Source: Thermosynechococcaceae cyanobacterium Okahandja
Lineage (GTDB): Bacteria; Cyanobacteriota; Cyanobacteriia; Thermosynechococcales; Thermosynechococcaceae
Direction of reading: 5' to 3'
Length of the DNA: 64,000 nucleotides
Assembly: GCA_041530395.1 (NCBI GenBank)
Contig: CP136945.1
Location: 2,108,001 to 2,172,000 of the forward strand
Shown: positions 1-64,000 of the stretch, piece by piece
Layout of the letters: each line of letters begins with the position of its first letter
How positions within the stretch are numbered: position 1 is the first letter of the stretch
The notes under the pieces: model-generated
Databases searched by the model: none
Seen by the model: only the letters and a program-made list of their open reading frames with translations
What the model was told of the DNA's origin: nothing
Translations under genes and position numbers: made by a program

Positions 1-216
1 ACTCGGGGGCGTGACCGGAGCCGGGGGCGACTGTAGAACCTCAGGAGGCGTAGTGGGTAAAGGCGGCGGATCCGGTAGGGGCGGCTGAAGTTCTAATTGG
101 GTGGGATTGGTCAGCGGCAAGGAGGCAACCGCAGCAGGTGCCAACCCGGGGCCTAGGCCCCACAGCAGGGATGCGGCAACCGACGGACTAATTTGCAGCC
201 ATAAAACTTTTTTCAC
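1..216 (-). CDS. Partial exported protein, proline-rich N-terminus
   Basis: Only the first 72 codons lie in the window; the rest continues beyond base 1. The start is a GTG at 216 preceded closely by GAGG; no other in-frame start is available before stops. The N-terminus has the positive VKK start followed by a hydrophobic stretch and an Ala-rich cleavage-like region around residues 22-30, so a signal peptide is likely. After that comes a run rich in Pro (PPLPDPPPLPTTPP), as in the linker of cyanobacterial outer-membrane or periplasmic proteins such as Omp85-type porins. The family cannot be decided from this fragment. Confidence 0.55.
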   Translation of the reverse strand, partial: MKKVLWLQISPSVAASLLWGLGPGLAPAAVASLPLTNPTQLELQPPLPDPPPLPTTPPEVLQSPPAPVTPPS

Positions 217-406
217 GTCCTCAACCCCACCTTAAGTTTCATTAATAAATAGCCCTAGCGCCGACCCACGTTAGGCCGATAGGTCACTTTTATAAATTCC
301 TAAAGTTACTCGAAATGGTGTGAGGAGAGCATATGCTACCGAATATGCCTTGACATTCTAACGGATGATTCGTCAATGGCCAAGTAAGTATGCGCAAACT
401 ACGGTA
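217..406. other. Intergenic region between two leftward genes
   Basis: About 190 bases with no gene that I can support. It holds the upstream region of the exported protein, including AT-rich sequence at 240-300 with a TATAAA-like element on the minus strand at 289-294, but no convincing -35 partner. A GAGGAGAG followed by ATATG near 321-335 starts a six-codon plus-strand frame that is probably chance. Confidence 0.4.
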
Positions 407-1066
407 TCAGCGGTTACGCTGGCGGCGCTGCCACCACAGGGGTACCACCGTTAGGAGCATCAACCCTAAACTGGCTGCCAGCAGAGGCAGTAGGTCTCCC
501 GTGGTCAGTAGGGTGTCACCGGCAGCACCAAACCAAGCGTAGGTGACAATGCTGGGAATTAGCCCAATAAATGTGGCGGCAGCATAGGTGGGGAAGGGAA
601 TGGTTGTCAAGCCAAAGCCGAAGTTCACAATGCTAAAGGGGGAAAAGGGGGCAAGGCGCACCGCTAAAATGAACCAAAAGGGTTGGGCTGCCACCGATTG
701 CTGTAGGGCGTGCAGCCACCGATGGTGAGCCATCCGCTCCTGTAACCAGTCGTAAGCGCAGTAGCGAGCCACTAAAAAGGCCAGAATAGCACCAAGGGTA
801 GCTCCCAACAGCGCCCAGACACTGCCCCACACCCAACCAAAGAGTGCCCCTGCCACCATCGGAAAAAAGGTTCCGGGTACGCCCACAGCCGTGGCTACAG
901 CAAATAGGAGCACATAGCCAACAACGGCGTAGGCACCCCAACTGCGAATGAGCATCACAAGGGCATGATAGTCAAACCAGCCCCCCACGGCCACCCACCC
1001 CAATCCCACGAGGGCGATCGCCCCCAGTAACCAGAGCGCAGGGGAGTTAAACCGAGGGTAGGGCAT
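407..1066 (-). CDS. TVP38/TMEM64 (VTT/DedA-like) family membrane protein
   Basis: A 219-residue integral membrane protein of the VTT (SNARE-associated) family, a group related to lipid scramblases and DedA proteins; its substrate here is unknown. The sequence shows a first membrane helix at about residues 10-30, the family pattern GTFFPMVAGALFGWVWG in the middle, and the re-entrant-type motif RLAPFSPFSIVNFGFG, followed by two further hydrophobic helices and a basic C-terminus (RRQRNR). I start at the ATG at 1066 (MPYPRF), 13 bases after a GAGG; the open frame extends further but that part lies inside nblS. It overlaps the end of nblS by 20 bases on the same strand, so the two are probably cotranscribed and translationally coupled. 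Confidence 0.8.
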   Translation of the reverse strand: MPYPRFNSPALWLLGAIALVGLGWVAVGGWFDYHALVMLIRSWGAYAVVGYVLLFAVATAVGVPGTFFPMVAGALFGWVWGSVWALLGATLGAILAFLVARYCAYDWLQERMAHHRWLHALQQSVAAQPFWFILAVRLAPFSPFSIVNFGFGLTTIPFPTYAAATFIGLIPSIVTYAWFGAAGDTLLTTGDLLPLLAASLGLMLLTVVPLWWQRRQRNR

Positions 1067-3002
1067 TTTCGACAGTGCTTTCCTCAGGGGGGAGCAACGC
1101 GGTCTCGTCAATGGCCAAATCAAACCAGAAGGTACTGCCGACCCCCACCTCACTAATCAGGTGAATTTGGGTATTGTGCTTATGGATAATATCCTGCACA
1201 ATCGCCAGCCCCAAACCGGTGCCCTCAAGGGTGTGGACGCGGTTTTCCACTCGGAAAAAGCGCTCAAAGATGCGGGGTTGATCTTCGGGCGCAATGCCCA
1301 TGCCGGTGTCCGACACTTCAATGCGCACCCGCTCCTGCTCAGGGTCATTAGGCGGGTGCCACACATAGGCTCGGATCGTGACCCGCCCTCCCTCGGGGGT
1401 AAATTTCAGGGCATTGCCCACCAAATTGGTCAAGGCACCAATGAGTAAATCGTAGTTCCCCCACACCGGTGGCAGTGGGGTGTCAATATCGGCAGAGAGG
1501 GCAATCGACTTGTTGGCCGCGTTCAGTTGGTAGGTGCGCAGGACTTGCTCAATCACATCTGCGATGGGCACGGCCCCAAACTGGTAGGGGCGACCGGACT
1601 CGAGCCGCGAAATATCTAAAAAGTCATTGACTAGGCGGGTGAGGCGATCGGTTTCATGGTTGGCGGTGGTCAGAAACTCTTGCTGCTTTTCGTCACTAAG
1701 CTCCCTACCATATTCTTGGATGGTTTCAATGATCGATTTAATATTGAACAGGGGGGTGCGTAACTCGTGGGAGACATTGCTAATAAGCTGTGCCTTGGCC
1801 TCGTTTAGCTCCACTTCGCGGGTAATATCTTGGATGGTAATGGCAATCCCCTTGGGTTTTTCCCGCTGCAAATCCATCACCGTCGTCAGCAGAATACGCA
1901 CCGATCGCGGGCTAGGTTCCTGCAGGGTCACCCGAAACTCTCCCCCTTCTGACTGACCGGAGGAGGCCTTAAACAGTGGGCAGGTGAGTTTTTCGCACAC
2001 GGGTGCCGGAAAGCAGGTTAAGGCACTTTGGCCGATGACATTCATGCCCTCCCAGTTAAATAACCGCTGCGCTGTTGGGTTGACCAAAATAATCCGCATA
2101 TCGGTGTCAAGGAGAATGGCACCATCGGCAATGGTCGAGACAAGGGTGTCGAGTTTGGCTTTTTCGGCTTGGAGTTCCTCTATATTTTGGGCTTCGTAGG
2201 AGGCTAGGCGCTCGGCCATATCGTTAAAGCTGGTAATCAGTTCTCCTAGTTCACCGCCAAAGGGCAGGTTAATCCGCTGCCTAAAGTTACCCGCCGCAAT
2301 GTTTTTGACCCCCTGAACCAGTTCTTTGATGGGTTGAGTAATGGTCAGGGCATTAAATACACCCCCTAAAATCACCATGATCCAAAGGGAGACAAACACC
2401 GCAATGGTGAGATCGCGGGTGAGGTTGGCAGAGGCAATGAAGGTTTGGTTGGGGTTGATGCCGATCGCCACCACCCCCAAGTTCTTGTTGTTATGGCGCA
2501 GGGGCACAAAAACATCCGCCACAAGACCATCGGGGGTTTGGTGCTGGCGCACCAGCGGCTCTTGGTGTTCGTGATAGCTGTCCGGCAGTTGCATACGGCG
2601 ACGCAGCGTGAGGGCACTTTCCACTTGGGGGGCCGAGTAGGGTAGGCCGTAGTAGATTTCCCCCTCCGGATCCGCGTAAAGAATGTAGCGAATGCTGGTA
2701 CTGCGTTCGTAAAACTTACGGGAAAATTCGGCAACAGCGGTGGTATCCCCTTGCGCCACTAGGGGAGCCACCTCAGCCGCTAGCAGCAACCCCAAATCGC
2801 GGCCATAGCGGGTGTCATTGAGGTGGGCATTGGTTTGAATGGTGTTCACGGCCCAAAAGGTGAGGGCGCTCATGATAATGGAGACCACAAGGGTGGCGGT
2901 GGCCATGAGGCGGGTTTGAATCTTAAATTCTGACCACCAGCGGGCAATCGCCCGCAAGCCTTCTGTTTTGTCCTCCTGTGCCGTTCGTTTCAAAACCACC
3001 AT
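1047..3002 (-). CDS. nblS: Sensor histidine kinase NblS (Hik33/DspA)
   Basis: This is the conserved cyanobacterial membrane sensor kinase that, with RpaB, controls high-light, nutrient and cold responses and phycobilisome degradation. The 651 residues show transmembrane helices at about 32-52 and 199-222 enclosing an extracytoplasmic sensor domain, a HAMP domain at about 223-275, a PAS domain at about 280-395, the H-box SHELRTPLFN with the phosphoacceptor at His412, and an HATPase domain with N-box NALKFTP (about 530), G1 DTGMGI (565) and G2 GTGLGLAI (594). Full length, no disruption. The N-terminal sequence around the first helix matches what I know of NblS/Hik33 closely. The downstream VTT gene overlaps its 3' end. 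Confidence 0.93.
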   Translation of the reverse strand: MVVLKRTAQEDKTEGLRAIARWWSEFKIQTRLMATATLVVSIIMSALTFWAVNTIQTNAHLNDTRYGRDLGLLLAAEVAPLVAQGDTTAVAEFSRKFYERSTSIRYILYADPEGEIYYGLPYSAPQVESALTLRRRMQLPDSYHEHQEPLVRQHQTPDGLVADVFVPLRHNNKNLGVVAIGINPNQTFIASANLTRDLTIAVFVSLWIMVILGGVFNALTITQPIKELVQGVKNIAAGNFRQRINLPFGGELGELITSFNDMAERLASYEAQNIEELQAEKAKLDTLVSTIADGAILLDTDMRIILVNPTAQRLFNWEGMNVIGQSALTCFPAPVCEKLTCPLFKASSGQSEGGEFRVTLQEPSPRSVRILLTTVMDLQREKPKGIAITIQDITREVELNEAKAQLISNVSHELRTPLFNIKSIIETIQEYGRELSDEKQQEFLTTANHETDRLTRLVNDFLDISRLESGRPYQFGAVPIADVIEQVLRTYQLNAANKSIALSADIDTPLPPVWGNYDLLIGALTNLVGNALKFTPEGGRVTIRAYVWHPPNDPEQERVRIEVSDTGMGIAPEDQPRIFERFFRVENRVHTLEGTGLGLAIVQDIIHKHNTQIHLISEVGVGSTFWFDLAIDETALLPPEESTVENALPSV

Positions 3003-3052
3003 GCTGCCTAAAAAAAGTACAAAAAATTTTCTCTGATTGTACGAGATTCTTC

Positions 3053-5578
3053 TTATATTTTGGCATCTGCGACGGGTTCTAAGCGGGCAAATTCCTCAAT
3101 GCGGCGGGTGTAGCGGTGGAGCATTTGCTCATTCCAAGCGGCATCTTGGCTGTTGACGTAAAGATGCACTAGGGGTTCACTGGCATCGGGCAACACCAGT
3201 ACCCAGTTGTGGGTGTTTGGGTCGCCAATTTTAACTCCATCAATGAGGTTGAGGTGCGATCGCGGGTGGGTTTCCACTAAATGGCGCATGAGGGAGCCTT
3301 TGGCCATCCAAGGGCAGCGAAGGGTGCGATGGTGGTAGTGCACCGTAGGTAACTCTTGGCGGATGGCGGTTAGGGGTTTGCCAATGAGCGCCAGCATTTC
3401 AATGAGCGTGGCAATGGTAAACATGGCATCAAACCCCGGATGCAACTGGGGAAAAATAAAGCCCGTTTCGGCGGCACCGCCAAGGACAACGCCGCTGTAG
3501 TGCTGGCAGGCTTCCATCAAATCCGTTGGATTGGTGCGGGTGCGCAGAATGTGCCCCCCCTGCTGCTGGGCAATGGTTTCCACGGCACTAGAGGTGGTCA
3601 CGGGTACCGCCACCGTGCTGCCCGGATGGGTCAGCAGCACAAGGTAGGTCATCAGCGCCGTTAACTCCTGATCGCTGACCACGCGGCCACTGTTATCCAC
3701 AAGGGTGAGCCGCTCGCCATTGGCGGAGACCTGCACCCCCAAGCTAGCAGACAAGGCCGTCACCACTTGCCCCAATTCCCGCAGCAGGCGTTGGCGCTCT
3801 AGAATATTCAGGGGGGTTGGGTGCAAGGTGGCATTCAAGACCACGGCATCACAACCAAATTTGTTGAGGATTTGCGGTAGGACAACACCGGACACAGCGT
3901 AGGCGTAGTCAATGACAATTTTGGCGGGGTTGCCGTAAAAGAGTTGGGTATTGAGCCATTTTTCAAAGCCCTGGGCGTAGGCGGCCACACTGTTGTTGGG
4001 CTGGCTCATGGTACCCACATCACTGAGGATGGCGCGGCGAATATCTTCGCGGAAGTAGGCGGTTTCAATTTGCCGTTCGCGGGCACGGCTGAGGTTAATG
4101 CCCTTGTGGTCAAAAAACTCAATCAGGAGTTGATCGGCGCGATCGGGGTGGCTGCGGACGTGAATGCCACCACTGACCGAGAGGGTTTGAGCGGCAAAGC
4201 GGGCAATGGGCAGGGCGATCGCCTCTAGGTTCAACACATGAATGCCCACCGACATCAGCCCCGACATGAGGGCGTGCGCTACCATGCGTGAAACACTGCG
4301 CTGATCGCGAGACACCAGAACACTGGTTCCGGGTTCAAGGGTAGAGGCATAGGCTGCCGCTAAGCGGACGGCAAACTCCGGCGTAATATCAACATTAGCC
4401 ACCCCAGCCACTCCCCGCTGCCCAAACAGATAGCGCTGGCCGGTGGTACCCCAAATTAAGCTGTCGTTGACAATGGCGCCCGGCTCCACCCGCTTGCCCG
4501 GCCACAACCGCACCCCCTGACTTAAACTGGCCTCTTCGCCAATAACGCAGCGGGTACCGACAATAACCCCTTCCTGGAGGCTAACGTGGCGATCGACATG
4601 GACTTGGCGACCCAAGATACAGTGTTCCAGTTGGCTGTCATCCCCGATAAACGCGCCATTCCAAGCCACCACTGCCCGCAGTTGCGCCCCATTACTCACA
4701 ATCACGTTATCTCCCAAGACCGTACCCGCCCCAAGGGTCACGCCGCTGCCAAGGCGACAGTTATTGCCTAGGACAACGGGCGCTTGTAACTCTAGATCCG
4801 GCGGTAAACTGGTGTTCCGCCCCACCCAAACCCGGGGCTGTACCTCAGTGCCCTGAATATCAAGCTGCACCCGACCATACAGAACATCCTGCTGCACCTG
4901 CTGATAGGTTTGGAGGCTACCCACATCGCACCAGTAGGCATCGGTAATGTAGCCGTACATGGGCACATCGGCCTGCAGCAACAGCGGGAACAGATCCCGG
5001 GAAAAATCCCGCTCCATCCCAGCGTTGAGGTAGTCCATCACGGCTGGGTTCAGCAGATACATGCCGGTGTTGACCGTATCGGTAAACACTTCTCCCGCGG
5101 AGGGTTTTTCTAAAAAGCGACGAATTCGGCCCTCGCTGTCGGTAAAGACAATGCCAAATTCCTTCGGGTTGGGCACCCGCGCCAAAATTAACGTGACCGG
5201 AGCGCCGTGGTGCTGGTGAAAGCGGATGGCCTCGCTCAGGTTAACATCGGTAATGCTATCGCCACTGACCACCAGAAAGGGATCCGCCAACAGGTGGGCA
5301 ATATTTTTCACCGAGCCTGCGGTACCAAGGGGCTGTTCCTCCTCCACCACGTAGCTGAGGTGTACGCCAAACTCGGCACCATCGCCAAAATAGTCCCGCA
5401 CCACATCCGGAAGATAGTGCAGCGTCATCACAACATCGTCAAGGCCGTGGTAGCGCAACAGATTGAGAATATGCTCGGCAATGGGGCGATTCACCACCGG
5501 CACCATTGGCTTGGGTAAATCGCAGGTGAGGGGACGCAGCCGTGTGCCACTGCCTCCAGCCATGAGGACGACCCGCAC
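3053..5578 (-). CDS. Nucleotidyltransferase fused to a degenerate phosphomannomutase-like domain
   Basis: An 841-residue fusion annotated in many cyanobacteria as mannose-1-phosphate guanylyltransferase/phosphomannomutase. Residues 1-235 form a sugar-nucleotide transferase domain with the signature GGSGTRLRPLT and PKPM; residues about 245-375 are hexapeptide (left-handed beta-helix) repeats; residues 380-841 have the phosphohexomutase fold. In the mutase part all four catalytic loops are altered: no phosphoserine loop (GIHVRSHPDR at about 471), no DGDxDR metal loop (SANGERL at 618), AETGFIF in place of the sugar loop, and DASEPL in place of the phosphate loop. I infer that only the transferase half is catalytic. 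Start is GTG at 5578 with a full AGGAGGTGAA ribosome site at 5581-5590. Divergent from mrdA. Confidence 0.85.
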   Translation of the reverse strand: MRVVLMAGGSGTRLRPLTCDLPKPMVPVVNRPIAEHILNLLRYHGLDDVVMTLHYLPDVVRDYFGDGAEFGVHLSYVVEEEQPLGTAGSVKNIAHLLADPFLVVSGDSITDVNLSEAIRFHQHHGAPVTLILARVPNPKEFGIVFTDSEGRIRRFLEKPSAGEVFTDTVNTGMYLLNPAVMDYLNAGMERDFSRDLFPLLLQADVPMYGYITDAYWCDVGSLQTYQQVQQDVLYGRVQLDIQGTEVQPRVWVGRNTSLPPDLELQAPVVLGNNCRLGSGVTLGAGTVLGDNVIVSNGAQLRAVVAWNGAFIGDDSQLEHCILGRQVHVDRHVSLQEGVIVGTRCVIGEEASLSQGVRLWPGKRVEPGAIVNDSLIWGTTGQRYLFGQRGVAGVANVDITPEFAVRLAAAYASTLEPGTSVLVSRDQRSVSRMVAHALMSGLMSVGIHVLNLEAIALPIARFAAQTLSVSGGIHVRSHPDRADQLLIEFFDHKGINLSRARERQIETAYFREDIRRAILSDVGTMSQPNNSVAAYAQGFEKWLNTQLFYGNPAKIVIDYAYAVSGVVLPQILNKFGCDAVVLNATLHPTPLNILERQRLLRELGQVVTALSASLGVQVSANGERLTLVDNSGRVVSDQELTALMTYLVLLTHPGSTVAVPVTTSSAVETIAQQQGGHILRTRTNPTDLMEACQHYSGVVLGGAAETGFIFPQLHPGFDAMFTIATLIEMLALIGKPLTAIRQELPTVHYHHRTLRCPWMAKGSLMRHLVETHPRSHLNLIDGVKIGDPNTHNWVLVLPDASEPLVHLYVNSQDAAWNEQMLHRYTRRIEEFARLEPVADAKI

Positions 5579-5688
5579 ACTTCACCTCCTTTTGCGTGTT
5601 GTGAGATGCCACCCTAATTTTCAGTGTATGGGATGCCACAGTGATACAGTGACAGTGTTACCCTTTATGTTTTGCCGCCTCCGTGCCT
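5579..5688. promoter_or_regulatory. Divergent intergenic region with repeated motifs
   Basis: This 110-base region separates the leftward transferase fusion from rightward mrdA and must hold both promoters. GATGCCAC occurs twice (5605-5612 and 5632-5639) and CAGTG four times (5622, 5639, 5647, 5653). The pattern resembles binding sites for a shared regulator, but no known operator is recognised. I could not assign clear -10/-35 pairs. Confidence 0.35.
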
Positions 5689-7458
5689 ATGGCCATGCTG
5701 AAAACGCGAACTGCCAATTACCAAGCCTTTGACCGTACGATCGGTCAGCAGGGACGGGTGCTGGTTTTCTTGTTTGTGATGACGGCGTTCCTCTTTGGTG
5801 GCATTGGCAGCCGTCTTGGCTATTTGCAGTTGGTTGAAGGCGATCGCAATCGCCAAATGGCCGATGAAAATCGCATTCGCTTAATTCCCAAGCCACCGGA
5901 GCGGGGCAAAATTTTAGATCGCAAAGGGCGGATTTTAGCGGGGAATACGTTTTCCTACTCCGTGTTCCTGTGGCCATTGGCGGCTAAAAAGCCCGAGTGG
6001 CCACAAACCGTGCAACTGCTCTCAAAAATTCTTAACATTCCGACCGCCGAAATTCAGCAGCGGGTCGAGCAAGCGGGGGTGAACTCGCCCTCCCTCATCC
6101 GCATTGCCCAGGGCATTAGCCAAGCGCAAATTGTTGCCCTTGAGGAACACCGGAGTTTTCTCAGGGGCGTGGAGGTGGATCGGGAGGCGCTGCGCTTTTA
6201 TCCCCACGGTGAAATTGGTGCCCACATTCTGGGCTACATTGGCGAACTCAACGAGGAGGAACTGGCGGCCCGCCGTGACCAAGGGTATCGCCTTGGGGAT
6301 GTCATGGGCAAAATGGGAGTGGAAGCCACCTATGAATCCACGCTGCGGGGAACATGGGGTGGGCAGCAGGTGGAGGTGGATGGCCAAGGTAAGGTCATTC
6401 GCATTTTGGGTCAAAAGGTGGCCCGTCCGGGCAATGATATTACCCTCTCGATTGATCTGGATTTGCAAAAAGCCGCTGAGGCGGCCTTAGGCACCCGTAA
6501 CGGTGCGATCGTGGCAATGGATCCCCGCGATGGAGCCATTCTGGCTTTAGCCAGCTATCCGGCCTTTGATCCCAACTGGTTTGCGCGGCGCATGACCCAA
6601 GCCCAGTGGGATGAACTGCAACGTCGCCAATTTCCCTTTGTCAACCGTGCGTTGCAGGGGTTTCCGCCCGCCAGCACCTTTAAGATCGTGACCGCAGTCG
6701 CGGGATTAGAATCCGGCAAGTTTAGCCCAGATACGGTACTGATGACCTATCCGGCGCTCTATACGGGCGGCTTTGCCTTTCACGATTGGAACCGCGCCGG
6801 GTTTGGCCCCCAAGGGTTCGCCGGGGCATTGGCCTGGAGTAGTAATACGTTTTTTGGTCAGGTGGCGCGGCGGATTGGTCCTGAAACTCTCGTGGAGTGG
6901 GCACGCCGTTTTGGCATGGGGTCAAAGACGGGCATTGATCTACCTGGGGAGGCTCCCGGATTTGTGCCGGATCCCCAGTGGAAACAGGAGACGTTTGGTG
7001 AAGGCTGGTACGATGGCGACTCTTTAATTATCTCGATTGGTCAGGGGGCGCTACAGGTAAGTCCACTGCAAGCGGCGGTGATGTTTGCCGTCCCTGCGAA
7101 CGGTGGCTATAAGGTGCGCCCCCACCTGATTCGCTCCGATAACCCGGATCGCTGGCGGCAGTCCCTCAACTTAAAGCCCTCGACGGTCAGGGTTGTGCGG
7201 CAAGGGTTGCGTCAGGTGGTCACCAATGGTACTGGCGGTGCCTTAAATGTGCCCGAGGTGGCGATCGCCGGTAAAAGCGGCACGGGCGAAGACCCACCCC
7301 GACCCCATCACACCTGGTTTGGTGGCTATGCACCGGCGGAAAACCCCGAAATTGTGGTTGTGGCCTTTGCCGAAAATTCTGGCGGTGGCGGTGGCTCGGT
7401 TTGCGGCCCGATGGTGCTCAAGGTCATCCAAGCCTATATGCAAATTCGCAATCGCTAG
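5689..7458 (+). CDS. mrdA: Penicillin-binding protein 2, peptidoglycan transpeptidase
   Basis: Class B PBP2, the D,D-transpeptidase of the elongation machinery that cross-links peptidoglycan in the periplasm. It has a short cytoplasmic tail, one membrane anchor (about residues 24-45), a PBP dimerisation domain, and a transpeptidase domain with the three active-site motifs: STFK (nucleophilic Ser about 329), SSN (about 384) and KSGT (about 529). Length of about 589 residues is normal. Starts at GTG 5683, ATG 5689 and ATG 5695 are all in frame and none has a clear ribosome site; I chose ATG 5689. It ends 89 bases before the next rightward gene. Confidence 0.92.
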   Translation: MAMLKTRTANYQAFDRTIGQQGRVLVFLFVMTAFLFGGIGSRLGYLQLVEGDRNRQMADENRIRLIPKPPERGKILDRKGRILAGNTFSYSVFLWPLAAKKPEWPQTVQLLSKILNIPTAEIQQRVEQAGVNSPSLIRIAQGISQAQIVALEEHRSFLRGVEVDREALRFYPHGEIGAHILGYIGELNEEELAARRDQGYRLGDVMGKMGVEATYESTLRGTWGGQQVEVDGQGKVIRILGQKVARPGNDITLSIDLDLQKAAEAALGTRNGAIVAMDPRDGAILALASYPAFDPNWFARRMTQAQWDELQRRQFPFVNRALQGFPPASTFKIVTAVAGLESGKFSPDTVLMTYPALYTGGFAFHDWNRAGFGPQGFAGALAWSSNTFFGQVARRIGPETLVEWARRFGMGSKTGIDLPGEAPGFVPDPQWKQETFGEGWYDGDSLIISIGQGALQVSPLQAAVMFAVPANGGYKVRPHLIRSDNPDRWRQSLNLKPSTVRVVRQGLRQVVTNGTGGALNVPEVAIAGKSGTGEDPPRPHHTWFGGYAPAENPEIVVVAFAENSGGGGGSVCGPMVLKVIQAYMQIRNR

Positions 7459-7547
7459 CTCCGGTGTTGCTCTGGTTAGGCAATCGAGCTAGCATAGCCT
7501 TGTCGGTTGTGCCGTTGAACCAGCGTGTACCCACAGTTGCTCCCACG

Positions 7548-8123
7548 ATGAAACAGGTACTCACTGTCCGCCGATTCTGGGCGGGCCTGCTGGCTGCTAG
7601 CGGGGCGATCGCGCCATTGCAACCGCTCCGTGCCAATGGTAGCGCCGCCTTACCGACAGCCGTGGCCGCGGCGATCGCCATGCCCGTTGCCGTCAACCGC
7701 GTTGTTTTAAGTGAATCCCCCTCAGAGGTGGGGCTGACGGTACCCAGCCTATGGTGGGCAATACAACAGTTTGGTGGCACAGCCGTACAGCGCTGGCAAG
7801 CCTATCCCGCTGAAGTGGGCGTTGGTGGCCGGGTTGATCTGTTTATTGCCCCTAGCGTTTGGGGACGGATGTCCTACCTGCAACGGTTTGCCCTCGTCAA
7901 TCAGTTGGGCAACACCAGTCGTAGCTTTGGCTATAACCTGATCCTGCGCGATCGCCGTGATGTCATCTACGGTGCCTACACCTGCCGTTTTGATGCCGTA
8001 GCAGCCCAATACCTGCCCCAAGCCATCGATGCCACGGGCGCAGCCGTACCCCTCTTTTTACCCCAGACAGAACTCGACTGTAGCGTTTGGATTAACCCCA
8101 ATATTCCGGTAAGTTTGCTCTAA
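7548..8123 (+). CDS. Conserved exported protein of unknown function
   Basis: 191 residues. The start is ATG 7548 (MKQVLTVRRFWAG): a basic N-terminus, a hydrophobic Ala/Leu segment and a likely cleavage around residue 28 (LRANG) suggest export. The mature part has no catalytic motif I recognise; it contains two Cys residues near the C-terminal half (YTCRF and ELDCSVW) that could form a disulfide. The frame is open further upstream into the mrdA 3' end, but that part lacks protein-like character. It lies just downstream of mrdA and could be cotranscribed with it; nothing else indicates its role. Confidence 0.65.
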   Translation: MKQVLTVRRFWAGLLAASGAIAPLQPLRANGSAALPTAVAAAIAMPVAVNRVVLSESPSEVGLTVPSLWWAIQQFGGTAVQRWQAYPAEVGVGGRVDLFIAPSVWGRMSYLQRFALVNQLGNTSRSFGYNLILRDRRDVIYGAYTCRFDAVAAQYLPQAIDATGAAVPLFLPQTELDCSVWINPNIPVSLL

Positions 8124-8144
8124 GCTCTGGGCTGTCCCTAGGGG

Positions 8145-8171
8145 TTGATTTTCAGCACGATGGGCTATAAT
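8145..8171 (+). promoter_or_regulatory. Promoter of tRNA-Leu
   Basis: A consensus TATAAT at 8166-8171 lies 12 bases before the tRNA. A TTGATT at 8145-8150 may be the -35 element, though the 15-base spacer is short. Confidence 0.55.
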
Positions 8172-8182
8172 AGTTAAGCTAC

Positions 8183-8263
8183 GCGGATGTGGCGGAATTG
8201 GTATACGCGCACGTTTGAGGGGCGTGTGGCTTTGCCTTGCGAGTTCGAGTCTCGCCATCCGCA
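8183..8263 (+). tRNA. trnL-GAG: tRNA-Leu (anticodon GAG)
   Basis: An 81-base type II tRNA. The acceptor stem GCGGATG pairs with CATCCGC and the discriminator is A; CCA is not encoded. The anticodon stem CACGT/GCGTG encloses the loop TTGAGGG, giving anticodon GAG. A long variable arm and the T loop GTTCGAGTC follow, as expected for leucine tRNAs. Confidence 0.93.
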
Positions 8264-8284
8264 TCACCCCACAAGACAACCGGC

Positions 8285-8316
8285 AAAAAAAGCGGCTGAC
8301 CCCTAAGGAGCCAGCC
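8285..8316 (-). terminator. Rho-independent terminator of ycf35
   Basis: Read on the minus strand, GGCTGGCTCC pairs with GGGGTCAGCC across a TTA loop (ten pairs, two of them G-U), followed by GC and a run of seven T. It lies 54 bases downstream of the ycf35 stop and closes the leftward RHH-ycf46-ycf35 unit. Confidence 0.8.
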
Positions 8317-8369
8317 CGTTGCTTACTTGGGAACGCGCGCTAGACAGTAGAAAGCGGTTAGAAACAGGA

Positions 8370-8723
8370 TTAGCTATGCACCACGAGTTTGACATTGGCA
8401 TTCTGAAGGCCGGGGCGCTTCACCTCTGCCAAGGTTTTGTTAATGGCATACTTTTGATTAATCGAGTTAATTAGCTCTGTTTGGTTGTGCTTTTTGGCAA
8501 CCCCCCACAGATCGGCAATCAAATCAAAAGTACCATCGGCATTCCGGGACCAGCCCAGATCATACTCGCCGTCAAGCACAGCAACAATGTCAGAGCGAAC
8601 TCGCTGGCCATTGTAGCCACGCACATCCGCATCGGTTTTTACCGTAATACCCAAATCCCGTAGCGATGCTTTGAGGATTTCGGCATCGGAGATTTTGGTG
8701 CGCAGAGTGCTGAAGTGAGACAT
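8370..8723 (-). CDS. ycf35: Ycf35 family protein (DUF1257)
   Basis: A 117-residue protein conserved in cyanobacteria and in red-algal plastids, where it is called Ycf35; its biochemical function is not established. Recognised from the N-terminus MSHFSTLRTKI and the internal segments DVRGYNGQRV and DLIADLWGVAKKHNQ. The start ATG at 8723 is set by a perfect GGAGG at 8734-8738; a longer in-frame extension lies upstream of that ribosome site and is rejected. It follows ycf46 in the same orientation, 124 bases downstream, and is closed by a clear terminator, so the two Ycf proteins are probably made from one transcript. Confidence 0.88.
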   Translation of the reverse strand: MSHFSTLRTKISDAEILKASLRDLGITVKTDADVRGYNGQRVRSDIVAVLDGEYDLGWSRNADGTFDLIADLWGVAKKHNQTELINSINQKYAINKTLAEVKRPGLQNANVKLVVHS

Positions 8724-8816
8724 AGTTGGATTTCCTCCAGATTGAGACAAAAACAAAAGAGACATTGGACTGAATGACCCACAATTTATGGCGAACCAAA
8801 CCCTTGTGGTGGGGTC

Positions 8817-8842
8817 TTTCTTCTATCCGCAGATAGAAGGAA
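8817..8842. repeat. Inverted repeat (hairpin) between ycf46 and ycf35
   Basis: CTTTCTTCTATC and GATAGAAGGAAG flank the loop CGCA, giving twelve pairs in plus-strand RNA (one T-G) or eight uninterrupted pairs plus three beyond a mismatch in minus-strand RNA. It sits directly after the ycf46 stop (8848). There is no T-run, so it may be an RNA-processing or stability element rather than a terminator. Confidence 0.5.
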
Positions 8843-8847
8843 GCTTG

Positions 8848-10371
8848 TTAAAACTCCAGTCGCTGGTACTCAGCCACTGAAGCCGCTGCCGGGCGAGCAC
8901 GTTGCCGTGCCCAATCCCGCAGTGCGGTTACCTGCTCGTGCATTGTCTTGGAAAGGGGTTGGGTTGCACGACTCGCGGCAATAATATCGAGTTGGGTAAA
9001 CTCACGTCCTTGGGCAAAGGCCTCGTACATGGCTGCCACAATGGCCTGCTCAATTTCGGCCCCGGAAAAACCATCACAAATGTTGGCCAACTGCTCTAGG
9101 TCAAAGCGGTCAATGTCCCGCCGCCGCTTGGCCAAGTGAATGCGGAAAATCTCTTGCCGCTCTTCGGCATTGGGCAGATCAACAAAGAAAATTTCATCAA
9201 ACCGCCCTTTGCGCAAAAACTCTCCCGGTAAGCGCTCGACGCGGTTTGCCGTTGCCAGCACAAAAACGGGGGAGGCTTTCTCCTGCATCCACGTGAGGAA
9301 AGAACCAAAAATGCGGCTAGAGGTGCCCCCGTCCGAATCGGAGGAACCGGCTCCACCGGCAAAGGCTTTATCCATTTCGTCAATAAAGAGGATGGCCGGT
9401 GAAATGGACTCGGCGGTTTTGAGGGCGTTGCGCAGGTTGGCCTCGGAGCGCCCCACCATCGAGCCATCATAAACCCGCCCCATATCGAGGCGCAGCAGGG
9501 GTAAGCCCCACAGACGGGAGGTGGTCTTGGCAATCAGGGATTTACCGCAGCCGGGCACGCCAAGGATGAGCATCCCCTTCGGCTGGGGCAGGCCGTACTC
9601 GCGGGCTTTTTCACTAAAGGCGTTGGCGCGCTGCCGTAACCACACCTTTAGTTCTTCGAGGCCGCCCACCGCATCAATGGTTTCATCCACCTCCATGTAC
9701 TCGAGGATGCCATTGCGGCGAATGAGTTGCTTTTTCTCAGAAAGAATAATATCCACTTCCGCTTCGCTGAGGCGACCCGCCGTGACGGTGGCCTTACGGA
9801 ATACTTTTTCGGCTTCATCGCGGGTGAGGCCAAGGGTGGCTTTCACCAGCTTTTCCCGCACCTCTGGGCTCAGACGGCGGCTGCGCGGATCTAACTGGGC
9901 AGCCAAAACGTCATTGAGTTCGTTGATACTGGGCAGAGGATAATCTACAACAACGACTTCTTTTTCAAGTTCTACCGGAATTCGCTGGGCGGCCTCCGGC
10001 GACATTAAAATAATGGTTTTATTGGTGTTCTTAAAGCTGGCGATCGCGTCGCGCAGTGAACGGGTGACCGGGGGTGAGTCAATAAAGGGGTGTAGGTCTT
10101 TGAACACATAAATTCCCGGTTCCCGCTGGTGTACCACCCACTGAATGGCTGCTTCGGGAGACACGGTGTTGTGGTGGCTGTTATTGCGGGCATGGCCGTA
10201 CTCCACCATGCCGTGGGTGACCGTCCAAGTGTAGAACTTACGGGGCGCACGACCCTGACTTTGGGACTGGGCGATCGCCGCAATAGCCTGCTCAGCTCGC
10301 TCCTCTTCTGAGGTTAGGAGGTAGATTAATGGGTATTGCGCCTGAATTAGGATACTCAGTTCTTCTTGCAC
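8848..10371 (-). CDS. ycf46: Ycf46 AAA+ ATPase
   Basis: A 507-residue AAA+ ATPase of the cyanobacterial/plastid Ycf46 family, reported to influence photosynthesis and inorganic-carbon use, with an unknown client. Residues 1-220 form the family-specific N-terminal region; the AAA module has Walker A GVPGCGKS, Walker B ILFIDEMDK, sensor residues in VLATANRVERLP, and the arginine finger region EFLRKGRFDEIFF. The start is GTG at 10371, seven bases after the exceptionally strong ribosome site AGGAGGTGAT (10376-10385); the upstream in-frame ATGs would place that site inside the gene. It lies between a small CopG-like gene and ycf35, all leftward. Confidence 0.9.
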   Translation of the reverse strand: MQEELSILIQAQYPLIYLLTSEEERAEQAIAAIAQSQSQGRAPRKFYTWTVTHGMVEYGHARNNSHHNTVSPEAAIQWVVHQREPGIYVFKDLHPFIDSPPVTRSLRDAIASFKNTNKTIILMSPEAAQRIPVELEKEVVVVDYPLPSINELNDVLAAQLDPRSRRLSPEVREKLVKATLGLTRDEAEKVFRKATVTAGRLSEAEVDIILSEKKQLIRRNGILEYMEVDETIDAVGGLEELKVWLRQRANAFSEKAREYGLPQPKGMLILGVPGCGKSLIAKTTSRLWGLPLLRLDMGRVYDGSMVGRSEANLRNALKTAESISPAILFIDEMDKAFAGGAGSSDSDGGTSSRIFGSFLTWMQEKASPVFVLATANRVERLPGEFLRKGRFDEIFFVDLPNAEERQEIFRIHLAKRRRDIDRFDLEQLANICDGFSGAEIEQAIVAAMYEAFAQGREFTQLDIIAASRATQPLSKTMHEQVTALRDWARQRARPAAASVAEYQRLEF

Positions 10372-10375
10372 GGCA

Positions 10376-10385
10376 ATCACCTCCT
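10376..10385 (-). promoter_or_regulatory. Strong ribosome binding site of ycf46
   Basis: AGGAGGTGAT is a near-complete anti-16S match; it decides the GTG start at 10371 over the in-frame ATG codons upstream. Confidence 0.8.
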
Positions 10386-10430
10386 TCATTCGATCAAGAG
10401 ACGTGAACACAAGACGCGATAATTCGGGTC

Positions 10431-10754
10431 TTAGCGGGCTGACACCAGTTCAACAGGTAAAGACGGTACATTCAAACCCTCGTCATCAATGACCGTGGGT
10501 TGATTGACAAGGGCGGCCAATTCACCCCCCCGCAGCACAAGGGCACTGGCACAGGCAGGACAACTATAGACGCGATGGAGGTTACCGTGCTTCTGCTCAG
10601 TGTATTCCGCCAGCACCTCTGGGTGCTCCAACAAAAACTCTATGGCACGTTCCGCAAGGGTGGACATGGTTTCCTGCTCGACCACCGCAGCAATTTTGAG
10701 TTGGCGATGCACATCGGCGGAGAGATACAATGTAACCTTTTGCTTGTCTTCCAT
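10431..10754 (-). CDS. Small ribbon-helix-helix-like protein with CPxC motif
   Basis: 107 residues, function unknown. The first 45 residues (KVTLYLSADVHRQLKIAAV, then TMSTLAERAIEFLLEHPE) look like a CopG/Arc ribbon-helix-helix DNA-binding domain: a basic beta strand followed by two helices. Around residue 66 there is a single Cys pair, YSCPACASAL, of the zinc-ribbon half-site type, with no second pair, so metal binding would need dimerisation or be absent. It is 59 bases upstream of ycf46 on the same strand and probably the first gene of that operon. It could be a local regulator; this is inference from domain type and position. Confidence 0.65.
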   Translation of the reverse strand: MEDKQKVTLYLSADVHRQLKIAAVVEQETMSTLAERAIEFLLEHPEVLAEYTEQKHGNLHRVYSCPACASALVLRGGELAALVNQPTVIDDEGLNVPSLPVELVSAR

Positions 10755-10962
10755 AGGGGTAGGGTGAAGAAACGTACCTAGGTATGTGTGCCAGTGTAGT
10801 CAGGCCGTCTCGGGAGTGTCAAGGCAAAAGGCCGTCAAAACGGCAATTTTGTAATATTTAGTTACATTCCCAGTGACAGTGAGTCTGGAGCACAATTTAC
10901 GCGTCCTGCGGCAACAGACTAGAATCAAGAACAGTCTAAAGAGCCGCTGGTCTGCGTTGTCT
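10755..10962. promoter_or_regulatory. Divergent promoter region of the RHH-ycf46 operon and metH
   Basis: About 210 bases between divergent genes. There is a hairpin GCCGT-CAAA-ACGGC at 10831-10844 followed by AATTTT, and a TAGAAT at 10920-10925 with TTTACG 18 bases before it, a possible metH promoter. I see no cobalamin riboswitch consensus here although metH needs B12. Confidence 0.4.
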
Positions 10963-13900
10963 ATGTCGTTTCTTGAATATCTCCATGGGGAACCCCGGCG
11001 TGTCATTGTCTTTGACGGGGCAATGGGCACCAACTTGCAGTACCAAAATCTGACAGCGGCGGACTTTGGCGGCAAGGAGTACGAAGGGTGTAACGAATAC
11101 CTCGTCATTAGTCAGCCGGAGGCGGTGGCCAAGGTGCACCGTGACTTTTTGGCCGCCGGGGCGGATGTGATTGAGACCAATACCTTTGGCTCTTCCTCGG
11201 TGGTGTTGAGTGAGTATCAGTTGGGCGATCGCGCCTACGAAATTAGTTACAAAGCTGCCGCCCTAGCAAAATCCGTTGCCGCCGAGTTTAGCACCGCCGC
11301 AAAACCTCGCTTTGTCGCCGGTTCGATGGGGCCTGGCACCAAACTCCCCACCCTTGGCCACATTGACTACGACACCCTGTATGCCGCCTTTAAGGAGCAG
11401 GCAGCCGGGCTATTTGACGGCGGGGTGGATTTGTTTATTATTGAAACCTGCCAAGACGTACTGCAAATCAAAGCGGCGCTCAATGGGGTAATGGCGGTGT
11501 TTGGCGAGCGGGGGGAGCGCCGCCCCCTGATGGTATCGATCACGATGGAGCAGCAGGGCACGATGCTGGTGGGGTCAGACATTGGTGCGGCCTTAACCAT
11601 CCTTGAACCCTACCCGATTGACATTTTGGGGTTAAACTGCGCCACCGGTCCAGACCTGATGACCGAGCATATTCGCTACCTAGCGGCTCACTCCCCCTTT
11701 GTGGTCTCCTGCATTCCCAATGCCGGGTTGCCGGAAAATGTAGGCGGCCACGCCCACTATAAACTGACGCCCATGGAGTTGCGCTTGGCGCTGACCCGAT
11801 TTGTGGAAGATTTAGGGGTGCAAGTGATTGGCGGCTGCTGCGGTACCCGTCCGGATCATATTGCCGCCCTAGCCGAGATTGCCGCCACCCTCAGACCCAA
11901 ACCCCGAACGCCCCAGCGAATTCCGGCGGCGGCCTCCCTTTACAGTCCTCAGCCCTACGACCAAGACAATTCCTTCTTAATTATTGGGGAGCGCCTCAAT
12001 GCCAGTGGCTCCAAAAAATGCCGTGAATTGCTCAATGCCGAAGACTGGGATGGCCTAGTCGCCCTCGGCCGCGAGCAGGTGCGCGAAGGTGCCCACATTT
12101 TGGATGTGAATGTGGACTACGTGGGGCGCGATGGGGTGCGCGATATGCACGAGCTGGTCTCTCGCTTGGTGACCAATGTAACGCTGCCCCTAATGCTGGA
12201 CTCGACGGAGTGGCAAAAGATGGAGGCGGGGCTGAAGGTAGCCGGGGGCAAATGCTTGCTCAACTCCACCAATTTTGAGGATGGGGAGCCACGCTTTTAC
12301 AAAGTGCTGGAGTTGGCCAAAACCTACGGTGCCGGGGTGGTGGTAGGCACCATTGATGAAGAGGGGATGGCCCGCACCGCCGCGAAAAAGTTTGCCATTG
12401 CCAAACGCGCCTACGAGGCCGCGGTGGCCTACGGCATTCCCCCCTACGAACTGTTCTTTGACCCCTTGGCGCTGCCGATTTCCACCGGCATTGAGGAGGA
12501 TCGTGGCAACGGCAAGGCTACGATTGAGGCGATTCGGCAAATTCGGGCGGAATTACCCGGCTGCCATATTCTGTTGGGGGTATCGAATATCTCCTTTGGC
12601 CTAAATCCAGCGGCGCGGCAAGTTCTGAATTCGATGTTTTTGCACGAAGCCATCCAGGCGGGGATGGATGCCGCTATTGTCAGTGCCGCCAAAATTCTGC
12701 CCTTAACAAAAATTGCCCCCGAGGATCAACAGTTGTGTCGCGAACTCATTTACGACCAGCGGCGCTTTGAGGGCGAGATTTGCGTCTATGACCCGTTGGC
12801 GGAGCTAACCCAGCGCTTTGCCGGTAAAACCACCAAAACGGATCGCACCCAGGTGGCCAACCTGCCCATTGAGGAACGCTTAAAACGCCATATTATCGAT
12901 GGCGATCGCCAAGGGTTAGAGGAGACCTTGGCCAAAGCCCTCGAAACCTACGCGCCCCTAGACATTATCAATCAGTTTTTGCTAGACGGCATGAAAGTGG
13001 TGGGGGAACTCTTTGGCTCCGGCCAGATGCAACTGCCCTTTGTGCTGCAATCGGCGGAAACCATGAAGGCGGCGGTGGCCTACCTTGAACCCTTTATGGA
13101 AAAGTCGGAAACCGGCAGCAATGCCAAGGGCACGGTGATTATTGCCACGGTTAAGGGGGATGTCCACGACATTGGCAAAAACCTTGTGGATATTATCCTC
13201 ACCAACAATGGCTATCGGGTCATTAACTTGGGCATTAAGCAGCCGGTGGAAAACATCATCCAAGCCTACGAAGAACACAAGGCCGACTGCATTGCCATGA
13301 GTGGCCTGCTGGTGAAGTCAACGGCCTTCATGAAGGAGAACCTCGAACGCTTCAATGAGCGCGGCATTACGGTGCCGGTGATTTTGGGGGGAGCCGCCCT
13401 AACTCCCAAGTTTGTGCAGGAGGATTGTCAGCGGACGTACCACGGCCAAGTGATTTACGGTAAGGATGCCTTTGCGGATCTGCACTTTATGGATCGCCTG
13501 ATGCCCGCCAAGGCCGCTGGCCGGTGGAGCGATCGCCATGGCTTTTTAGATCAGGAAGCGGCTCCCCCCCCAACGGAACCCACGGCAACGGATCCGGTTC
13601 ACACCGACCCCCCTGAGACGATCGCCACCCCACCCGCGATTGTAGATACCCGCCCTTCGGAAGCCGTGGCGAGGGATATTCCGCGACCCACACCACCGTT
13701 TTGGGGCATTCGCCACCTCAAAGGGGAGGAGATTCCGCTGCCAGAGGTTTTCGCTTACCTAGACTTGCAGGCCTTATTTGTGGGCCAATGGCAGTTTCGC
13801 AAGCCCAAGGAGCAATCGCGGGCGGAATACGATGTCTTCTTGGCAGAAACGGTGCATCCCATTCTGGAACACTGGCAGCAGCGCATCCTAACCGAGCAAC

Positions 13901-14508
13901 TACTACATCCCGAGCTCATTTACGGCTATTTTCCCTGCCAAAGTGAGGGCAATACCCTGTACATCTACGATCCGGCTGCCATGATCAGTGGCGCAACGCT
14001 CGCGCCCGCGGCAGCGATCGCCCAGTTCACGTTCCCGCGTCAAGCCAAAGGGCGGCGGCTGTGCATTGCCGACTTTTTTGCCTCGGTGGACTCTGGGATC
14101 ATTGATGTGCTTCCCCTGCAAGCAGTGACCGTTGGCGAGATTGCAACCGAGGTGGCTCAGAACCTCTTTGCAGCCAACCAGTACACGGACTATCTCTACT
14201 TCCATGGTATGGCGGTGCAAACGGCGGAAGCCCTAGCGGAGTGGTGCCATGCCCGTATTCGCCGGGAGTTAAATTGTGCCCCTGACCCAACCTCTCTGCG
14301 CGATATTCTGGCGCAGCGCTACCAAGGCTCCCGTTATAGTTTTGGTTACCCCGCCTGCCCCAATATCCAAGATCAGCATACGCAACTGCGCCTTCTAGAG
14401 GCAGAGCGAATGGGTATGTACATGGATGAAAGTGAACAACTGTACCCAGAGCAGTCCACCACGGCTCTGATTTGCTACCATCCGGCGGCAAAATATTTTA
14501 GTGTTTAG
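10963..14508 (+). CDS. metH: Cobalamin-dependent methionine synthase
   Basis: MetH transfers a methyl group from 5-methyltetrahydrofolate to homocysteine through methylcobalamin. The 1181 residues show all modules in order: homocysteine-binding barrel with zinc ligands in GLNCATGP and [10 protein letters not shown], pterin-binding barrel beginning at [15 protein letters not shown], cap and B12-binding domain with the cobalt-ligating motif DVHDIGKN, a Pro/Thr-rich linker at about residues 865-910, and the reactivation (AdoMet-binding) domain. Start ATG 10963 gives MSFLEYLHG; the open frame upstream of it is not protein-like. Its stop overlaps that of the convergent 2Fe-2S gene by four bases. 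Cobalt for its cofactor is probably supplied through cbiMNQO at 53-56 kb. Confidence 0.95.
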
Positions 14509-15020
14509 AGGCTACTGCGCACTACCGCTTCAATTTGCCGGGCGTTGGCGTGAGTCACCCGTTTTTTTTGCGGCAGAACCACAACGGCTGGCCCCCGTTT
14601 GCATTCGCCAAGACAGCCCGTTGCTTTTAACGTGACGGGTAACTGCTGGGTCATCGCTTGCTGTTCTAATTCTTGCCACAGTTGCTTGGCACCCCGCCGA
14701 CAGCAGGAAGACTTTTGGCAAATCAGTACCTTACAGAGAGGTGCGGGCGCTGGAGCTACTGCTAAAAATTCTAAATGCTCTGCTTTGTAGTCGCTGAGGT
14801 TGTATCCCCCTTTGAAGCAGGGTTTGCCGTACAGACGCAGGCGATCGCCCACCTTAGGCGCTTGGGACAGTTGACGGCGTAGGGATTTCTTTAACTTCAC
14901 CCACTGGACACCGGTGCTGGTTTCTAGCGCCAATCGCTTGGGCTGGTGATTTTTGTAGAGCACCTCTTGCACCACGCCCTCAAGGCAATACTGGGGCAAA
15001 AAATCCACAGCAAGGTTCAT
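14505..15020 (-). CDS. 2Fe-2S ferredoxin-domain (thioredoxin-like) protein
   Basis: 171 residues. The N-terminal 90 residues form an unassigned domain ([39 protein letters not shown]) that looks OB-like; the C-terminal half resembles the thioredoxin-like 2Fe-2S ferredoxin domain, with Cys96/101/106/107 and the second pair in [15 protein letters not shown] (Cys136 and Cys140). An electron-transfer or Fe-S sensing role is likely but partner and pathway are unknown. ATG at 15020 is preceded by a weak AGGAAAT. Its TAA stop shares bases with the metH stop (TTAG), leaving no room for a terminator between the convergent genes. Confidence 0.75.
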
Positions 15021-15138
15021 ATTTCCTAGACTCTATTAAAATTAATTCTCAACAAATTGAGTGTAGCATAGTCCGAGCGGTTTCAGGGATCCGGCTCAAG
15101 TTGCCATGGCAGTTACCCCTGAGCGCGCCGACCTAGGG

Positions 15139-16047
15139 CTATGCTTCAGGAGGATCTAGCTTGGCTAGCAGTGCCGCCACAGAGACGACATGTTTCGTCA
15201 AGCCGAGGGTCTGCGGCGGTAAGCCAAGGGCAAGACCAATTAATTGGGGCAGATGCAAGATGGGCAAGTTAAGGGGTTCGCCAATGAGGCGTTCTATTTC
15301 GGGTTGGCGGGCATCTAAATTGAGGTGGCACAGGGGGCAGGGGGTGACAATGCAGTCCGCTCCGGCAGCGATCGCCCCTTTGAGGCGTTGAGCGGCCATC
15401 CGAAACGCGGCCGGGGTGGCATAGCTAGAAATGGGCCAGCCACAGCACTGGGTACGTCCCTCATACACAACGGGGGTGGCTCCTACCGCCCCAAAAACCT
15501 CCTCAAGGGAGTGGGGATGGATGGGATTGTCAAAGGGCAGGGTCTGCTGAGCGCGCAGCAAATAGCAGCCATAAAAGGCGGCACAGCGCAGGTGGCGCAG
15601 CGGGCGGCACACCCGGGCGCGCAGGGTTTCTAGCCCCACATCCCCAATAATCGCCCACAGCAAATGCTTCACTTCGGTGGTACCCCGGTAGGGTTGGCAA
15701 CCTTCGGTCTCGAGCACTTGGTTAATGCCCTGCACGTACTCGGGGCGATCGCGCTGAAAGGCTTTGAGGCGCTCATCCACATGACCAATCACCCCCTGAC
15801 AGGTACTGCAATGGGTCAGCAGGGGCAGGTCAAGGGCTTCGGCAAGGGCAATGTTGCGGGCATTCACGGTATCTTCCAGCAGCCATGAATTTTCCTTGAA
15901 GGTACCGGAGCCACAACAGGCGGCTTGCCTGAGTTCAACCAGTTCAATATCTAAATGGGGGGCGATCGCCCGCGTGGACATATCTAGCTCGCGGCAAGCC
16001 CCTTGGGCAACACAGCCCGGGTAATAGGCATAGCGAAACGTGGCCAT
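15139..16047 (-). CDS. CCG-domain oxidoreductase subunit (HdrB/SdhE-like)
   Basis: 302 residues with two cysteine-rich CCG domains, as in heterodisulfide reductase subunit B and the non-classical succinate dehydrogenase subunit E. Motifs: YYPGCVAQG near the N-terminus, AACCGSG at about 44, HCSTCQG at about 80, AAFYGCYLLR, QCCGWPISS at about 203 and TPCPLCHLNLD near 237. Such domains bind an unusual 4Fe-4S cluster. In cyanobacteria this subunit is usually proposed to complete the succinate dehydrogenase that feeds the quinone pool in thylakoids; no other sdh gene is nearby. Start ATG 16047 gives MATFRYAYYPGC. Confidence 0.8.
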   Translation of the reverse strand: MATFRYAYYPGCVAQGACRELDMSTRAIAPHLDIELVELRQAACCGSGTFKENSWLLEDTVNARNIALAEALDLPLLTHCSTCQGVIGHVDERLKAFQRDRPEYVQGINQVLETEGCQPYRGTTEVKHLLWAIIGDVGLETLRARVCRPLRHLRCAAFYGCYLLRAQQTLPFDNPIHPHSLEEVFGAVGATPVVYEGRTQCCGWPISSYATPAAFRMAAQRLKGAIAAGADCIVTPCPLCHLNLDARQPEIERLIGEPLNLPILHLPQLIGLALGLPPQTLGLTKHVVSVAALLAKLDPPEA

Positions 16048-16360
16048 TCAGTGTGTTCCTAGCAGGTGCTTTTAGTCTATCAAAGGGCTTTGGGGAGCCG
16101 TGACCTGAGACAGTCATTCTCAGTGCCCAAAATTGCGTTCCAGATTATAGCCCTTGGTCTTGAACACGATTTTTTGTCAACCACCCTTCCGCTCCACTGT
16201 GTTGTTAGCTGGTTGGTTGCCACGCGATGCCTCCAGTTTCTGCTGAATTGCCGCCTGAATCTTTGCATCAAAATAATGAGAATTGCTGGGGTTGAGATAT
16301 TCTACTAGACAAGCGCCAAGAGTTAGAGTATGCTAGGAGATTGCGAGTTAAGGAACTGTC
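16048..16360. other. Intergenic region upstream of rplS with a possible gene remnant
   Basis: 313 bases between divergent genes. A TAGAGT at 16323-16328 could be the -10 of rplS, without a clear -35. On the minus strand, bases 16177-16332 form a 51-codon frame with protein-like sequence (VEYLNPSNSHYFDAKIQAA) ending at TGA, but it has no ATG, GTG or TTG start, so I do not call it a gene. Confidence 0.4.
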
Positions 16361-16723
16361 ATGAACGCCCAAGACATTATTCGCTCAATTGAGGCGGAGC
16401 AGCTTAAAGATAACTTGCCCGTAATTCATGTGGGCGATCGCGTCCGGGTTGGGGTCAAAATTCAAGAGGGTGGTAAAGAGCGCGTCCAGCCCTATGAGGG
16501 GGATGTGATTGCCATGCGCAACAGCGGCATTAACCGCACCATCACCGTTCGGCGAGTGTTTCAAGGGGTGGGCGTTGAGCGGGTCTTTTTACTCCATTCG
16601 CCACGAGTTGATAGTATTAAGGTGGTGCAGCGCGGCAAAGTGCGGCGTGCCAAGCTTTACTACCTGCGGAATTTGGTGGGTAAAGCGGCGCGGATTAAAG
16701 CACGGTTCGATCGCCCGCTTTAA
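16361..16723 (+). CDS. rplS: 50S ribosomal protein L19
   Basis: 120 residues, the usual size for L19, which sits at the 30S-50S interface. The family core is present: [13 protein letters not shown]-like N-terminus, [13 protein letters not shown], and [14 protein letters not shown] near the C-terminus. The ATG at 16361 is preceded by AAGGAACTGTC. A tRNA-Trp gene follows 16 bases later on the same strand, the arrangement seen in other cyanobacteria, where secE and nusG often come next; here pgi follows instead. Confidence 0.96.
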
Positions 16724-16739
16724 GTCCCTCCCTAAGCTT

Positions 16740-16812
16740 GCGTCCTTAGTTCAGTTGGTAGAACGTCGGTCTCCAAAACCGGATGTCGGGGGTTCGAGTC
16801 CTCCAGGGCGCG
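16740..16812 (+). tRNA. trnW-CCA: tRNA-Trp (anticodon CCA)
   Basis: 73 bases. Acceptor stem GCGTCCT pairs with AGGGCGC (one T-G), discriminator G, CCA not encoded. Anticodon loop CTCCAAA gives CCA; T loop GTTCGAGTC is intact. Confidence 0.95.
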
Positions 16813-16834
16813 TTATCAACAGCCACTCCAATTG

Positions 16835-16872
16835 CTCCCCATCCCAACCCCTAGCGTCTTGGGGGAGGTTTT
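16835..16872 (+). terminator. Possible terminator after tRNA-Trp
   Basis: CTCCCC (16835-16840) pairs with GGGGAG (16862-16867) and is followed directly by GTTTT. The loop is long (21 bases) but can fold internally through CCCC/GGGG. It would end the rplS-trnW transcript before pgi. Confidence 0.4.
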
Positions 16873-16953
16873 GCTGTGCCGTTGCCCCAAAATCCGGCAG
16901 CAGATTTCGCGGGTCCATGGGGTACGCTGGAATCGTAGCGCAAAATCATGGTT

Positions 16954-18543
16954 ATGGATGCTTTGGCTCTTTGGCAGCACTATCAAGACTGGCTGTACTA
17001 CCACCCGGAACTCAATATTTACGTTGATGTGAGTCGGATGGGGCTAACGGAGGCGGCGGTTCGCACCCTAGAGCCAGCCTTTGAGCACGCCTTTGAGCAG
17101 ATGCAGGCACTCGAAGCGGGAGCGATCGCCAACCCCGATGAGGGTCGGATGGTGGGGCACTACTGGTTGCGGGCGGCGGATCTAGCGCCAACTCCAGCCA
17201 TACAAGCGGAGATTCGCGATGCCATTGCCCAAGTACATCAGTTTAGCCAGCGCGTCCACTCCGGCCAGATTGCGCCTCCTCAAGGTGGGCGGTTTACGGA
17301 TATTCTTTCCATTGGTATTGGCGGGTCGGCCCTTGGCCCCCAGTTCGTCTCTGCGGCACTTGCGCCGGTTAAGCCGCCCCTAGCAATTCACTTTCTTGAC
17401 AACACCGATCCGGCGGGCTTTGAGCGGGTCTTTGCCCAGATTGGCGATCGCCTACGCACCACACTGGTGATTGTCATTTCCAAATCCGGTGGCACCCCAG
17501 AAACCCGCAACGGGATGCTAGAGGCTCAGGCTCGTTTTCAGCAGGCGGGCTTAGCCTTTGCCGACCATGCGGTGGCTATTACCATGCCGGGCAGTGGCCT
17601 AGCCCAAATTGCTGAATCGAATGGCTGGCTCGAAATTTTCCCGATGTTTGACTGGGTGGGGGGGCGCACCTCAGAACTCTCGGCGGTAGGACTCCTCCCC
17701 GCGGCGCTACAGGGAATTGACATTGAGGCGATGCTAACGGGAGCGCGGCAGATGGACAAAGCCACACGAGTTGCCAAGCTGCGGCAAAATCCGGCGGCGC
17801 TGCTGGCCTTGGCCTGGTACCACGCTGGCGGGGGACGGGGCGAAAAAGATATGGTGATTTTGCCCTACAAAGATAGCCTGCTACTCTTTAGCCGCTATCT
17901 ACAACAGTTGGTGATGGAGTCCCTTGGCAAAGAGAAAGACCTCGCGGGCAACATTGTCCACCAAGGGATTGCCGTCTATGGGAACAAAGGCACCACGGAT
18001 CAGCACGCTTACGTGCAACAGTTGCGGGATGGCCTCGCCAACTTTTTTGTGACCTTCATTGAAGTACTGCGGGACGGCCAGCAGCCCGGTATTGAAGTGG
18101 AGCCGGGGATTACCGCCGGGGATTACTTAAGTGGCCTGTTGTTGGGCACCCGCCAAGCCCTCTACGAAAAAGATCGCCCCTCCCTCACCGTCACGATCCC
18201 CGACGTCACTCCCCTGACGGTGGGGGCGCTCATTGCCCTTTACGAGCGGGCGGTTGGCCTCTACGGCTTTTTAGTGAATATCAATGCCTACCATCAACCC
18301 GGAGTGGAAGCCGGCAAAAAAGCGGCAGCCGCTAATTTGGCACTGCAAAAGCAAATTGTCAAAGTGCTCCAGCACAGCCCGCAGCCCATGGACGTGGGGG
18401 CGATCGCCCAGGCAGTCAATGCCCCAGAGCAGCAGGAAACCATTTACCTGATCCTGCGGCACCTCGCCGCCAACAATCGCGGTATTCGCCAGCAGGGGGA
18501 TGCCGCCCACCCCAGTCAAGTCGCGTTTTCTTGGCAGGACTAA
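16954..18543 (+). CDS. pgi: Glucose-6-phosphate isomerase
   Basis: Interconverts glucose 6-phosphate and fructose 6-phosphate in glycolysis, gluconeogenesis and the oxidative pentose phosphate route. About 529 residues, close to cyanobacterial homologues. The two SIS folds are visible: [14 protein letters not shown] and [16 protein letters not shown], then the [12 protein letters not shown] region and [15 protein letters not shown] containing the catalytic His. Start at ATG 16954 gives MDALALWQ, which matches other cyanobacterial Pgi N-termini; an ATG two codons upstream (16948) is also possible and neither has a clear ribosome site. Its TAA stop overlaps the ATG of the next gene by one base. 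Confidence 0.95.
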
Positions 18544-19631
18544 TGCAGCGACGGGACTTTTGTCAGGGGCTAGTGGCCTTGGGGGCAATGGCGCTCAGTG
18601 GCTGCCAAGGGGCAACTCAGGGGGGCTTTACGGTACACCTGCTGCAAAAGTCCTTGCCGCCCCAACTCATCCGCCGATTCCGCCAAACCAATGGCATTGG
18701 TGTGACCCTGCGCCTGAACGAGACTCCCCAACACCTTGCGGAAGCCCTCACCCACACCGCCCCCAGCTCGGCAGTCTTTAGTTTAGGGGATGCCTGGCTC
18801 AAGGATGCGGTGGGCTACAGTCGGGTGTACCCCATTCCCAAGGCCAGCCTTGAGGGATGGTCGCGGTTGGCGCCCCCTTGGGCAACGTTTTTACAGGCGT
18901 TTGCCACCGAGGATGCCGTCTGGGGGGTTCCCTACCGTTGGGGGGCTACCGTCATGGTGTATCGTCGTGATTTTTTTGCCCATTTAGGCTGGGAACCCAC
19001 GAACTGGGATGCCCTGTGGCACCCCGACCTCGAGGGGCACTTTAGCCTGTTGAACAGCCCCCGCGAAGTCATTGGTCTAACGCTGAAAGCCCTTGGCGGC
19101 TCCTACAATGATCCCCCCAACCATCCAGACCTGCGGCAGCGATTGGCGGAGTTACGGCAGCGGTGCCGTTTCTTTAGTTCCGATGCCTACCTCCAGCCCC
19201 TGATCCTCGGCAGTACCCAATTGGCGGTAGGCTGGTCGAGTGATATTTTGCCCCTCGTGCAACGGCAGCCGGAGACCTTTGGCGTAGTGGTTCCTGCGGC
19301 GGGTACGGCGCTGTGGGCGGATCTGTGGGTGTGCCCTCAACCACCGGATGCAGCGGCAACCGCTTGGTTACAGTACTGGTGGCAACCCACGGTAGCGGAG
19401 CAGTTGAGCCAATTTACCACCGCTATTTCACCCGTCCTCACAGACCTGCGCCTTGCCCAAGCCGATCGCTATTTGCATCTGGCGTCGGTGCTCGAACGCA
19501 GCGAGGCACTGCTGCCCCTGTCTGCCCCCGAACAACAGATCTACGATTACCTGTGGGAGGAGGTTTTTTTGGGGCAAAAATGGCGCGATCGCCCACACGG
19601 TCAAGGGTTGAACCCGTTCATGATAAAATAA
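18543..19631 (+). CDS. ABC-type solute-binding lipoprotein (polyamine/spermidine-binding-like)
   Basis: 362 residues. The N-terminus [21 protein letters not shown] has a twin-arginine pair and ends in a lipobox with Cys about 21, suggesting a Tat-exported lipoprotein. The rest has the periplasmic-binding fold typical of the PotD/spermidine-putrescine group, with VWGVPYRWGATVMVYRRDFF and the hinge-type segments WADLWVCPQ and the C-terminal helical part. No permease or ATPase gene is next to it, so its transport partner or other role is unknown. The start ATG overlaps the pgi stop (TAATG), so translation is coupled to pgi. gyrA follows 21 bases later. Confidence 0.78.
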   Translation: MQRRDFCQGLVALGAMALSGCQGATQGGFTVHLLQKSLPPQLIRRFRQTNGIGVTLRLNETPQHLAEALTHTAPSSAVFSLGDAWLKDAVGYSRVYPIPKASLEGWSRLAPPWATFLQAFATEDAVWGVPYRWGATVMVYRRDFFAHLGWEPTNWDALWHPDLEGHFSLLNSPREVIGLTLKALGGSYNDPPNHPDLRQRLAELRQRCRFFSSDAYLQPLILGSTQLAVGWSSDILPLVQRQPETFGVVVPAAGTALWADLWVCPQPPDAAATAWLQYWWQPTVAEQLSQFTTAISPVLTDLRLAQADRYLHLASVLERSEALLPLSAPEQQIYDYLWEEVFLGQKWRDRPHGQGLNPFMIK

Positions 19632-19652
19632 AAGTCCCTGTGAGGCACGCCA

Positions 19653-22220
19653 ATGACGTTTGCTGCTGATTCCAACCGCATTATTCCAACCGAACTGCGG
19701 GATGAGATTTCACGCTCGTACCTCGAGTACGCCATGAGCGTGATTGTTGGGCGTGCCTTACCGGATGCGCGGGATGGTCTTAAGCCCGTCCACCGCCGTA
19801 TTCTGTATGCCATGCACGAGTTGGGGCTGACCGCTGATCGCCCCTTTCGCAAGTGCGCCCGTGTAGTGGGGGAAGTGCTCGGTAAATACCATCCCCACGG
19901 GGATTCGGCAGTATATGATGCCCTAGTGCGAATGGCGCAGGACTTTTCGATGCGCCACCCCCTTATCGATGGCCATGGGAACTTTGGCTCCATCGATAAT
20001 GATCCGCCCGCTGCCATGCGCTACACGGAGTGTCGGCTCCAGGCATTGGCTTCGGATGCCCTGCTTCAGGATATTGAGCAGGACACCGTTGACTTTGTTG
20101 ACAACTTTGATGGCTCGCAACAGGAACCCCTTGTCTTACCGGCGCGGATTCCACAACTGCTGCTGAACGGGGCTTCCGGCATTGCCGTGGGCATGGCCAC
20201 CAATATTCCCCCCCACAATCTGGGCGAGTTGGTGGATGGCCTTGTGGCGCTCATCCACAATCCTGACATTAGCGATCGCGAGTTAATGCGCCATATTCCG
20301 GGTCCTGATTTCCCAACGGGTGGCCATATTCTGGGACAGGGGGGGATTCACGAGGCCTATACAACGGGGCGCGGCTCCATTACGTTGCGGGCTGTAGCCA
20401 CCATTGAAACCCTAGAGGTGCCCGGTCGCCCACCGCGGGAAGCCATTATTGTTACCGAGCTACCCTACCAGACCAACAAGGCCGCCCTTATGGAAAAAAT
20501 TGCTGAGTTGGTCAACGACAAAAAAATTGATGGCATTGCCGACCTGCGGGACGAAAGCGATCGCGACGGCATTCGGGTGGTCATTGAACTGAAGCGGGAT
20601 GCCTACCCGCGGGTGGTGCTGAACAATCTTTACAAGCAGACCCCCCTCCAAGTGAATTTTGGCGCCAATATGTTGGCAATTGTCAACAACGAACCGCAAC
20701 TGCTGACCCTCAAGCGCAGCCTAGAAGTGTTCCTGAGTTTCCGCGAAGAGGCGATCGCCCGCCGTACCCGCTACGCCTTACGCAAAGCAGAAGAACGGGA
20801 TCACCTGTTGCAGGGCTTGTTGATTGCCCTTGCCAACCTCGATGAAGTGATTCAGCGGATTCGTGCCGCCACTGACACGGCTTTAGCCCGCCAAGAGCTG
20901 ATGCAGACCTATGAACTGAGCGAAGCGCAAGCGGATGCCATTTTGCAGATGCAACTGCGGCGCCTCACTGCTCTGGAAGCGGAAAAAATTGAGCGGGAAC
21001 ACGCCGAACTCCAGCGGCAAATCGCCGACTTCCGCGATATTTTGGCACATCGACAGCGGGTACTCGATATTATCGAAGCCGAAGTGCTGCAAATTAAAGA
21101 GCGGTTTGCCACGCCACGGCGCTCCCACATTGTCCAGGCCGACGGCGACATTAGCGACACCGATTTGATTGCTAACGACAAGTCGGTGATTTTAGTAACC
21201 GAACAGGGCTACATTAAGCGGATGCCCGTCGATACCTTTGAAGCCCAAAGTCGTGATGGCCGGGGTCGCAAAGGGGCGGAAATTAAAGAGGATGATGCCG
21301 TTGAGCACTTCTTTGGCTGTAACGATCACGATCGCATTCTATTTTTTAGCAATCGTGGCATTGTCTATGCCCTACCCGCCTATCAAATTCCCACCGGCTC
21401 GCGGCAGGCGCGTGGCACCCCCATTGTCCAGCTTCTGCCCATTCCCCGCGAAGAAAAGATCACATCAGTGATTGCGGTGCAAGACTTTAGTGCCGATGAG
21501 TACTTGGTGATGCTCACCAGTAAGGGCTTTATTAAAAAAACCGCCCTCGCCGCCTTTAGTAACATTCGCACCAACGGCCTGATTGCCATTTCCCTTGAGG
21601 AGGGGGATCAACTGCGCTGGGTACGGCGCACCCGCGAAGAGGACACCATTATCATTGGGTCGCGGCAGGGGATGGCCATCCATTTTCGTGCCAGTCACGA
21701 TCAGTTGCGCCCCCTCGGTCGCGCCACCCGTGGGGTAAAGTCCATGAACCTGCGCAACGGGGATGAGCTAGTGGGGATGGATATTCTCAGCGGCGCGATC
21801 GCCAGCCACCTGAGTACCAGCACCGCCGAAGAGGAGGATCAGGACGACAGCGACGAAGCCGCCGCCCAAAGTGAAGGGCCATGGGTGCTAGTGATTACCA
21901 GCAATGGCTACGGCAAGCGGGTACCCGTGCAGCAGTTTCGGCTGCAAAACCGCGCCGGGATGGGAATTACCGCCACCAAATTCAAAGCCAAGAGCACTGA
22001 AGATCATGTGGCGGCGCTGCGGATTGTCAATGCGGATGACGAGTTAATGATTGTGACCAGTCGCGGTATTATTATTCGTCAAAAAGTTGTTGACATTTCC
22101 TCCCAGTCGCGATCGGCCACCGGCGTGCGGCTGCAACGGCTCGACGAAGACGACAGTATTGTGACCGCAGCGGTGTTACCCCCGGGCAGCATGGAAGCAG
22201 CGGAGGTGGAAGAGGCATGA
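19653..22220 (+). CDS. gyrA: DNA gyrase subunit A
   Basis: The breakage-reunion subunit of gyrase, 855 residues. The winged-helix/tower core is complete: [19 protein letters not shown], the quinolone-resistance region [17 protein letters not shown] (Ser85 present, the susceptible form) and the active-site Tyr124 in AMRYTECRL. Six beta-pinwheel blades follow. The GyrA box is imperfect (QSRDGRG rather than QRRGGRG), which leaves some doubt between gyrase and topoisomerase IV, but the full-length C-terminal domain favours GyrA. The C-terminal domain carries an acidic insert ([12 protein letters not shown]). ATG 19653 has GTGAGG upstream. It overlaps raf1 by four bases. Confidence 0.9.
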
Positions 22221-23302
22221 GCCAAGACCTAGATGCCCAGACGATGGCACTACTGCAACGGCTGCGCCGTAAGGAGGGCACTTGGCAAGATTGGGGGCAA
22301 GGCTGCCAACAGTTGCAAAAAGCGGGGCACTCCCCCCAAGCGATTTTTGAGGCCACCGGCATCGAGCCCATTCACCAAAACCAGTTAATGATTGCGGTAC
22401 AAGTGGCGCAAAGTCTGAGGGCAGGTGCAGCCCCGGAGGCGGTGCTGGCCTATTTTCAAACGCGGGGCAGTGATCTGCTCTACGAACTGCGGGTACTCTC
22501 CCAGAGCGATCGGGTGGCGGCGGCTACCCTGATTGTGGAAAAGCAGCTTGATGGGGCCACCGTCCACGAAGTTTGCCGCGCCCTTAAAACCATTAGCCAC
22601 CAAAAAGACGAGAGCGATGCGTTTAGCGATAGCTTGGGCGATCGCATTGGTCGTTACTATTGGCAGTTGGCACGCCAGCAGCGGGATCTGGCTCAGCGAT
22701 CGCGCCTGATTGCTCAGGGGTTCCGTTTTGTGGACTCCGTCCGTGGTCGCCAAGCCCTTGAGGCGTTGCTCACCGACTTTACGGTCGTATCGGCTCCCCC
22801 CCAGCCCCGCCTGCCCCTCTACCGCCTGAATACCGCCGAAGAGTTGCCCTACCTTGTGCCGGTTGCCCCCCCTGCCCCCCTAACCGCTACAGCACTGGCA
22901 GCCGTCCCTGCCCTCAACGCCAGCGGCGCATTTTCACTGGTGGAGGTCAAGCAACCCCAAACCCTCGTGGCATTACCCGGGTGGCAGGTTCTCTTGAATG
23001 CCGTGGATCCGGTGGCTATCCTGTGGCCGGTGACGGACTTACCCGCCGAGTTACCCAGCAGCACCGATGCCCTTCCCATTAGCCATGTGTTAATCATTGT
23101 GGATCGGGGTCAACAGGCATGGCAGAGCGATCGCTACCTCCTAATTGCCGATAGTGCCGATACAGAAGCGGCACCGCTGCGCCTAGGCTGGTGTCCTCAG
23201 CCCCCCAGCACCCCCATTCTGGGTCAACTGCTGCTGGTGTTGCGCCCACCCCAAATTCTGGATCAAACGGTCAACCGCGAACTCTGGCTCTTAGAAGAGT
23301 AA
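22217..23302 (+). CDS. raf1: Rubisco accumulation factor 1
   Basis: Raf1 is a dimeric chaperone that binds the folded Rubisco large subunit and promotes assembly of the octameric core in the cytosol or carboxysome. The 361 residues show the family layout: an N-terminal all-alpha domain (about 1-190, with [28 protein letters not shown] and [20 protein letters not shown]), a flexible Pro/Ala linker around 195-240, and a C-terminal beta-rich domain ([18 protein letters not shown]). The ATG sits in the gyrA stop (ATGA), so it is translationally coupled to gyrA. No rbc genes are in the window. Confidence 0.88.
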
Positions 23303-23426
23303 CCTTCTGCGCCGGATACAGCAGCTAACCTAATCAACTAGAATACTACTAGTGAGACAAAGCCTGCCTTGGTGCGGGCAACGCTCGGTAAGCCGTTCCC
23401 CATTTTTCGTCATCGAGGCTATTGGC
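23303..23426 (+). promoter_or_regulatory. Upstream region of the FHA-PAS-GGDEF-EAL gene
   Basis: A TAGAAT at 23339-23344 inside the palindrome-like ACTAG-AATACT-ACTAGT (23337-23352) is a candidate -10 element. The ribosome site CGAGG at 23414-23418 sits eight bases before the GTG start at 23427. Confidence 0.35.
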
Positions 23427-25919
23427 GTGACGTCTGAGATGCCCAAGTATCGGCACTTGCTTGTCATTCAGGATCAAGCGGGGCGTCGCACGGTCAATTT
23501 ACAAGCCAGTACCTACACGATTGGTCGGCATCCCAGTAACAAAATTGTGCTGAAGTCACCAATGGTTTCACGCCAGCACGCGGTTTTGCTGCGGGTGTAC
23601 GATCCGAGTACCGGACACTTTTTCTTCCGCCTGATTGACGGGGATCTCCAAGGCAAACGGAGTGTGAATGGCCTTACCGTCAATGGTGTACCCTGCCAAT
23701 CTCATGTCCTTCAGCACGGTGATTTAATTATTTTTGGCGGTGATGTGCGCGCCCGCTACCATGCGGTTGCTAATGTCTCCGACTCCGGTTTTAATCGCTA
23801 CACTCAAGCCCTTGAATCCGCAAGCATTCCCGAGGGCTACCTCCCCAATCCGGCGGAGGCGGCGTTGTTAGAGCAGCAAATCTCCCAGTTGAGCGATGTC
23901 CAACTTCTGCGGCTCTCCTCGTTTCCAGAGTTAAGCCCCTATCCCATCATTGAACTCTCGCCCCAAGGTCGGATTACCTATTTGAACCCCGCCGCCATCA
24001 ATGAATTTCCCGATCTAGAGAACACCAGCGTTAGCCATCCATTATTGACATGGCTACAGGAGCAGTCCTTACAGGAAGAACGGTTCTTTTTACAAGAGCT
24101 TGTCGTGGGCGATCGCACCTACGAAGTCACCGTCCACAACCTGCGGGAAAGCGAACTGATTCGCTGCTACATCACCGATATTACGGAACGCAAGCGTTCG
24201 GAAATGGCCCTGCGCATTAGTGAGGAACGCTATGCCTTAGCGGCAGAAGGTGCTAACGATGGCCTGTGGGACTGGCACATTGTTGAGCGATCGGTCTATT
24301 ACTCACCCCGCTGGGAGCAACTGGTGGGCGAAACACCGGGCACCCTCAAACCCACAATTGACGAGTGGTGGCAGCGGGTGCATCCAGATGATCAGCAGCG
24401 GCTGCAAATAGAACTCAGGGAGCATCTGGAGGCGGTGCGCCCCCATTTTGAGTGTGAGTTTCGCCTAAAGCACACTGATGGCAGCTATCGCTGGATGCGA
24501 TCGCGGGGTAAAGCCCTACGGAACGCCCAGGGACAGCCCTATCGTATGGCAGGCTCGATGACGGATGTGACGGAGTACCACCTTATCCAAGAGCAAATTC
24601 TCCACGATGCTCTCCACGATGCGATGACCGGACTACCGAATCGGGTGTTGATGATGGATCGGCTCGGGCAAGCGCTGATTCAACGGGTGCGGCGACCCCA
24701 TCGCCTCTTTGCCGTCCTCTTTTTAGATGTGGATCGCTTTAAGGTCATTAACGATAGCCTCGGCCATTTTGCGGGCGATCAGCTTCTGATGGGCATTGGC
24801 CAGCGCTTGCTCAGTTGTATCCGCGCCGAAGATACCGTTGCCCGCTTAGGGGGCGATGAATTTGCCATTCTCGTCACCGATTTAAGTGCCCCAGAACAGG
24901 CGATTGAAATTGCTGAGCGCATCCTCTTGGCCCTCAGTCGCCCCTTTTTACTCGACGGCCATGAGGTGTTTACCAGCGCCAGTATTGGCATTGCCTTTCC
25001 GACTGCCGAAAGTACCACCGCCGAAGAGTTACTACGGGATGCCGACACAGCCATGTACCGTGCGAAATCCTTGGGCAAAGCACGCTACGAAGTGTTTAGC
25101 ATGGCCATGCGGGCGCAGAGCATTGCCCTGATGCAAACCGAAAACGATCTCCGGCGAGCCGCCGAACGCAATGAATTTTTAGTCTATTACCAGCCCATTG
25201 TGGATTTGGCCTGCCAGCGGATTGTCGGCTTTGAAACGCTCCTGCGCTGGCAGCACCCGCAGCGGGGTATTGTCAGCCCGGGCGAGTTTATGCCCATTGC
25301 GGAAGAGACGGGGCTAATTCTACCGATTAGTTGGTGGGTTATGGCGCAAGCGTGCCAGCAGATGCAGCGGTGGGCGCAGCAGTTTCCCCAAAGTACAGAA
25401 CTCAGTATTAGCGTGAACTTAACGGGGCGGCATTTTCAGCAGGCGAACCTGATTCCCCAGTTAGAAGCCATCCTCAGTGAAACGGGATTTCCCCCCGAGC
25501 GGTTGCGACTCGAGGTCACCGAAGGGGTGTTAATTGAGAATAAGGAGGTGGCGATCGCGGCGCTTGAGCAAATTCGTGCCATGGGCATTGGCCTGTATAT
25601 GGACGATTTTGGCACCGGTTATTCCTCGTTAAGTTATTTGCACCGCTTCCCCATCGACACCCTCAAGATTGACCGTACGTTTATTGCCCCCCTCGATCAC
25701 GAGGATCACTCCCTAACGATTGTGCATACAATTATTGCCCTAGCGCAGGCACTCCAGTTAACGGTGGTGGCAGAGGGCATTGAAACCCAAGGGCAGTGTC
25801 ATATGCTGCAACGCATGGGCTGTACCTACGGTCAGGGCTATTTCTTTGCCCGCCCCTTACCCACGGCCAAGGTCGAGGAGCTATTGGGGCGGCAGTCGTT
25901 ACAGGTGCTGGCGGGTTAA
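23427..25919 (+). CDS. FHA-PAS-PAS diguanylate cyclase/phosphodiesterase
   Basis: About 830 residues. Domains in order: FHA (phosphopeptide-binding; IGRHPSNKIVLKSPMVSRQH at about 34-53), a first PAS-like region, a PAS with PAC tail (to about 395), GGDEF (LGGDEFAIL at about 474) and EAL (about 575-825). The GGDEF active motif is intact and is preceded at the right distance by the product-inhibition I-site RAED. The EAL domain has ETL in place of EAL but keeps the DDFGTGYSS loop, so both synthesis and breakdown of cyclic di-GMP are possible. I chose GTG 23427 because of the ribosome site before it; ATG 23439 is the alternative. Its stop shares four bases with the convergent sugar transferase gene. 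Confidence 0.9.
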   Translation: MTSEMPKYRHLLVIQDQAGRRTVNLQASTYTIGRHPSNKIVLKSPMVSRQHAVLLRVYDPSTGHFFFRLIDGDLQGKRSVNGLTVNGVPCQSHVLQHGDLIIFGGDVRARYHAVANVSDSGFNRYTQALESASIPEGYLPNPAEAALLEQQISQLSDVQLLRLSSFPELSPYPIIELSPQGRITYLNPAAINEFPDLENTSVSHPLLTWLQEQSLQEERFFLQELVVGDRTYEVTVHNLRESELIRCYITDITERKRSEMALRISEERYALAAEGANDGLWDWHIVERSVYYSPRWEQLVGETPGTLKPTIDEWWQRVHPDDQQRLQIELREHLEAVRPHFECEFRLKHTDGSYRWMRSRGKALRNAQGQPYRMAGSMTDVTEYHLIQEQILHDALHDAMTGLPNRVLMMDRLGQALIQRVRRPHRLFAVLFLDVDRFKVINDSLGHFAGDQLLMGIGQRLLSCIRAEDTVARLGGDEFAILVTDLSAPEQAIEIAERILLALSRPFLLDGHEVFTSASIGIAFPTAESTTAEELLRDADTAMYRAKSLGKARYEVFSMAMRAQSIALMQTENDLRRAAERNEFLVYYQPIVDLACQRIVGFETLLRWQHPQRGIVSPGEFMPIAEETGLILPISWWVMAQACQQMQRWAQQFPQSTELSISVNLTGRHFQQANLIPQLEAILSETGFPPERLRLEVTEGVLIENKEVAIAALEQIRAMGIGLYMDDFGTGYSSLSYLHRFPIDTLKIDRTFIAPLDHEDHSLTIVHTIIALAQALQLTVVAEGIETQGQCHMLQRMGCTYGQGYFFARPLPTAKVEELLGRQSLQVLAG

Positions 25920-27343
25920 TAGGCACCCTCGCCAAAGAGGACAATGCGCACCGTTTCCACCAGAATTTCAAAATCAAGGTTCAGGGACCAGTTGTCAATG
26001 TAATACAGGTCAAGGCGGGCGGCTTCGTCAAAACTGTCAATGTGAGAGCGGCCTGAAATCTGCCACAGGCCGGTAATCCCGGGCATGACGTGGTGCCGCA
26101 TATGGTGCCAAGAGTTAAAGCGAGCCACATCCCGTAGGGGCAGCGGGCGTGGCCCCACTAAGCTCATGTCCCCCCACAGTACGTTAAACAGTTGCGGCAA
26201 CTCATCAATACTGGTTTTGCGCAGGAATGCCCCTAAGGCGGTACGGCGGGGATCGTTCTTGACTTTGAAAAGCACCCCATCCGCCGATTCGTTTTGGGCC
26301 TCTAGCTGCGCCTGAAGCTGGGCGGCATCGGCGCGCATGGTGCGAAACTTCCACATCTGAAATACCCGCCCGTGTAAGCCCACCCGCTCTTGACGAAAGA
26401 ACACCGGTCCAGGTGAGGTGAGCTTGATGGCGATCGCCACCACAATCAGGAGCGGTGCCAAGACCAAAACACCCCCTAGGGCTAGGATCACGTCAAGGTA
26501 GCGCTTGAGACGGTACTCCCAGCCGCTCAGGTAGGTCATGTCCACCCGCAGCGTGGGTAAGGCCGCCACCACTTCCGGCGTGCCCCGACGGTAAAGCATT
26601 TCCAGACTCGAGGGAACCAGCCGCAGCGGAATACCGTACTGCCGCAGTTGCCAGTATAGGGTCGAGGCCAAATGCGCCGGGGGCAGTCCTTCCACCACCA
26701 CTTCCTGGGCGTGGCTCTCTAAGATCTGTTGTAGGGTCTCGGCATCGTGGGCGGTGGCTGCCGCCGCCCTACCCACAATCTGGTAATTTTCCTTACGCTG
26801 GAGCAGAGTGCTAAGCCGCTGGTGGCGGTGTTCCGGCGCAATTAAAAAGACCCGTACCTGCTGCCGCGCCGCCAAGACCTTAAACGCTAGGCTGACCACA
26901 AGGCGCAGGCCAACCGCCAAGACAACACTCATGACCCAAGCACTAAAGAAGAGGGAGCGGGGCAAATCTAGTTTAGGGTCGTAAAAGTAACTAATAGCCA
27001 ACGTCAGTAAGTACCCAAGGCTCACTACCTTGGCTAAGCGCAAATAGTTTTTCCAGTGGCCGTGGGGATGGTACAGGCCACTCAGGGTGACCAGTAGCAA
27101 TAGCGCGGCAGCAAACAGCCAGAAAATGCTGGGTAGCCCCAAGAACTGCCACCACACCAGTTCCGCTGGAATGGGGGCATAGAGGCGATTCAGTTGCAAG
27201 CCCAACTTCCAAGCCACCACAAGGGCAGCCAGATCGCTAAAAAGCAGCAGCAGCGTGCGCGGGGTTTCGCGGGTAAACCACTTGCGCCCACAGGGGGAGC
27301 GGATGTCCCGCTTGAACTTCGAGAAGGAGTGAAACCCGGCCAT
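25916..27343 (-). CDS. Polyprenyl-phosphate sugar-1-phosphate transferase (exopolysaccharide initiation)
   Basis: 475 residues of the WcaJ/WbaP-like polyprenyl glycosylphosphotransferase family, which starts assembly of exopolysaccharide or O-antigen repeats by loading a sugar phosphate onto undecaprenyl phosphate at the inner membrane. Hydrophobic N-terminal helices (about 30-170), a CoA-binding-like central domain, one membrane hairpin (about 285-310), then the catalytic domain: GPVFFRQERVGLHGRVFQMW, KFRTMRADA, SIDELPQLFNVLWGDMSLVG, PRPLPLRDV and MPGITGLWQISGRS. Complete. Start ATG 27343. A TATAAT on the minus strand at 27410-27415 may be its promoter. Confidence 0.9.
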   Translation of the reverse strand: MAGFHSFSKFKRDIRSPCGRKWFTRETPRTLLLLFSDLAALVVAWKLGLQLNRLYAPIPAELVWWQFLGLPSIFWLFAAALLLLVTLSGLYHPHGHWKNYLRLAKVVSLGYLLTLAISYFYDPKLDLPRSLFFSAWVMSVVLAVGLRLVVSLAFKVLAARQQVRVFLIAPEHRHQRLSTLLQRKENYQIVGRAAAATAHDAETLQQILESHAQEVVVEGLPPAHLASTLYWQLRQYGIPLRLVPSSLEMLYRRGTPEVVAALPTLRVDMTYLSGWEYRLKRYLDVILALGGVLVLAPLLIVVAIAIKLTSPGPVFFRQERVGLHGRVFQMWKFRTMRADAAQLQAQLEAQNESADGVLFKVKNDPRRTALGAFLRKTSIDELPQLFNVLWGDMSLVGPRPLPLRDVARFNSWHHMRHHVMPGITGLWQISGRSHIDSFDEAARLDLYYIDNWSLNLDFEILVETVRIVLFGEGAY

Positions 27344-27409
27344 ATCTAGGTAACGGTACAGCGCTGGCGGCAGGCTGGCAGTGTTCTATCCATTGCCATC
27401 CCAAGGACT

Positions 27410-27415
27410 ATTATA
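27410..27415 (-). promoter_or_regulatory. Putative -10 element of the sugar transferase gene
   Basis: Perfect TATAAT on the minus strand, 67 bases before the ATG at 27343, in the short gap after ruvC. No good -35 hexamer is visible. Confidence 0.4.
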
Positions 27416-27442
27416 GAGTTTGACCTTTGCCTCTCCCTTTCC

Positions 27443-27922
27443 CTAGGGGTGGAGTTTGTCATAGTAACGGCTGGCCGTGAGGGCGATCGCGAGGGCATCG
27501 GCGGCATCATCGGGTTTGGGGAGCATGGCCAAGTTCAACTCCCGCTGTACCGCCTCTTGTACCGCCGCCTTAGAGGCGTTGCCATAGCCCGTTAAGGCCT
27601 GCTTGACTTGCGCTGGCGTGAATTCCAACAGCGGACACCCCAGTTGACTGAGCACCAGCAAAATGATGCCCCGCGCTTGCGCCACCAGAATAGTGTGACT
27701 CATCTTATAAAAAAATAATTTTTCAATGGCCACCACATCCGGTTTCAGGGTGGGAATTAACTGGTGCAGATCCGTATAGAGGCTATGGAGGCGATCGCCC
27801 ACCCCCACCCCCGCCGTTGTCACAATCACACCAAAATCGCAGACATGGCAACCGGTAGCTGTCAGTTCAATGCAGCCATAGCCAAGGGTGGCCAAGCCCG
27901 GATCAACCCCCAGAATGCGCAC
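27443..27922 (-). CDS. ruvC: Holliday junction resolvase RuvC
   Basis: Endonuclease that cuts Holliday junctions together with RuvAB. About 159 residues. Acidic catalytic residues are visible in [27 protein letters not shown] and [14 protein letters not shown] place the start at GTG 27922, five bases after GAGG, giving the standard N-terminus (M/V)RILGVDPG; a TTG six codons upstream is also in frame. It is divergent from the phosphatase gene, with about 60 bases between the two starts. Confidence 0.93.
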
Positions 27923-27949
27923 ACCGGCCTCGAAACGCAACAGACAAGA

Positions 27950-27977
27950 TACAATTGCCTATGGTGCATCCAAGGAG
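27950..27977 (+). promoter_or_regulatory. -10 element and ribosome site of the phosphatase gene
   Basis: TACAAT at 27950-27955 would place transcription start near 27962, giving a leader of about 22 bases that contains AAGGAG at 27972-27977. That ribosome site is six bases before a CTG, not before any ATG, GTG or TTG in frame. Confidence 0.5.
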
Positions 27978-27983
27978 AGACCC

Positions 27984-29336
27984 CTGAGTACCCGAGTTAT
28001 TATTGTCCGCCACGGTGAAAGTACCTTTAACGTTGAGCAGCGCGTCCAAGGGCACAGTGATGCCTCGTCCCTAACGGAGCGCGGTCGCTGGATGGCGCAG
28101 CAGGTGGGGATTGCCCTCCAAGGCATTCCCATTACCACAATTTACACGAGTCCCCTCAAGCGCGCCCAAGAAACAGCCGCAGGGATTTACAATCAACTGT
28201 CCCGGCAAGGGCTACCTGCCCCCATCCCCATGGATTTGCTCAAGGAAATTGCCTTACCCGCTTGGGAAGACCTCCCCTTTGCGGAAGTCAAAGCACGGTT
28301 TCCGGAGGACTACCGCCGCTGGCAGGAGGCACCCGAAACGTTGATGATGAAGATCCTCAACGAAAAGGGGGAACCCGAGGAGTTTTTTCCGGCTCTTGAC
28401 CTGTTTGATCGGGCGGGGTTGGTCTTAGACACGCTACTGCCCCGTCACGACAATGAGACGATTCTGATTGTGGGTCACAGTGGCATGAACCGCGCCCTCA
28501 TTTGCACAGCCTTAGGACTGGGGGTCAAGGGTTACCTGCGGCTACAGCAGGCCAACGGCGGCATTAGTGTGCTCAATTTTGTGAACGGTCGCAGCCAACC
28601 GGCTCAGTTAGAAGCCCTAAACCTCACTAGTCATCTGGCGGATCCGTTTCCGGAACCCCGCTTTAAGGAGCAAACCCTACGCATCTTTTTGGTGCGCCAT
28701 GGGGAAACCGACTGGAACCGCGAAGGCCGCTTTCAGGGCCAGATTGATGTGCCCCTAAATGATAATGGCCGTGCCCAAGCGGCGGCGGTGGCTGATTTTC
28801 TCAAGGATGTGACGCTTCACCACGCCCTCAGCAGTCCGCTGCTGCGCCCCAAAGATACGGCACTGGCCATTTTGCAGCACCATTCCCACGTCTCGCTAGA
28901 GCTAGAACCCGCCCTAGCGGAAATTAGGCATGGGGATTGGGAGGGCAAGTTTGAGCCGGAGGTAGAAGCCCAGTATCCGGGAGAGCTAGAACGGTGGCGC
29001 ACCATGCCGGCGGCGGTACAAATGCCCCAAGGAGAGAATTTACAGCAGGTGCGCGATCGCGTTGTTCAGGCATGGGAGCAGTGGCTAAGGCGCTGGCGGA
29101 CGCAGGCCCTAACCCCCCACAATGTTTTGGTGGTGGCCCATGATGCTACCAATAAGGTGCTGCTGTGCCATATTGTCGGCCTTGGGGTCGAGAACTTCTG
29201 GCTCTTTAAGCAGGGGAATGGTAGTGTGACGGTCATTGATTATCCCCTCAAGGGCGGCCTGCCGCGATTGCAGGCGGTCAATATTACAACCCATCTGGGA
29301 GGGGTGCTGGATCGAACCGCCGCCGGAGCGTTGTAA
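27984..29336 (+). CDS. Tandem histidine phosphatase (phosphoglycerate mutase-like, two domains)
   Basis: About 450 residues with two histidine-phosphatase domains. Each has its own catalytic RHG: VIIVRHGESTFNVEQRVQGH at the N-terminus and IFLVRHGETDWNREGRFQGQ at about 230, and each its second His (VGHSGMNRALI; VVAHDATNKVLL). These enzymes dephosphorylate small phospho-metabolites; the substrate here is unknown. The likely start is a CTG at 27984 (LSTRVIIVRHG) because AAGGAG lies six bases before it; the in-frame ATGs at 27888 and 27915 would run into ruvC and have no ribosome site. The pyrC-like gene follows four bases later, so the two form an operon. Confidence 0.82.
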   Translation: MSTRVIIVRHGESTFNVEQRVQGHSDASSLTERGRWMAQQVGIALQGIPITTIYTSPLKRAQETAAGIYNQLSRQGLPAPIPMDLLKEIALPAWEDLPFAEVKARFPEDYRRWQEAPETLMMKILNEKGEPEEFFPALDLFDRAGLVLDTLLPRHDNETILIVGHSGMNRALICTALGLGVKGYLRLQQANGGISVLNFVNGRSQPAQLEALNLTSHLADPFPEPRFKEQTLRIFLVRHGETDWNREGRFQGQIDVPLNDNGRAQAAAVADFLKDVTLHHALSSPLLRPKDTALAILQHHSHVSLELEPALAEIRHGDWEGKFEPEVEAQYPGELERWRTMPAAVQMPQGENLQQVRDRVVQAWEQWLRRWRTQALTPHNVLVVAHDATNKVLLCHIVGLGVENFWLFKQGNGSVTVIDYPLKGGLPRLQAVNITTHLGGVLDRTAAGAL

Positions 29337-29340
29337 CGCC

Positions 29341-30609
29341 ATGACCGGGCAACTGTTGCAGCAGGTGCGGCTGGTGGATCCCCTCAACCGCCGCGATTAC
29401 CGTGCGGATGTGCTCCTTGAGGCCAATCAACTGGTGGCGATCGCCCCGACGGATATTCCCCCGGATTGCGAGCGAATTCCTGCCGAGAATTGGGTCTTGG
29501 CTCCCCCTTTGGTGGATCTCTATAGCCACAGCGGTGAACCCGGGTACGAAGCCCGCGAAACCCTCGCCTCCCTCTTGGCGGCAGCGGCAGCCGGGGGGGT
29601 ACAGCACCTAACGCTGTTGCCCACCACCGATCCTGTGATTGACCAGCCCGCCGTGTGGCACTCGTTGCAGCGCCACCTACCCACCGACCACTGGGTACAG
29701 GTACGGGTCTGGGCTGCCCTCAGCCAAGGCTGTGGGGGCAAGGCGCTGGCGAACTTGGGTGAACTGGCCACCACCCCCGGCGTGGTGGGGTTTTGTGATG
29801 ACATCGGCCTCACAAATTGGCCGTTGTTGCAGCGTGCCCTCACCTACCTGCAACCCTTTCAAACCCGGGTTGCCCTTTGGCCGTTTGATGGGGCACTGGC
29901 CGCCAATGGTGTGGCGCGGCAAAGTCCCGAGGCGCTGCGGCTGGGGCTGCCAGAGCAGGTCATCTGCTGTGAAACGATACCGCTGCTGGCCATTCTCGAG
30001 CTAGCCGAGAGCGTGAGTACGCCCATTCACCTCATGCGCCTCTCCACCGCCCGCAGTGTCGATCTCCTGCGGCGCTATAAACCGGCGAACGTGACGGCGA
30101 GTGTGTCGTGGCTGCATTTACTGTTTGACACCAGCAACTTGGCAAGCTACGACCCGAACCTGCGGCTGGCTCCTCCCTTGGGTACGCCTGCGGATCGCCA
30201 CGCCCTGATTGAGGGACTAAAAACGGGGGTGATTGAGGCCATTGCCATTGACCATACGCCCCTCCTCTACGAAGAAAAAATGATCTCCTTTGCCGAGGCC
30301 TTGCCCGGAGCGATCGGACTCGAACTGGCCTTAGCGGCCCTCTGGCAAGCGCTCGTGATCCCGGGCCACCTCTGTGCCGTGGAGTTGTGGCACGCCCTGA
30401 GTACCGCCCCTGCCCGCATTCTTGGCCTTGAGCCACCGCCATTGCAGCCCCCCAGCGGCAACGTTGTTCTGTTTGACCCCACGGCAACCTGGACGGTGAC
30501 GGCTGAATGCCTGCGATCGCGCTCCCAGAATACCCCCTACTGGCAGCAACCCCTGCGCGGTCAACTCTCGCCCTTATCGCCAAGCATTGCTTCTGGCCGC
30601 ACCCACTGA
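29341..30609 (+). CDS. Dihydroorotase homologue lacking metal ligands (probable pseudoenzyme)
   Basis: 422 residues with the amidohydrolase fold of class I dihydroorotase (PyrC), which closes carbamoyl aspartate to dihydroorotate in pyrimidine synthesis. The family frame is clear, but the catalytic residues are not: the HxH-R metal/substrate motif reads [10 protein letters not shown] (Tyr61, Gly65), the HVST histidine is RLST (Arg233), the PHH pair reads WLH, and the terminal DHxPH reads DHTPL. Only Asp304 and a few His remain. I infer it is not an active dihydroorotase and may be a structural partner, like the inactive PyrC homologues known to associate with aspartate transcarbamoylase. Start ATG 29341; its last 49 bases overlap fumC. 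Confidence 0.82.
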
Positions 30610-31964
30610 TCAAACTCGGCAGCAGTCAGATAGCCCAATTCCACCGCCGCCTCCTTGAGGGTTTTTTGTTCGCTGTAAGCTTTTTTGGCCACCGCCGCGG
30701 CCTTGTCGTAGCCAATGTGGGGGTTTAGGGCTGTCACCAGCATTAGGGATTGCTCTAGATGGCGTTGAATTTGGGCATGATCGGCCTCTAATCCCCGCAA
30801 ACAAAACTCGGTAAAGGCCTGACCCGCATCGCTGAGGAGTTCAACAGAGCGCAAAATGTTGTGGATAATGAGGGGTTTATAGACATTTAGCTCAAAATTG
30901 CCCTGACTACCGGCAATGCCAATGGCGGCATCATTACCCATCACTTGTACGCAGACCATGGTCAAGGCTTCGCACTGGGTTGGGTTCACCTTACCGGGCA
31001 TAATCGAGGAGCCGGGTTCATTGGCGGGCAGCCGTAACTCCCCGAGGCCGCAGCGGGGACCCGACCCCAGCCAGCGAATGTCGTTGGCCATTTTCATGAG
31101 GGCCGCCGCAAGGGTTTTGAGGGCACCACTCAGCATCACGAGGGGATCGTGAGCCGCTAGGGCCGCAAAGCGGTTCTCGGCCACACAGAAAGGATAGCCG
31201 GTCATCTGAGCCAGTTCCTGCGCCACGCGATCGCCAAAACCGCGGGGGGCATTCAAGCCGGTGCCCACTGCCGTGCCGCCAATGGCTAAAGGATACAGGT
31301 GGTGCAAGCAATAGCGCAAATGCTGCTCACAGGCAGCCAACTGGCTGGCATAGCCAGAAAACTCTTGCCCCAAGGTGAGGGGCACAGCGTCCATTAGGTG
31401 GGTACGACCAATCTTAATAATGCTGGCAAAGGCGGCCATTTTGTCCCTGAGAACCGTCAGCATATTGGCCAGCATCGGCAGCAGCCGCTCCTGCACCTCC
31501 AAGACGGCGGCAATGTGCATCGCCGTCGGAAAGGTATCGTTGGAGGACTGGCTACAATTCACGTGATCGTTGGGGTGCACCGGAGTTTTGCTGCCCTTAG
31601 TCCCCCCTGCCAACTCAATGGCACGGTTAGCAATCACTTCGTTGACATTCATATTGGTTTGGGTGCCGCTGCCCGTCTGCCAAATGGAGAGGGGAAATTG
31701 ATCGTCCCAGCGCCCTTCTAGAATCTCTGTGGCCGCTTGGATAATCCACGCTGCCTTGTCAGGATCCAACACCCCCAAGTCACGGTTGGCGATCGCCGCC
31801 GCTAGCTTCAACCGCGCCATGGCATAAATGACGGCAAGGGGCATCCGCAGGCCGCCAATGGGAAAGTATTTGAGGGAGCGGGCCGTTTGGGCCCCCCAAT
31901 AGCAGTCGGCGGGTACCTCAATGGCACCGAGGGAATCGTATTCAGTGCGGGTGGCAGCAGGCAT
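30561..31964 (-). CDS. fumC: Fumarate hydratase class II
   Basis: Converts fumarate and malate; 467 residues, typical of the iron-free class II enzyme. Visible family features: [20 protein letters not shown] at the N-terminus, [31 protein letters not shown] with catalytic His, and the superfamily signature [13 protein letters not shown] with the catalytic Ser. In this organism the product links to the succinate dehydrogenase branch. Its 3' end overlaps the pyrC-like gene on the opposite strand by 49 bases. The C-terminal region ([16 protein letters not shown]) is normal for the family, so the overlap appears genuine. Confidence 0.95.
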
Positions 31965-32057
31965 CGTCAGTGGTTATTGAGTGGATTCTTATGGCTCTAG
32001 CACCTCGGTACCGGAGGCTAGACAGCCGCCCCCCCGCCAAACTAAGCTGGGAAACAG

Positions 32058-32130
32058 CCAGGGTTGGCCGAGCGGATGAGGCAGCGAACTCATAATTCGC
32101 CATAGGCTGGTTCAACTCCAGCACCCTGGA
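32058..32130 (+). tRNA. tRNA with CAT anticodon (Ile2-lysidine type or elongator Met)
   Basis: 73 bases. Acceptor stem CCAGGGT pairs fully with ACCCTGG, discriminator A, CCA not encoded. Anticodon stem GCGAA/TTCGC with loop CTCATAA gives CAT. Full pairing at the first acceptor pair excludes initiator tRNA. The D arm (TGGCCGAGCGG) and the CTCATAATT context resemble the plastid trnI-CAU, so isoleucine (after lysidine modification) is my preferred reading, but elongator methionine cannot be excluded by eye. Confidence 0.85.
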
Positions 32131-32147
32131 TTCTTAGGGCGTAAGAG

Positions 32148-32930
32148 CTAAGCCATTGCCCACAGGCTATCATCTTGACCCCGCAGTAGGCGAATTTGAG
32201 CAATGGCAAAAATTGTTGGTATAATGCGACCATAGTTGGTGGCGATCGCCCGCCAGCCCAGATCCGCCACAAACCACACCCACAGGGCCGTGCCCACAAA
32301 GGCCAACATACTGCGGCCAAGGGCCACCTTAGCAGCCCCCGTCGCCACGCTTCGAGAAACCAAGGGCGCGATCGGCAGCTTCCGTCCCGCGAACTGCACC
32401 ACACACTGGCGCACCACCTGCTGCACCACAAGGCTGCGCATCATTGGGGTGAGGGCAATCACCGCCCCCCCTTCAAGGATCAGCCGCACAGTCTCAAGGG
32501 AAATAGGATGGCCATGGCGTAGCTCCGGCAGCGAGGCTTGAATATGCTCCGCCAAAACGCGGCGATCGCGATCGGGCAGCTTTGCCCACATCCGCTGCAA
32601 CAGCCCCAGAAAAATCTCAACTTCTAATTCCGCTACCGTCCAACTCGGAGAGAACTTAATGTTCAGGTAGCGACACACCCGCATCAGCGTCTGGCGATAA
32701 CTAATTTGCTGGGCTTTGCCCTTGAGCACCGTCAGTCCATCGGCGGCCAAAAAGCGAAACCGTGCCTCAATGTGATCCAGCCATGCCTGACGATCCTGCG
32801 CCTGCACCGTAATCGGGTCGGGGGTATGAAGGTAGTCTAGGGGGTTGAGCCGCCGTCGGAACAAAATTTCCGTTAGGTCTTGCAACTCCTCCTCCGTAGC
32901 TAATTCGAGCGCAGCCCTTAGTTCATCCAT
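32148..32930 (-). CDS. YaaW-like (UPF0174/DUF3944-type) protein
   Basis: 260 residues, function unknown. The N-terminus MDELRAALELATEEELQDLTEILF and the PLDYLHTPDP segment resemble the YaaW/UPF0174 group; the C-terminal half (about 150-245) is hydrophobic and Gly/Ala-rich (LILEGGAVIALTPMMRSLVV, LGRSMLAFVGTALWVWFVA), suggesting membrane association. Start ATG 32930 matches the family start; an upstream in-frame ATG adds only ten residues of low complexity. It converges on the tRNA gene, with 17 bases between. Confidence 0.55.
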   Translation of the reverse strand: MDELRAALELATEEELQDLTEILFRRRLNPLDYLHTPDPITVQAQDRQAWLDHIEARFRFLAADGLTVLKGKAQQISYRQTLMRVCRYLNIKFSPSWTVAELEVEIFLGLLQRMWAKLPDRDRRVLAEHIQASLPELRHGHPISLETVRLILEGGAVIALTPMMRSLVVQQVVRQCVVQFAGRKLPIAPLVSRSVATGAAKVALGRSMLAFVGTALWVWFVADLGWRAIATNYGRIIPTIFAIAQIRLLRGQDDSLWAMA

Positions 32931-33114
32931 GGGGTTAGCTCCAGCAGCAGCACAACACAAACATAAATGCCTCCATAATTATAGGCACTTCCCCTTAAAT
33001 TGTGGTATAGACTTCACCGACCTGCCCCCCACAGGCATATTCCTAGAGCAGAGCCTCCCCAAGATTGAGCCACCATGGTAGGTTAACGGTTGAAATACCA
33101 CAGGATGCAGGACT
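32931..33114. other. Intergenic region between divergent genes
   Basis: About 180 bases upstream of both the YaaW-like gene and the ABC ATPase gene. I find no consensus promoter pair and no hairpin. The ATPase ATG at 33115 is preceded by a poor ribosome site (GCAGGAC). Confidence 0.3.
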
Positions 33115-34464
33115 ATGCAAACCAAGACCAAAGGGGAATCGCTTGTCCGGTTACTGGATGTGGGTAAGGCCTATCGCCAGCCCAATGGCCAAGTTATTAG
33201 CATCATGGAAAATATCAACCTCGAGCTGCGCATCGGCGAAATTGTGGCGCTGCTTGGCCCCTCTGGTTCTGGCAAATCCACCCTGATGCGTATTATCACG
33301 GGTCTAATTGCCCCCACCTCCGGCCAAGTATTTTACCGCGAACAACCTATGCAAGGGCTCAACCCGGGGGCGGCCATTGTCTTTCAGAGTTCTGCCCTCT
33401 ATCCATGGCTAACGGTTTTAGAAAATGTGGAACTGGGTCTAAAGGCGCTCGGTGAAGGACCGCGATCGCGCCGCCGCAAAGCCCTGCGCATGATTGACAT
33501 CATTGGCCTTGATGGGTTTGAAAACGCCTACCCCAAGGAACTCTCGGGTGGAATGCGGCAGCGGGTGGGGTTTGCCCGCGCCCTTGCGGTGGAGCCGGAA
33601 CTGCTGTGTATGGATGAACCCTTTTCGGCGTTGGATGTGCTCACAGCGGAGAACCTGCGGTTTGAACTACTCGATTTGTGGCTGGAGCACAAGATTCCGA
33701 CCCAGAGCATTCTGATTGTGACCCACAACATTGAAGAAGCCGTGATTCTCGCCGATCGCATTATTGTGTTGGGCAGTAACCCCGGGCGCGTGCGAGCCGA
33801 CTTCCCCATGACCTTGCCCCACTATCGCGATCGCAAACACCCCGAATTCCAAGCCATTGTGGATCGCATCTACAAAATTCTCACCAACCCCCACCTAGAC
33901 GAGCTAGAGGCGCTAGAACCCAAGCCCGTGACACCCCCCACCCAAGAACCCCGCTATCCGCTACTGCCCCACGTGCGTATTGGCTCCATTGCCGGTTTAC
34001 TGGAGTTGCTCGAGGACCGCAAAGAAGATCTCTACCGCATTGCCCAAGAGTTGCAACTGGAACTGGATGACATTTTGCCCATTGTGGAAGCCGCCCAGAT
34101 GATGGAACTGGTTGAACTCAAAGAAGGGGATATTGGCGTGACCCCCATCGGTCATGCCTTTATTCAGGGGGATATTGACCAGCGCAAGCTGATCATCCGT
34201 CAACAGTTGTTAAAGACCATTCGCTTAGTGCAGCAGATTCACACGTTCCTCACCGCCAAGCAAAACCATCGTATTCCCGAAAGCTTGGTGCTGGATATTC
34301 TGGAGCGCCACTTTACCCCCCAAGAAGCCGATCGCCAATTAAATACGGCCATTGACTGGGGACGCTATGCCGAACTCTTTAGTTACGATGAGCCGGCCAA
34401 GGAAATCTTCTTGGAAACCAGTGACCAAGAAGATGCGCTACCCCTAGAAACAACTGCCGTCTAG
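33115..34464 (+). CDS. ABC transporter ATPase of the nitrate/sulfonate/bicarbonate type with C-terminal AAA-associated domain
   Basis: 449 residues. Residues 1-255 form an ABC ATPase related to SsuB/TauB/NrtD: Walker A LGPSGSGKST, Q-loop VFQSSALYPWLT, signature LSGGMRQRVGFARAL, Walker B LLCMDEPFSALDV and the switch His in IVTHNIEEA. Residues about 280-430 are a winged-helix-like C-terminal domain of the AAA_assoc_C type (GLLELLEDRKEDLYRIAQEL, TPIGHAFIQGDIDQRK). This extra domain is common in cyanobacterial ATPases that pair with a two-membrane-unit permease, but no permease or binding protein is adjacent here. Its stop overlaps the convergent STAS gene by four bases. Confidence 0.85.
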   Translation: MQTKTKGESLVRLLDVGKAYRQPNGQVISIMENINLELRIGEIVALLGPSGSGKSTLMRIITGLIAPTSGQVFYREQPMQGLNPGAAIVFQSSALYPWLTVLENVELGLKALGEGPRSRRRKALRMIDIIGLDGFENAYPKELSGGMRQRVGFARALAVEPELLCMDEPFSALDVLTAENLRFELLDLWLEHKIPTQSILIVTHNIEEAVILADRIIVLGSNPGRVRADFPMTLPHYRDRKHPEFQAIVDRIYKILTNPHLDELEALEPKPVTPPTQEPRYPLLPHVRIGSIAGLLELLEDRKEDLYRIAQELQLELDDILPIVEAAQMMELVELKEGDIGVTPIGHAFIQGDIDQRKLIIRQQLLKTIRLVQQIHTFLTAKQNHRIPESLVLDILERHFTPQEADRQLNTAIDWGRYAELFSYDEPAKEIFLETSDQEDALPLETTAV

Positions 34465-34796
34465 GGTTGCTCGTACTGGGGGCGAATGCGGGTATTAAAC
34501 TCCGCTTCGTCCTTCAGAATCTGAAATACCTTATCCATGCTGGTGAGTTCAAAGAGCATCATCATCTGTTTGGGAATGCCACACAGGTAAAGCTGTCCAC
34601 CCGCGGCTCGCAACGTTTTCAGGGCAACCACAAGGGCACCTAAACCCGAACTGTCAATGAACGTGACATCGCTACAGTCGAGCAGCAGCACTTGCACCCC
34701 TGCTTGGGCGCGATCGCTCACCGTTTGGCGAAACTCCTGTGCCTGAGGACCACCTAAAATACCCGAGAGCTTAATGACATCAACAGTACTAGCCAT
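34461..34796 (-). CDS. STAS-domain protein (anti-sigma factor antagonist-like)
   Basis: 111 residues, a single STAS domain. The phosphorylatable serine region FIDSSGLGALVVALK is intact, as in SpoIIAA-type antagonists controlled by a serine kinase and a phosphatase; the cognate kinase is not in the window. In cyanobacteria such proteins act in stress or carbon signalling networks. Start ATG 34796; a minus-strand TATACT at 34829-34834 may be its -10. The gene converges on the ABC ATPase with a shared CTAG. Confidence 0.88.
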   Translation of the reverse strand: MASTVDVIKLSGILGGPQAQEFRQTVSDRAQAGVQVLLLDCSDVTFIDSSGLGALVVALKTLRAAGGQLYLCGIPKQMMMLFELTSMDKVFQILKDEAEFNTRIRPQYEQP

Positions 34797-34880
34797 AATG
34801 TGTTCGTAGGGGACAAGGATTCCTCGCTAGTATAGTGGAGATTCTGGTTGATTTGCCCTCTGGATTGATGGCTTCGCTGG

Positions 34881-37715
34881 CTATTTGGCCTCCAGCCAGT
34901 TTGCCGCCGCGTAACTCTCCACCTGGAGCGGCACACTCAGGGGAACCGCCGTTGTCATAACTTCGGGAATCTGGGTGTTTAGGTGCTCCCACGCTTGGGG
35001 TAGCATTTCCAGCACCAGTTCATCGTGGACTTGCAGCAGTAACTGCGCCCCATGGGGCTTCAGCAGGGGGGCCAGCTTGACCATGGCGCACTTAATAATA
35101 TCGGCACTCGAGCCTTGAATGGGGGCATTGGCCGCCGCCCGTAGCAATCCCCGCTCGTAATTTGTCATTTTTAGTTGGCTGGTATCTAGATCAGCAATCT
35201 CCGCCGGTGACTTACCGCGCAACTGTTGCAGCTCTTGGCTCTCAAACTGGAAATAGCGGCGACGGCCTAAAATGGTTTCCACATAGCCTTGGCAGAGGGC
35301 AACGCGCTCCATCTGGCGTAGGTAGCGGAACACCCCCGGGTAACGCTCATAAAAGCGTTGGATAAAGGCTTTGGCATCGGCAACACTCACCCCCGCTTCC
35401 CGGGCAAAGCGCTGCGGCCCCATGCCATAAATTACACCAAAGTTAATAATTTTCCCCAGACGGCGATCGCTGGCGGTAATATCCTCTTTTTCCAGCAGAA
35501 ACTGGGCGGTTAAGCGGTGGACATCCTCACCCCGCTGGTAGGCACCCACCAATTCCGGCTCTTGGCTCAGGTGGGCGAGGATGCGTAGCTCAATTTGGGA
35601 GTAGTCCGCCGTAACCAGTAGGTTCCCCGGCTCCGGCACAAAGGCTTTGCGAATTTGGCGGCTAAACTCGGTGCGGATGGGAATATTTTGCAGGTTGGGG
35701 TTGGAGGAAGACAGGCGACCCGTGGCCGTGACCGCTTGGTTAAAATCGGTGTGTACCCGCCCCGTATCCGGTCGCACTAGGGTGGGCAGCACATCCACGT
35801 AGGTGGATTTGAGTTTGGCGAGGGTGCGGTGCGCCAAAATCAGGTCAATGATCGGATGATCTCCCTGTAGCTTTTCAAGGGTAGCCGCATCGGTGGAGTA
35901 GCCGAGTTTGGTTTTGTGGGCTTTTTTGGTATCCAAGCCAAGGGTGCCAAAGAGTAACTCGCTCAACTGCTTGGGGGAGGCAAGGTTAAAGGGCTGACCC
36001 ACCAGTTCCCATGCCTGACGTTGAATGCGATCCAGTTGGGCATCAATATCTTGGGAAAGCTGGTGCAGGTATTGGGTGTCAAGGCGAATCCCCGTGGCTT
36101 CCATGTCGGCCAAAATGGGTTCGAGGGGCAGTTCCACCTCCAGCAACAGTTGCCGCAGACGCGGGGTGAGGTCTGCGTCTAGCTTCTCTTTGAGCAGGTA
36201 GGTGGCATAAACATCTAGGCCACAGTACTGGGCAACGACGGTGGGGCTAAAGTCGGCGAGGGTTTGGTCTTTGCCCACCAAGGATCGATAGCTTTGGGAT
36301 TGAATGGGCAGGTAGCGCTGGCAAATGTCCTTGAGGTTATGGCTGGCTTCGGGATTGAGGACGTAGCTAGCCAGCATGGTATCAAAGACAACCCCCTGCA
36401 ACTGAATCCCCTGAAAGCGCAGCACTAGGCGGTCAAATTTGGCGTTTTGCAACACCTTGGGAGAGCGATCGCTCTCCAGAATGGGTCGGAGCGCCGCCAG
36501 CGTCTCGGCCAGCGGCAGGTTGTTGCCCTCCTTGTGCCCTAGGGGCAAATAGGCCACCTGATCTGGCTTGTCGCCCCAGCAACAGCCAATGCCCACCAAC
36601 GTGGCATCGCGGGGACTTAAGCCCGTGGTTTCGGTATCCCAAGCCACCGGATGGGCGGCATCCGTACAGGTTTCCAGCGTCTGGATCAGGTCTGTTAACT
36701 GCTGGGGGGTTTCAATGAGTTGCACCGCCAACGGCTCCGGTGTGTCCGCCGCACTAAAAAACCACGTCTGATCCGATTCCAGATCCGGCAGGGTTCCACC
36801 CAGTCGCAGATGCCACTCCTGCAATTGCATCCGCAGGGAGTGAAACTCGAGTTGGGTTAAGAGTTGATCTAAGGCTGGCCAGTCAAAGGGTCTGAGCCGC
36901 AGGTCGTCAATGTCTAGCTCTAGGGGCACATCCAGAACAATTTGCGCCAAGGCTTTGGAGTGCTGCGCGTCGGCCTCACCAGCGGTCAGTTTGGCCTTGA
37001 GGCTGGCGGGTTTAATCTCACTAAGGTGGGCATAAATAGCCTCAAGGGTGGGATACTGGCTCAACAGTTGTACGGCGGTTTTCGGGCCAATACCCTTAAT
37101 GCCGGGGATGCGATCGGAGGCATCGCCACACAGGGCTTTGTAATCGACGATTTGCTCGGGCCATACCCCCATTTTCTGCTGCACTTTGACCGCATCAAAC
37201 CGATCGGGGAGCGTTTTACTGCGTTGGCTAGGGCTGTTGCTCAGGTACATCACCTGCACCAAGCCGGCCCGATCCACCAGTTGAAAGAGGTCGCGATCGC
37301 CACTGACAATGGTGGTGTGCCAGCCCCGGTCTCTTAAGCGATGCGCCACCGTCCCAATCACATCATCCGCTTCGTACCCCGGACAGGTGAGCAACGGCAG
37401 CCGCAAAGCCGTCAGTAACGCTTGCAGGTTCTGAATATCGACAATAAAATCTTCTGGGGTTTCGGCCCGCCCCGCTTTGTAGTTTTCGTCTGCCTCATGG
37501 CGAAAGGTGGGTTCCCCTAAGTCAAAGGCAATGGCCACATGCTCCGGCGGCTGTTGCTCAAGGATTTCCAGCAGCGCCTTCAGGAAGCCAAAACAAACAC
37601 TGGTGGGAATACCGGTGGAGGTGCGCAAGCCGCCATCTCGACCTTTACTGAAGGCATAGTAGGCGCGAAAGGCAAGGGAGTGACCGTCAATGAGGAGCAG
37701 GGTCGGTGCAGGCAT
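34881..37715 (-). CDS. polA: DNA polymerase I
   Basis: 944 residues with three domains: 5'-3' exonuclease (MPAPTLLLIDGHSLAFRAYY; GYEADDVIGT; GDRDLFQL; YKALCGDASDRIPGIKGIGP), a 3'-5' proofreading domain with all three exonuclease motifs intact (AWDTETTGL; NAKFDRLVL; YCGLDVYATY), and the polymerase domain (motif A ADYSQIELRILAHLS, motif B RRLGKIINFGVIYGMG, motif C QVHDELVLE). It acts in Okazaki-fragment processing and repair. The start ATG at 37715 lies 21 bases after the upstream HAS-barrel-like gene on the same strand, so it is probably transcribed with that gene and ndhS. Confidence 0.96.
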   Translation of the reverse strand: MPAPTLLLIDGHSLAFRAYYAFSKGRDGGLRTSTGIPTSVCFGFLKALLEILEQQPPEHVAIAFDLGEPTFRHEADENYKAGRAETPEDFIVDIQNLQALLTALRLPLLTCPGYEADDVIGTVAHRLRDRGWHTTIVSGDRDLFQLVDRAGLVQVMYLSNSPSQRSKTLPDRFDAVKVQQKMGVWPEQIVDYKALCGDASDRIPGIKGIGPKTAVQLLSQYPTLEAIYAHLSEIKPASLKAKLTAGEADAQHSKALAQIVLDVPLELDIDDLRLRPFDWPALDQLLTQLEFHSLRMQLQEWHLRLGGTLPDLESDQTWFFSAADTPEPLAVQLIETPQQLTDLIQTLETCTDAAHPVAWDTETTGLSPRDATLVGIGCCWGDKPDQVAYLPLGHKEGNNLPLAETLAALRPILESDRSPKVLQNAKFDRLVLRFQGIQLQGVVFDTMLASYVLNPEASHNLKDICQRYLPIQSQSYRSLVGKDQTLADFSPTVVAQYCGLDVYATYLLKEKLDADLTPRLRQLLLEVELPLEPILADMEATGIRLDTQYLHQLSQDIDAQLDRIQRQAWELVGQPFNLASPKQLSELLFGTLGLDTKKAHKTKLGYSTDAATLEKLQGDHPIIDLILAHRTLAKLKSTYVDVLPTLVRPDTGRVHTDFNQAVTATGRLSSSNPNLQNIPIRTEFSRQIRKAFVPEPGNLLVTADYSQIELRILAHLSQEPELVGAYQRGEDVHRLTAQFLLEKEDITASDRRLGKIINFGVIYGMGPQRFAREAGVSVADAKAFIQRFYERYPGVFRYLRQMERVALCQGYVETILGRRRYFQFESQELQQLRGKSPAEIADLDTSQLKMTNYERGLLRAAANAPIQGSSADIIKCAMVKLAPLLKPHGAQLLLQVHDELVLEMLPQAWEHLNTQIPEVMTTAVPLSVPLQVESYAAANWLEAK

Positions 37716-37736
37716 CGTCGTGTAGCAGCGTACCCT

Positions 37737-38363
37737 CTAAAGATACACCTGTTCGAGAATTCCCCGCAGGCGATCGTAGTCATCCTTAAGGAGCCGATTC
37801 AGGAGTTGCGCCGCTTGCACAAGCCAAGGGCGATCGCCCCCCCGTAACTGGTACAGGTGCCGCAGGGTGGCAGCAATCAGGGCATCACTAGGACCATAGC
37901 GGAGCGTCAAGAGGGTGCGCAAAAAGGTTAACCGCTGACTAAAGGCCACCACAACCGCTGGCTCGCAGAGATAGACCTGCTGATGCATCGGGGGCGGCTG
38001 CGGCGGCAGATGATGATAGACCTGCCCCTGCTCCTGAAACCCCACGATACCAATGGTGACTTCCGTTTTTAGCATGGCGAAGATGTGGGGCTGCTCTTGG
38101 CGCAGTTGCGTTAGCGATAGCCCCAGCGCCGTGGCACGATGGATGGTGTCAATAGGAGCCGTGACGGCGTAGGCCACCACGCCGTAAATGTAGCGATCGC
38201 CATCAGGCACCCACACCCAACTGCCTAGGGCAGGGATGGGCGGAAAATCCAGCGTGGGGGGGTCATAGCACTGGGCAATCAGGTGATCCGTTGCCGTTTG
38301 CACCACTTCCGCAAAGGATGCCAAGGTCAGCGGTGGATTAACGGGTTCAGGATCCCGAGGCAT
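37737..38363 (-). CDS. HAS-barrel-like conserved cyanobacterial protein
   Basis: 208 residues, function unknown. The segment at about 45-70 (ALGSWVWVPDGDRYIYGVV) has the look of a HAS-barrel, the small beta-barrel found at the N-terminus of HerA-type DNA translocases and ATP synthase subunits. A helical C-terminal part follows (LTFLRTLLTLRYGPSDALIA; LNRLLKDDYDRLRGILEQ). No ATPase motif is present. It lies three bases downstream of ndhS and 21 bases upstream of polA, all leftward, and its ribosome site GGGG lies inside the ndhS 3' end, so it is translationally tied to ndhS. A link to DNA repair through polA is only inference from position. Confidence 0.6.
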   Translation of the reverse strand: MPRDPEPVNPPLTLASFAEVVQTATDHLIAQCYDPPTLDFPPIPALGSWVWVPDGDRYIYGVVAYAVTAPIDTIHRATALGLSLTQLRQEQPHIFAMLKTEVTIGIVGFQEQGQVYHHLPPQPPPMHQQVYLCEPAVVVAFSQRLTFLRTLLTLRYGPSDALIAATLRHLYQLRGGDRPWLVQAAQLLNRLLKDDYDRLRGILEQVYL

Positions 38364-38366
38364 GGC

Positions 38367-38576
38367 CTACTTTTTCCCCTTTGCCACCGTCACTGGGGTC
38401 AGCTCCGAGAGGCGAAACGTGACGAGCTTATCCCAGTTCCCACCCTCAAAGAGCACAGCCGCTTTACCATCGGTGACCCGCTGGACAATCCCTTGGAACT
38501 GGTAATAGGTATCATTGGGATTGGTCACTTTCACGGTCATTCCGGGCAAAATCGCGGGGACTGTCTCTACTGGCAT
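38367..38576 (-). CDS. ndhS: NAD(P)H-quinone oxidoreductase subunit S
   Basis: NdhS is the SH3-like subunit of thylakoid NDH-1 that helps bind ferredoxin, the electron donor for cyclic electron flow and respiration. 69 residues: [19 protein letters not shown], then [20 protein letters not shown] and [18 protein letters not shown], closely matching what I know of the cyanobacterial subunit. The start is ATG 38576; the open frame extends 28 codons upstream but those are not conserved-looking. It is the first gene of a tight leftward run with the HAS-barrel-like gene and polA. Confidence 0.9.
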
Positions 38577-38638
38577 AGCAATACCTCGTAACCTGATTGT
38601 GCTTTTATTATCACCAAAAAGCTCTGGGGGTAAAGCCC

Positions 38639-39367
38639 ATGCATCCACCATTCCCCTCAATCAGTATTATTACGGCTACTTATAACGCGGTCGAGCACCT
38701 GCCAGGCCTAATTGAATCCATTCGGCAGCAGCGAGATCGCGACGTTGAATGGATTGTGATTGATGGTGGGTCTAAGGATGGTACCCTTGACCTCATTCAA
38801 GGGGCAACCGATGTGATTAGCGACTACGTGAGTGAACCCGATTTTGGTATTTTCCATGCCCTGAACAAGGGAATTCAGCGGGCATCAGGGGAATATTACC
38901 TAGTTGTGGGTGCCGATGATCGCCTCGATCCGATGGCGATCGCTAACTATCGGCAGGCCGCAGCCAAATCTGGTGCGGATATTATTGCAGCAAATGTTTA
39001 CTCAGAGGAGCAACAACTGATTCAGCCGACCGGCGGAGCCATCTGGCACCATGGCGTACAATCCTTTACAACAGTGCAGTCTGTCGGCACCCTCATTCGA
39101 CGGGCACTGCATCGCACCTACGGTTACTACTCCCATCGCTATCCCACCGCAGCCGATGCCGCTTTTATCCTCAAGGCCACTCAACACGGAGCCAGCATTG
39201 CTAAGGCAAATTTTGTTGCAGGTTACTACAACACAAAAGGCTTTTCCTACCGTTATAAAGCTGCTCTACTTTGTGAAGTATTTCTCATTCAAAAGGAATT
39301 TTTTCCAAAATCAATACAATTATTACTATTAATTTATCGTCTCATTAAAAATTACTTTCAGCTCTAG
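38639..39367 (+). CDS. Family 2 glycosyltransferase
   Basis: 242 residues with a GT-A fold: [20 protein letters not shown] at the N-terminus, [16 protein letters not shown], and the metal-binding type motif [10 protein letters not shown] at about 95. It resembles WcaA/colanic-acid style transferases; donor and acceptor unknown. Start ATG 38639, after GGGGG. The last 150 bases turn AT-rich, and the next glycosyltransferase starts six bases later, so they are cotranscribed. Divergent from ndhS. Confidence 0.85.
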
Positions 39368-39373
39368 ATACAA

Positions 39374-40303
39374 ATGGATTACAGAATTCTTGGCCATATT
39401 ACTGCCTATAATGATTTAGAATCACTAAATAATTGTATTATCAGTTTGTCCAATCAAACCTATAGGCTTGAAGAGTTACTTATTATTGATAATTCTCCCG
39501 TGGCATTGGCTATCACTTCAAGTTTAAGTCATATCCCGCTAAACATTCAGCATTATCCCGAAAATATTGGTGTAGCAGGTAGTCTCTGTAAAGGTATTGA
39601 ATATGCTATCAGAAATAATTTTGATTTTATCTGGACATTTGATCAAGACAGTTTTACAGTTCCTAGCACACTAGAAAAATTAATAGATTTCTATAAGAAC
39701 TGGCCAGTCAAAGAAGAGATTGGCATCATTGCTTGTCTAGCAGTTGATCGAATCACAGGTCAAAAAGATGGCGGTTTTTTATACCAAAATTACCGTTTTC
39801 AAAAAATCTCTTACAATGCCTTAAAAAATTACTATGAATGTGATGCGGTCATTACTTCAGGCTCACTAATTAGCTGCCAAGTAGCAAGAAATGTACCGCT
39901 TCCTAATTCGCTCCTATTTATAGATGCGGTTGACCTAGACTACTGCACTAAAATTCGACAGTACAACTATAAGATCTTTGTCCTCAGTTCAGTAATTCTA
40001 GCACATCGATTTGGCCAATCAATAAAAGTTCACCTACCCTGCACGTCTGAGGATAGGTATTTATATACCTATTCATCTCTTAGATACTTTTATGTTCACA
40101 GAAACCATACCTACTTGGAAATACGCCTAGCACGAACTCTATTCTGGCAGCTGGTGTCGCTAATATACCGTATCCTGAAAGCTGTCAGGAAAATTGGGGT
40201 CATTTTAATCTTTGAATCAACCGAGAAACCCTTCAAGGTTTATGGATGCCTAAAAGGTACGGTAGATGGGGTAATCGGTCGCCTTGGTAAAACGTGGTAC
40301 TGA
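39374..40303 (+). CDS. AT-rich family 2 glycosyltransferase (rhamnosyltransferase-like)
   Basis: 309 residues. GT-A features: HITAYNDLESLNNCIISL, LLIIDNSP, YPENIGVAGSLCKGIEYA and WTFDQDSF, a DQDS motif in the position of the metal-binding DxD, as in rhamnosyl- and galactofuranosyl-type family 2 enzymes. The base composition is strikingly AT-rich and the codon use (many AAT, ATT, TTA) differs from all neighbours, so recent transfer is likely. It is in tandem with the previous glycosyltransferase and converges on the DUF4168 gene four bases away. Its job is probably in exopolysaccharide or O-antigen synthesis. Confidence 0.82.
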   Translation: MDYRILGHITAYNDLESLNNCIISLSNQTYRLEELLIIDNSPVALAITSSLSHIPLNIQHYPENIGVAGSLCKGIEYAIRNNFDFIWTFDQDSFTVPSTLEKLIDFYKNWPVKEEIGIIACLAVDRITGQKDGGFLYQNYRFQKISYNALKNYYECDAVITSGSLISCQVARNVPLPNSLLFIDAVDLDYCTKIRQYNYKIFVLSSVILAHRFGQSIKVHLPCTSEDRYLYTYSSLRYFYVHRNHTYLEIRLARTLFWQLVSLIYRILKAVRKIGVILIFESTEKPFKVYGCLKGTVDGVIGRLGKTWY

Positions 40304-40307
40304 GGCT

Positions 40308-40721
40308 TTACGGTTGTCTTAGGCGCATCATTTCTGTTTGAATGCGTTCGCTAAAGGCAGTGTCCTGCTGTGCTCGCAGGGTAATGGCATTAAATTGCTC
40401 AAGGGTCATATTGTATTTCTTGAGAACTTGCATGGCCTCGCGCACATAACTGGCACAAATGGTTTCCATGCCACTGGGGATATTTTGCGGACTCATGCCA
40501 AAACAGGAATTACGAGGCACTTGCCCCCCGGCCACCGCCTGAGCTTGGCGATAATACTTTTGGCGGATGGGTTCAATTTCTAAGATTACACGGGCATAGT
40601 TGATGACCTCCCACGGCGCAATAACATCGCTCTGAGCCACTGCCTGACCTAGGGAGGCAACGGGAATCCCGTCTGCTAAAATTAACCCCAGTGTTAGAAC
40701 GGGTAACCAAGTCCAACGCAT
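40308..40721 (-). CDS. Exported DUF4168-like protein
   Basis: 137 residues. A signal peptide is likely (MRWTWLPVLTLGLILADGI followed by VASLGQAVAQ). The mature part has the DUF4168 look: VINYARVILEIEPIRQKYY, then MQVLKKYNMTLEQFNAITLRAQQD near the C-terminus. The family is periplasmic and uncharacterised. Start ATG 40721; an earlier in-frame ATG at 40907 is rejected because it would run into the neighbouring gene and place the signal peptide internally. Confidence 0.7.
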   Translation of the reverse strand: MRWTWLPVLTLGLILADGIPVASLGQAVAQSDVIAPWEVINYARVILEIEPIRQKYYRQAQAVAGGQVPRNSCFGMSPQNIPSGMETICASYVREAMQVLKKYNMTLEQFNAITLRAQQDTAFSERIQTEMMRLRQP

Positions 40722-40786
40722 CCTATGTGCTACCACCACCCTTGGGAGATTCTCTATACACTCTACTTGGAATCTCCTAGCAAGAT

Positions 40787-41110
40787 TCAGGTTCCCGACC
40801 GCTGGGAGCACGGGAGCACTTTTAGATAACGTTGACCCCGATATTGATAGCTGCCAAGGTATTCGTGTTGCTCGAGGGGGGTGGTATTTGCACTGGCTTC
40901 GAGCCACAGGTGCAGCCCGCTCAAGCCCTCAATGAGGACGTTCAAAATCCCTAGCTTCAGGCAGTAGCGCTGGGTGGCGATCGCCCCCCGATAGTCCCGC
41001 TTGCGAAAGCAGCCAAAATGCTTCAGTTGGTGGCCGCGAAACCACAAACGCTGGTGATCCGCACTTAGGCAACCTGCGCTCACTAGGTCATGGTGACTCA
41101 GAATGTCCAT
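40787..41110 (-). CDS. Conserved hypothetical protein
   Basis: 107 residues that I do not recognise. Start ATG 41110 follows GGAAG at a spacing of five; a TTG four codons upstream is also in frame. The sequence (MDILSHHDLVSAGCLSADHQ, QLKHFGCFRKRDYRGAIA) is rich in His, Leu and Cys, with no membrane segment and no metal site I can define. It is separated from ureD by 117 bases containing a possible terminator, so it may have its own promoter. Confidence 0.5.
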   Translation of the reverse strand: MDILSHHDLVSAGCLSADHQRLWFRGHQLKHFGCFRKRDYRGAIATQRYCLKLGILNVLIEGLSGLHLWLEASANTTPLEQHEYLGSYQYRGQRYLKVLPCSQRSGT

Positions 41111-41152
41111 GGCCACTTCCAAAACAGGGATATTACGCTTTAATTTTAGGGG

Positions 41153-41173
41153 GAAAATGGTAGCTTTTGCTAC
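41153..41173 (-). terminator. Possible terminator of the mnmG-ureD unit
   Basis: On the minus strand GTAGC-AAAA-GCTAC forms a five-pair hairpin (41160-41173) followed by CCATTTT. It is 55 bases downstream of ureD. Confidence 0.4.
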
Positions 41174-41227
41174 AGAATACCCAGTCTAGCAATGAATCTT
41201 TATGCAAAATTGATGGGGATCAATCGA

Positions 41228-42052
41228 TTACAGGGGCCAAACCCGTGGTTGGCAAGGGGGATGATTGGGGTGCAGATGATGCCGTAGCAGTTGCCACACT
41301 GCTATAAACCATCGCCGTAGTTCTGCGGTTGAGTGTCCCCGATAGCGGCAGACCACCCCCTGAATGAGGCGGCTAACTCCTCGCTCGCCCTGTAGGTCGC
41401 TGCCCAGTTCCCGTAAGGCCATCACCTGTTCTGGGGAAATGGCAGCCCCAATCCATGCGAAGGTGCCCACGAGGGTACACTCCGCCAACCCGTTGCGGGA
41501 AGCCAGCCATAGGGGGGTGCCCTCTAGGTACTGAGGATCAATCCAGAGGGGTACGCCCGCTTGCCACACTTCGGTGCGCGATCGACAGTGGCCGGCGAGG
41601 AAGGCTTCGCCGCGAGCGGTGCGGCCAAAGCGGGTCATCTCCCACAGGCAGACGTGGGCGGTGGGGGCCAAGTCAATGTGCAGGTGGTGATGGTACTGAG
41701 CGCCATGGAAGAGGATGGTTTCCTGAGGCAGCCATTCGAGGGAGGCTCCTGCGGCAATGGTGCAGTGAATGCGCTGCTCTACCGGGGACTGGGCGCGACC
41801 ATACACTTTGGCGGCGGCGGCGGTGGTAATGAGGGCATGGCAGTGGGGGTCAAGGGTAATGGTTTGCCGGAGGCGATCGCCCCCCACATAGCCCCCTGCG
41901 GTGTGCAGTAAGACGTTATGGCAAACCCGCCCCCCCTCCGGATAAAAGGAGCGCTGGAGTTTCAGTGGCGCTGAAGCGTAGGTGCGGTAGGCAATGGTTT
42001 GTTCCTGCTGCCAACCGTAGGCTAGCTCCAGTTCTCCTAGCCAGCCTGCCAC
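41228..42052 (-). CDS. ureD: Urease accessory protein UreD
   Basis: UreD (UreH) is a scaffold that, with UreF and UreG, delivers nickel to apo-urease. 274 residues with the family features YPEGGRVCHNVLLHTAGGYVGGD, TTAAAAKVYG and WLPQETILFHGA. Start is GTG 42052 after GGGTAAGGG. It lies only six bases downstream of mnmG on the same strand and so depends on the mnmG promoter or on one inside it. No other urease gene is in the window, so the ure genes are dispersed. Confidence 0.92.
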   Translation of the reverse strand: MAGWLGELELAYGWQQEQTIAYRTYASAPLKLQRSFYPEGGRVCHNVLLHTAGGYVGGDRLRQTITLDPHCHALITTAAAAKVYGRAQSPVEQRIHCTIAAGASLEWLPQETILFHGAQYHHHLHIDLAPTAHVCLWEMTRFGRTARGEAFLAGHCRSRTEVWQAGVPLWIDPQYLEGTPLWLASRNGLAECTLVGTFAWIGAAISPEQVMALRELGSDLQGERGVSRLIQGVVCRYRGHSTAELRRWFIAVWQLLRHHLHPNHPPCQPRVWPL

Positions 42053-42058
42053 GAACCC

Positions 42059-43966
42059 TTACCCGCTCACCGTGGCTAAGGGCTGCCGTTGCTGCTGCAC
42101 CTCGAGGTACAACAACAGGGCGTTAATATCCGCCGGGTTAACGCCGCCAATCCGCCGCGCTTGGCCAAGGGTCAGGGGGCGAATCGCACTCAGTTTTTCG
42201 CGGGCTTCCATCGATAGGGTAGGAATGGCAAAGTAATCGAGGTCGGCAGGCAGCGGTCGTTGCTCTTGGCGGGCAATCTGTTCAATTTCCCGCTGTTGGC
42301 GATCGATGTACCCCTCGTACTTAATGGCAATTTCGATGGCCTCTTTTTCGGGAGCCGCCAGTTCGGCATTGCCCAACCCATGCTGATCTAAAATGTCGTA
42401 ATGCACGCCGGAGCGCCGCAGTAAATCTGCCAGCGTAATGGCACTCTTAATAGCCTGGCCCGTTGCCGCCACAATCTGTTCGCTGACGGGGTCGTGGGCT
42501 TTAATTCGAGTGGCCTGTAGGCGTTGACGTTCTGCCGCCAGCCGCTGCTGCTTCGCTTGGAAGACCTGCCACTGCTGCTCACTCACGAGGCCAATGTCAT
42601 AGCCTAGGGGAGTCAGGCGCTGATCGGCATTGTCAGACCGCAGCACAAGGCGATATTCCGACCGACTGGTAAGCATACGGTAGGGTTCGCGCAGTTCCTT
42701 GGTACACAAATCGTCAATGAGGGTGCCAATGTAGCTCTGGTGGCGCGGGAACGTGATCATGGGTTGCCCTTTAACAAACCGCGCCGCATTAATACCGGCG
42801 ACAATCCCCTGAGCCGCGGCCTCTTCATAGCCGGTGGTGCCATTGATCTGACCGGCACAAAACAGCCCCTGAATTTTCTTGGTCATCAGGGTGGGGAAGC
42901 ACTGGGTAGCCGGTAGATAATCGTACTCCACCGCATAGGCAGGGCGCAGCATAATGCACTGCTCTAGCCCCGGCAAGGTGCGCAGCAGTTGCAGTTGCAG
43001 CGGCTCGGGTAACCCCGTGGAAAACCCTTGAATATAAAGCTCGGGGGTATCACGTCCTTCCGGTTCAATGAAAATTTGATGACTCTCTTTATCGGCAAAA
43101 CGGACGATTTTATCTTCAATGCTGGGGCAGTAGCGCGGGCCTTTGGCCTCGACCCAGCCGCCATAGACGGGGGTGAGGTGCAAGTTCTCGCGAATAAGTT
43201 GGTGGGTGGCGGCGGTGGTACGGGTTAAATAGCAGTATTCTTGGGGGCGCTCGACCCAAGCGCTGGGGTCAAAGCTAAACCAACGGATCTGCGCATCCGG
43301 CGGCTGCGGTTCCATTTTGCTGTAATCCACCGAGCGCCGATCCACTCGCGCTGGTGTACCGGTTTTGAGGCGATCCACTTCAAACCCCAGTCGCGCTAAA
43401 GTCTGAGAGAGGCCTTCTGCGGCAAACTCGCCCGCGCGCCCGGCGGCCATGGATTTGTTCCCCACCCAAATGCGCCCCCCGAGGAAGGTGCCGGTAGTTA
43501 AAATAACGGCTTGGCAGCGAAAGGCAACCCCAAAGTAAGTTTCTACGCCGATGACCGTATCGTTGCGGTCAAGGATCAGGTCGGTGACCATACCTTCGCG
43601 CACCAGCAGGTTGGGTTGATTTTCGACAATCTGCTTCATAACGGCGCTGTATTCCCGCTTGTCGGTTTGCGCCCGCAGCGCCCAGACTGCCGGCCCACGA
43701 GACGCATTCAAGAGGCGCTTTTGCAGATAGGTGCGATCGCTCACCCGGCCGATTTCACCACCGAGGGCATCCACTTCATGAACCAGTTGGGATTTGGCGG
43801 GTCCCCCGACCGCCGGGTTGCAGGGTTGCCAAGCAATTTTATCGAGGTTGAGGGTGAGCAATAGGGTGCGGCAGCCTAATCGTGCCGTGGCCAAGGCGGC
43901 TTCACAGCCTGCATGACCGGCACCAACAACAATCACATCAAACTCGTCTTGAAAGGGGGTGGACAT
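42059..43966 (-). CDS. mnmG: tRNA uridine-5-carboxymethylaminomethyl modification enzyme MnmG
   Basis: MnmG (GidA) is the FAD-dependent partner of MnmE that makes the cmnm5 side chain on wobble U34 of several tRNAs. 635 residues. FAD-binding motif [21 protein letters not shown] at the N-terminus, then [20 protein letters not shown] and [12 protein letters not shown], all typical. Start ATG 43966 follows the YggT gene by 14 bases, so YggT-mnmG-ureD may be one leftward unit. Confidence 0.96.
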
Positions 43967-43980
43967 GCCTGCTCAAACCT

Positions 43981-44271
43981 TTAGAAAAATGTGGCACTAC
44001 CGGAAAAGCCAGCCAACAGTTGCACCAGAAACTGCAAGAGGAAAAAAGCAATAATCGGCGAAAAATCGAGGCCGCCAATGGGCGGAATCAACCCCCGAAA
44101 AATGTTTAAGTAGGGATCCGTCAGTTGGCTTAACCATGAAAAGGGCGGGTTATACCAGTTCACATTGGGAAACCAAGACAGGAGTACCCGAATTAAGAGG
44201 ATAATAAGGTAGATTTGCAGGAAGTTGGCAATCCCCATCAAGAGGATAGGGAGTACGGGTGCCTCGGTCAT
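43981..44271 (-). CDS. YggT family membrane protein
   Basis: 96 residues with two hydrophobic helices (LIILLIRVLLSWFPN and SPIIAFFLLQFLVQLLAG) and the family motif LTDPYLNIFRGLIPPIGGLD. In cyanobacteria and plastids YggT-like proteins (CcmA/Ycf19 group) take part in thylakoid or nucleoid organisation and cytochrome assembly; this one cannot be assigned further. Start ATG 44271 is preferred over an ATG ten codons upstream, which lies in the divergent promoter region. Confidence 0.82.
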   Translation of the reverse strand: MTEAPVLPILLMGIANFLQIYLIILLIRVLLSWFPNVNWYNPPFSWLSQLTDPYLNIFRGLIPPIGGLDFSPIIAFFLLQFLVQLLAGFSGSATFF

Positions 44272-44331
44272 AGGGTTCCTCTGGGCAATGCTGGCGGACA
44301 ATTTTTATTCTACCCAATGCAGGTGAGTGAG

Positions 44332-44754
44332 ATGGCGATGTCCCCTGAACACCCATGGTACGCAGCGGCACAACTGCTGCAACCGTCTCTGATTCGCCTC
44401 TTGGATCATCTGCGGCGACAGTTAGAGACTTCTGGTTGGCAGGGGGAGTACGAAACGGTTGAACTGCCTTCTGCCACGGGTGAGCCAGAACCGCAGGTGC
44501 TCTACTGGTTGCATTTGCGGCGGGGCGATCGCCACCAGCGGCTGAACCTGTGGGAACTCTGTTACCAAATTTGTTTTGCGGACTATTACCCCCAACTCGA
44601 CTACGCGGGCATTCGCGACTTTCAGGTGGGGGAGGTTACGGCGGATATGGCCTTATTCGATGTCGCAGGAGAGGTGGACTGGCACCGCCTCGATCAAAAA
44701 GCGGCCAAGGTGGTGGCCACCGTGTTTGCGGGCTTAGAACCGCCGCCTCCCTAG
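44332..44754 (+). CDS. Conserved hypothetical protein
   Basis: 140 residues, not recognised. Start ATG 44332 (MAMSPEHPWY) follows AGGTGA; an ATG five codons earlier is possible. The protein is acidic and globular, with an amphipathic N-terminal helix (QPSLIRLLDHLRRQLETSG) and a central LWELCYQICFADYYPQLDY. It is divergent from the YggT gene and lies upstream of speA with 59 bases between. Confidence 0.6.
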   Translation: MAMSPEHPWYAAAQLLQPSLIRLLDHLRRQLETSGWQGEYETVELPSATGEPEPQVLYWLHLRRGDRHQRLNLWELCYQICFADYYPQLDYAGIRDFQVGEVTADMALFDVAGEVDWHRLDQKAAKVVATVFAGLEPPPP

Positions 44755-44813
44755 TCGCCATCGCCGAAACAGGTTAGGATCAGCACGTTTTGGTTGGTCA
44801 ACAAACAAAAGAC

Positions 44814-46739
44814 ATGGGTGCTGGATCAGCAACGGTAGCAACAACAACGGCGGCCTGGAGTATTGAGGCCAGCGAACAACTGTACCGCATTCAGGGGTGG
44901 GGTGAGCCTTACTTTGGCATTAATGCGGCGGGGCATGTGACGGTCTCCCCCAAGGGCGATCGCGGCGGCTCCCTTGACCTCTACGAACTGGTGCAAGCCC
45001 TACAACAGCGCAATATTGGCCTGCCCATTTTGCTCCGCTTCCCAGATATTCTGGAGGACCGGATTGAGCGGCTGAATGCCTGTTTTGCCCGGGCGATCGC
45101 CCGCTACGGCTATAACGGCACCTATAAGGGGGTGTTTCCGGTCAAGTGTAATCAGCAGCGCCACATTATCGAAGCACTGGTGCGCTTTGGCCGATCCCAC
45201 CAGTTTGGTCTTGAGGCGGGGTCAAAGCCAGAGTTACTCATTGCCTTGGCCATGCTAAACACCGCCGGTGCCCTCCTGATTTGTAATGGCTACAAAGACC
45301 GGAGCTACATTGAAACCGCAATTCTGGCGCGGCGACTCGGCCACACCCCGATCATTGTCCTAGAGCAACCGGAAGAAGTGCCGCAAGTGATTGCCGTCAG
45401 CCAAGCCCTCGGCATTGCCCCAATTGTGGGGGTACGGGCAAAGCTGAGTACCCAGGGGGTAGGCCGCTGGGGAACCTCGGCGGGCGATCGCGCCAAATTT
45501 GGCCTCACGGTGCCAGAAATTTTAGCGACGGTGGAGCAACTGCGCCAAGCCGAAATGCTGGACTCACTGCAACTGCTGCACTTTCACATTGGTTCGCAAA
45601 TTTCTGCCATTAGCGTCATTAAAGATGCCATTCGCGAAGCGGGGCAGATTTACGGTGAGCTGGTGCGCCTAGGTGCGAATATGCAGTACCTTGACGTGGG
45701 CGGCGGACTGGGGGTGGACTACGATGGCTCTAAAACCAATTTCCATGCCTCCAAAAACTACAGCATGCAAAATTACGCCAGTGATGTGGTAGCGGAAATT
45801 AAGGAGGCCTGTAGCGAGCGCAATATTCCTGTACCAACCCTGATTAGCGAAAGTGGTCGTGCCATTGCCTCCCACCAGTCGGTGCTGGTGTTTAATGTGC
45901 TGGGGGTGAGTGAAGTGCCCAAGGTGGTGCCCGAACCAGCCACAGCGGACGAGCACCTGATTATTCGGAACCTCTACGATACCTACCAAAGCATTGATGC
46001 CACCAATTACCAAGAAGCCTACAATGATGCCCTCCAGTTCAAAAGTGAGGCCATTAGCCTCTTTAACTTTGGCTACCTGAGCTTACCGGAGCGGGGACGG
46101 GCGGAGCAGTTATTTTGGGCCTGCTGCGGCAAAATTCTGGCGATCGCCCGCCAGCAGGAGTACGTGCCGGATGATCTCGAAGACCTTGAGAAGATCATGG
46201 CCTCGATTTACTACATCAACCTGTCGGTATTTCAGTCGGTACCCGACAGTTGGGCCATTGATCAACTGTTTCCGATTATGCCGATTCACCGCCTTGAAGA
46301 GGAACCCACCGAGCGGGGTATTTTGGCCGACCTCACCTGTGACAGCGACGGTAAAATCGACCAGTTTATTGATCTGCGGGATGTAAAATCGGTTCTGGAA
46401 CTGCATCCCCTGCGCCCCGGGGAACCCTACTATCTGGGGTTGTTTCTCAACGGTGCCTACCAAGAGATTATGGGCAACCTCCACAACCTGTTTGGCGACA
46501 CGAATGCGGTTCATATTCGCCTGACTCCCAAAGGCTATGAAATTGAGCACCTCGTCCGAGGCGATACAATGCAAGAAGTACTGGGGTATGTGCAGTACCA
46601 CGGGGACGCGCTCCTTGAACAGATTCGCCGCCGTGCCGAAGAGGCCCTTGCCGAGCAGCACATTACCCTTGCAGAGGCACAGCACCTGCTGGAAAACTAT
46701 GAGCACAGCCTACGCAGTTACACCTACCTATCGACTTAG
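44814..46739 (+). CDS. speA: Biosynthetic arginine decarboxylase
   Basis: PLP-dependent enzyme converting arginine to agmatine, the first step to putrescine and spermidine. About 641 residues. PLP lysine in GVFPVKCNQQRHIIEAL, the glycine-rich phosphate site YLDVGGGLGVDYDGS, and the C-terminal RLTPKGYEIEHLVRGDTMQE segment are typical of the large SpeA group. I start at ATG 44814; a TTG at 44790 after AGGAT would add eight residues. The SRPBCC-like gene starts two bases after its stop. Confidence 0.95.
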   Translation: MGAGSATVATTTAAWSIEASEQLYRIQGWGEPYFGINAAGHVTVSPKGDRGGSLDLYELVQALQQRNIGLPILLRFPDILEDRIERLNACFARAIARYGYNGTYKGVFPVKCNQQRHIIEALVRFGRSHQFGLEAGSKPELLIALAMLNTAGALLICNGYKDRSYIETAILARRLGHTPIIVLEQPEEVPQVIAVSQALGIAPIVGVRAKLSTQGVGRWGTSAGDRAKFGLTVPEILATVEQLRQAEMLDSLQLLHFHIGSQISAISVIKDAIREAGQIYGELVRLGANMQYLDVGGGLGVDYDGSKTNFHASKNYSMQNYASDVVAEIKEACSERNIPVPTLISESGRAIASHQSVLVFNVLGVSEVPKVVPEPATADEHLIIRNLYDTYQSIDATNYQEAYNDALQFKSEAISLFNFGYLSLPERGRAEQLFWACCGKILAIARQQEYVPDDLEDLEKIMASIYYINLSVFQSVPDSWAIDQLFPIMPIHRLEEEPTERGILADLTCDSDGKIDQFIDLRDVKSVLELHPLRPGEPYYLGLFLNGAYQEIMGNLHNLFGDTNAVHIRLTPKGYEIEHLVRGDTMQEVLGYVQYHGDALLEQIRRRAEEALAEQHITLAEAQHLLENYEHSLRSYTYLST

Positions 46740-46741
46740 GA

Positions 46742-47122
46742 ATGTCCATGCTGGGAACCTTTCAGGCAAGTCATCTGCGGATTGAAGTACCAGCAACGGC
46801 AGCGCAGTTGACCCCTTACTTAACAGAGTTAAAACAGATGCAGCAATGGCTGTGGCCGTTGCACCTCGAGGGTGGGGGCGATCGCCTCCAGCAGGGGAGC
46901 CAGTTTACCACTCAGTTGGGCTGGCTGCGCATTGAGCATAGGGTTGAACTGATCAGTGCCGGACGCTTAGTACTGGTGCTGCGCGCAGGCATTGAAGGCT
47001 GGCAGGAATGGTGCTGGGGAGACGGGTGGGTGCAATCCTGCATAGAGGGTGTGACCCCCCTACCCCTTGAACTGGGGCAAACGCTGCTGCTGTGGCGACT
47101 GCGTGCGGCTCTATCCCCGTAA
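46742..47122 (+). CDS. Small SRPBCC-like hypothetical protein
   Basis: 126 residues. The pattern of an N-terminal strand, helix (ATAAQLTPYLTELKQMQQWL) and alternating strands (FTTQLGWLRIEHRVELIS, RLVLVLRAGIEGWQEW) with a long C-terminal helix suggests the SRPBCC ligand-binding fold, but similarity is weak. Start ATG 46742 immediately after speA; an ATG two codons later (46748) is the alternative. Cotranscription with speA is likely. Confidence 0.5.
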   Translation: MSMLGTFQASHLRIEVPATAAQLTPYLTELKQMQQWLWPLHLEGGGDRLQQGSQFTTQLGWLRIEHRVELISAGRLVLVLRAGIEGWQEWCWGDGWVQSCIEGVTPLPLELGQTLLLWRLRAALSP

Positions 47123-47155
47123 AATGCCCAGTATTTTTGTGAGGTATCCGTTCCG

Positions 47156-48313
47156 TTGAAGCAATTCCGCCGCTACCCCATTGGCCTCATCCTCAGTCTG
47201 CTGCTCCTAAGCGGTTGTGAAGGCAGTGGTCTGCAAAACCTGTTTGCTGCTGATTCCAACGCCGAGCAGTGGGGGACAAGCCCTAGCCCCTCCCCGGCTG
47301 CCGTTGCCACAACCCTACCAGACACTCTGCGCTTTCCCAATGCCACCCTGCTAGAAACTCAGCCCCTACCTAGCGACCCGAACACGATCCAAACCCGTTG
47401 GCAAGCCAGCGCACCCGCGATCGCCATCCAGCAGTTTTACGGCGAACAGTTTCAGCAAACAAACTGGCGGCTTTTAGATCAGCAGGTGGCGGATAACCGC
47501 ATTACCCTCAAGGGATCTGGCTCAAATTTAGAGGTCACTGTTACCATTAACACCACTCCCGTTAATAACACCACCGAATTTAGCGTGGCCTACCGACCCA
47601 CCAGCGGCAGTGGGGCACCGTCACCAACCCCCGCAGCGGCACTGACCCCCCAAACCTTTACAGATTTGGACGCGGCTCCCACTCCCTTTCAGGCGGCCAT
47701 TCGCGAACTGGCAGAACTGGGTACCTTACCGACCGCCAACAATGAACTGGCTCCCAACAGCCCCATTAGCCGCAGCCAGTTTGCCCGCTGGTTGGTGATC
47801 ACCTACAACCGCTTTTACGAAGACCGTCCCGCCCGCCAAATTCGCTTGGGCACCCCGAACGATGAGCCGGTGTTTCAAGACGTGCCCCGCCAGCATCCCG
47901 ACTTTCCCTATATTCAGGGGTTGGCCATGGCCGGGTTCTTACCTAGCCCACTAACGGGAGATGCCAGCGCCCTCTTTCGTCCCGATGCCTCCCTGACTCG
48001 CGAAACCCTGTTGCAGTGGAAAGTGCCCCTCGATCAACAGGGGCGGCTCAGCCCTAGTACGATTGATCGCATCCAGCAAACGTGGGGCTTCAAGGACAGT
48101 AGCCGTATTGGCCCCAGCGCCGTTAGTGCCGTTGCCGCAGATTACTTGGCAGGGGATCTCTCGAATATTCGCCGCATCTGGGGAGAAACCCTGCTGCTGC
48201 AACCCCAAAAGGTAGTGAGTCGTGCCGAAGCCGCTATGGCCCTTTGGTACATTGGCAATGGCAGTGAGGGGCTTTCCGCCCAAACCGTCCTGCAAGCGCG
48301 GTCTCCGTCCTAG
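47156..48313 (+). CDS. SLH-domain lipoprotein
   Basis: 385 residues. The N-terminus [21 protein letters not shown] is a lipoprotein signal with lipobox Cys about 21. After a Ser/Pro/Ala linker there is an AMIN-like or unassigned beta domain (about 55-150), and then an S-layer-homology type region ([53 protein letters not shown]), which in cyanobacteria binds peptidoglycan-linked polymer at the outer envelope. The start is a TTG at 47156 with GAGG before it; no ATG is in frame nearby. The stop shares CTAG with convergent menB. Confidence 0.72.
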
Positions 48314-49146
48314 GGACGCCAGGGAAACTGCCGGAAATTCGGCGGTCGTTTCTCTAAAAACGCCCGTTTTCCTTCCGCACTTTCTTGGCTCAGGTAGTAG
48401 AGCAGGGTGGCATTGCCGGCAAGTTCCTGCAACCCCGCCTGACCATCACAGTCGGCATTAAAGGCTGACTTGAGACAGCGAATCGCCAAAGGACTGTGGT
48501 TGAGAATCTCCTTAGCCCAGCGGATGCCTTCCGCTTCGAGTTCGGCCACCGGCACCACGGCATTCACAAGTCCCATGGCCAGAGCGTCAGCCGCGCTGTA
48601 CTGACGGCAGAGAAACCAGATTTCGCGCGCTTTCTTTTGGCCAACAATGCGGGCAAGGTAGCTCGCCCCAAACCCACCGTCAAAGCTACCCACCCGCGGC
48701 CCCGTCTGACCAAACACGGCATTGTCCGCAGCAATGGTGAGGTCACACACCAAATGTAGGACATGGCCACCCCCAATCGCATAGCCTGCCACCAAGGCAA
48801 TCACCACCTTGGGTAAGGTGCGAATTTGCCGCTGTAAATCGAGGACATTCAGCCGTGCCACCCCCTGCTCGTCGAGATAGCCTGCTTCAGCGCGAATACT
48901 TTGATCGCCGCCAGCACAAAAGGCATACTTGCCGTCACTGTGGGGGCCTGCGCCCGTCAGCAACACAACGCCGATGGTGGGGTCGTTGCGGGCATCCTCA
49001 AAGGCTTCACTCATCTCCACAATAGTCTGTGGGCGGAAGGCATTCCGCTTATGGGGGCGGTTAATGGTGATTTTGGCGATGCCCGCTGCTTTGTGATACA
49101 AAATATCGCTGTAGTCGTGAACGGGTTGCCAGAGAACGTCGCTCAT
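48310..49146 (-). CDS. menB: 1,4-dihydroxy-2-naphthoyl-CoA synthase
   Basis: Ring-closing enzyme of the phylloquinone/menaquinone pathway; in cyanobacteria its product becomes the A1 cofactor of photosystem I. 278 residues of the crotonase fold: [18 protein letters not shown], the oxyanion region [30 protein letters not shown], and the MenB-specific [15 protein letters not shown]-terminus [14 protein letters not shown] is also MenB-like. Start ATG 49146 (MSDVLWQPV) is chosen over an ATG ten codons upstream. Confidence 0.95.
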
Positions 49147-49179
49147 AGGGTGTTGATGGCAATTTTTCAGATCCAACGC

Positions 49180-49575
49180 CTAACGGCTGCCTTGCAGTTG
49201 CTTGACTTGCTCAGTGGTCAAGATGGTGAGCATTTCAGCGCGGGTATCCTGCATAACTTTGTTCATTTGGGTTTTCTGCTCTGGCCGCAGAGCCACCCTA
49301 TCCATTGCCTCGCCCGTGGATTTACCTTGCTTAATCGCGTTGCGGAACAGCCGCTGTTGGTTGCTGTCGAGAATGGCTAAAATGCGCTCGTTCGTTTTTA
49401 GGGTCAGCCGCAGCAGGGCTTGCTTTTGGGTCACACTTAGGTTGAGCTTTTGCATCTGCTCTGCCGTCAGCAGGCCACCGCTACTTTGGCCAAGGGCAAC
49501 CGACGGCAGCCAAACGCTACCCACACTCACTAGCAGGGCGATCGCCACTGCAACAGTCTGCCGATTTACAGTCAT
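49180..49575 (-). CDS. Exported helical protein, Spy/CpxP-like
   Basis: 131 residues. Signal peptide likely (VAVAIALLVSVGSVWLPSVA, cleavage near residue 29, ALGQ). The mature part is helical and charged with LTAEQMQKLNLSVTQKQALL and LRPEQKTQMNKVM, resembling the LTxxQ motif of periplasmic Spy/CpxP chaperones. It is just upstream of menB on the same strand with 33 bases between; a functional connection is not indicated. Confidence 0.6.
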   Translation of the reverse strand: MTVNRQTVAVAIALLVSVGSVWLPSVALGQSSGGLLTAEQMQKLNLSVTQKQALLRLTLKTNERILAILDSNQQRLFRNAIKQGKSTGEAMDRVALRPEQKTQMNKVMQDTRAEMLTILTTEQVKQLQGSR

Positions 49576-49693
49576 ACGTGCCTCACCACGGCTAACATGT
49601 CTATGCTAACAGAGGGGTTGGCACTCATCCATGCCAAGCACCGCCCTTTGGGGTGGCCGAAATAACTTAACATTTGCTCTCAAAAAGGTTCAG

Positions 49694-49699
49694 TATAAT
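49694..49699 (+). promoter_or_regulatory. -10 element upstream of the 49.7 kb operon
   Basis: Perfect TATAAT; TTGCTC at 49674-49679 is a weak -35 with too short a spacer. Transcription from here would start near 49706, which supports the GTG at 49727 as start codon rather than the in-frame ATG at 49631. Confidence 0.5.
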
Positions 49700-49726
49700 G
49701 CCAATCGAAAGATCTTTAGCACTCCT

Positions 49727-50437
49727 GTGACCTCAATTGCCTCCACCTATCATCAGGCGGCACAGCGTATTGCTAGCCATCCTCAGTCCGAACGCCTGCG
49801 GAAGCTGTTATTTGCGCTGCACTATCACCAGTGGCCGTCCCATGCCCCTGAGATGAACAGGGCGCAATTGGAGGAGATGTTGGGGGCAATTGTGCAGCAC
49901 AGCCAAACCCCCAAGGGCCTCGCCACGCAACTGACCGGAATTGTCAGCACCCTCAATAAGGCGCAGGTGTATCAAAAGGTGGCGGCGGCACTGCTACAAA
50001 TTGTTGCCCCCCTTTATCCCCAAGCCAGTTCAGTGGCGGTAGCGAAACCGGCGCTATCGATGGCTGAACTGTACAACCTTCGCCTTGAACTGACCCGCTA
50101 CTGCACCCCCTTGCAGGTCAAACTACTCTTGGCGGCACTGCTCACCCACAAACCCGTTCATGCCCAAGGGCTAGAGCGCTTTACCCTGATTGATTTGCTC
50201 CAGCGGGTTGTCGGTCGCTTTAGCGATAGTGAGGCTCTACGAGCAAGGGTACAGCAGGCGCTACAGCAGTTTAACAATGATGGGGTCTATGCCAATGTGG
50301 GCGATCGCCTACTGAAGCTGCTCCAGCGGTTCCCCGCAGAGGCAGCCGTTGAAGTCACTATGGAAACGACACCGCCAACCGTTGACCCAGCAGCGGGGGA
50401 TGACGACGACGAACTCACCTGTCAACTGTTTGCCTGA
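49727..50437 (+). CDS. Conserved hypothetical protein, helical
   Basis: 236 residues, not recognised. Start at GTG 49727 (VTSIASTYHQAAQRI) because a promoter element lies within the longer open frame; no good ribosome site is visible. The sequence is almost entirely helical and basic with Ala/Leu/Gln-rich segments (QVYQKVAAALLQIVAPLY; LYNLRLELTRYCTPLQVK), and ends in an acidic tail (DDDDELTCQLFA). It is followed eight bases later by a pentapeptide-repeat gene, so they form an operon. Confidence 0.6.
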   Translation: MTSIASTYHQAAQRIASHPQSERLRKLLFALHYHQWPSHAPEMNRAQLEEMLGAIVQHSQTPKGLATQLTGIVSTLNKAQVYQKVAAALLQIVAPLYPQASSVAVAKPALSMAELYNLRLELTRYCTPLQVKLLLAALLTHKPVHAQGLERFTLIDLLQRVVGRFSDSEALRARVQQALQQFNNDGVYANVGDRLLKLLQRFPAEAAVEVTMETTPPTVDPAAGDDDDELTCQLFA

Positions 50438-50444
50438 CCTCACT

Positions 50445-51437
50445 ATGGATGCAGCGGAATTTCTTGAGCGTTATGACAGGGGCCAGACCCAGTTCTGCGA
50501 GGTGAACCTAGCGGGCATCACCCTCACCAATGCCGATTTGATTGGTGTAGATTTGCGGGGGGCTAGCCTGCAAGGGGTATATTTTGAGTTTTGTCACTTT
50601 GGTCGCGCTGACCTCAGCTATGCCCTCATGACCGGTGCCCGCTTTGAGGGGTGTAACTTTACCCAAGCGGTGCTTAGCAAAAGCCATTTTCGCGATGCAA
50701 TATGTCATGGCTGTGTGTTTGACCGCGCCAATCTCCAAGGGGCAGACTTGACCTTGGCGGCTTTCCTCGACTGCAATTTCCTCAGCAGTGATCTGCGGCA
50801 GGTGAACCTGAGTCATACGGTGCTCGCGGGTGCGTGTTTGCGGGGGGCAAATTTCCGTAAGGAAAACTATCAGGAGCCAGCCAACTTAGTGGGAGTGGAT
50901 TTTCGTCACGCGGATCTGCAGGGCACTAACCTAGCCAGTGCCAACCTCGCTCGGACAAATTTGGCAGGGGCGAACCTGAAAGAGGCGAATCTCAATGGGG
51001 TGAACTTGAGCCAAGCGGATTTGACGAATGCGAATTTGCAGGGGGCTATCCTCAGCCATGCTCGTCTGTGTGAAGCCAATTTAACGGGGGCAAATTTACG
51101 CCAAGCCCGCCTTGCTAAGGTGGATTTGCGGGGAGGGCACCTTACCCAAGCGGATCTCCGCCAAGCGATTCTTTCAGAAGCACGGCTGGACGAGGTTCAA
51201 GGGGAAGGGGCAAATTTGCGGGAAGCGGTGCTCAACAAGGCTGACCTGCGGCGAGCGAATTTCAAGGGTGCTGATCTTCAGGAAGCGCGCCTCATTGATG
51301 CCTATCTTGCCCGAACCAATCTGCAAGGGGTCAATCTACGGCAGGCCAATTTAATACGTGCCGACATTAGTAGTGCCCTGCTGTTAGACGCGTGTCTGGA
51401 GGAAGCCCTGATGCCCGATGGCAGCGTCTATACCTAG
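50445..51437 (+). CDS. Pentapeptide repeat protein
   Basis: 330 residues, almost all of it tandem A(D/N)LxX pentapeptides (for example ANLARTNLAGANLKEANLNG) that form a right-handed quadrilateral beta-helix. A break at about residues 140-155 (NFRKENYQEPANLVG) separates two blocks. Such proteins are numerous in cyanobacteria and act by protein binding (HetL and Qnr-like examples); no partner is identified here. Start ATG 50445 follows the upstream gene by seven bases. The extreme C-terminus is EEALMPDGSVYT. Confidence 0.85.
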   Translation: MDAAEFLERYDRGQTQFCEVNLAGITLTNADLIGVDLRGASLQGVYFEFCHFGRADLSYALMTGARFEGCNFTQAVLSKSHFRDAICHGCVFDRANLQGADLTLAAFLDCNFLSSDLRQVNLSHTVLAGACLRGANFRKENYQEPANLVGVDFRHADLQGTNLASANLARTNLAGANLKEANLNGVNLSQADLTNANLQGAILSHARLCEANLTGANLRQARLAKVDLRGGHLTQADLRQAILSEARLDEVQGEGANLREAVLNKADLRRANFKGADLQEARLIDAYLARTNLQGVNLRQANLIRADISSALLLDACLEEALMPDGSVYT

Positions 51438-51510
51438 ACTCAGCCGCCGCGATAAGATAAAGGCAACCCATGACGTATCGAGTCCTTTGAGTACGGCTGC
51501 TCCTGCCTCT

Positions 51511-52920
51511 ATGACCAAATCGGCGGACTCACGCCTCCTCGACGACCTGCAGGCGGCGGTTAACGACCTGAATGACTACCAAAATGACCTGAGTTACGCG
51601 GCGGCTAAAACCGCTCTGGAAAAGCTGCTGGCGGAGTGCACCGCTACGGCAGATCAAAAGACCCCCCTCGCTGCGGCGATCGCCCAGTTGGAACAGATGC
51701 TGGATAAGCTCCACTACGGCGTGGTGCACATTGCGGTCTTTGGCCTTGTGGGGCGGGGCAAGTCCTCGCTGCTCAATGCCCTGCTGGGCGAACCCATCTT
51801 TGCCACCGGTCCGATTCATGGGGTCACCCAAGAGCAAGCCGCGGCGCTGTGGCAGGTCTCGGATGCTGAAGGACAGCGGCGATCGCCCATTCGCCTGATT
51901 GACACACCCGGATTAGATGAGGTCAACGGTGCCGATCGCGAACAACTGGCACGAGAGGTGGCACAACAGGCGGATTTAATTCTCTTTGTAATTGCCGGTG
52001 ACATGACACGGCTAGAGTACGAGAGCCTCAGTCAACTGCGGGCCGCCAGTAAGCCCATGCTCTTGGTCGTTAACAAGATGGATCAGTACCCGGATGTGGA
52101 TCGCCATGCCATCTATACCAAGCTACGGGATGAGCGGGTCAAGGGTCTCCTCTCCCCTGAGGAAATTGTCATGGTGGCAGCAGCGCCCCTTGTGCCCCAC
52201 GTGCAGCAGGATGCCCAGGGTCGAGTGCAGGTAACCATGCGGGTGGGTGCCCCCCAAGTGGATGCCCTCAAGATCAAAATTTTGGATGTGTTGGCGCGGG
52301 AAGGCAAAGCGCTGATTGCCCTTAACTCGATGCTGTTTGCCAATCACATCAGCGAGGAGTTGGCACAGTATAAACTGAGCTTGCGGGAGCAGGAGGCCAA
52401 TCAACTGATTTGGAAGGGAGCCGTGGCAAAGTCCTTGGCGATCGCCCTCAACCCGGTCACGGTATTGGATATGGTCAGCAGTGCGGTGATTGATGTCACC
52501 ACGGTGCAACTGCTGTCGCGCCTCTACGAGATTGAACTCACAGAAGCGGGTGCCAAGGAACTGCTACAAACCATTGCCTTGGCCATGGGGGGCATTAGCC
52601 TTGGCGAATTTGTTGCCAATCTGGGTCTTAGCTCCCTGAAGGGGATGTTAGGGCTGGCAACGCCGGTGAGTGGGGGGCTAGCGCTAGGTCCCTACCTTGC
52701 GGTGGCCGCAACCCAAGCCAGTATTGCGGGTTTTGCCTCCTACACCATGGGGCAAGTGGCCAAAACCTATTTTGCTAACGGCGCTGGCTGGGGGGCAGCA
52801 GGGCCGAAAACTGTTGTCCAACAAATTTTAGGCCAACTGGATCAGCGGTATATTTTGAGTCGTCTGAAGGCGGAAATTCAAAGCCAACTTCGCCCCAAAA
52901 CCTCTGGAGTTAGGGTATGA
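51511..52920 (+). CDS. Era/dynamin-like GTPase with C-terminal membrane (DUF697-type) region
   Basis: 469 residues. The GTPase domain has G1 GLVGRGKSS (about 79), a conserved Thr in G2 (IHGVTQEQA), G3 DTPGLDE and G4 NKMD. The C-terminal third is hydrophobic (KSLAIALNPVTVLDMVSSAV; ALAMGGISLGEFVANLGLSS; GLALGPYLAVAATQASIAGF), as in DUF697/YcjF-like GTPases that associate with membranes. Function unknown. I start at ATG 51511; TTG 51487 is an alternative. It follows the pentapeptide gene by 73 bases and overlaps the 3' end of the convergent response regulator by 11 bases. Confidence 0.8.
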   Translation: MTKSADSRLLDDLQAAVNDLNDYQNDLSYAAAKTALEKLLAECTATADQKTPLAAAIAQLEQMLDKLHYGVVHIAVFGLVGRGKSSLLNALLGEPIFATGPIHGVTQEQAAALWQVSDAEGQRRSPIRLIDTPGLDEVNGADREQLAREVAQQADLILFVIAGDMTRLEYESLSQLRAASKPMLLVVNKMDQYPDVDRHAIYTKLRDERVKGLLSPEEIVMVAAAPLVPHVQQDAQGRVQVTMRVGAPQVDALKIKILDVLAREGKALIALNSMLFANHISEELAQYKLSLREQEANQLIWKGAVAKSLAIALNPVTVLDMVSSAVIDVTTVQLLSRLYEIELTEAGAKELLQTIALAMGGISLGEFVANLGLSSLKGMLGLATPVSGGLALGPYLAVAATQASIAGFASYTMGQVAKTYFANGAGWGAAGPKTVVQQILGQLDQRYILSRLKAEIQSQLRPKTSGVRV

Positions 52921-53272
52921 GCCTTTTCACCGTGGCAATCAGTTCAGCCGGATCAAAGGGCTTGGTAATGTAAGCATCAACCCCCTGCTTTTTGCCCCAG
53001 TGGATGTCAAAGTCTTCACTTTTGGTGGTACACATAATCACCGGCACATTTTGCGATGCTGGCTCCCCCTTAATCCAGCGGCAGAGTTCGTAGCCGTTCA
53101 TACGGGGCATGACCACGTCAAGGATAACTAAATCTGGGCACTGCGCCTTAATTTTTTCTTGGGCTTCGAGGCCGTCTTCTGCCTCAACAACCTCGTACCG
53201 TTGTTCCTTCATAAGTTCGACAATCATTGCCCGAAGGGTAGGACTGTCATCAACAACCATGACTGTGGCCAT
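52910..53272 (-). CDS. CheY-like response regulator (PilH/PatA-receiver type)
   Basis: 120 residues, a stand-alone receiver domain. Acidic pocket VVDDSPTLRAM (Asp8/Asp9), phosphoacceptor Asp52 in LVILDVVMPRMNGYEL, conserved Thr/Ser in IMCTTKSEDFD and Lys in ITKPFDP. The HWGKKQGVDAYITKPF segment is characteristic of PilH-like regulators acting in type IV pilus phototaxis or signalling. No kinase is nearby. Start ATG 53272. Confidence 0.88.
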   Translation of the reverse strand: MATVMVVDDSPTLRAMIVELMKEQRYEVVEAEDGLEAQEKIKAQCPDLVILDVVMPRMNGYELCRWIKGEPASQNVPVIMCTTKSEDFDIHWGKKQGVDAYITKPFDPAELIATVKRLIP

Positions 53273-53359
53273 AAACGTTCTGCCTGATACCGCGAGGAAA
53301 CGATGTTGTGATTTTAAATGTGCCGGAGCGCATATTATTTAGTTTGCCCATGGTATAGC

Positions 53360-54250
53360 CTACCATTTCTCATCCTGTTTGCGAAAAATCCGCGTAGAGG
53401 GATGGCCGAGCAGATCGCGAAACAATTCCCCCAAGGCATGGCGAAACGCTTCGACGGTGCGAGGGGCTAGGCGCTGGCGGCGCCATGCGGGTGGCAGGCT
53501 TAACCACAGTTTGAGGAGGGTGGGTATGCCCAGGGATTGACAGGCGGCCTGAGTCTGCCATTGGCTAAAGATAACGTCGGCGCGATCGCTCACCACCACT
53601 TGGCCGTTGGCAAGAATGATTACCCAATCCGCCCAGTGGTAAGCAAAATCAAGGTCATGGGTGGCAATGACAATCGTGGTGCCGGCAGCGTGGATGCGCT
53701 CAAGAACAGCCCAGAGGTGCTCCGCTTGGGGGTGGTCAAGATAGGTGGTTGGCTCATCAAGAAGCAGTAAGGCAGGCGCTAAGGCCATGACCCCTGCTAG
53801 AGCTACGCGCCGTTTTTGCCCCAGACTCAGGTGGTGCAAGGGGCACTCCGCCAGCTCTAGCAAATCAAAGTCCCGCAGGGCTTGCTCAAGGCGGCTTTCC
53901 AGTTCAGGGGTGGGCAGTTCTAAGTTACACAGGCCGTAGGAAATATCCTCGGCGACGGTGGCCGCCACAAGCTGTTGCTCTGGATCCTGAAAGGCAAGCC
54001 CCACCCGCTGCCGCCACTGCCGCAGGGTGGCCGGTTGATGGACTAGGCGTTGGCCTTGCCAGTACAGTTCCCCGCGATCGCAACGGTAGAGAGCCGCCGC
54101 CAAGTAAAAGAGCGTCGATTTACCGGAGCCATTGAGCCCCAGCACCACCGTTTTACGACCCTTGTCAAGGGTAACGGAACAGTCCTGTAGGACGGGCGTA
54201 AGGGTATTGGGGTAGCGAAACCAAACGTGGCGGAATTCCAGCAGCGCCAT
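53360..54250 (-). CDS. cbiO: Energy-coupling factor ATPase for cobalt uptake
   Basis: The ATPase of the CbiMNQO cobalt ECF transporter, 296 residues. Walker A LGLNGSGKST, Q-loop AFQDPEQQLVA, signature LSLGQKRRVAL (Leu in place of the usual Gly), Walker B LLLLDEPTTYLD and switch His in IATHDLDFAYHW. The long C-terminal extension (LSLPPAWRRQRLAPRTVEAF) is an unassigned helical region. Start ATG 54250 lies 16 bases downstream of cbiQ. Last gene of the riboswitch-controlled operon. Confidence 0.9.
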   Translation of the reverse strand: MALLEFRHVWFRYPNTLTPVLQDCSVTLDKGRKTVVLGLNGSGKSTLFYLAAALYRCDRGELYWQGQRLVHQPATLRQWRQRVGLAFQDPEQQLVAATVAEDISYGLCNLELPTPELESRLEQALRDFDLLELAECPLHHLSLGQKRRVALAGVMALAPALLLLDEPTTYLDHPQAEHLWAVLERIHAAGTTIVIATHDLDFAYHWADWVIILANGQVVVSDRADVIFSQWQTQAACQSLGIPTLLKLWLSLPPAWRRQRLAPRTVEAFRHALGELFRDLLGHPSTRIFRKQDEKW

Positions 54251-54266
54251 GGCCTAATCCAAAATC

Positions 54267-55058
54267 CTAAGCCAAGGTAAAATTAAGCAGCAGCAACAGG
54301 CTAGCGCCTATTACCGCTTCCACAGCATACCGCCGCGAGTATGCACAAGGGCGCGATCGCCACACCCGAAACTGGCCGCTAAAGCCCCGACTGACGAGCG
54401 CTAGGTTTGTGGCTTGATAGCGCTGCAACGATTGCCGCAACAGTTGCGCCGCCAACAAACTTAGGCTAAACAGCCAGCGCGATCGCCGTTGGTAGCCCCC
54501 CCGTGCCCGCTGCGCTAACTGAAGGCTGACGGCGGTATCCAGCAGGATGAAAATATAGCGATACATCAGCATCACAATATCCAGCAGGAAAGACGGTAGA
54601 TGCCAGCGCTCGAGCACCCCCAGCAGCATAGGAATAGGGGTTGTCAGGACAATAAACAATAGGCAGGTACCGGCCGTAATTGCGCGTAGGCCCGCGGCCA
54701 AGGCGGTCATCAGCCCCGCCGAAGTAACAAAGAATGACCAATTCCCAAGGGCAAGGTGCCCCACCAAGGACTGCCCCGGAGCGGTGGCCACAGCAGTCGG
54801 TGCAATCTGCACCAGAAGCGCTGGTAAACTGAACAGCCAAAAAACCGCCATACCGCCCACAAGGGAGGAATATACCCCCCATGGAATGCGGGCATAGCCA
54901 ACAATCCACACGCTCAGCCACAGCCAAAGCAGCCCTTGAATCGGGGGGGAGACCCCAAGGGTGAGCAGCAGTAGGGCAAGGCCAAACAGCAGTTTCTGCT
55001 GGGGATGGACATGGTTCAGACCATTGGTGTAGGCATAGACATCCAAATGATGGTGCAT
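54267..55058 (-). CDS. cbiQ: Energy-coupling factor transmembrane protein CbiQ
   Basis: 263 residues, polytopic. Several hydrophobic helices (LLLTLGVSPPIQGLLWLWLS; GMAVFWLFSLPALLVQIAP; LIPMLLGVLERW-like region) and the CbiQ coupling helices with Arg-Gly motifs (AQRARGGYQRR; LVSRGFSGQFR) that dock on the ATPase. Start ATG 55058 (MHHHLDVYAY). It is 14 bases downstream of cbiN. Confidence 0.9.
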   Translation of the reverse strand: MHHHLDVYAYTNGLNHVHPQQKLLFGLALLLLTLGVSPPIQGLLWLWLSVWIVGYARIPWGVYSSLVGGMAVFWLFSLPALLVQIAPTAVATAPGQSLVGHLALGNWSFFVTSAGLMTALAAGLRAITAGTCLLFIVLTTPIPMLLGVLERWHLPSFLLDIVMLMYRYIFILLDTAVSLQLAQRARGGYQRRSRWLFSLSLLAAQLLRQSLQRYQATNLALVSRGFSGQFRVWRSRPCAYSRRYAVEAVIGASLLLLLNFTLA

Positions 55059-55072
55059 AGAGGGGCATTCCC

Positions 55073-55390
55073 TCAGGGATTGTCTGAGGGTGGCGCTTGA
55101 GTCATGGTCTGCCGTTGACGTTCCGTGTACTTACCCACAACAAAACCAATCACCCCTGCCCCCAACGCTGCTTGGAGGGCAAACAGTAAGGACTCGACTT
55201 CACTACTTTGGGGTTCAAAAAACGGTTGCGCCCACGGTTCGTACTCAGGGGACAGTTCGCTAATCATCTCCTCCGCTTGGGCATCGGCACCTTCAAACTT
55301 CCCCTGCCCGAAGAGTAATGGCACACCGGTTAAGAGAACCACGGCTGCCAGCAGAAGCCACACCTGAGGACGATGGATAAACTTAGCCAT
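55073..55390 (-). CDS. cbiN: Cobalt transport protein CbiN
   Basis: 105 residues, two membrane helices (VWLLLAAVVLLTGVPLLF and LLFALQAALGAGVIGFVVGK) flanking a periplasmic acidic loop with FEGADAQAEEMISELSPEYEPWAQPFF, the characteristic CbiN pattern. Start ATG 55390 overlaps the cbiM stop by eight bases, showing coupling. Confidence 0.9.
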   Translation of the reverse strand: MAKFIHRPQVWLLLAAVVLLTGVPLLFGQGKFEGADAQAEEMISELSPEYEPWAQPFFEPQSSEVESLLFALQAALGAGVIGFVVGKYTERQRQTMTQAPPSDNP

Positions 55391-56156
55391 GGTAACGCTC
55401 CTCAGGCAGTAGTTTAAGGACACGCAGTTCAGCACGACAGTAGGTGGTCAGCCAACTCCACACCAGAACCGTCAGAAATCCTTCACTGAGAGACAAGGGC
55501 ACTTGGGTGACAGCAAAAATCGTGGCAAATTTAGCAAAGGCAGCACTCACCCCGCCAACACTATCAGGAAAGGCCAAGGCCAGTTGATAGGAGGTTAGGG
55601 CGTAAGTAGCCATATTGGCGCCAAACGCCGCAGCAAAGATGGCGATCGCCCCCTTACCGCTGACCCGCCAGAGACCCTGATACAGCCCCCATGCCACCCA
55701 TGGCCCCACCACCGCCATGGAAAAGCCGTTGGCACCGAGGGTTGTTAAGCCCCCATGGGCAATCAGGAGCGCCTGAAACAATAACACCAATGTGGCCAAG
55801 ACGGTTGTAATGGGCGGTCGAAACAAAATAGCTCCCAAGGCGATCCCGGTTGGATGAGAACAACTACCGGTAACCGAAGGCAGTTTCAACGACGATAAAA
55901 CAAAGGCATAGGCACCGGCCAAGGCCAGCAACAGGGTGGACTCTGGATGCACCTTAATGTGCTGCCGCAATGACCAAAGCCCCCAACCCAAAAAGGGCAA
56001 AAAGCCAAGCCACCACGCCACGGCCCAGCCAAAAGGCAAAAAGCCTTCACTGATATGCATTGCCATTGCCGGTTGGGGGCTGGCAACTACCGTAAACAGG
56101 GTCCCGAGGGCGATCGCCCCTAGGGTACCCCAACGCTTCCACTGGTTAATTCTCAC
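55383..56156 (-). CDS. cbiM: Cobalt-binding substrate component CbiM
   Basis: The S-component of the cobalt ECF transporter, 257 residues. An N-terminal signal-like segment (TLGAIALGTLFTVVASPQPAMA) precedes the mature metal-binding N-terminus MHISEGFLP, whose His residues bind cobalt after processing. Other features: SSLKLPSVTGSCSHPTGIAL and IAHGGLTTLGANGFSM, typical of CbiM. Start is GTG 56156, seven bases after GAGG (56164-56167); an in-frame extension runs through the riboswitch and is rejected. First gene of the operon cbiMNQO. Confidence 0.92.
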   Translation of the reverse strand: MRINQWKRWGTLGAIALGTLFTVVASPQPAMAMHISEGFLPFGWAVAWWLGFLPFLGWGLWSLRQHIKVHPESTLLLALAGAYAFVLSSLKLPSVTGSCSHPTGIALGAILFRPPITTVLATLVLLFQALLIAHGGLTTLGANGFSMAVVGPWVAWGLYQGLWRVSGKGAIAIFAAAFGANMATYALTSYQLALAFPDSVGGVSAAFAKFATIFAVTQVPLSLSEGFLTVLVWSWLTTYCRAELRVLKLLPEERYHG

Positions 56157-56171
56157 GTCTGTACCTCGCAG

Positions 56172-56304
56172 ATCCTGAATACACCTCGGCGGGCATCCTG
56201 ACTCAGAGGGCTTCATTACCCTCATCACAGTTGCGGGACAGCGCCGGATTTGCACCGAACTTTCCCCCTTACGTCCTAGGGCTGCTCCCCCTAGGAACCG
56301 ATTA
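56172..56304 (-). ncRNA. Cobalamin riboswitch upstream of cbiM
   Basis: On the minus strand the leader has, in order, CGGTTCC, GGGGAAAGTTCGGTGCAAAT then CCGGCGCTGTCCCGCAACTG with TGATGAG, and AGTCAGGATGCCCGCCGA, matching the conserved blocks of the adenosylcobalamin riboswitch (the CCCGCAACTGT B12 box and the AGxCAGGAxxCCxGCC box). It sits between a TATAAT promoter element and the cbiM ribosome site, so cobalt import should fall when cobalamin is plentiful. The element stops a few bases before the ribosome site, so control of translation is plausible; the mechanism is not resolved. Confidence 0.9.
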
Positions 56305-56309
56305 GCGCT

Positions 56310-56315
56310 ATTATA
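56310..56315 (-). promoter_or_regulatory. -10 element of the cbiMNQO operon
   Basis: Perfect TATAAT on the minus strand, about 7 bases before the riboswitch start. No strong -35 partner. Confidence 0.55.
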
Positions 56316-56366
56316 GGCCAGCCCATACTGAATGTATCCTCAGTGGGGGCATAGACGTTTTGCCCA

Positions 56367-57728
56367 TCAGTGGAGAACGGCCATCCAGTCACGGCCAATG
56401 CGCACGGTCACATCCGAGGAAATGACCCCCGTTGAGTTCGCTGATACGGTACCCACCCCTAGCACTGAACGCACCATTTGGGCGGCACTTAAGTCCCCTT
56501 GCTGCGCCAGAACTTCAGTGGTGGCTGCGTCTTGATACCAGTCATCAGTGATAATCACGTTGGTGTAGCCGTGATGGAATAAAAAGTCAGCCATGTCTCG
56601 CGCTGCCTCAGGACTACCGGAGGCATTTTGCAGGGCAATGCGCACAGACCCACTATCCGTCCAGGCGGGACTGGTGGGTACCACCCGCGATGGTTGGCGA
56701 AAGTGCGTCTCCACAATGCGCTCAATTCCTTCGTGGTCCAGCAACCAATAGCTGGCATCATAACCGTCGCCACTAAAGCGCCCAGGTAATAGGATTAGAC
56801 GCAGATTTTCCGGATCAGTGCGCAGGCTAAACTGGGCGATCGCCATCAGTTCGCCAAAGGTCAAATCTGTATCCACATGCCGTTGCAGCACCTCGTACAA
56901 TTGGGGCAGCCGCGTTAGCATCATCGGACTAGCTAATTTCTTTTGCAGAGCTTTAATGAGCATTTGTTGGCGCTGCGTCCGGCCAATATCGCCAAGGTCG
57001 TCGTAGCGAAACCGGACAAACCCCTCCGCCTGCTCACCATTGAGGGTTTGCAGCCCGGGCTGAAGATCAATGTAGAGGTCTTGGGTGCGGTCGGTATAGT
57101 ACATTCGCTGCGGCACATTTACCTGTACCCCCCCTACCAAATCCACAAGGGCACGGAACGCCCCAGGATCAATGCGGATATAGCGATCTACAGGTGTGTA
57201 ATTGAGGGTTTGGCTGACCACCTCAACCGTGAGGCGGACATCACCATAGACGTTTGCCGCATTGATTTTATCGATGCCATAACCGGGGATCTCAACGCGG
57301 CTGTCTCGGGGAATACTCAGGACAGTAATGGTCTTGTTCTCAGGGTTAAACCGGGTCAGCAAAATGGTATCGGTACGGCCACGGAACCTCTCGGGAGACC
57401 CCTCCGGTGCATCCAGTACTTTGTCCACCCCCAAAACGAGTACATTGACGGGCCGCCCCATACCCGATTGAAAGCTGCGAGCCATCACCTCAAAAAACGA
57501 GGCATTGGTATTGCCCTCCTGCAGCGTATTAAACGGCGACAGCAAGACAACGCTCATTCCGGCAAAGGCCGACACAAGGGAAACGGTGCTAAAGGCAGCC
57601 GCCCAGCCCAGCACCCGCCATGGCGAACCCGCGCCCGATCGCGATTTACCGCGAGCCGCCACCGCCTGTCGCCCCCGCACCACCGGCGCCTGACTGACTC
57701 GCTTAACTTGTCTAACCCCTCGTGCCAC
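56367..57728 (-). CDS. LytR-CpsA-Psr family protein with LytR_C domain
   Basis: About 453 residues. A basic N-terminal tail and one membrane anchor (about 45-65, GWAAAFSTVSLVSAFAGMSV) precede the LCP catalytic domain (VLVLGVDKV, FRGRTDTILLTRFNP, SIPRDSRVEIPGYGIDKIN, VGGVQVNVPQRM, GEQAEGFVRFRYDDLGDIGR with the Arg residues that bind polyprenyl pyrophosphate). A C-terminal LytR_C domain follows (SVRIALQNASGSPEAARDMA). LCP enzymes transfer glycan chains to peptidoglycan or other acceptors. Start GTG 57728 is favoured because AGGAG lies eight bases upstream; GTG 57737 is too close to it. Confidence 0.88.
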   Translation of the reverse strand: MARGVRQVKRVSQAPVVRGRQAVAARGKSRSGAGSPWRVLGWAAAFSTVSLVSAFAGMSVVLLSPFNTLQEGNTNASFFEVMARSFQSGMGRPVNVLVLGVDKVLDAPEGSPERFRGRTDTILLTRFNPENKTITVLSIPRDSRVEIPGYGIDKINAANVYGDVRLTVEVVSQTLNYTPVDRYIRIDPGAFRALVDLVGGVQVNVPQRMYYTDRTQDLYIDLQPGLQTLNGEQAEGFVRFRYDDLGDIGRTQRQQMLIKALQKKLASPMMLTRLPQLYEVLQRHVDTDLTFGELMAIAQFSLRTDPENLRLILLPGRFSGDGYDASYWLLDHEGIERIVETHFRQPSRVVPTSPAWTDSGSVRIALQNASGSPEAARDMADFLFHHGYTNVIITDDWYQDAATTEVLAQQGDLSAAQMVRSVLGVGTVSANSTGVISSDVTVRIGRDWMAVLH

Positions 57729-57889
57729 AACGCTCACTCCTACAACCTACTGTAGTCTCTAGGACTGATGGACTTTATCAATGTTTCTAGTGTACGGGAT
57801 GGATCACAAACTCTGGTATTTATACTTACTCATTCTCAGGAGAAAGAGAGCCATCGCTATCTTTAGTTCGTTGTTGCAGTGCTGCCTAA
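57729..57889. other. Intergenic region, no gene seen
   Basis: 160 bases between two leftward genes. It contains the upstream region of the LCP gene; no terminator or consensus promoter is clear. Confidence 0.3.
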
Positions 57890-58885
57890 TCATTTTTGAA
57901 ACCGGTCATCTGCATCTTGACCAAATGCCACCGAAGACAGGCGCTTCTCTTTCGCAACGTAGGTTTTGAGCAGGTAATTAGGGTTCAAAGCCGTCATCTG
58001 ATGCCCCACAAAAATCAGCAGGACTGACATTGCTGCAATGGGTAGAGCGCAAGGCAAGTAGAATAAGTGGCGCGGATTGTGCTGCACCATTCGCCGTAAG
58101 CGCTCTAAAAAGATACGCAGTTTTCCGTCGATACCGCTGAAGGAGTCGCGATGTTGAGGCGCGGCAGTGGCCAAGAGGCGATGCTGCCAGTAGTAATCGT
58201 GGCCAATCAGCAGAAACCGCCAGTAAAAGTGCGCCACGCTGCTAGGTGGAGCATGGCTGGCTCGTGCCTTCGGTTGCCGCCAGATGACGTAACCCTGTTG
58301 GCGCAGGGAATGGGCATGGATGGCACAGTTGCCACGATAGAGAGGCAAGTCCACCGGAATGGGATGGGCAAGAAGAAATTCGCGGCGGAACGCAACATTG
58401 TTTAGGAAGTAATGGGTGGTTGGTTGTATTGCCGTATCCCCACTGTACTGCGGGAAAATGTAGGTCAGCGCCATGGCGGTCTGGTAAAGACCCACACCCC
58501 GAGTGATTGTTTCACCGGCAACCACTTGTATATACTCCCCTGCAGTAAAGGTGCTAACAAGAGTACGTAACCATGTTGGCTCGTACCAGCAATCCGCATC
58601 GCAGTACACCACAATTTCGCCAGTGGCCAGTTGCGCCCCCAACATTTTTGCCTCGTAATAACCAATCTCCGTAGGTGCTGAGTAGTACTTAATCCATGGG
58701 TAGGCATGGCAAAGTGACATCAGCAGAGCCGACGGTGCATCACCACTGTCAATCAAGAGCACTTCGTTGGCATCCTGCGGCGGCAGATCCTGCTCCACAA
58801 GTGAGATAAGGGAGCGGCGAAGTCCCTCCAGACTGGCGGTGGCCAAATTTTCCGTTTCCAAAACAATTGAGAAACTCGGTAACAT
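57890..58885 (-). CDS. Family 2 glycosyltransferase with C-terminal membrane segment
   Basis: 331 residues. GT-A features: FSIVLETENLATASLEGLRR at the N-terminus, VLLIDSGDAP, and the metal-binding VVYCDADCWYEPTWLRTLV. A hydrophobic segment near the C-terminus (YLPCALPIAAMSVLLIFVGH) probably anchors it in the inner membrane. The His/Tyr-rich region GHDYYWQHRLL is typical of such enzymes. Donor and acceptor unknown; neighbours (LCP, OGT-like, FkbM) point to envelope glycans. Confidence 0.82.
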   Translation of the reverse strand: MLPSFSIVLETENLATASLEGLRRSLISLVEQDLPPQDANEVLLIDSGDAPSALLMSLCHAYPWIKYYSAPTEIGYYEAKMLGAQLATGEIVVYCDADCWYEPTWLRTLVSTFTAGEYIQVVAGETITRGVGLYQTAMALTYIFPQYSGDTAIQPTTHYFLNNVAFRREFLLAHPIPVDLPLYRGNCAIHAHSLRQQGYVIWRQPKARASHAPPSSVAHFYWRFLLIGHDYYWQHRLLATAAPQHRDSFSGIDGKLRIFLERLRRMVQHNPRHLFYLPCALPIAAMSVLLIFVGHQMTALNPNYLLKTYVAKEKRLSSVAFGQDADDRFQK

Positions 58886-59083
58886 TGGTGTTGGCTACCC
58901 TCATGAGTTAGTCAATAAGCAGTACCTGCAGGCATTCTACACCCCCAAACTACGAGTACTCTATAATGGCAAGTCGTCAAGGCTTCATGTTAAATCCAAC
59001 ATCGCCCTCAATACAGTTATCAACAGTTGTTTCAAGAATTCCCACCTGCTAACCCGCGGTGGGGGTGTCTCGGAGGTTTTTTG
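58886..59083. promoter_or_regulatory. Divergent promoter region of the glycosyltransferase and OGT-like genes
   Basis: About 200 bases. A TATAAT at 58962-58967 on the plus strand would give a leader of about 110 bases before the OGT-like gene, whose ribosome site GGAGG lies at 59072-59076. No good -35 is seen. Confidence 0.4.
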
Positions 59084-60757
59084 ATGAATTCTCATCAATT
59101 CATTCAAAAGAACGCCCATCCTGCATTTGCAAAAGGGTGGGAGAAGTTTGCAAAGGAAAAGTGGAAAGCCAAAAATACGACCCAAGCCATTGCCGCTTAC
59201 CAACATGCCTTATCCTTAGACGAAACGCTGGCCACGGCATGGTGTGACTTAGGTATTCTTGGCAGCGCCAACAGCCATATTGCATCTGCTGAGCAGGCTT
59301 ACCAAAAAGCTCTTGCCCTAAAACCAGAATGGCAACTTGGCATTGAATTTATGCAATGTTTCCGATACCTGTTAAATGTCTATGATACACCCGAGGAAGT
59401 TCTAGATTGTTATCAAAAATTTGAAGCGGCATTATCTGAGTTCTATAACAAATTTCAGACGCTATCAACAGACGAAATTAAAGGACTATATCACTGGATT
59501 GGCTACGTTGGCATGTTTTTATTGCCCTACCAAGGCGTTGCCACCCGCCACCTACAAAAAATCTATGGGCAAATTATTCATCAGGTGATGACAACCGTCA
59601 TTCCAGAAGGGAAGCAGCGCCCGCCAATGCCAGAATTAGCTGCTGATCAGCCGTTGCGGGTTGGTGTTGTATGTGGGTTTTTCCGGCGGCAGACCGTCTT
59701 CAAGCTGATGTTAGATAACTGGATTAAATATCTAAACAAAGATAAAATTAGAATTTATGCCTACTATCCAAGGGATTACTCAGACGAGTGTACCGAAAAA
59801 ATTAAGCGCCACTGCTATCAGTTTTCGATGGGCAATGGCTCTACTGAAGCATGGTTTAAGAAAATTCGTGAGGACAACCTCCACCTGCTCATTTTCCCAG
59901 AAATTGGTATGGACTTAGAGGTGGTTAAGTTAGCCAGCCTCTGGTTAGCTCCCATTCAGTGTATGTCGTGGGGGCATCCCGATACCTGTGGGTTACCCAC
60001 CATTGAGTATTTTCTCAGTAGTGAGTTAATGGAGCCGGAAGAGGGGGATTTAGATTACTGCGAAACCTTGATTCGGCTCAAAAATCTTGGTATTCAGTTT
60101 AGTCCCCATCAGGAGGATGAACGAGAACCCATTACCCGCGAAGAGTTTGGTTTTAAGCCGGATACGGTGATCTATGGTTGCCTACAGACGTGGTATAAGT
60201 ATCTCCCTCACTTTGATTATGTTTATCCAGAAATTGCGGCGGCGGTGGGTAACTGTCAGTTTGTCTTTATTACTCACTTAATGTCGCAACATAGTCGTCA
60301 ACGCTTTGAAGGCCGCCTCGAGCGAGCCTTTGCCGCTAAGAACCTAGATTGGCGAGAGTACTGCTTCTTATCACGACCTTTGAATTTTTATGGGTTTACC
60401 TCAATGCTGCACTGTCTCGATATTTTTCTTGACTCCATCGAGTGGTCGGGGGGCTGCACGACCCTAGAGGCGCTTCATTATGCCCAAGTTCCTATTGTAA
60501 CGACCCCAGGACGATTCATGCGGGGTCGGCACACGGCAGGTATCTTAACCCAACTGGGGCTACCGGAGCTCATTGCCCCCAACGTCAGTAGCTATATCCA
60601 AAAGGCCATTGAACTGGGTCAGAATGTGGCCTACCGCCAATTTATCCACGAAAAAATTCAGACCCACTTACCGCGGGTCATGGCGGATCAAGAGGGCATG
60701 AAATCTTTAGAAGCGTTTATCTTGCAAACTGTCAATTCCTATGGTGAATCACGTTAA
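59084..60757 (+). CDS. TPR protein with O-GlcNAc transferase-like (GT41) catalytic region
   Basis: 557 residues. The N-terminal part (about 1-110) has TPR-like helices (AIAAYQHALSLDETLATAWC; AEQAYQKALALKPEWQLG); the C-terminal part resembles the GT41/OGT catalytic domain (LRVGVVCGFFRRQTVFKLML; QCMSWGHPDTCGLPTIEYFL; LEALHYAQVPIVTTPGRFMR). Members of this group transfer a sugar to Ser/Thr of proteins or to glycans. Start ATG 59084, with GGAGG eight bases before it. The first 800 bases are more AT-rich than neighbours, hinting at acquisition. The FkbM gene follows 12 bases later in the same operon. Confidence 0.85.
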   Translation: MNSHQFIQKNAHPAFAKGWEKFAKEKWKAKNTTQAIAAYQHALSLDETLATAWCDLGILGSANSHIASAEQAYQKALALKPEWQLGIEFMQCFRYLLNVYDTPEEVLDCYQKFEAALSEFYNKFQTLSTDEIKGLYHWIGYVGMFLLPYQGVATRHLQKIYGQIIHQVMTTVIPEGKQRPPMPELAADQPLRVGVVCGFFRRQTVFKLMLDNWIKYLNKDKIRIYAYYPRDYSDECTEKIKRHCYQFSMGNGSTEAWFKKIREDNLHLLIFPEIGMDLEVVKLASLWLAPIQCMSWGHPDTCGLPTIEYFLSSELMEPEEGDLDYCETLIRLKNLGIQFSPHQEDEREPITREEFGFKPDTVIYGCLQTWYKYLPHFDYVYPEIAAAVGNCQFVFITHLMSQHSRQRFEGRLERAFAAKNLDWREYCFLSRPLNFYGFTSMLHCLDIFLDSIEWSGGCTTLEALHYAQVPIVTTPGRFMRGRHTAGILTQLGLPELIAPNVSSYIQKAIELGQNVAYRQFIHEKIQTHLPRVMADQEGMKSLEAFILQTVNSYGESR

Positions 60758-60769
60758 GGATTCTGAAGC

Positions 60770-61753
60770 ATGAGTTTTATCAACCCTATTTTGAAAGAGA
60801 GCGGTAAATTCGCTGACCTCTGCTTAACTCTCTGTGTGGTGGGGTCGCGCAAGATCTATGCCGCAGATAATTTTGCCACATCACCTTGGCACGTGTTTGC
60901 TCCCAATCTTAAAATCTATGGCATTGATGCGGATCCAGAGGCCTGTGAAGCAGCAAATGCCACTCTGGCGGCGCAAGGAATTGATTGGTTTGAGCACCAT
61001 TACCCCCTCGCTGTTGGGGGAACGGTTGGCGAGTCAACCCTATACATCACTAACGCTGTGCATTGTAGTTCGTTGTATGCCCCCAATACAAGCTATGTGT
61101 CTCGGTTTCAGGGCTTTAGTACGGGTTTGGCTCTAGAGGCCAGCATCGACATTGAAACAACGACGCTGGATGCGTTTGCCAAGGCAGAGTCTATTGAGGG
61201 GATTGATGTCCTGAAGGTGGATGTGCAGGGGGCAGACTTAGATGTACTGCGGGGGGGCCAAGAGATTATCCACAGGAGTACCTTAGCGGTGGTGGTGGAG
61301 GTTGAGTTTTCAGAGATTTATCAGGGACAACCCTTATTTAGCGATATTGATCAGTATCTGCGTCAGCAGGGGTTTGTGCTTTTTGATTTAAGTACTGACG
61401 ACGCGTGGTGCCGTTTGCCGCGGCAAATTTCACCAGTGCGATCGCACCGGCGAGGGGGGCAATTACTGTGGGCGGATGCCCTTTACCTTCGGGATCTGCT
61501 TAAGGAGGACAGTAAGGCGCAGACGGCACATCTATACTCCCCTGAATCACTGCTCAAGCTAGGGGCGATCGCCGATGCTTTTGATTTTCCCGATTACGCC
61601 CTAGAACTGCTCAGCCATTTAACGGTGAACTATGGCCAAGACCCGCGCTGGAACTGTTGCCAAGAGGTTGTTGCGGCGTTGGAAGCCGTCAAACCTGTCA
61701 TCAACGCAGATCTTGAAACCCTGCCCATCGTGAAACTACTCAGCGAGTGCTAA
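60770..61753 (+). CDS. FkbM family methyltransferase
   Basis: 327 residues. SAM-binding region with YGIDADPEACEAANATLA, and the FkbM hallmark LKVDVQGADLDVLRGGQEII, then VVEVEFSEIYQGQPLF. FkbM enzymes methylate hydroxyl groups of sugars or polyketides; beside an OGT-like transferase a glycan O-methylation is the likely role, which is inference. A C-terminal tail of about 80 residues (YSPESLLKLGAIADAFDFPD) is outside the core. Start ATG 60770. It ends two bases before the convergent chlN stop. Confidence 0.88.
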   Translation: MSFINPILKESGKFADLCLTLCVVGSRKIYAADNFATSPWHVFAPNLKIYGIDADPEACEAANATLAAQGIDWFEHHYPLAVGGTVGESTLYITNAVHCSSLYAPNTSYVSRFQGFSTGLALEASIDIETTTLDAFAKAESIEGIDVLKVDVQGADLDVLRGGQEIIHRSTLAVVVEVEFSEIYQGQPLFSDIDQYLRQQGFVLFDLSTDDAWCRLPRQISPVRSHRRGGQLLWADALYLRDLLKEDSKAQTAHLYSPESLLKLGAIADAFDFPDYALELLSHLTVNYGQDPRWNCCQEVVAALEAVKPVINADLETLPIVKLLSEC

Positions 61754-61755
61754 AT

Positions 61756-63533
<1,778 letters not shown>

Positions 63534-63578
63534 GATTACTCCGTTGAATCGGGTTCCGTGGAGTATTCTAGGGGAGTT

Positions 63579-64000
63579 TTAGACCGCAACGAGTTGGCGA
63601 TCGCCCCCTTGAGGATTCAAATAAAAGTCCGACAGTAGGGCAAACAGATCGCGATCAGGGGCATCCTTGGGCACGACCCCTTCAGGCTGTGCCAACACCT
63701 GATCGGCAATATTCAGGTAGTAATCGCACACCGGGTTGAGGCTCGGATCCTGCTCCGCCATTTCAAACAGGGTTTTGCCCTTAACCCGAGAGACCCGAAT
63801 ATCTTCGATGAGGGGCAACACTTCAAGGATCGGCATTGGCACCGCTTCCACGTATTTTTCAATTAAGTCCCGCTTACTGGTGCGGTTGCCAATCAGCCCG
63901 GCAAGGCGCAGGGGATGGGTACGGGCTTTTTCCCGCACGGAAGCCGCAATCCGATTGGCGGCAAACAGGGCATCAAAGCCATTGTCGGTGACAATCAGGC
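63579..64000 (-). CDS. chlL: Light-independent protochlorophyllide reductase iron protein, partial
   Basis: ChlL is the nitrogenase NifH-like ATPase that donates electrons to ChlNB. The window holds the C-terminal 140 codons; the frame continues past base 64000 ([18 protein letters not shown]). Visible: [40 protein letters not shown] and the terminal [18 protein letters not shown]. The P-loop and the cluster-binding Cys residues lie outside. Any GTG in the visible part is internal. Confidence 0.93.

What the first reader, a model, noticed from the sequence alone, without database searches (positions are those of the whole stretch)
8370..10754. Operon of a CopG/CPxC protein, AAA+ Ycf46 and Ycf35
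Three leftward genes of unknown biochemistry share one transcript: a ribbon-helix-helix-like protein with a single CPxC pair, the AAA+ ATPase Ycf46 with the strongest ribosome site I noted in the window, and Ycf35, closed by one clear terminator. Ycf46 and Ycf35 are both retained in plastids of algae. A small protein, an AAA+ machine and a companion suggest a remodelling system whose client is undefined.
Basis: partly seen in the sequence, partly recalled or inferred. Interest (0 to 1): 0.55.

Follow-up and report, generated by a model that had tools for sequence, protein, structure and literature searches.

The report
Cyanobacterial stress operon encoding protein-remodelling motor
Three neighbouring genes form one ancient, near-universal cyanobacterial stress operon that probably makes a protein-unfolding motor, its partner protein and a switch that controls their own production; its job in the cell is still unknown.

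Summary
The three leftward genes are real and form an operon, but two names need correcting. Gene 1 is Slr0373 family (RHH plus CPxC), gene 2 an Slr0374-type AAA+, gene 3 a second DUF1257 protein (Slr0376 by position): the slr0373-slr0374-slr0376 stress operon in print. The genome carries another AAA (46% identical) and the DUF2997-ycf35-fed7 cluster elsewhere, so "Ycf46" and "Ycf35" here are paralogues. Gene order holds in 126 of 127 genomes with all three rows listed; by my thresholds 169 of 194 genomes have all three genes and 23 none. The AAA models as a p97-like tandem AAA with a degenerate first domain. DUF1257 lies near related AAAs on phages and plasmids, suggesting a motor-partner pair. 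The promoter is conserved: HLR1-like (RpaB) box, TTGACA, then palindrome TACC-NN-GGTA near the expected start site. This palindrome occurs once in this genome; 40 of 43 CATACCCGGGTA sites in 96 genomes precede this operon. I infer autorepression by the RHH protein. The P-loop cysteine (111 of 111) fits the light-responsive Cys269 reported for Slr0374. Binding, interaction and client are untested.

The parts
10851..10868 (-). HLR1-like (RpaB) box, reverse orientation, AATGTAACTAAATATTAC, 2 mismatches to the 18-bp consensus
   Evidence: consensus from PMC13421787. Within 2 mismatches in 68 of 88 upstream regions against about 2.2 of 88 in resampled sequence.
10793..10822 (-). sigma-70-type promoter TTGACA-18-TACACT
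   Evidence: 3 such sites found in the region, 2.1 expected by chance; position conserved relative to the palindrome.
10775..10784 (-). palindrome TACCTAGGTA near the expected transcription start: candidate operator
   Evidence: Only copy in the 2.82-Mb genome; TACCNNGGTA in 82 of 89 loci; 40 of 43 CATACCCGGGTA sites in 96 genomes lie before slr0373.
10431..10754 (-). slr0373-family gene: ribbon-helix-helix protein with a CPxC pair; candidate autoregulator
   Evidence: NCBIfam NF052617, 136.6 bits against a cut-off of 100; Antitox_RHH 25.8 bits, just under its cut-off of 27.2; CPxC in 109 of 109.
10376..10386 (-). Shine-Dalgarno site AAGGAGGTGAT of the AAA gene
   Evidence: not conserved (2 of 90).
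8848..10371 (-). Slr0374-type tandem AAA+ ATPase (Ycf46-like): degenerate first AAA domain, second domain with P-loop GVPGCGKS
   Evidence: Pfam AAA 96.6 bits; model pLDDT 87.7; p97-like over residues 1-492; P-loop Cys 111 of 111.
8816..8843 (-). stem-loop directly after the AAA stop codon
   Evidence: Stem begins within 12 nt of the stop in 82 of 91, mean folding z -2.42; element slr0374-x-slr0376 already predicted in PMC2662882.
8731..8738 (-). conserved Shine-Dalgarno GGAGGAAA of the DUF1257 gene
   Evidence: 77 of 90; SD-like 5-mer in 89 of 90 loci.
8370..8723 (-). operon-type DUF1257 protein, 117 aa (Slr0376 by position)
   Evidence: PF06868 79.5 bits, cut-off 22.2; model pLDDT 87.0.
8327..8338 (-). 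GCGCGTTCCCAA, conserved motif between the last stop codon and the terminator
   Evidence: (GCGTTCCC in 66 of 90); not unique to this operon in other genomes.
8294..8316 (-). intrinsic terminator
   Evidence: 10 pairs, T7 tail. A strict hairpin-plus-T rule finds one after DUF1257 in 24 of 90 loci, 1 in resampled sequence.

Best explanation
This is the cyanobacterial Slr0373-Slr0374-Slr0376 stress operon. It makes a Cdc48/p97-like protein-remodelling motor (Slr0374-type AAA+; first AAA domain degenerate, second with intact motifs) together with a dedicated DUF1257 partner, and a small RHH protein that most likely represses the operon by binding a palindrome near the transcription start. Light and redox state may enter at two points: RpaB at the HLR1 box sets transcription, and thiol state (P-loop Cys of the AAA; CPxC of the RHH protein) tunes activity and repression. 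SHOWN by sequence: the three-gene unit, its near-universal conservation and joint absence, the conserved promoter parts, the operon-specific palindrome, the invariant cysteines, and DUF1257 lying near related AAAs in mobile elements. INFERRED: AAA and DUF1257 act as one machine; Slr0373 binds the palindrome; RpaB binds the box; the cysteines are switches. The client is unknown; a mutant phenotype in print points to inorganic-carbon use.
For: Unit: slr0373 over the family cut-off in 169 of 194 genomes; trio in order in 126 of 127 genomes with all three rows listed; AAA-to-DUF1257 gap 85-201 nt in 136 of 136. Joint absence in 23 genomes, read from the tables. Partnership: DUF1257 within about 4 kb of 27 of 80 viral AAA genes, all 33 hits on the same strand; adjacent or near on Bacillus, Paenibacillus, Nostoc, Pseudanabaena and Geminocystis plasmids and in Rhizobium and Aeromonas phages (7 of the 10 regions I opened; the Aeromonas gene named). 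Motor: p97 D1-D2 match over residues 1-492, 460 aligned, Z 26.3, rmsd 4.9 (7lmz_E); no GxxxxGK[ST] in residues 1-225 in 111 of 111, Walker B FIDE 111 of 111, RKGRFDE 110 of 111. Operator: top 10-mer in 76 of 89 upstream regions, maximum 4 in ten resampled sets; TTGACA-to-palindrome offset 36-39 nt in 79 of 80; single copy in this genome; 40 of 43 CATACCCGGGTA sites in 96 genomes before slr0373, while the backward control pattern has 7 sites in all. The RHH gene belongs to this version only: its profile finds 79 of 80 operon loci, 0 of 80 viral and 0 of 10 phage/plasmid loci. RHH strand positions K6, T8, Y10 at least 99% conserved. Redox: Slr0374 peptide 260-271 with Cys269 is 91.6% reduced in light, 78.3% in dark (PMC13214033); its length and Cys position fit the P-loop tryptic 12-mer.
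Against: No binding, interaction or ATPase data. In the otherwise intact relative G192 (L120) the palindrome and TTGACA are missing; 6 further loci of 89 lack TACCNNGGTA, and so does L050 of the window's own family (printed, outside the 89). CATACCCGGGTA stands before slr0373 in only 40 of 96 genomes, 86 of which carry the gene by my reading; the others were not examined one by one (the window's genus has the TACCTAGGTA form). P-loop Cys is also common in viral relatives (45 of 80), so it need not have evolved for light control. The Cys269 change is modest (13 points). 51 of 80 viral AAA loci have neither DUF1257 nor DUF2997 within the flank. RHH assignment rests on weak scores (best solved-structure hits E 0.03-0.05), and in 26 relatives CoiA_N matches 11 and Antitox_RHH 10. 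Single-ring Vps4 and spastin score as well as p97 over the second domain alone (Z 26); the first domain was not searched by itself. HLR1 lies at about -82 to -65 if the start is 36 nt after TTGACA, upstream of the published activating range, and low-light activation sits uneasily with stress induction; a paper listing new HLR1 genes does not mention slr0373 (PMC6331805).
Confidence: 0.55

Rival explanations
1. The palindrome is not Slr0373's operator: it is an initiation or 5'-leader element, or the site of another local regulator, and Slr0373 is instead an adaptor or substrate-recognition subunit of the AAA motor.
For: The palindrome sits near the expected start of the transcript and 15-23 nt before the start codon, in a leader without a Shine-Dalgarno site. 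CPxC sits in a separate stretch that weakly resembles zinc-binding families. G192 keeps slr0373 but lacks the palindrome.
Against: A site found about once per genome, directly before a putative RHH gene whose strand residues K6/T8/Y10 are invariant or nearly so, is the usual picture of autoregulation.
Confidence: 0.25
2. The module is an anti-phage defence or toxin-antitoxin unit: RHH antitoxin, AAA ATPase and DUF1257 effector.
For: Antitox_RHH similarity; IetA ATPase profile 90.8 bits; related AAA-DUF1257 pairs on phages and plasmids.
Against: The IteA score, 79.9 bits, is far under that model's cut-off of 510, and no PADLOC model matches the DUF1257 or RHH protein at E 0.01. The operon is conserved in order in nearly all genomes of the class sampled, with a fixed promoter, unlike patchy defence islands. 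Stress-wide induction is in print.
Confidence: 0.07
3. The three proteins are merely co-induced stress proteins without physical contact; AAA and DUF1257 do separate jobs.
For: No interaction data. Separate translation signals and a structured spacer between AAA and DUF1257. In this genome the second AAA and second DUF1257 are unlinked.
Against: AAA-DUF1257 linkage recurs in phages and plasmids, always on one strand in the viral set. Plastid ycf35 and ycf46 each show more than 80% concordance with habitat in red algae (PMC5940233, passages).
Confidence: 0.2
4. The genes are the true Ycf46 and Ycf35 of plastids, as the first reader named them.
For: Family-level similarity; PMC7496141 names Slr0374 Ycf46.
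Against: The own genome has a separate AAA paralogue (46% identity) and a separate DUF1257 (31%) with DUF2997 and ferredoxin beside it. Both neighbours are found in 30 of 30 of the best-scoring canonical loci and in 0 of 111 operon loci within the flanks held. PMC4284462 assigns ycf35 to that cluster.
Confidence: 0.08

Closest known systems
slr0373-slr0374-slr0376 stress-responsive operon of Synechocystis PCC 6803 (Singh and Sherman 2002, seen only as cited in PMC7496141)
   Same: Same three-gene order as far as print tells; gene 1 matches the slr0373 NCBIfam model over cut-off; the P-loop Cys peptide geometry fits Slr0374.
   Different: The PCC 6803 sequence itself was not fetched; Slr0376 = DUF1257 is inferred from position and conserved order.
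DUF2997-ycf35-fed7 cluster (cluster g of PMC4284462) and the canonical Ycf46 paralogue
   Same: DUF1257 family; AAA of the same family.
   Different: Has DUF2997 and a 4Fe-4S ferredoxin; the AAA P-loop is GIQGTGKS in 30 of 30 best-scoring loci, not G[VI]PGCGKS; in this genome AAA and DUF1257 are unlinked.
AAA-DUF1257-DUF2997 modules of phages and plasmids
   Same: AAA of the same family near DUF1257, on one strand in the viral set.
   Different: Usually with DUF2997 (24 of 27 viral loci with DUF1257); no slr0373-family protein in 80 viral and 10 phage/plasmid loci.
p97/Cdc48, Rix7, NVL, Pex1/6 tandem AAA unfoldases
   Same: Predicted D1-D2 tandem AAA fold; Walker and arginine-finger motifs in D2.
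   Different: No N domain; D1 without a Walker A motif; bacterial; remodelling not shown.

Membership tests
Slr0373 family (NF052617) | score over the curated cut-off (100 bits) | tested here: met
   136.6 bits
Slr0373 family (NF052617) | first gene before an Slr0374-type AAA | tested here: met
Ribbon-helix-helix (CopG/Arc/MetJ) DNA-binding proteins | N-terminal strand followed by two helices, profile match | tested here: inconclusive
   Antitox_RHH 25.8 bits, cut-off 27.2; 10 of 26 relatives match at E 0.01; of the three best PDB hits (E 0.03-0.05) one is named RHH by its depositors, that the other two are RHH is recalled
Ribbon-helix-helix (CopG/Arc/MetJ) DNA-binding proteins | binds an operator | not testable with these tools
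   Only a candidate palindrome
Classical AAA ATPase, Cdc48-like tandem | Walker A, Walker B and arginine fingers in one domain | tested here: met
   G[VI]PGCGKS 111 of 111; FIDE 111 of 111; RKGRFDE 110 of 111
Classical AAA ATPase, Cdc48-like tandem | two AAA folds in tandem | tested here: met
   Predicted model: 460 residues aligned to p97 212-763, Z 26.3, rmsd 4.9; prediction only, first domain not searched alone
Classical AAA ATPase, Cdc48-like tandem | both ATP sites intact | tested here: not met
   GxxxxGK[ST] in residues 1-225 in 0 of 111
Ycf35 in the sense of cluster g | DUF1257 beside DUF2997 and a 4Fe-4S ferredoxin | tested here: not met
   0 of 111 operon loci carry either within the flanks held; canonical loci 30 of 30
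DUF1257 (PF06868) | score over gathering cut-off 22.2 | tested here: met
   79.5 bits
Plastid Ycf46 | groups with plastid sequences | not tested
   No plastid sequence was looked for; recalled: CyanoBase labels another gene, slr0480, YCF46
RpaB (HLR1) target promoter | KTTACAWW-N2-KTTACAWW at a fixed place | tested here: inconclusive
   68 of 88 within 2 mismatches, about 2.2 of 88 in resampled sequence; the window has 2 mismatches; binding not tested
IetA/IteA defence ATPase | score over the curated cut-off (510 bits) | tested here: not met
   79.9 bits

The most novel reading that the evidence does not exclude
Ycf46-type tandem AAA motors and DUF1257 proteins are two halves of one widespread remodelling machine that also travels on phages and plasmids. 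Cyanobacteria keep two versions: a ferredoxin-linked one (ycf35 cluster) and this stress-induced one. The latter is under a private one-site autorepressor whose CPxC, together with the motor's P-loop cysteine, makes the machine a thiol-gated chaperone tied to photosynthetic redox state.
Probability: 0.3. Interest if true: 0.8.

Novelty: new variant of a known kind. Interest (0 to 1): 0.58.

Why it matters
Ycf35 and Ycf46 are long-standing orphan names. A near-universal operon with an operon-specific candidate operator, a defined partner pair and a measurable redox cysteine turns "function unknown" into tests that can be done in a laboratory cyanobacterium. The link to phage and plasmid modules suggests that the motor-partner pair is a general bacterial machine.

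Tried and rejected
Rejected: the name Ycf35 for gene 3. Defence system. A P-loop cysteine unique to this operon: viral relatives have it in 45 of 80. A unique 3' motif: GCGCGTTCCCAA occurs 1 to 6 times in 42 of 59 genomes, 82 sites against 27 of the backward control. A known RNA family in the spacer: only the tRNA was found by Rfam at E 1.

Led nowhere: DUF1257 fold. Foldseek gave no match at E 0.001 or better; the best VIA rows (Z 6.3 and below, kinase-associated and adaptin-like domains) lie in the range that the tool calls common; by sequence no solved structure better than E 0.03. The RNAalifold consensus of the spacer was poor on an 89-row alignment, so I used single-sequence folding; covariation was not shown. 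DUF1257 tree: 5 of 46 branches starred, operon group needs 2 changes, so a mirrored history of AAA and DUF1257 is not shown. The AAA tree separates operon (99*) and canonical (100*) groups, but with long mobile branches and a quick search.

Slips and limits: the AAA and DUF1257 proteins started one codon upstream of the preferred start; the window row of A2 starts one codon late; the locus rows of A5 lost their last residue, so C-terminal cysteines are counted only. First-order resampling, not exact dinucleotide shuffling, was used. The 111 operon loci are 80 best relatives of the G192 AAA, 29 best, the window's own and G192; one slr0373 match was missing and one start could not be set, hence 109. 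Searches used 89 of these regions (most Thermosynechococcus copies dropped as near-identical), 88. The 30 canonical AAA and 30 canonical DUF1257 loci are the best-scoring ones, not a random draw; weaker second copies seen were not examined. The ten phage and plasmid regions were chosen by eye.
Full report
WHAT IS THERE. The window holds three minus-strand genes at 10754-10431, 10371-8848 and 8723-8370. Gene 1 matches the NCBIfam model "slr0373 family blue light stress response protein" at 136.6 bits, cut-off 100, with a weak RHH match. Gene 2 is an AAA ATPase, 96.6 bits. Gene 3 is DUF1257, 79.5 bits. A terminator follows at 8316-8294 and a convergent tRNA-Leu(gag) lies at 8183-8263.

WHICH OPERON. 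Passages of PMC7496141 describe slr0373, slr0374 and slr0376 as one stress operon (citing Singh and Sherman 2002), the three hypothetical genes most strongly induced by blue light, and say that inactivation of slr0374, which it calls Ycf46, lowers activity of the carbonic anhydrase EcaB (citing Jiang et al. 2015). I saw neither cited paper. A table in PMC2662882 lists an RNA element "slr0374-x-slr0376" (passage), which fits the same order. The identity of Slr0376 with DUF1257 is my inference from position; the PCC 6803 sequence was not retrieved.

PARALOGUES, NOT YCF35. The own genome has a second AAA of this type (46% identity) and a second DUF1257 (31%). The second DUF1257 stands between DUF2997 and a 4Fe-4S ferredoxin, the arrangement that PMC4284462 calls cluster g, with ycf35 and fed7 (passages). 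In 30 of 30 of the best-scoring canonical DUF1257 loci both neighbours are found; in 0 of 111 operon loci is either found within the flanks held. The canonical AAA P-loop is GIQGTGKS in 30 of 30 best-scoring loci; the operon type is GVPGCGKS in 107 and GIPGCGKS in 4 of 111. In a 36-protein quick tree both groups are separated by starred branches, though long mobile branches make their order unsure.

CONSERVATION. In 194 genomes of the class, slr0373 is over cut-off in 169. Taking AAA matches at E 1e-180 or better and DUF1257 matches at E 1e-40 or better as operon type (my thresholds, read from the tables), 169 genomes have all three and 23 have none (20 of family f2, plus G077, G096 and G182). 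Two are mixed (G070 and G093, 68% and 62% complete: DUF1257 only). G059 and G145 are counted as having the AAA, although they miss the E threshold, because its pieces lie between the other two genes in broken frames. f2 has small genomes (1.6-3.0 Mb) and is probably the marine picocyanobacteria; names are not given. Where rows for all three genes were listed (each listing stops at about 150 rows), the order is kept in 126 of 127; the exception, G105, has slr0373 on another contig.

THE MOTOR. The AlphaFold2 model (pLDDT 87.7) matches p97 over residues 1-492 (7lmz_E: Z 26.3, rmsd 4.9, 460 aligned; Foldseek best 7ln4_E at 5.7e-21), so the protein is predicted to be a tandem AAA. Single-ring Vps4 and spastin score alike over the second domain, and the first domain was not searched alone. 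No Walker A motif exists in the first 225 residues in any of 111 relatives, while the second domain keeps Walker A, Walker B and arginine fingers.

THE PARTNER. I opened ten phage and plasmid regions. DUF1257 genes sit near related AAA genes on plasmids of Bacillus, Pseudanabaena (34), Geminocystis (35), Nostoc (36) and Paenibacillus (40), and in Rhizobium (41) and Aeromonas (33; named) phages. In a Treponema plasmid the DUF1257 lies among phage tail genes and the AAA about 54 kb away. The Microcoleus phage (38) and P-SSM2 (39) stretches show no annotated AAA neighbour. Of 80 viral AAA loci (the best 80 of 273), 27 carry DUF1257 within the flank, all 33 hits on the same strand, and 26 carry DUF2997; 24 carry both and 51 neither. 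The same DUF1257 profile found only the known gene among the window's ORFs. The slr0373 profile finds 79 of 80 operon loci but 0 of 80 viral and 0 of 10 phage/plasmid loci, so the RHH gene marks the cyanobacterial version. In red-algal plastids, presence of ycf35 and of ycf46 each agrees with habitat in over 80% of 127 species (passages of PMC5940233). In the held library three papers name DUF1257 and two DUF2997; the passages I saw of all of them do not describe an AAA-DUF1257 module. The other papers name ycf35; most were seen only in the listing.

THE SWITCH. Upstream of slr0373 the commonest 10-mer, ACCCGGGTAT, is in 76 of 89 regions (maximum 4 in ten resampled sets). TACCNNGGTA is in 82 of 89, 15-23 nt before the start codon; TTGACA stands 36-39 nt before it in 79 of 80 regions with both, which puts the palindrome near the expected transcript start (no start was mapped). 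The window's version TACCTAGGTA occurs once in the whole genome, here. CATACCCGGGTA occurs 43 times in 96 genomes and 40 of these lie before slr0373 (two placed by the AAA gene); three lie elsewhere, and the backward control pattern has 7 sites in all. A private site before a putative RHH gene suggests autorepression. The RHH strand positions K6, T8 and Y10 are at least 99% conserved in 109 sequences; that such alternating residues touch bases in MetJ and Arc is recalled. Upstream lies an HLR1-like box: within 2 mismatches in 68 of 88 (about 2.2 in resampled sequence), 46 nt before TTGACA in 62 of 66 regions that have both. HLR1 is the RpaB site, KTTACAWW-N2-KTTACAWW (passages of PMC13421787). 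Against this, G192 and 6 other loci of 89 lack the palindrome, as does L050, and an HLR1 survey does not mention slr0373 (PMC6331805). A library search for the palindrome letters gave 36 papers; the 20 listed are not about this operon by title. No held paper has both RpaB and slr0376.

REDOX. The P-loop cysteine is in 111 of 111 operon AAAs and is the only cysteine in the G192 protein. PMC13214033 (section 9 read) lists Slr0374 peptide 260-271, Cys269, as 91.6% reduced in light and 78.3% in dark. The predicted tryptic P-loop peptide of the window and G192 proteins has the same length, 12, with Cys in the same place, 10th. The section read does not say that this is the P-loop. That oxidation of P-loop cysteines inhibits NSF and p97 is recalled. 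Against a special role: viral relatives share the cysteine in 45 of 80. In Slr0373, CPxC is in 109 of 109 and a C-terminal cysteine in 83 of 109, not in the window.

TRANSLATION AND RNA. A Shine-Dalgarno-like site precedes slr0373 in 0 of 88, AAA in 2 of 90 (the window is one by inspection) and DUF1257 in 89 of 90. A stem-loop starts within 12 nt of the AAA stop in 82 of 91.

VERDICT. Mechanism confidence is moderate because every step of function is inferred.

Noticed in passing
L117, L109, L108, L116, L112, L110, L111: Ycf46-like AAA with DUF1257 (and often DUF2997) on phages and plasmids of several phyla; not described in the few held papers that name DUF1257 or DUF2997.
   Followed up: partly
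window 8327-8338: GCGCGTTCCCAA before the terminator is conserved in this operon and recurs elsewhere in many genomes.
   Followed up: partly
window 8816-8843: Conserved stem-loop right after the AAA stop codon; an RNA element between slr0374 and slr0376 was predicted in PMC2662882.
   Followed up: partly
L120 upstream of slr0373: The palindrome is absent and a different long palindrome, TAGCGTTATAACGCTA, is present (seen by eye in the print-out).
   Followed up: no
plasmid collection: 708 plasmid records, 592 of them typed conjugative, hold a Ycf46-like AAA at E 1e-30; neighbours of all but a few were not examined.
   Followed up: no
L113 5001-5408: DUF1257 gene embedded among phage tail genes on a Treponema plasmid.
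   Followed up: no
L110 571-6515: Pseudanabaena plasmid gene run with GrpE, Hsp70, DUF1257, DUF2997 and the AAA: a chaperone context for the module.
   Followed up: no
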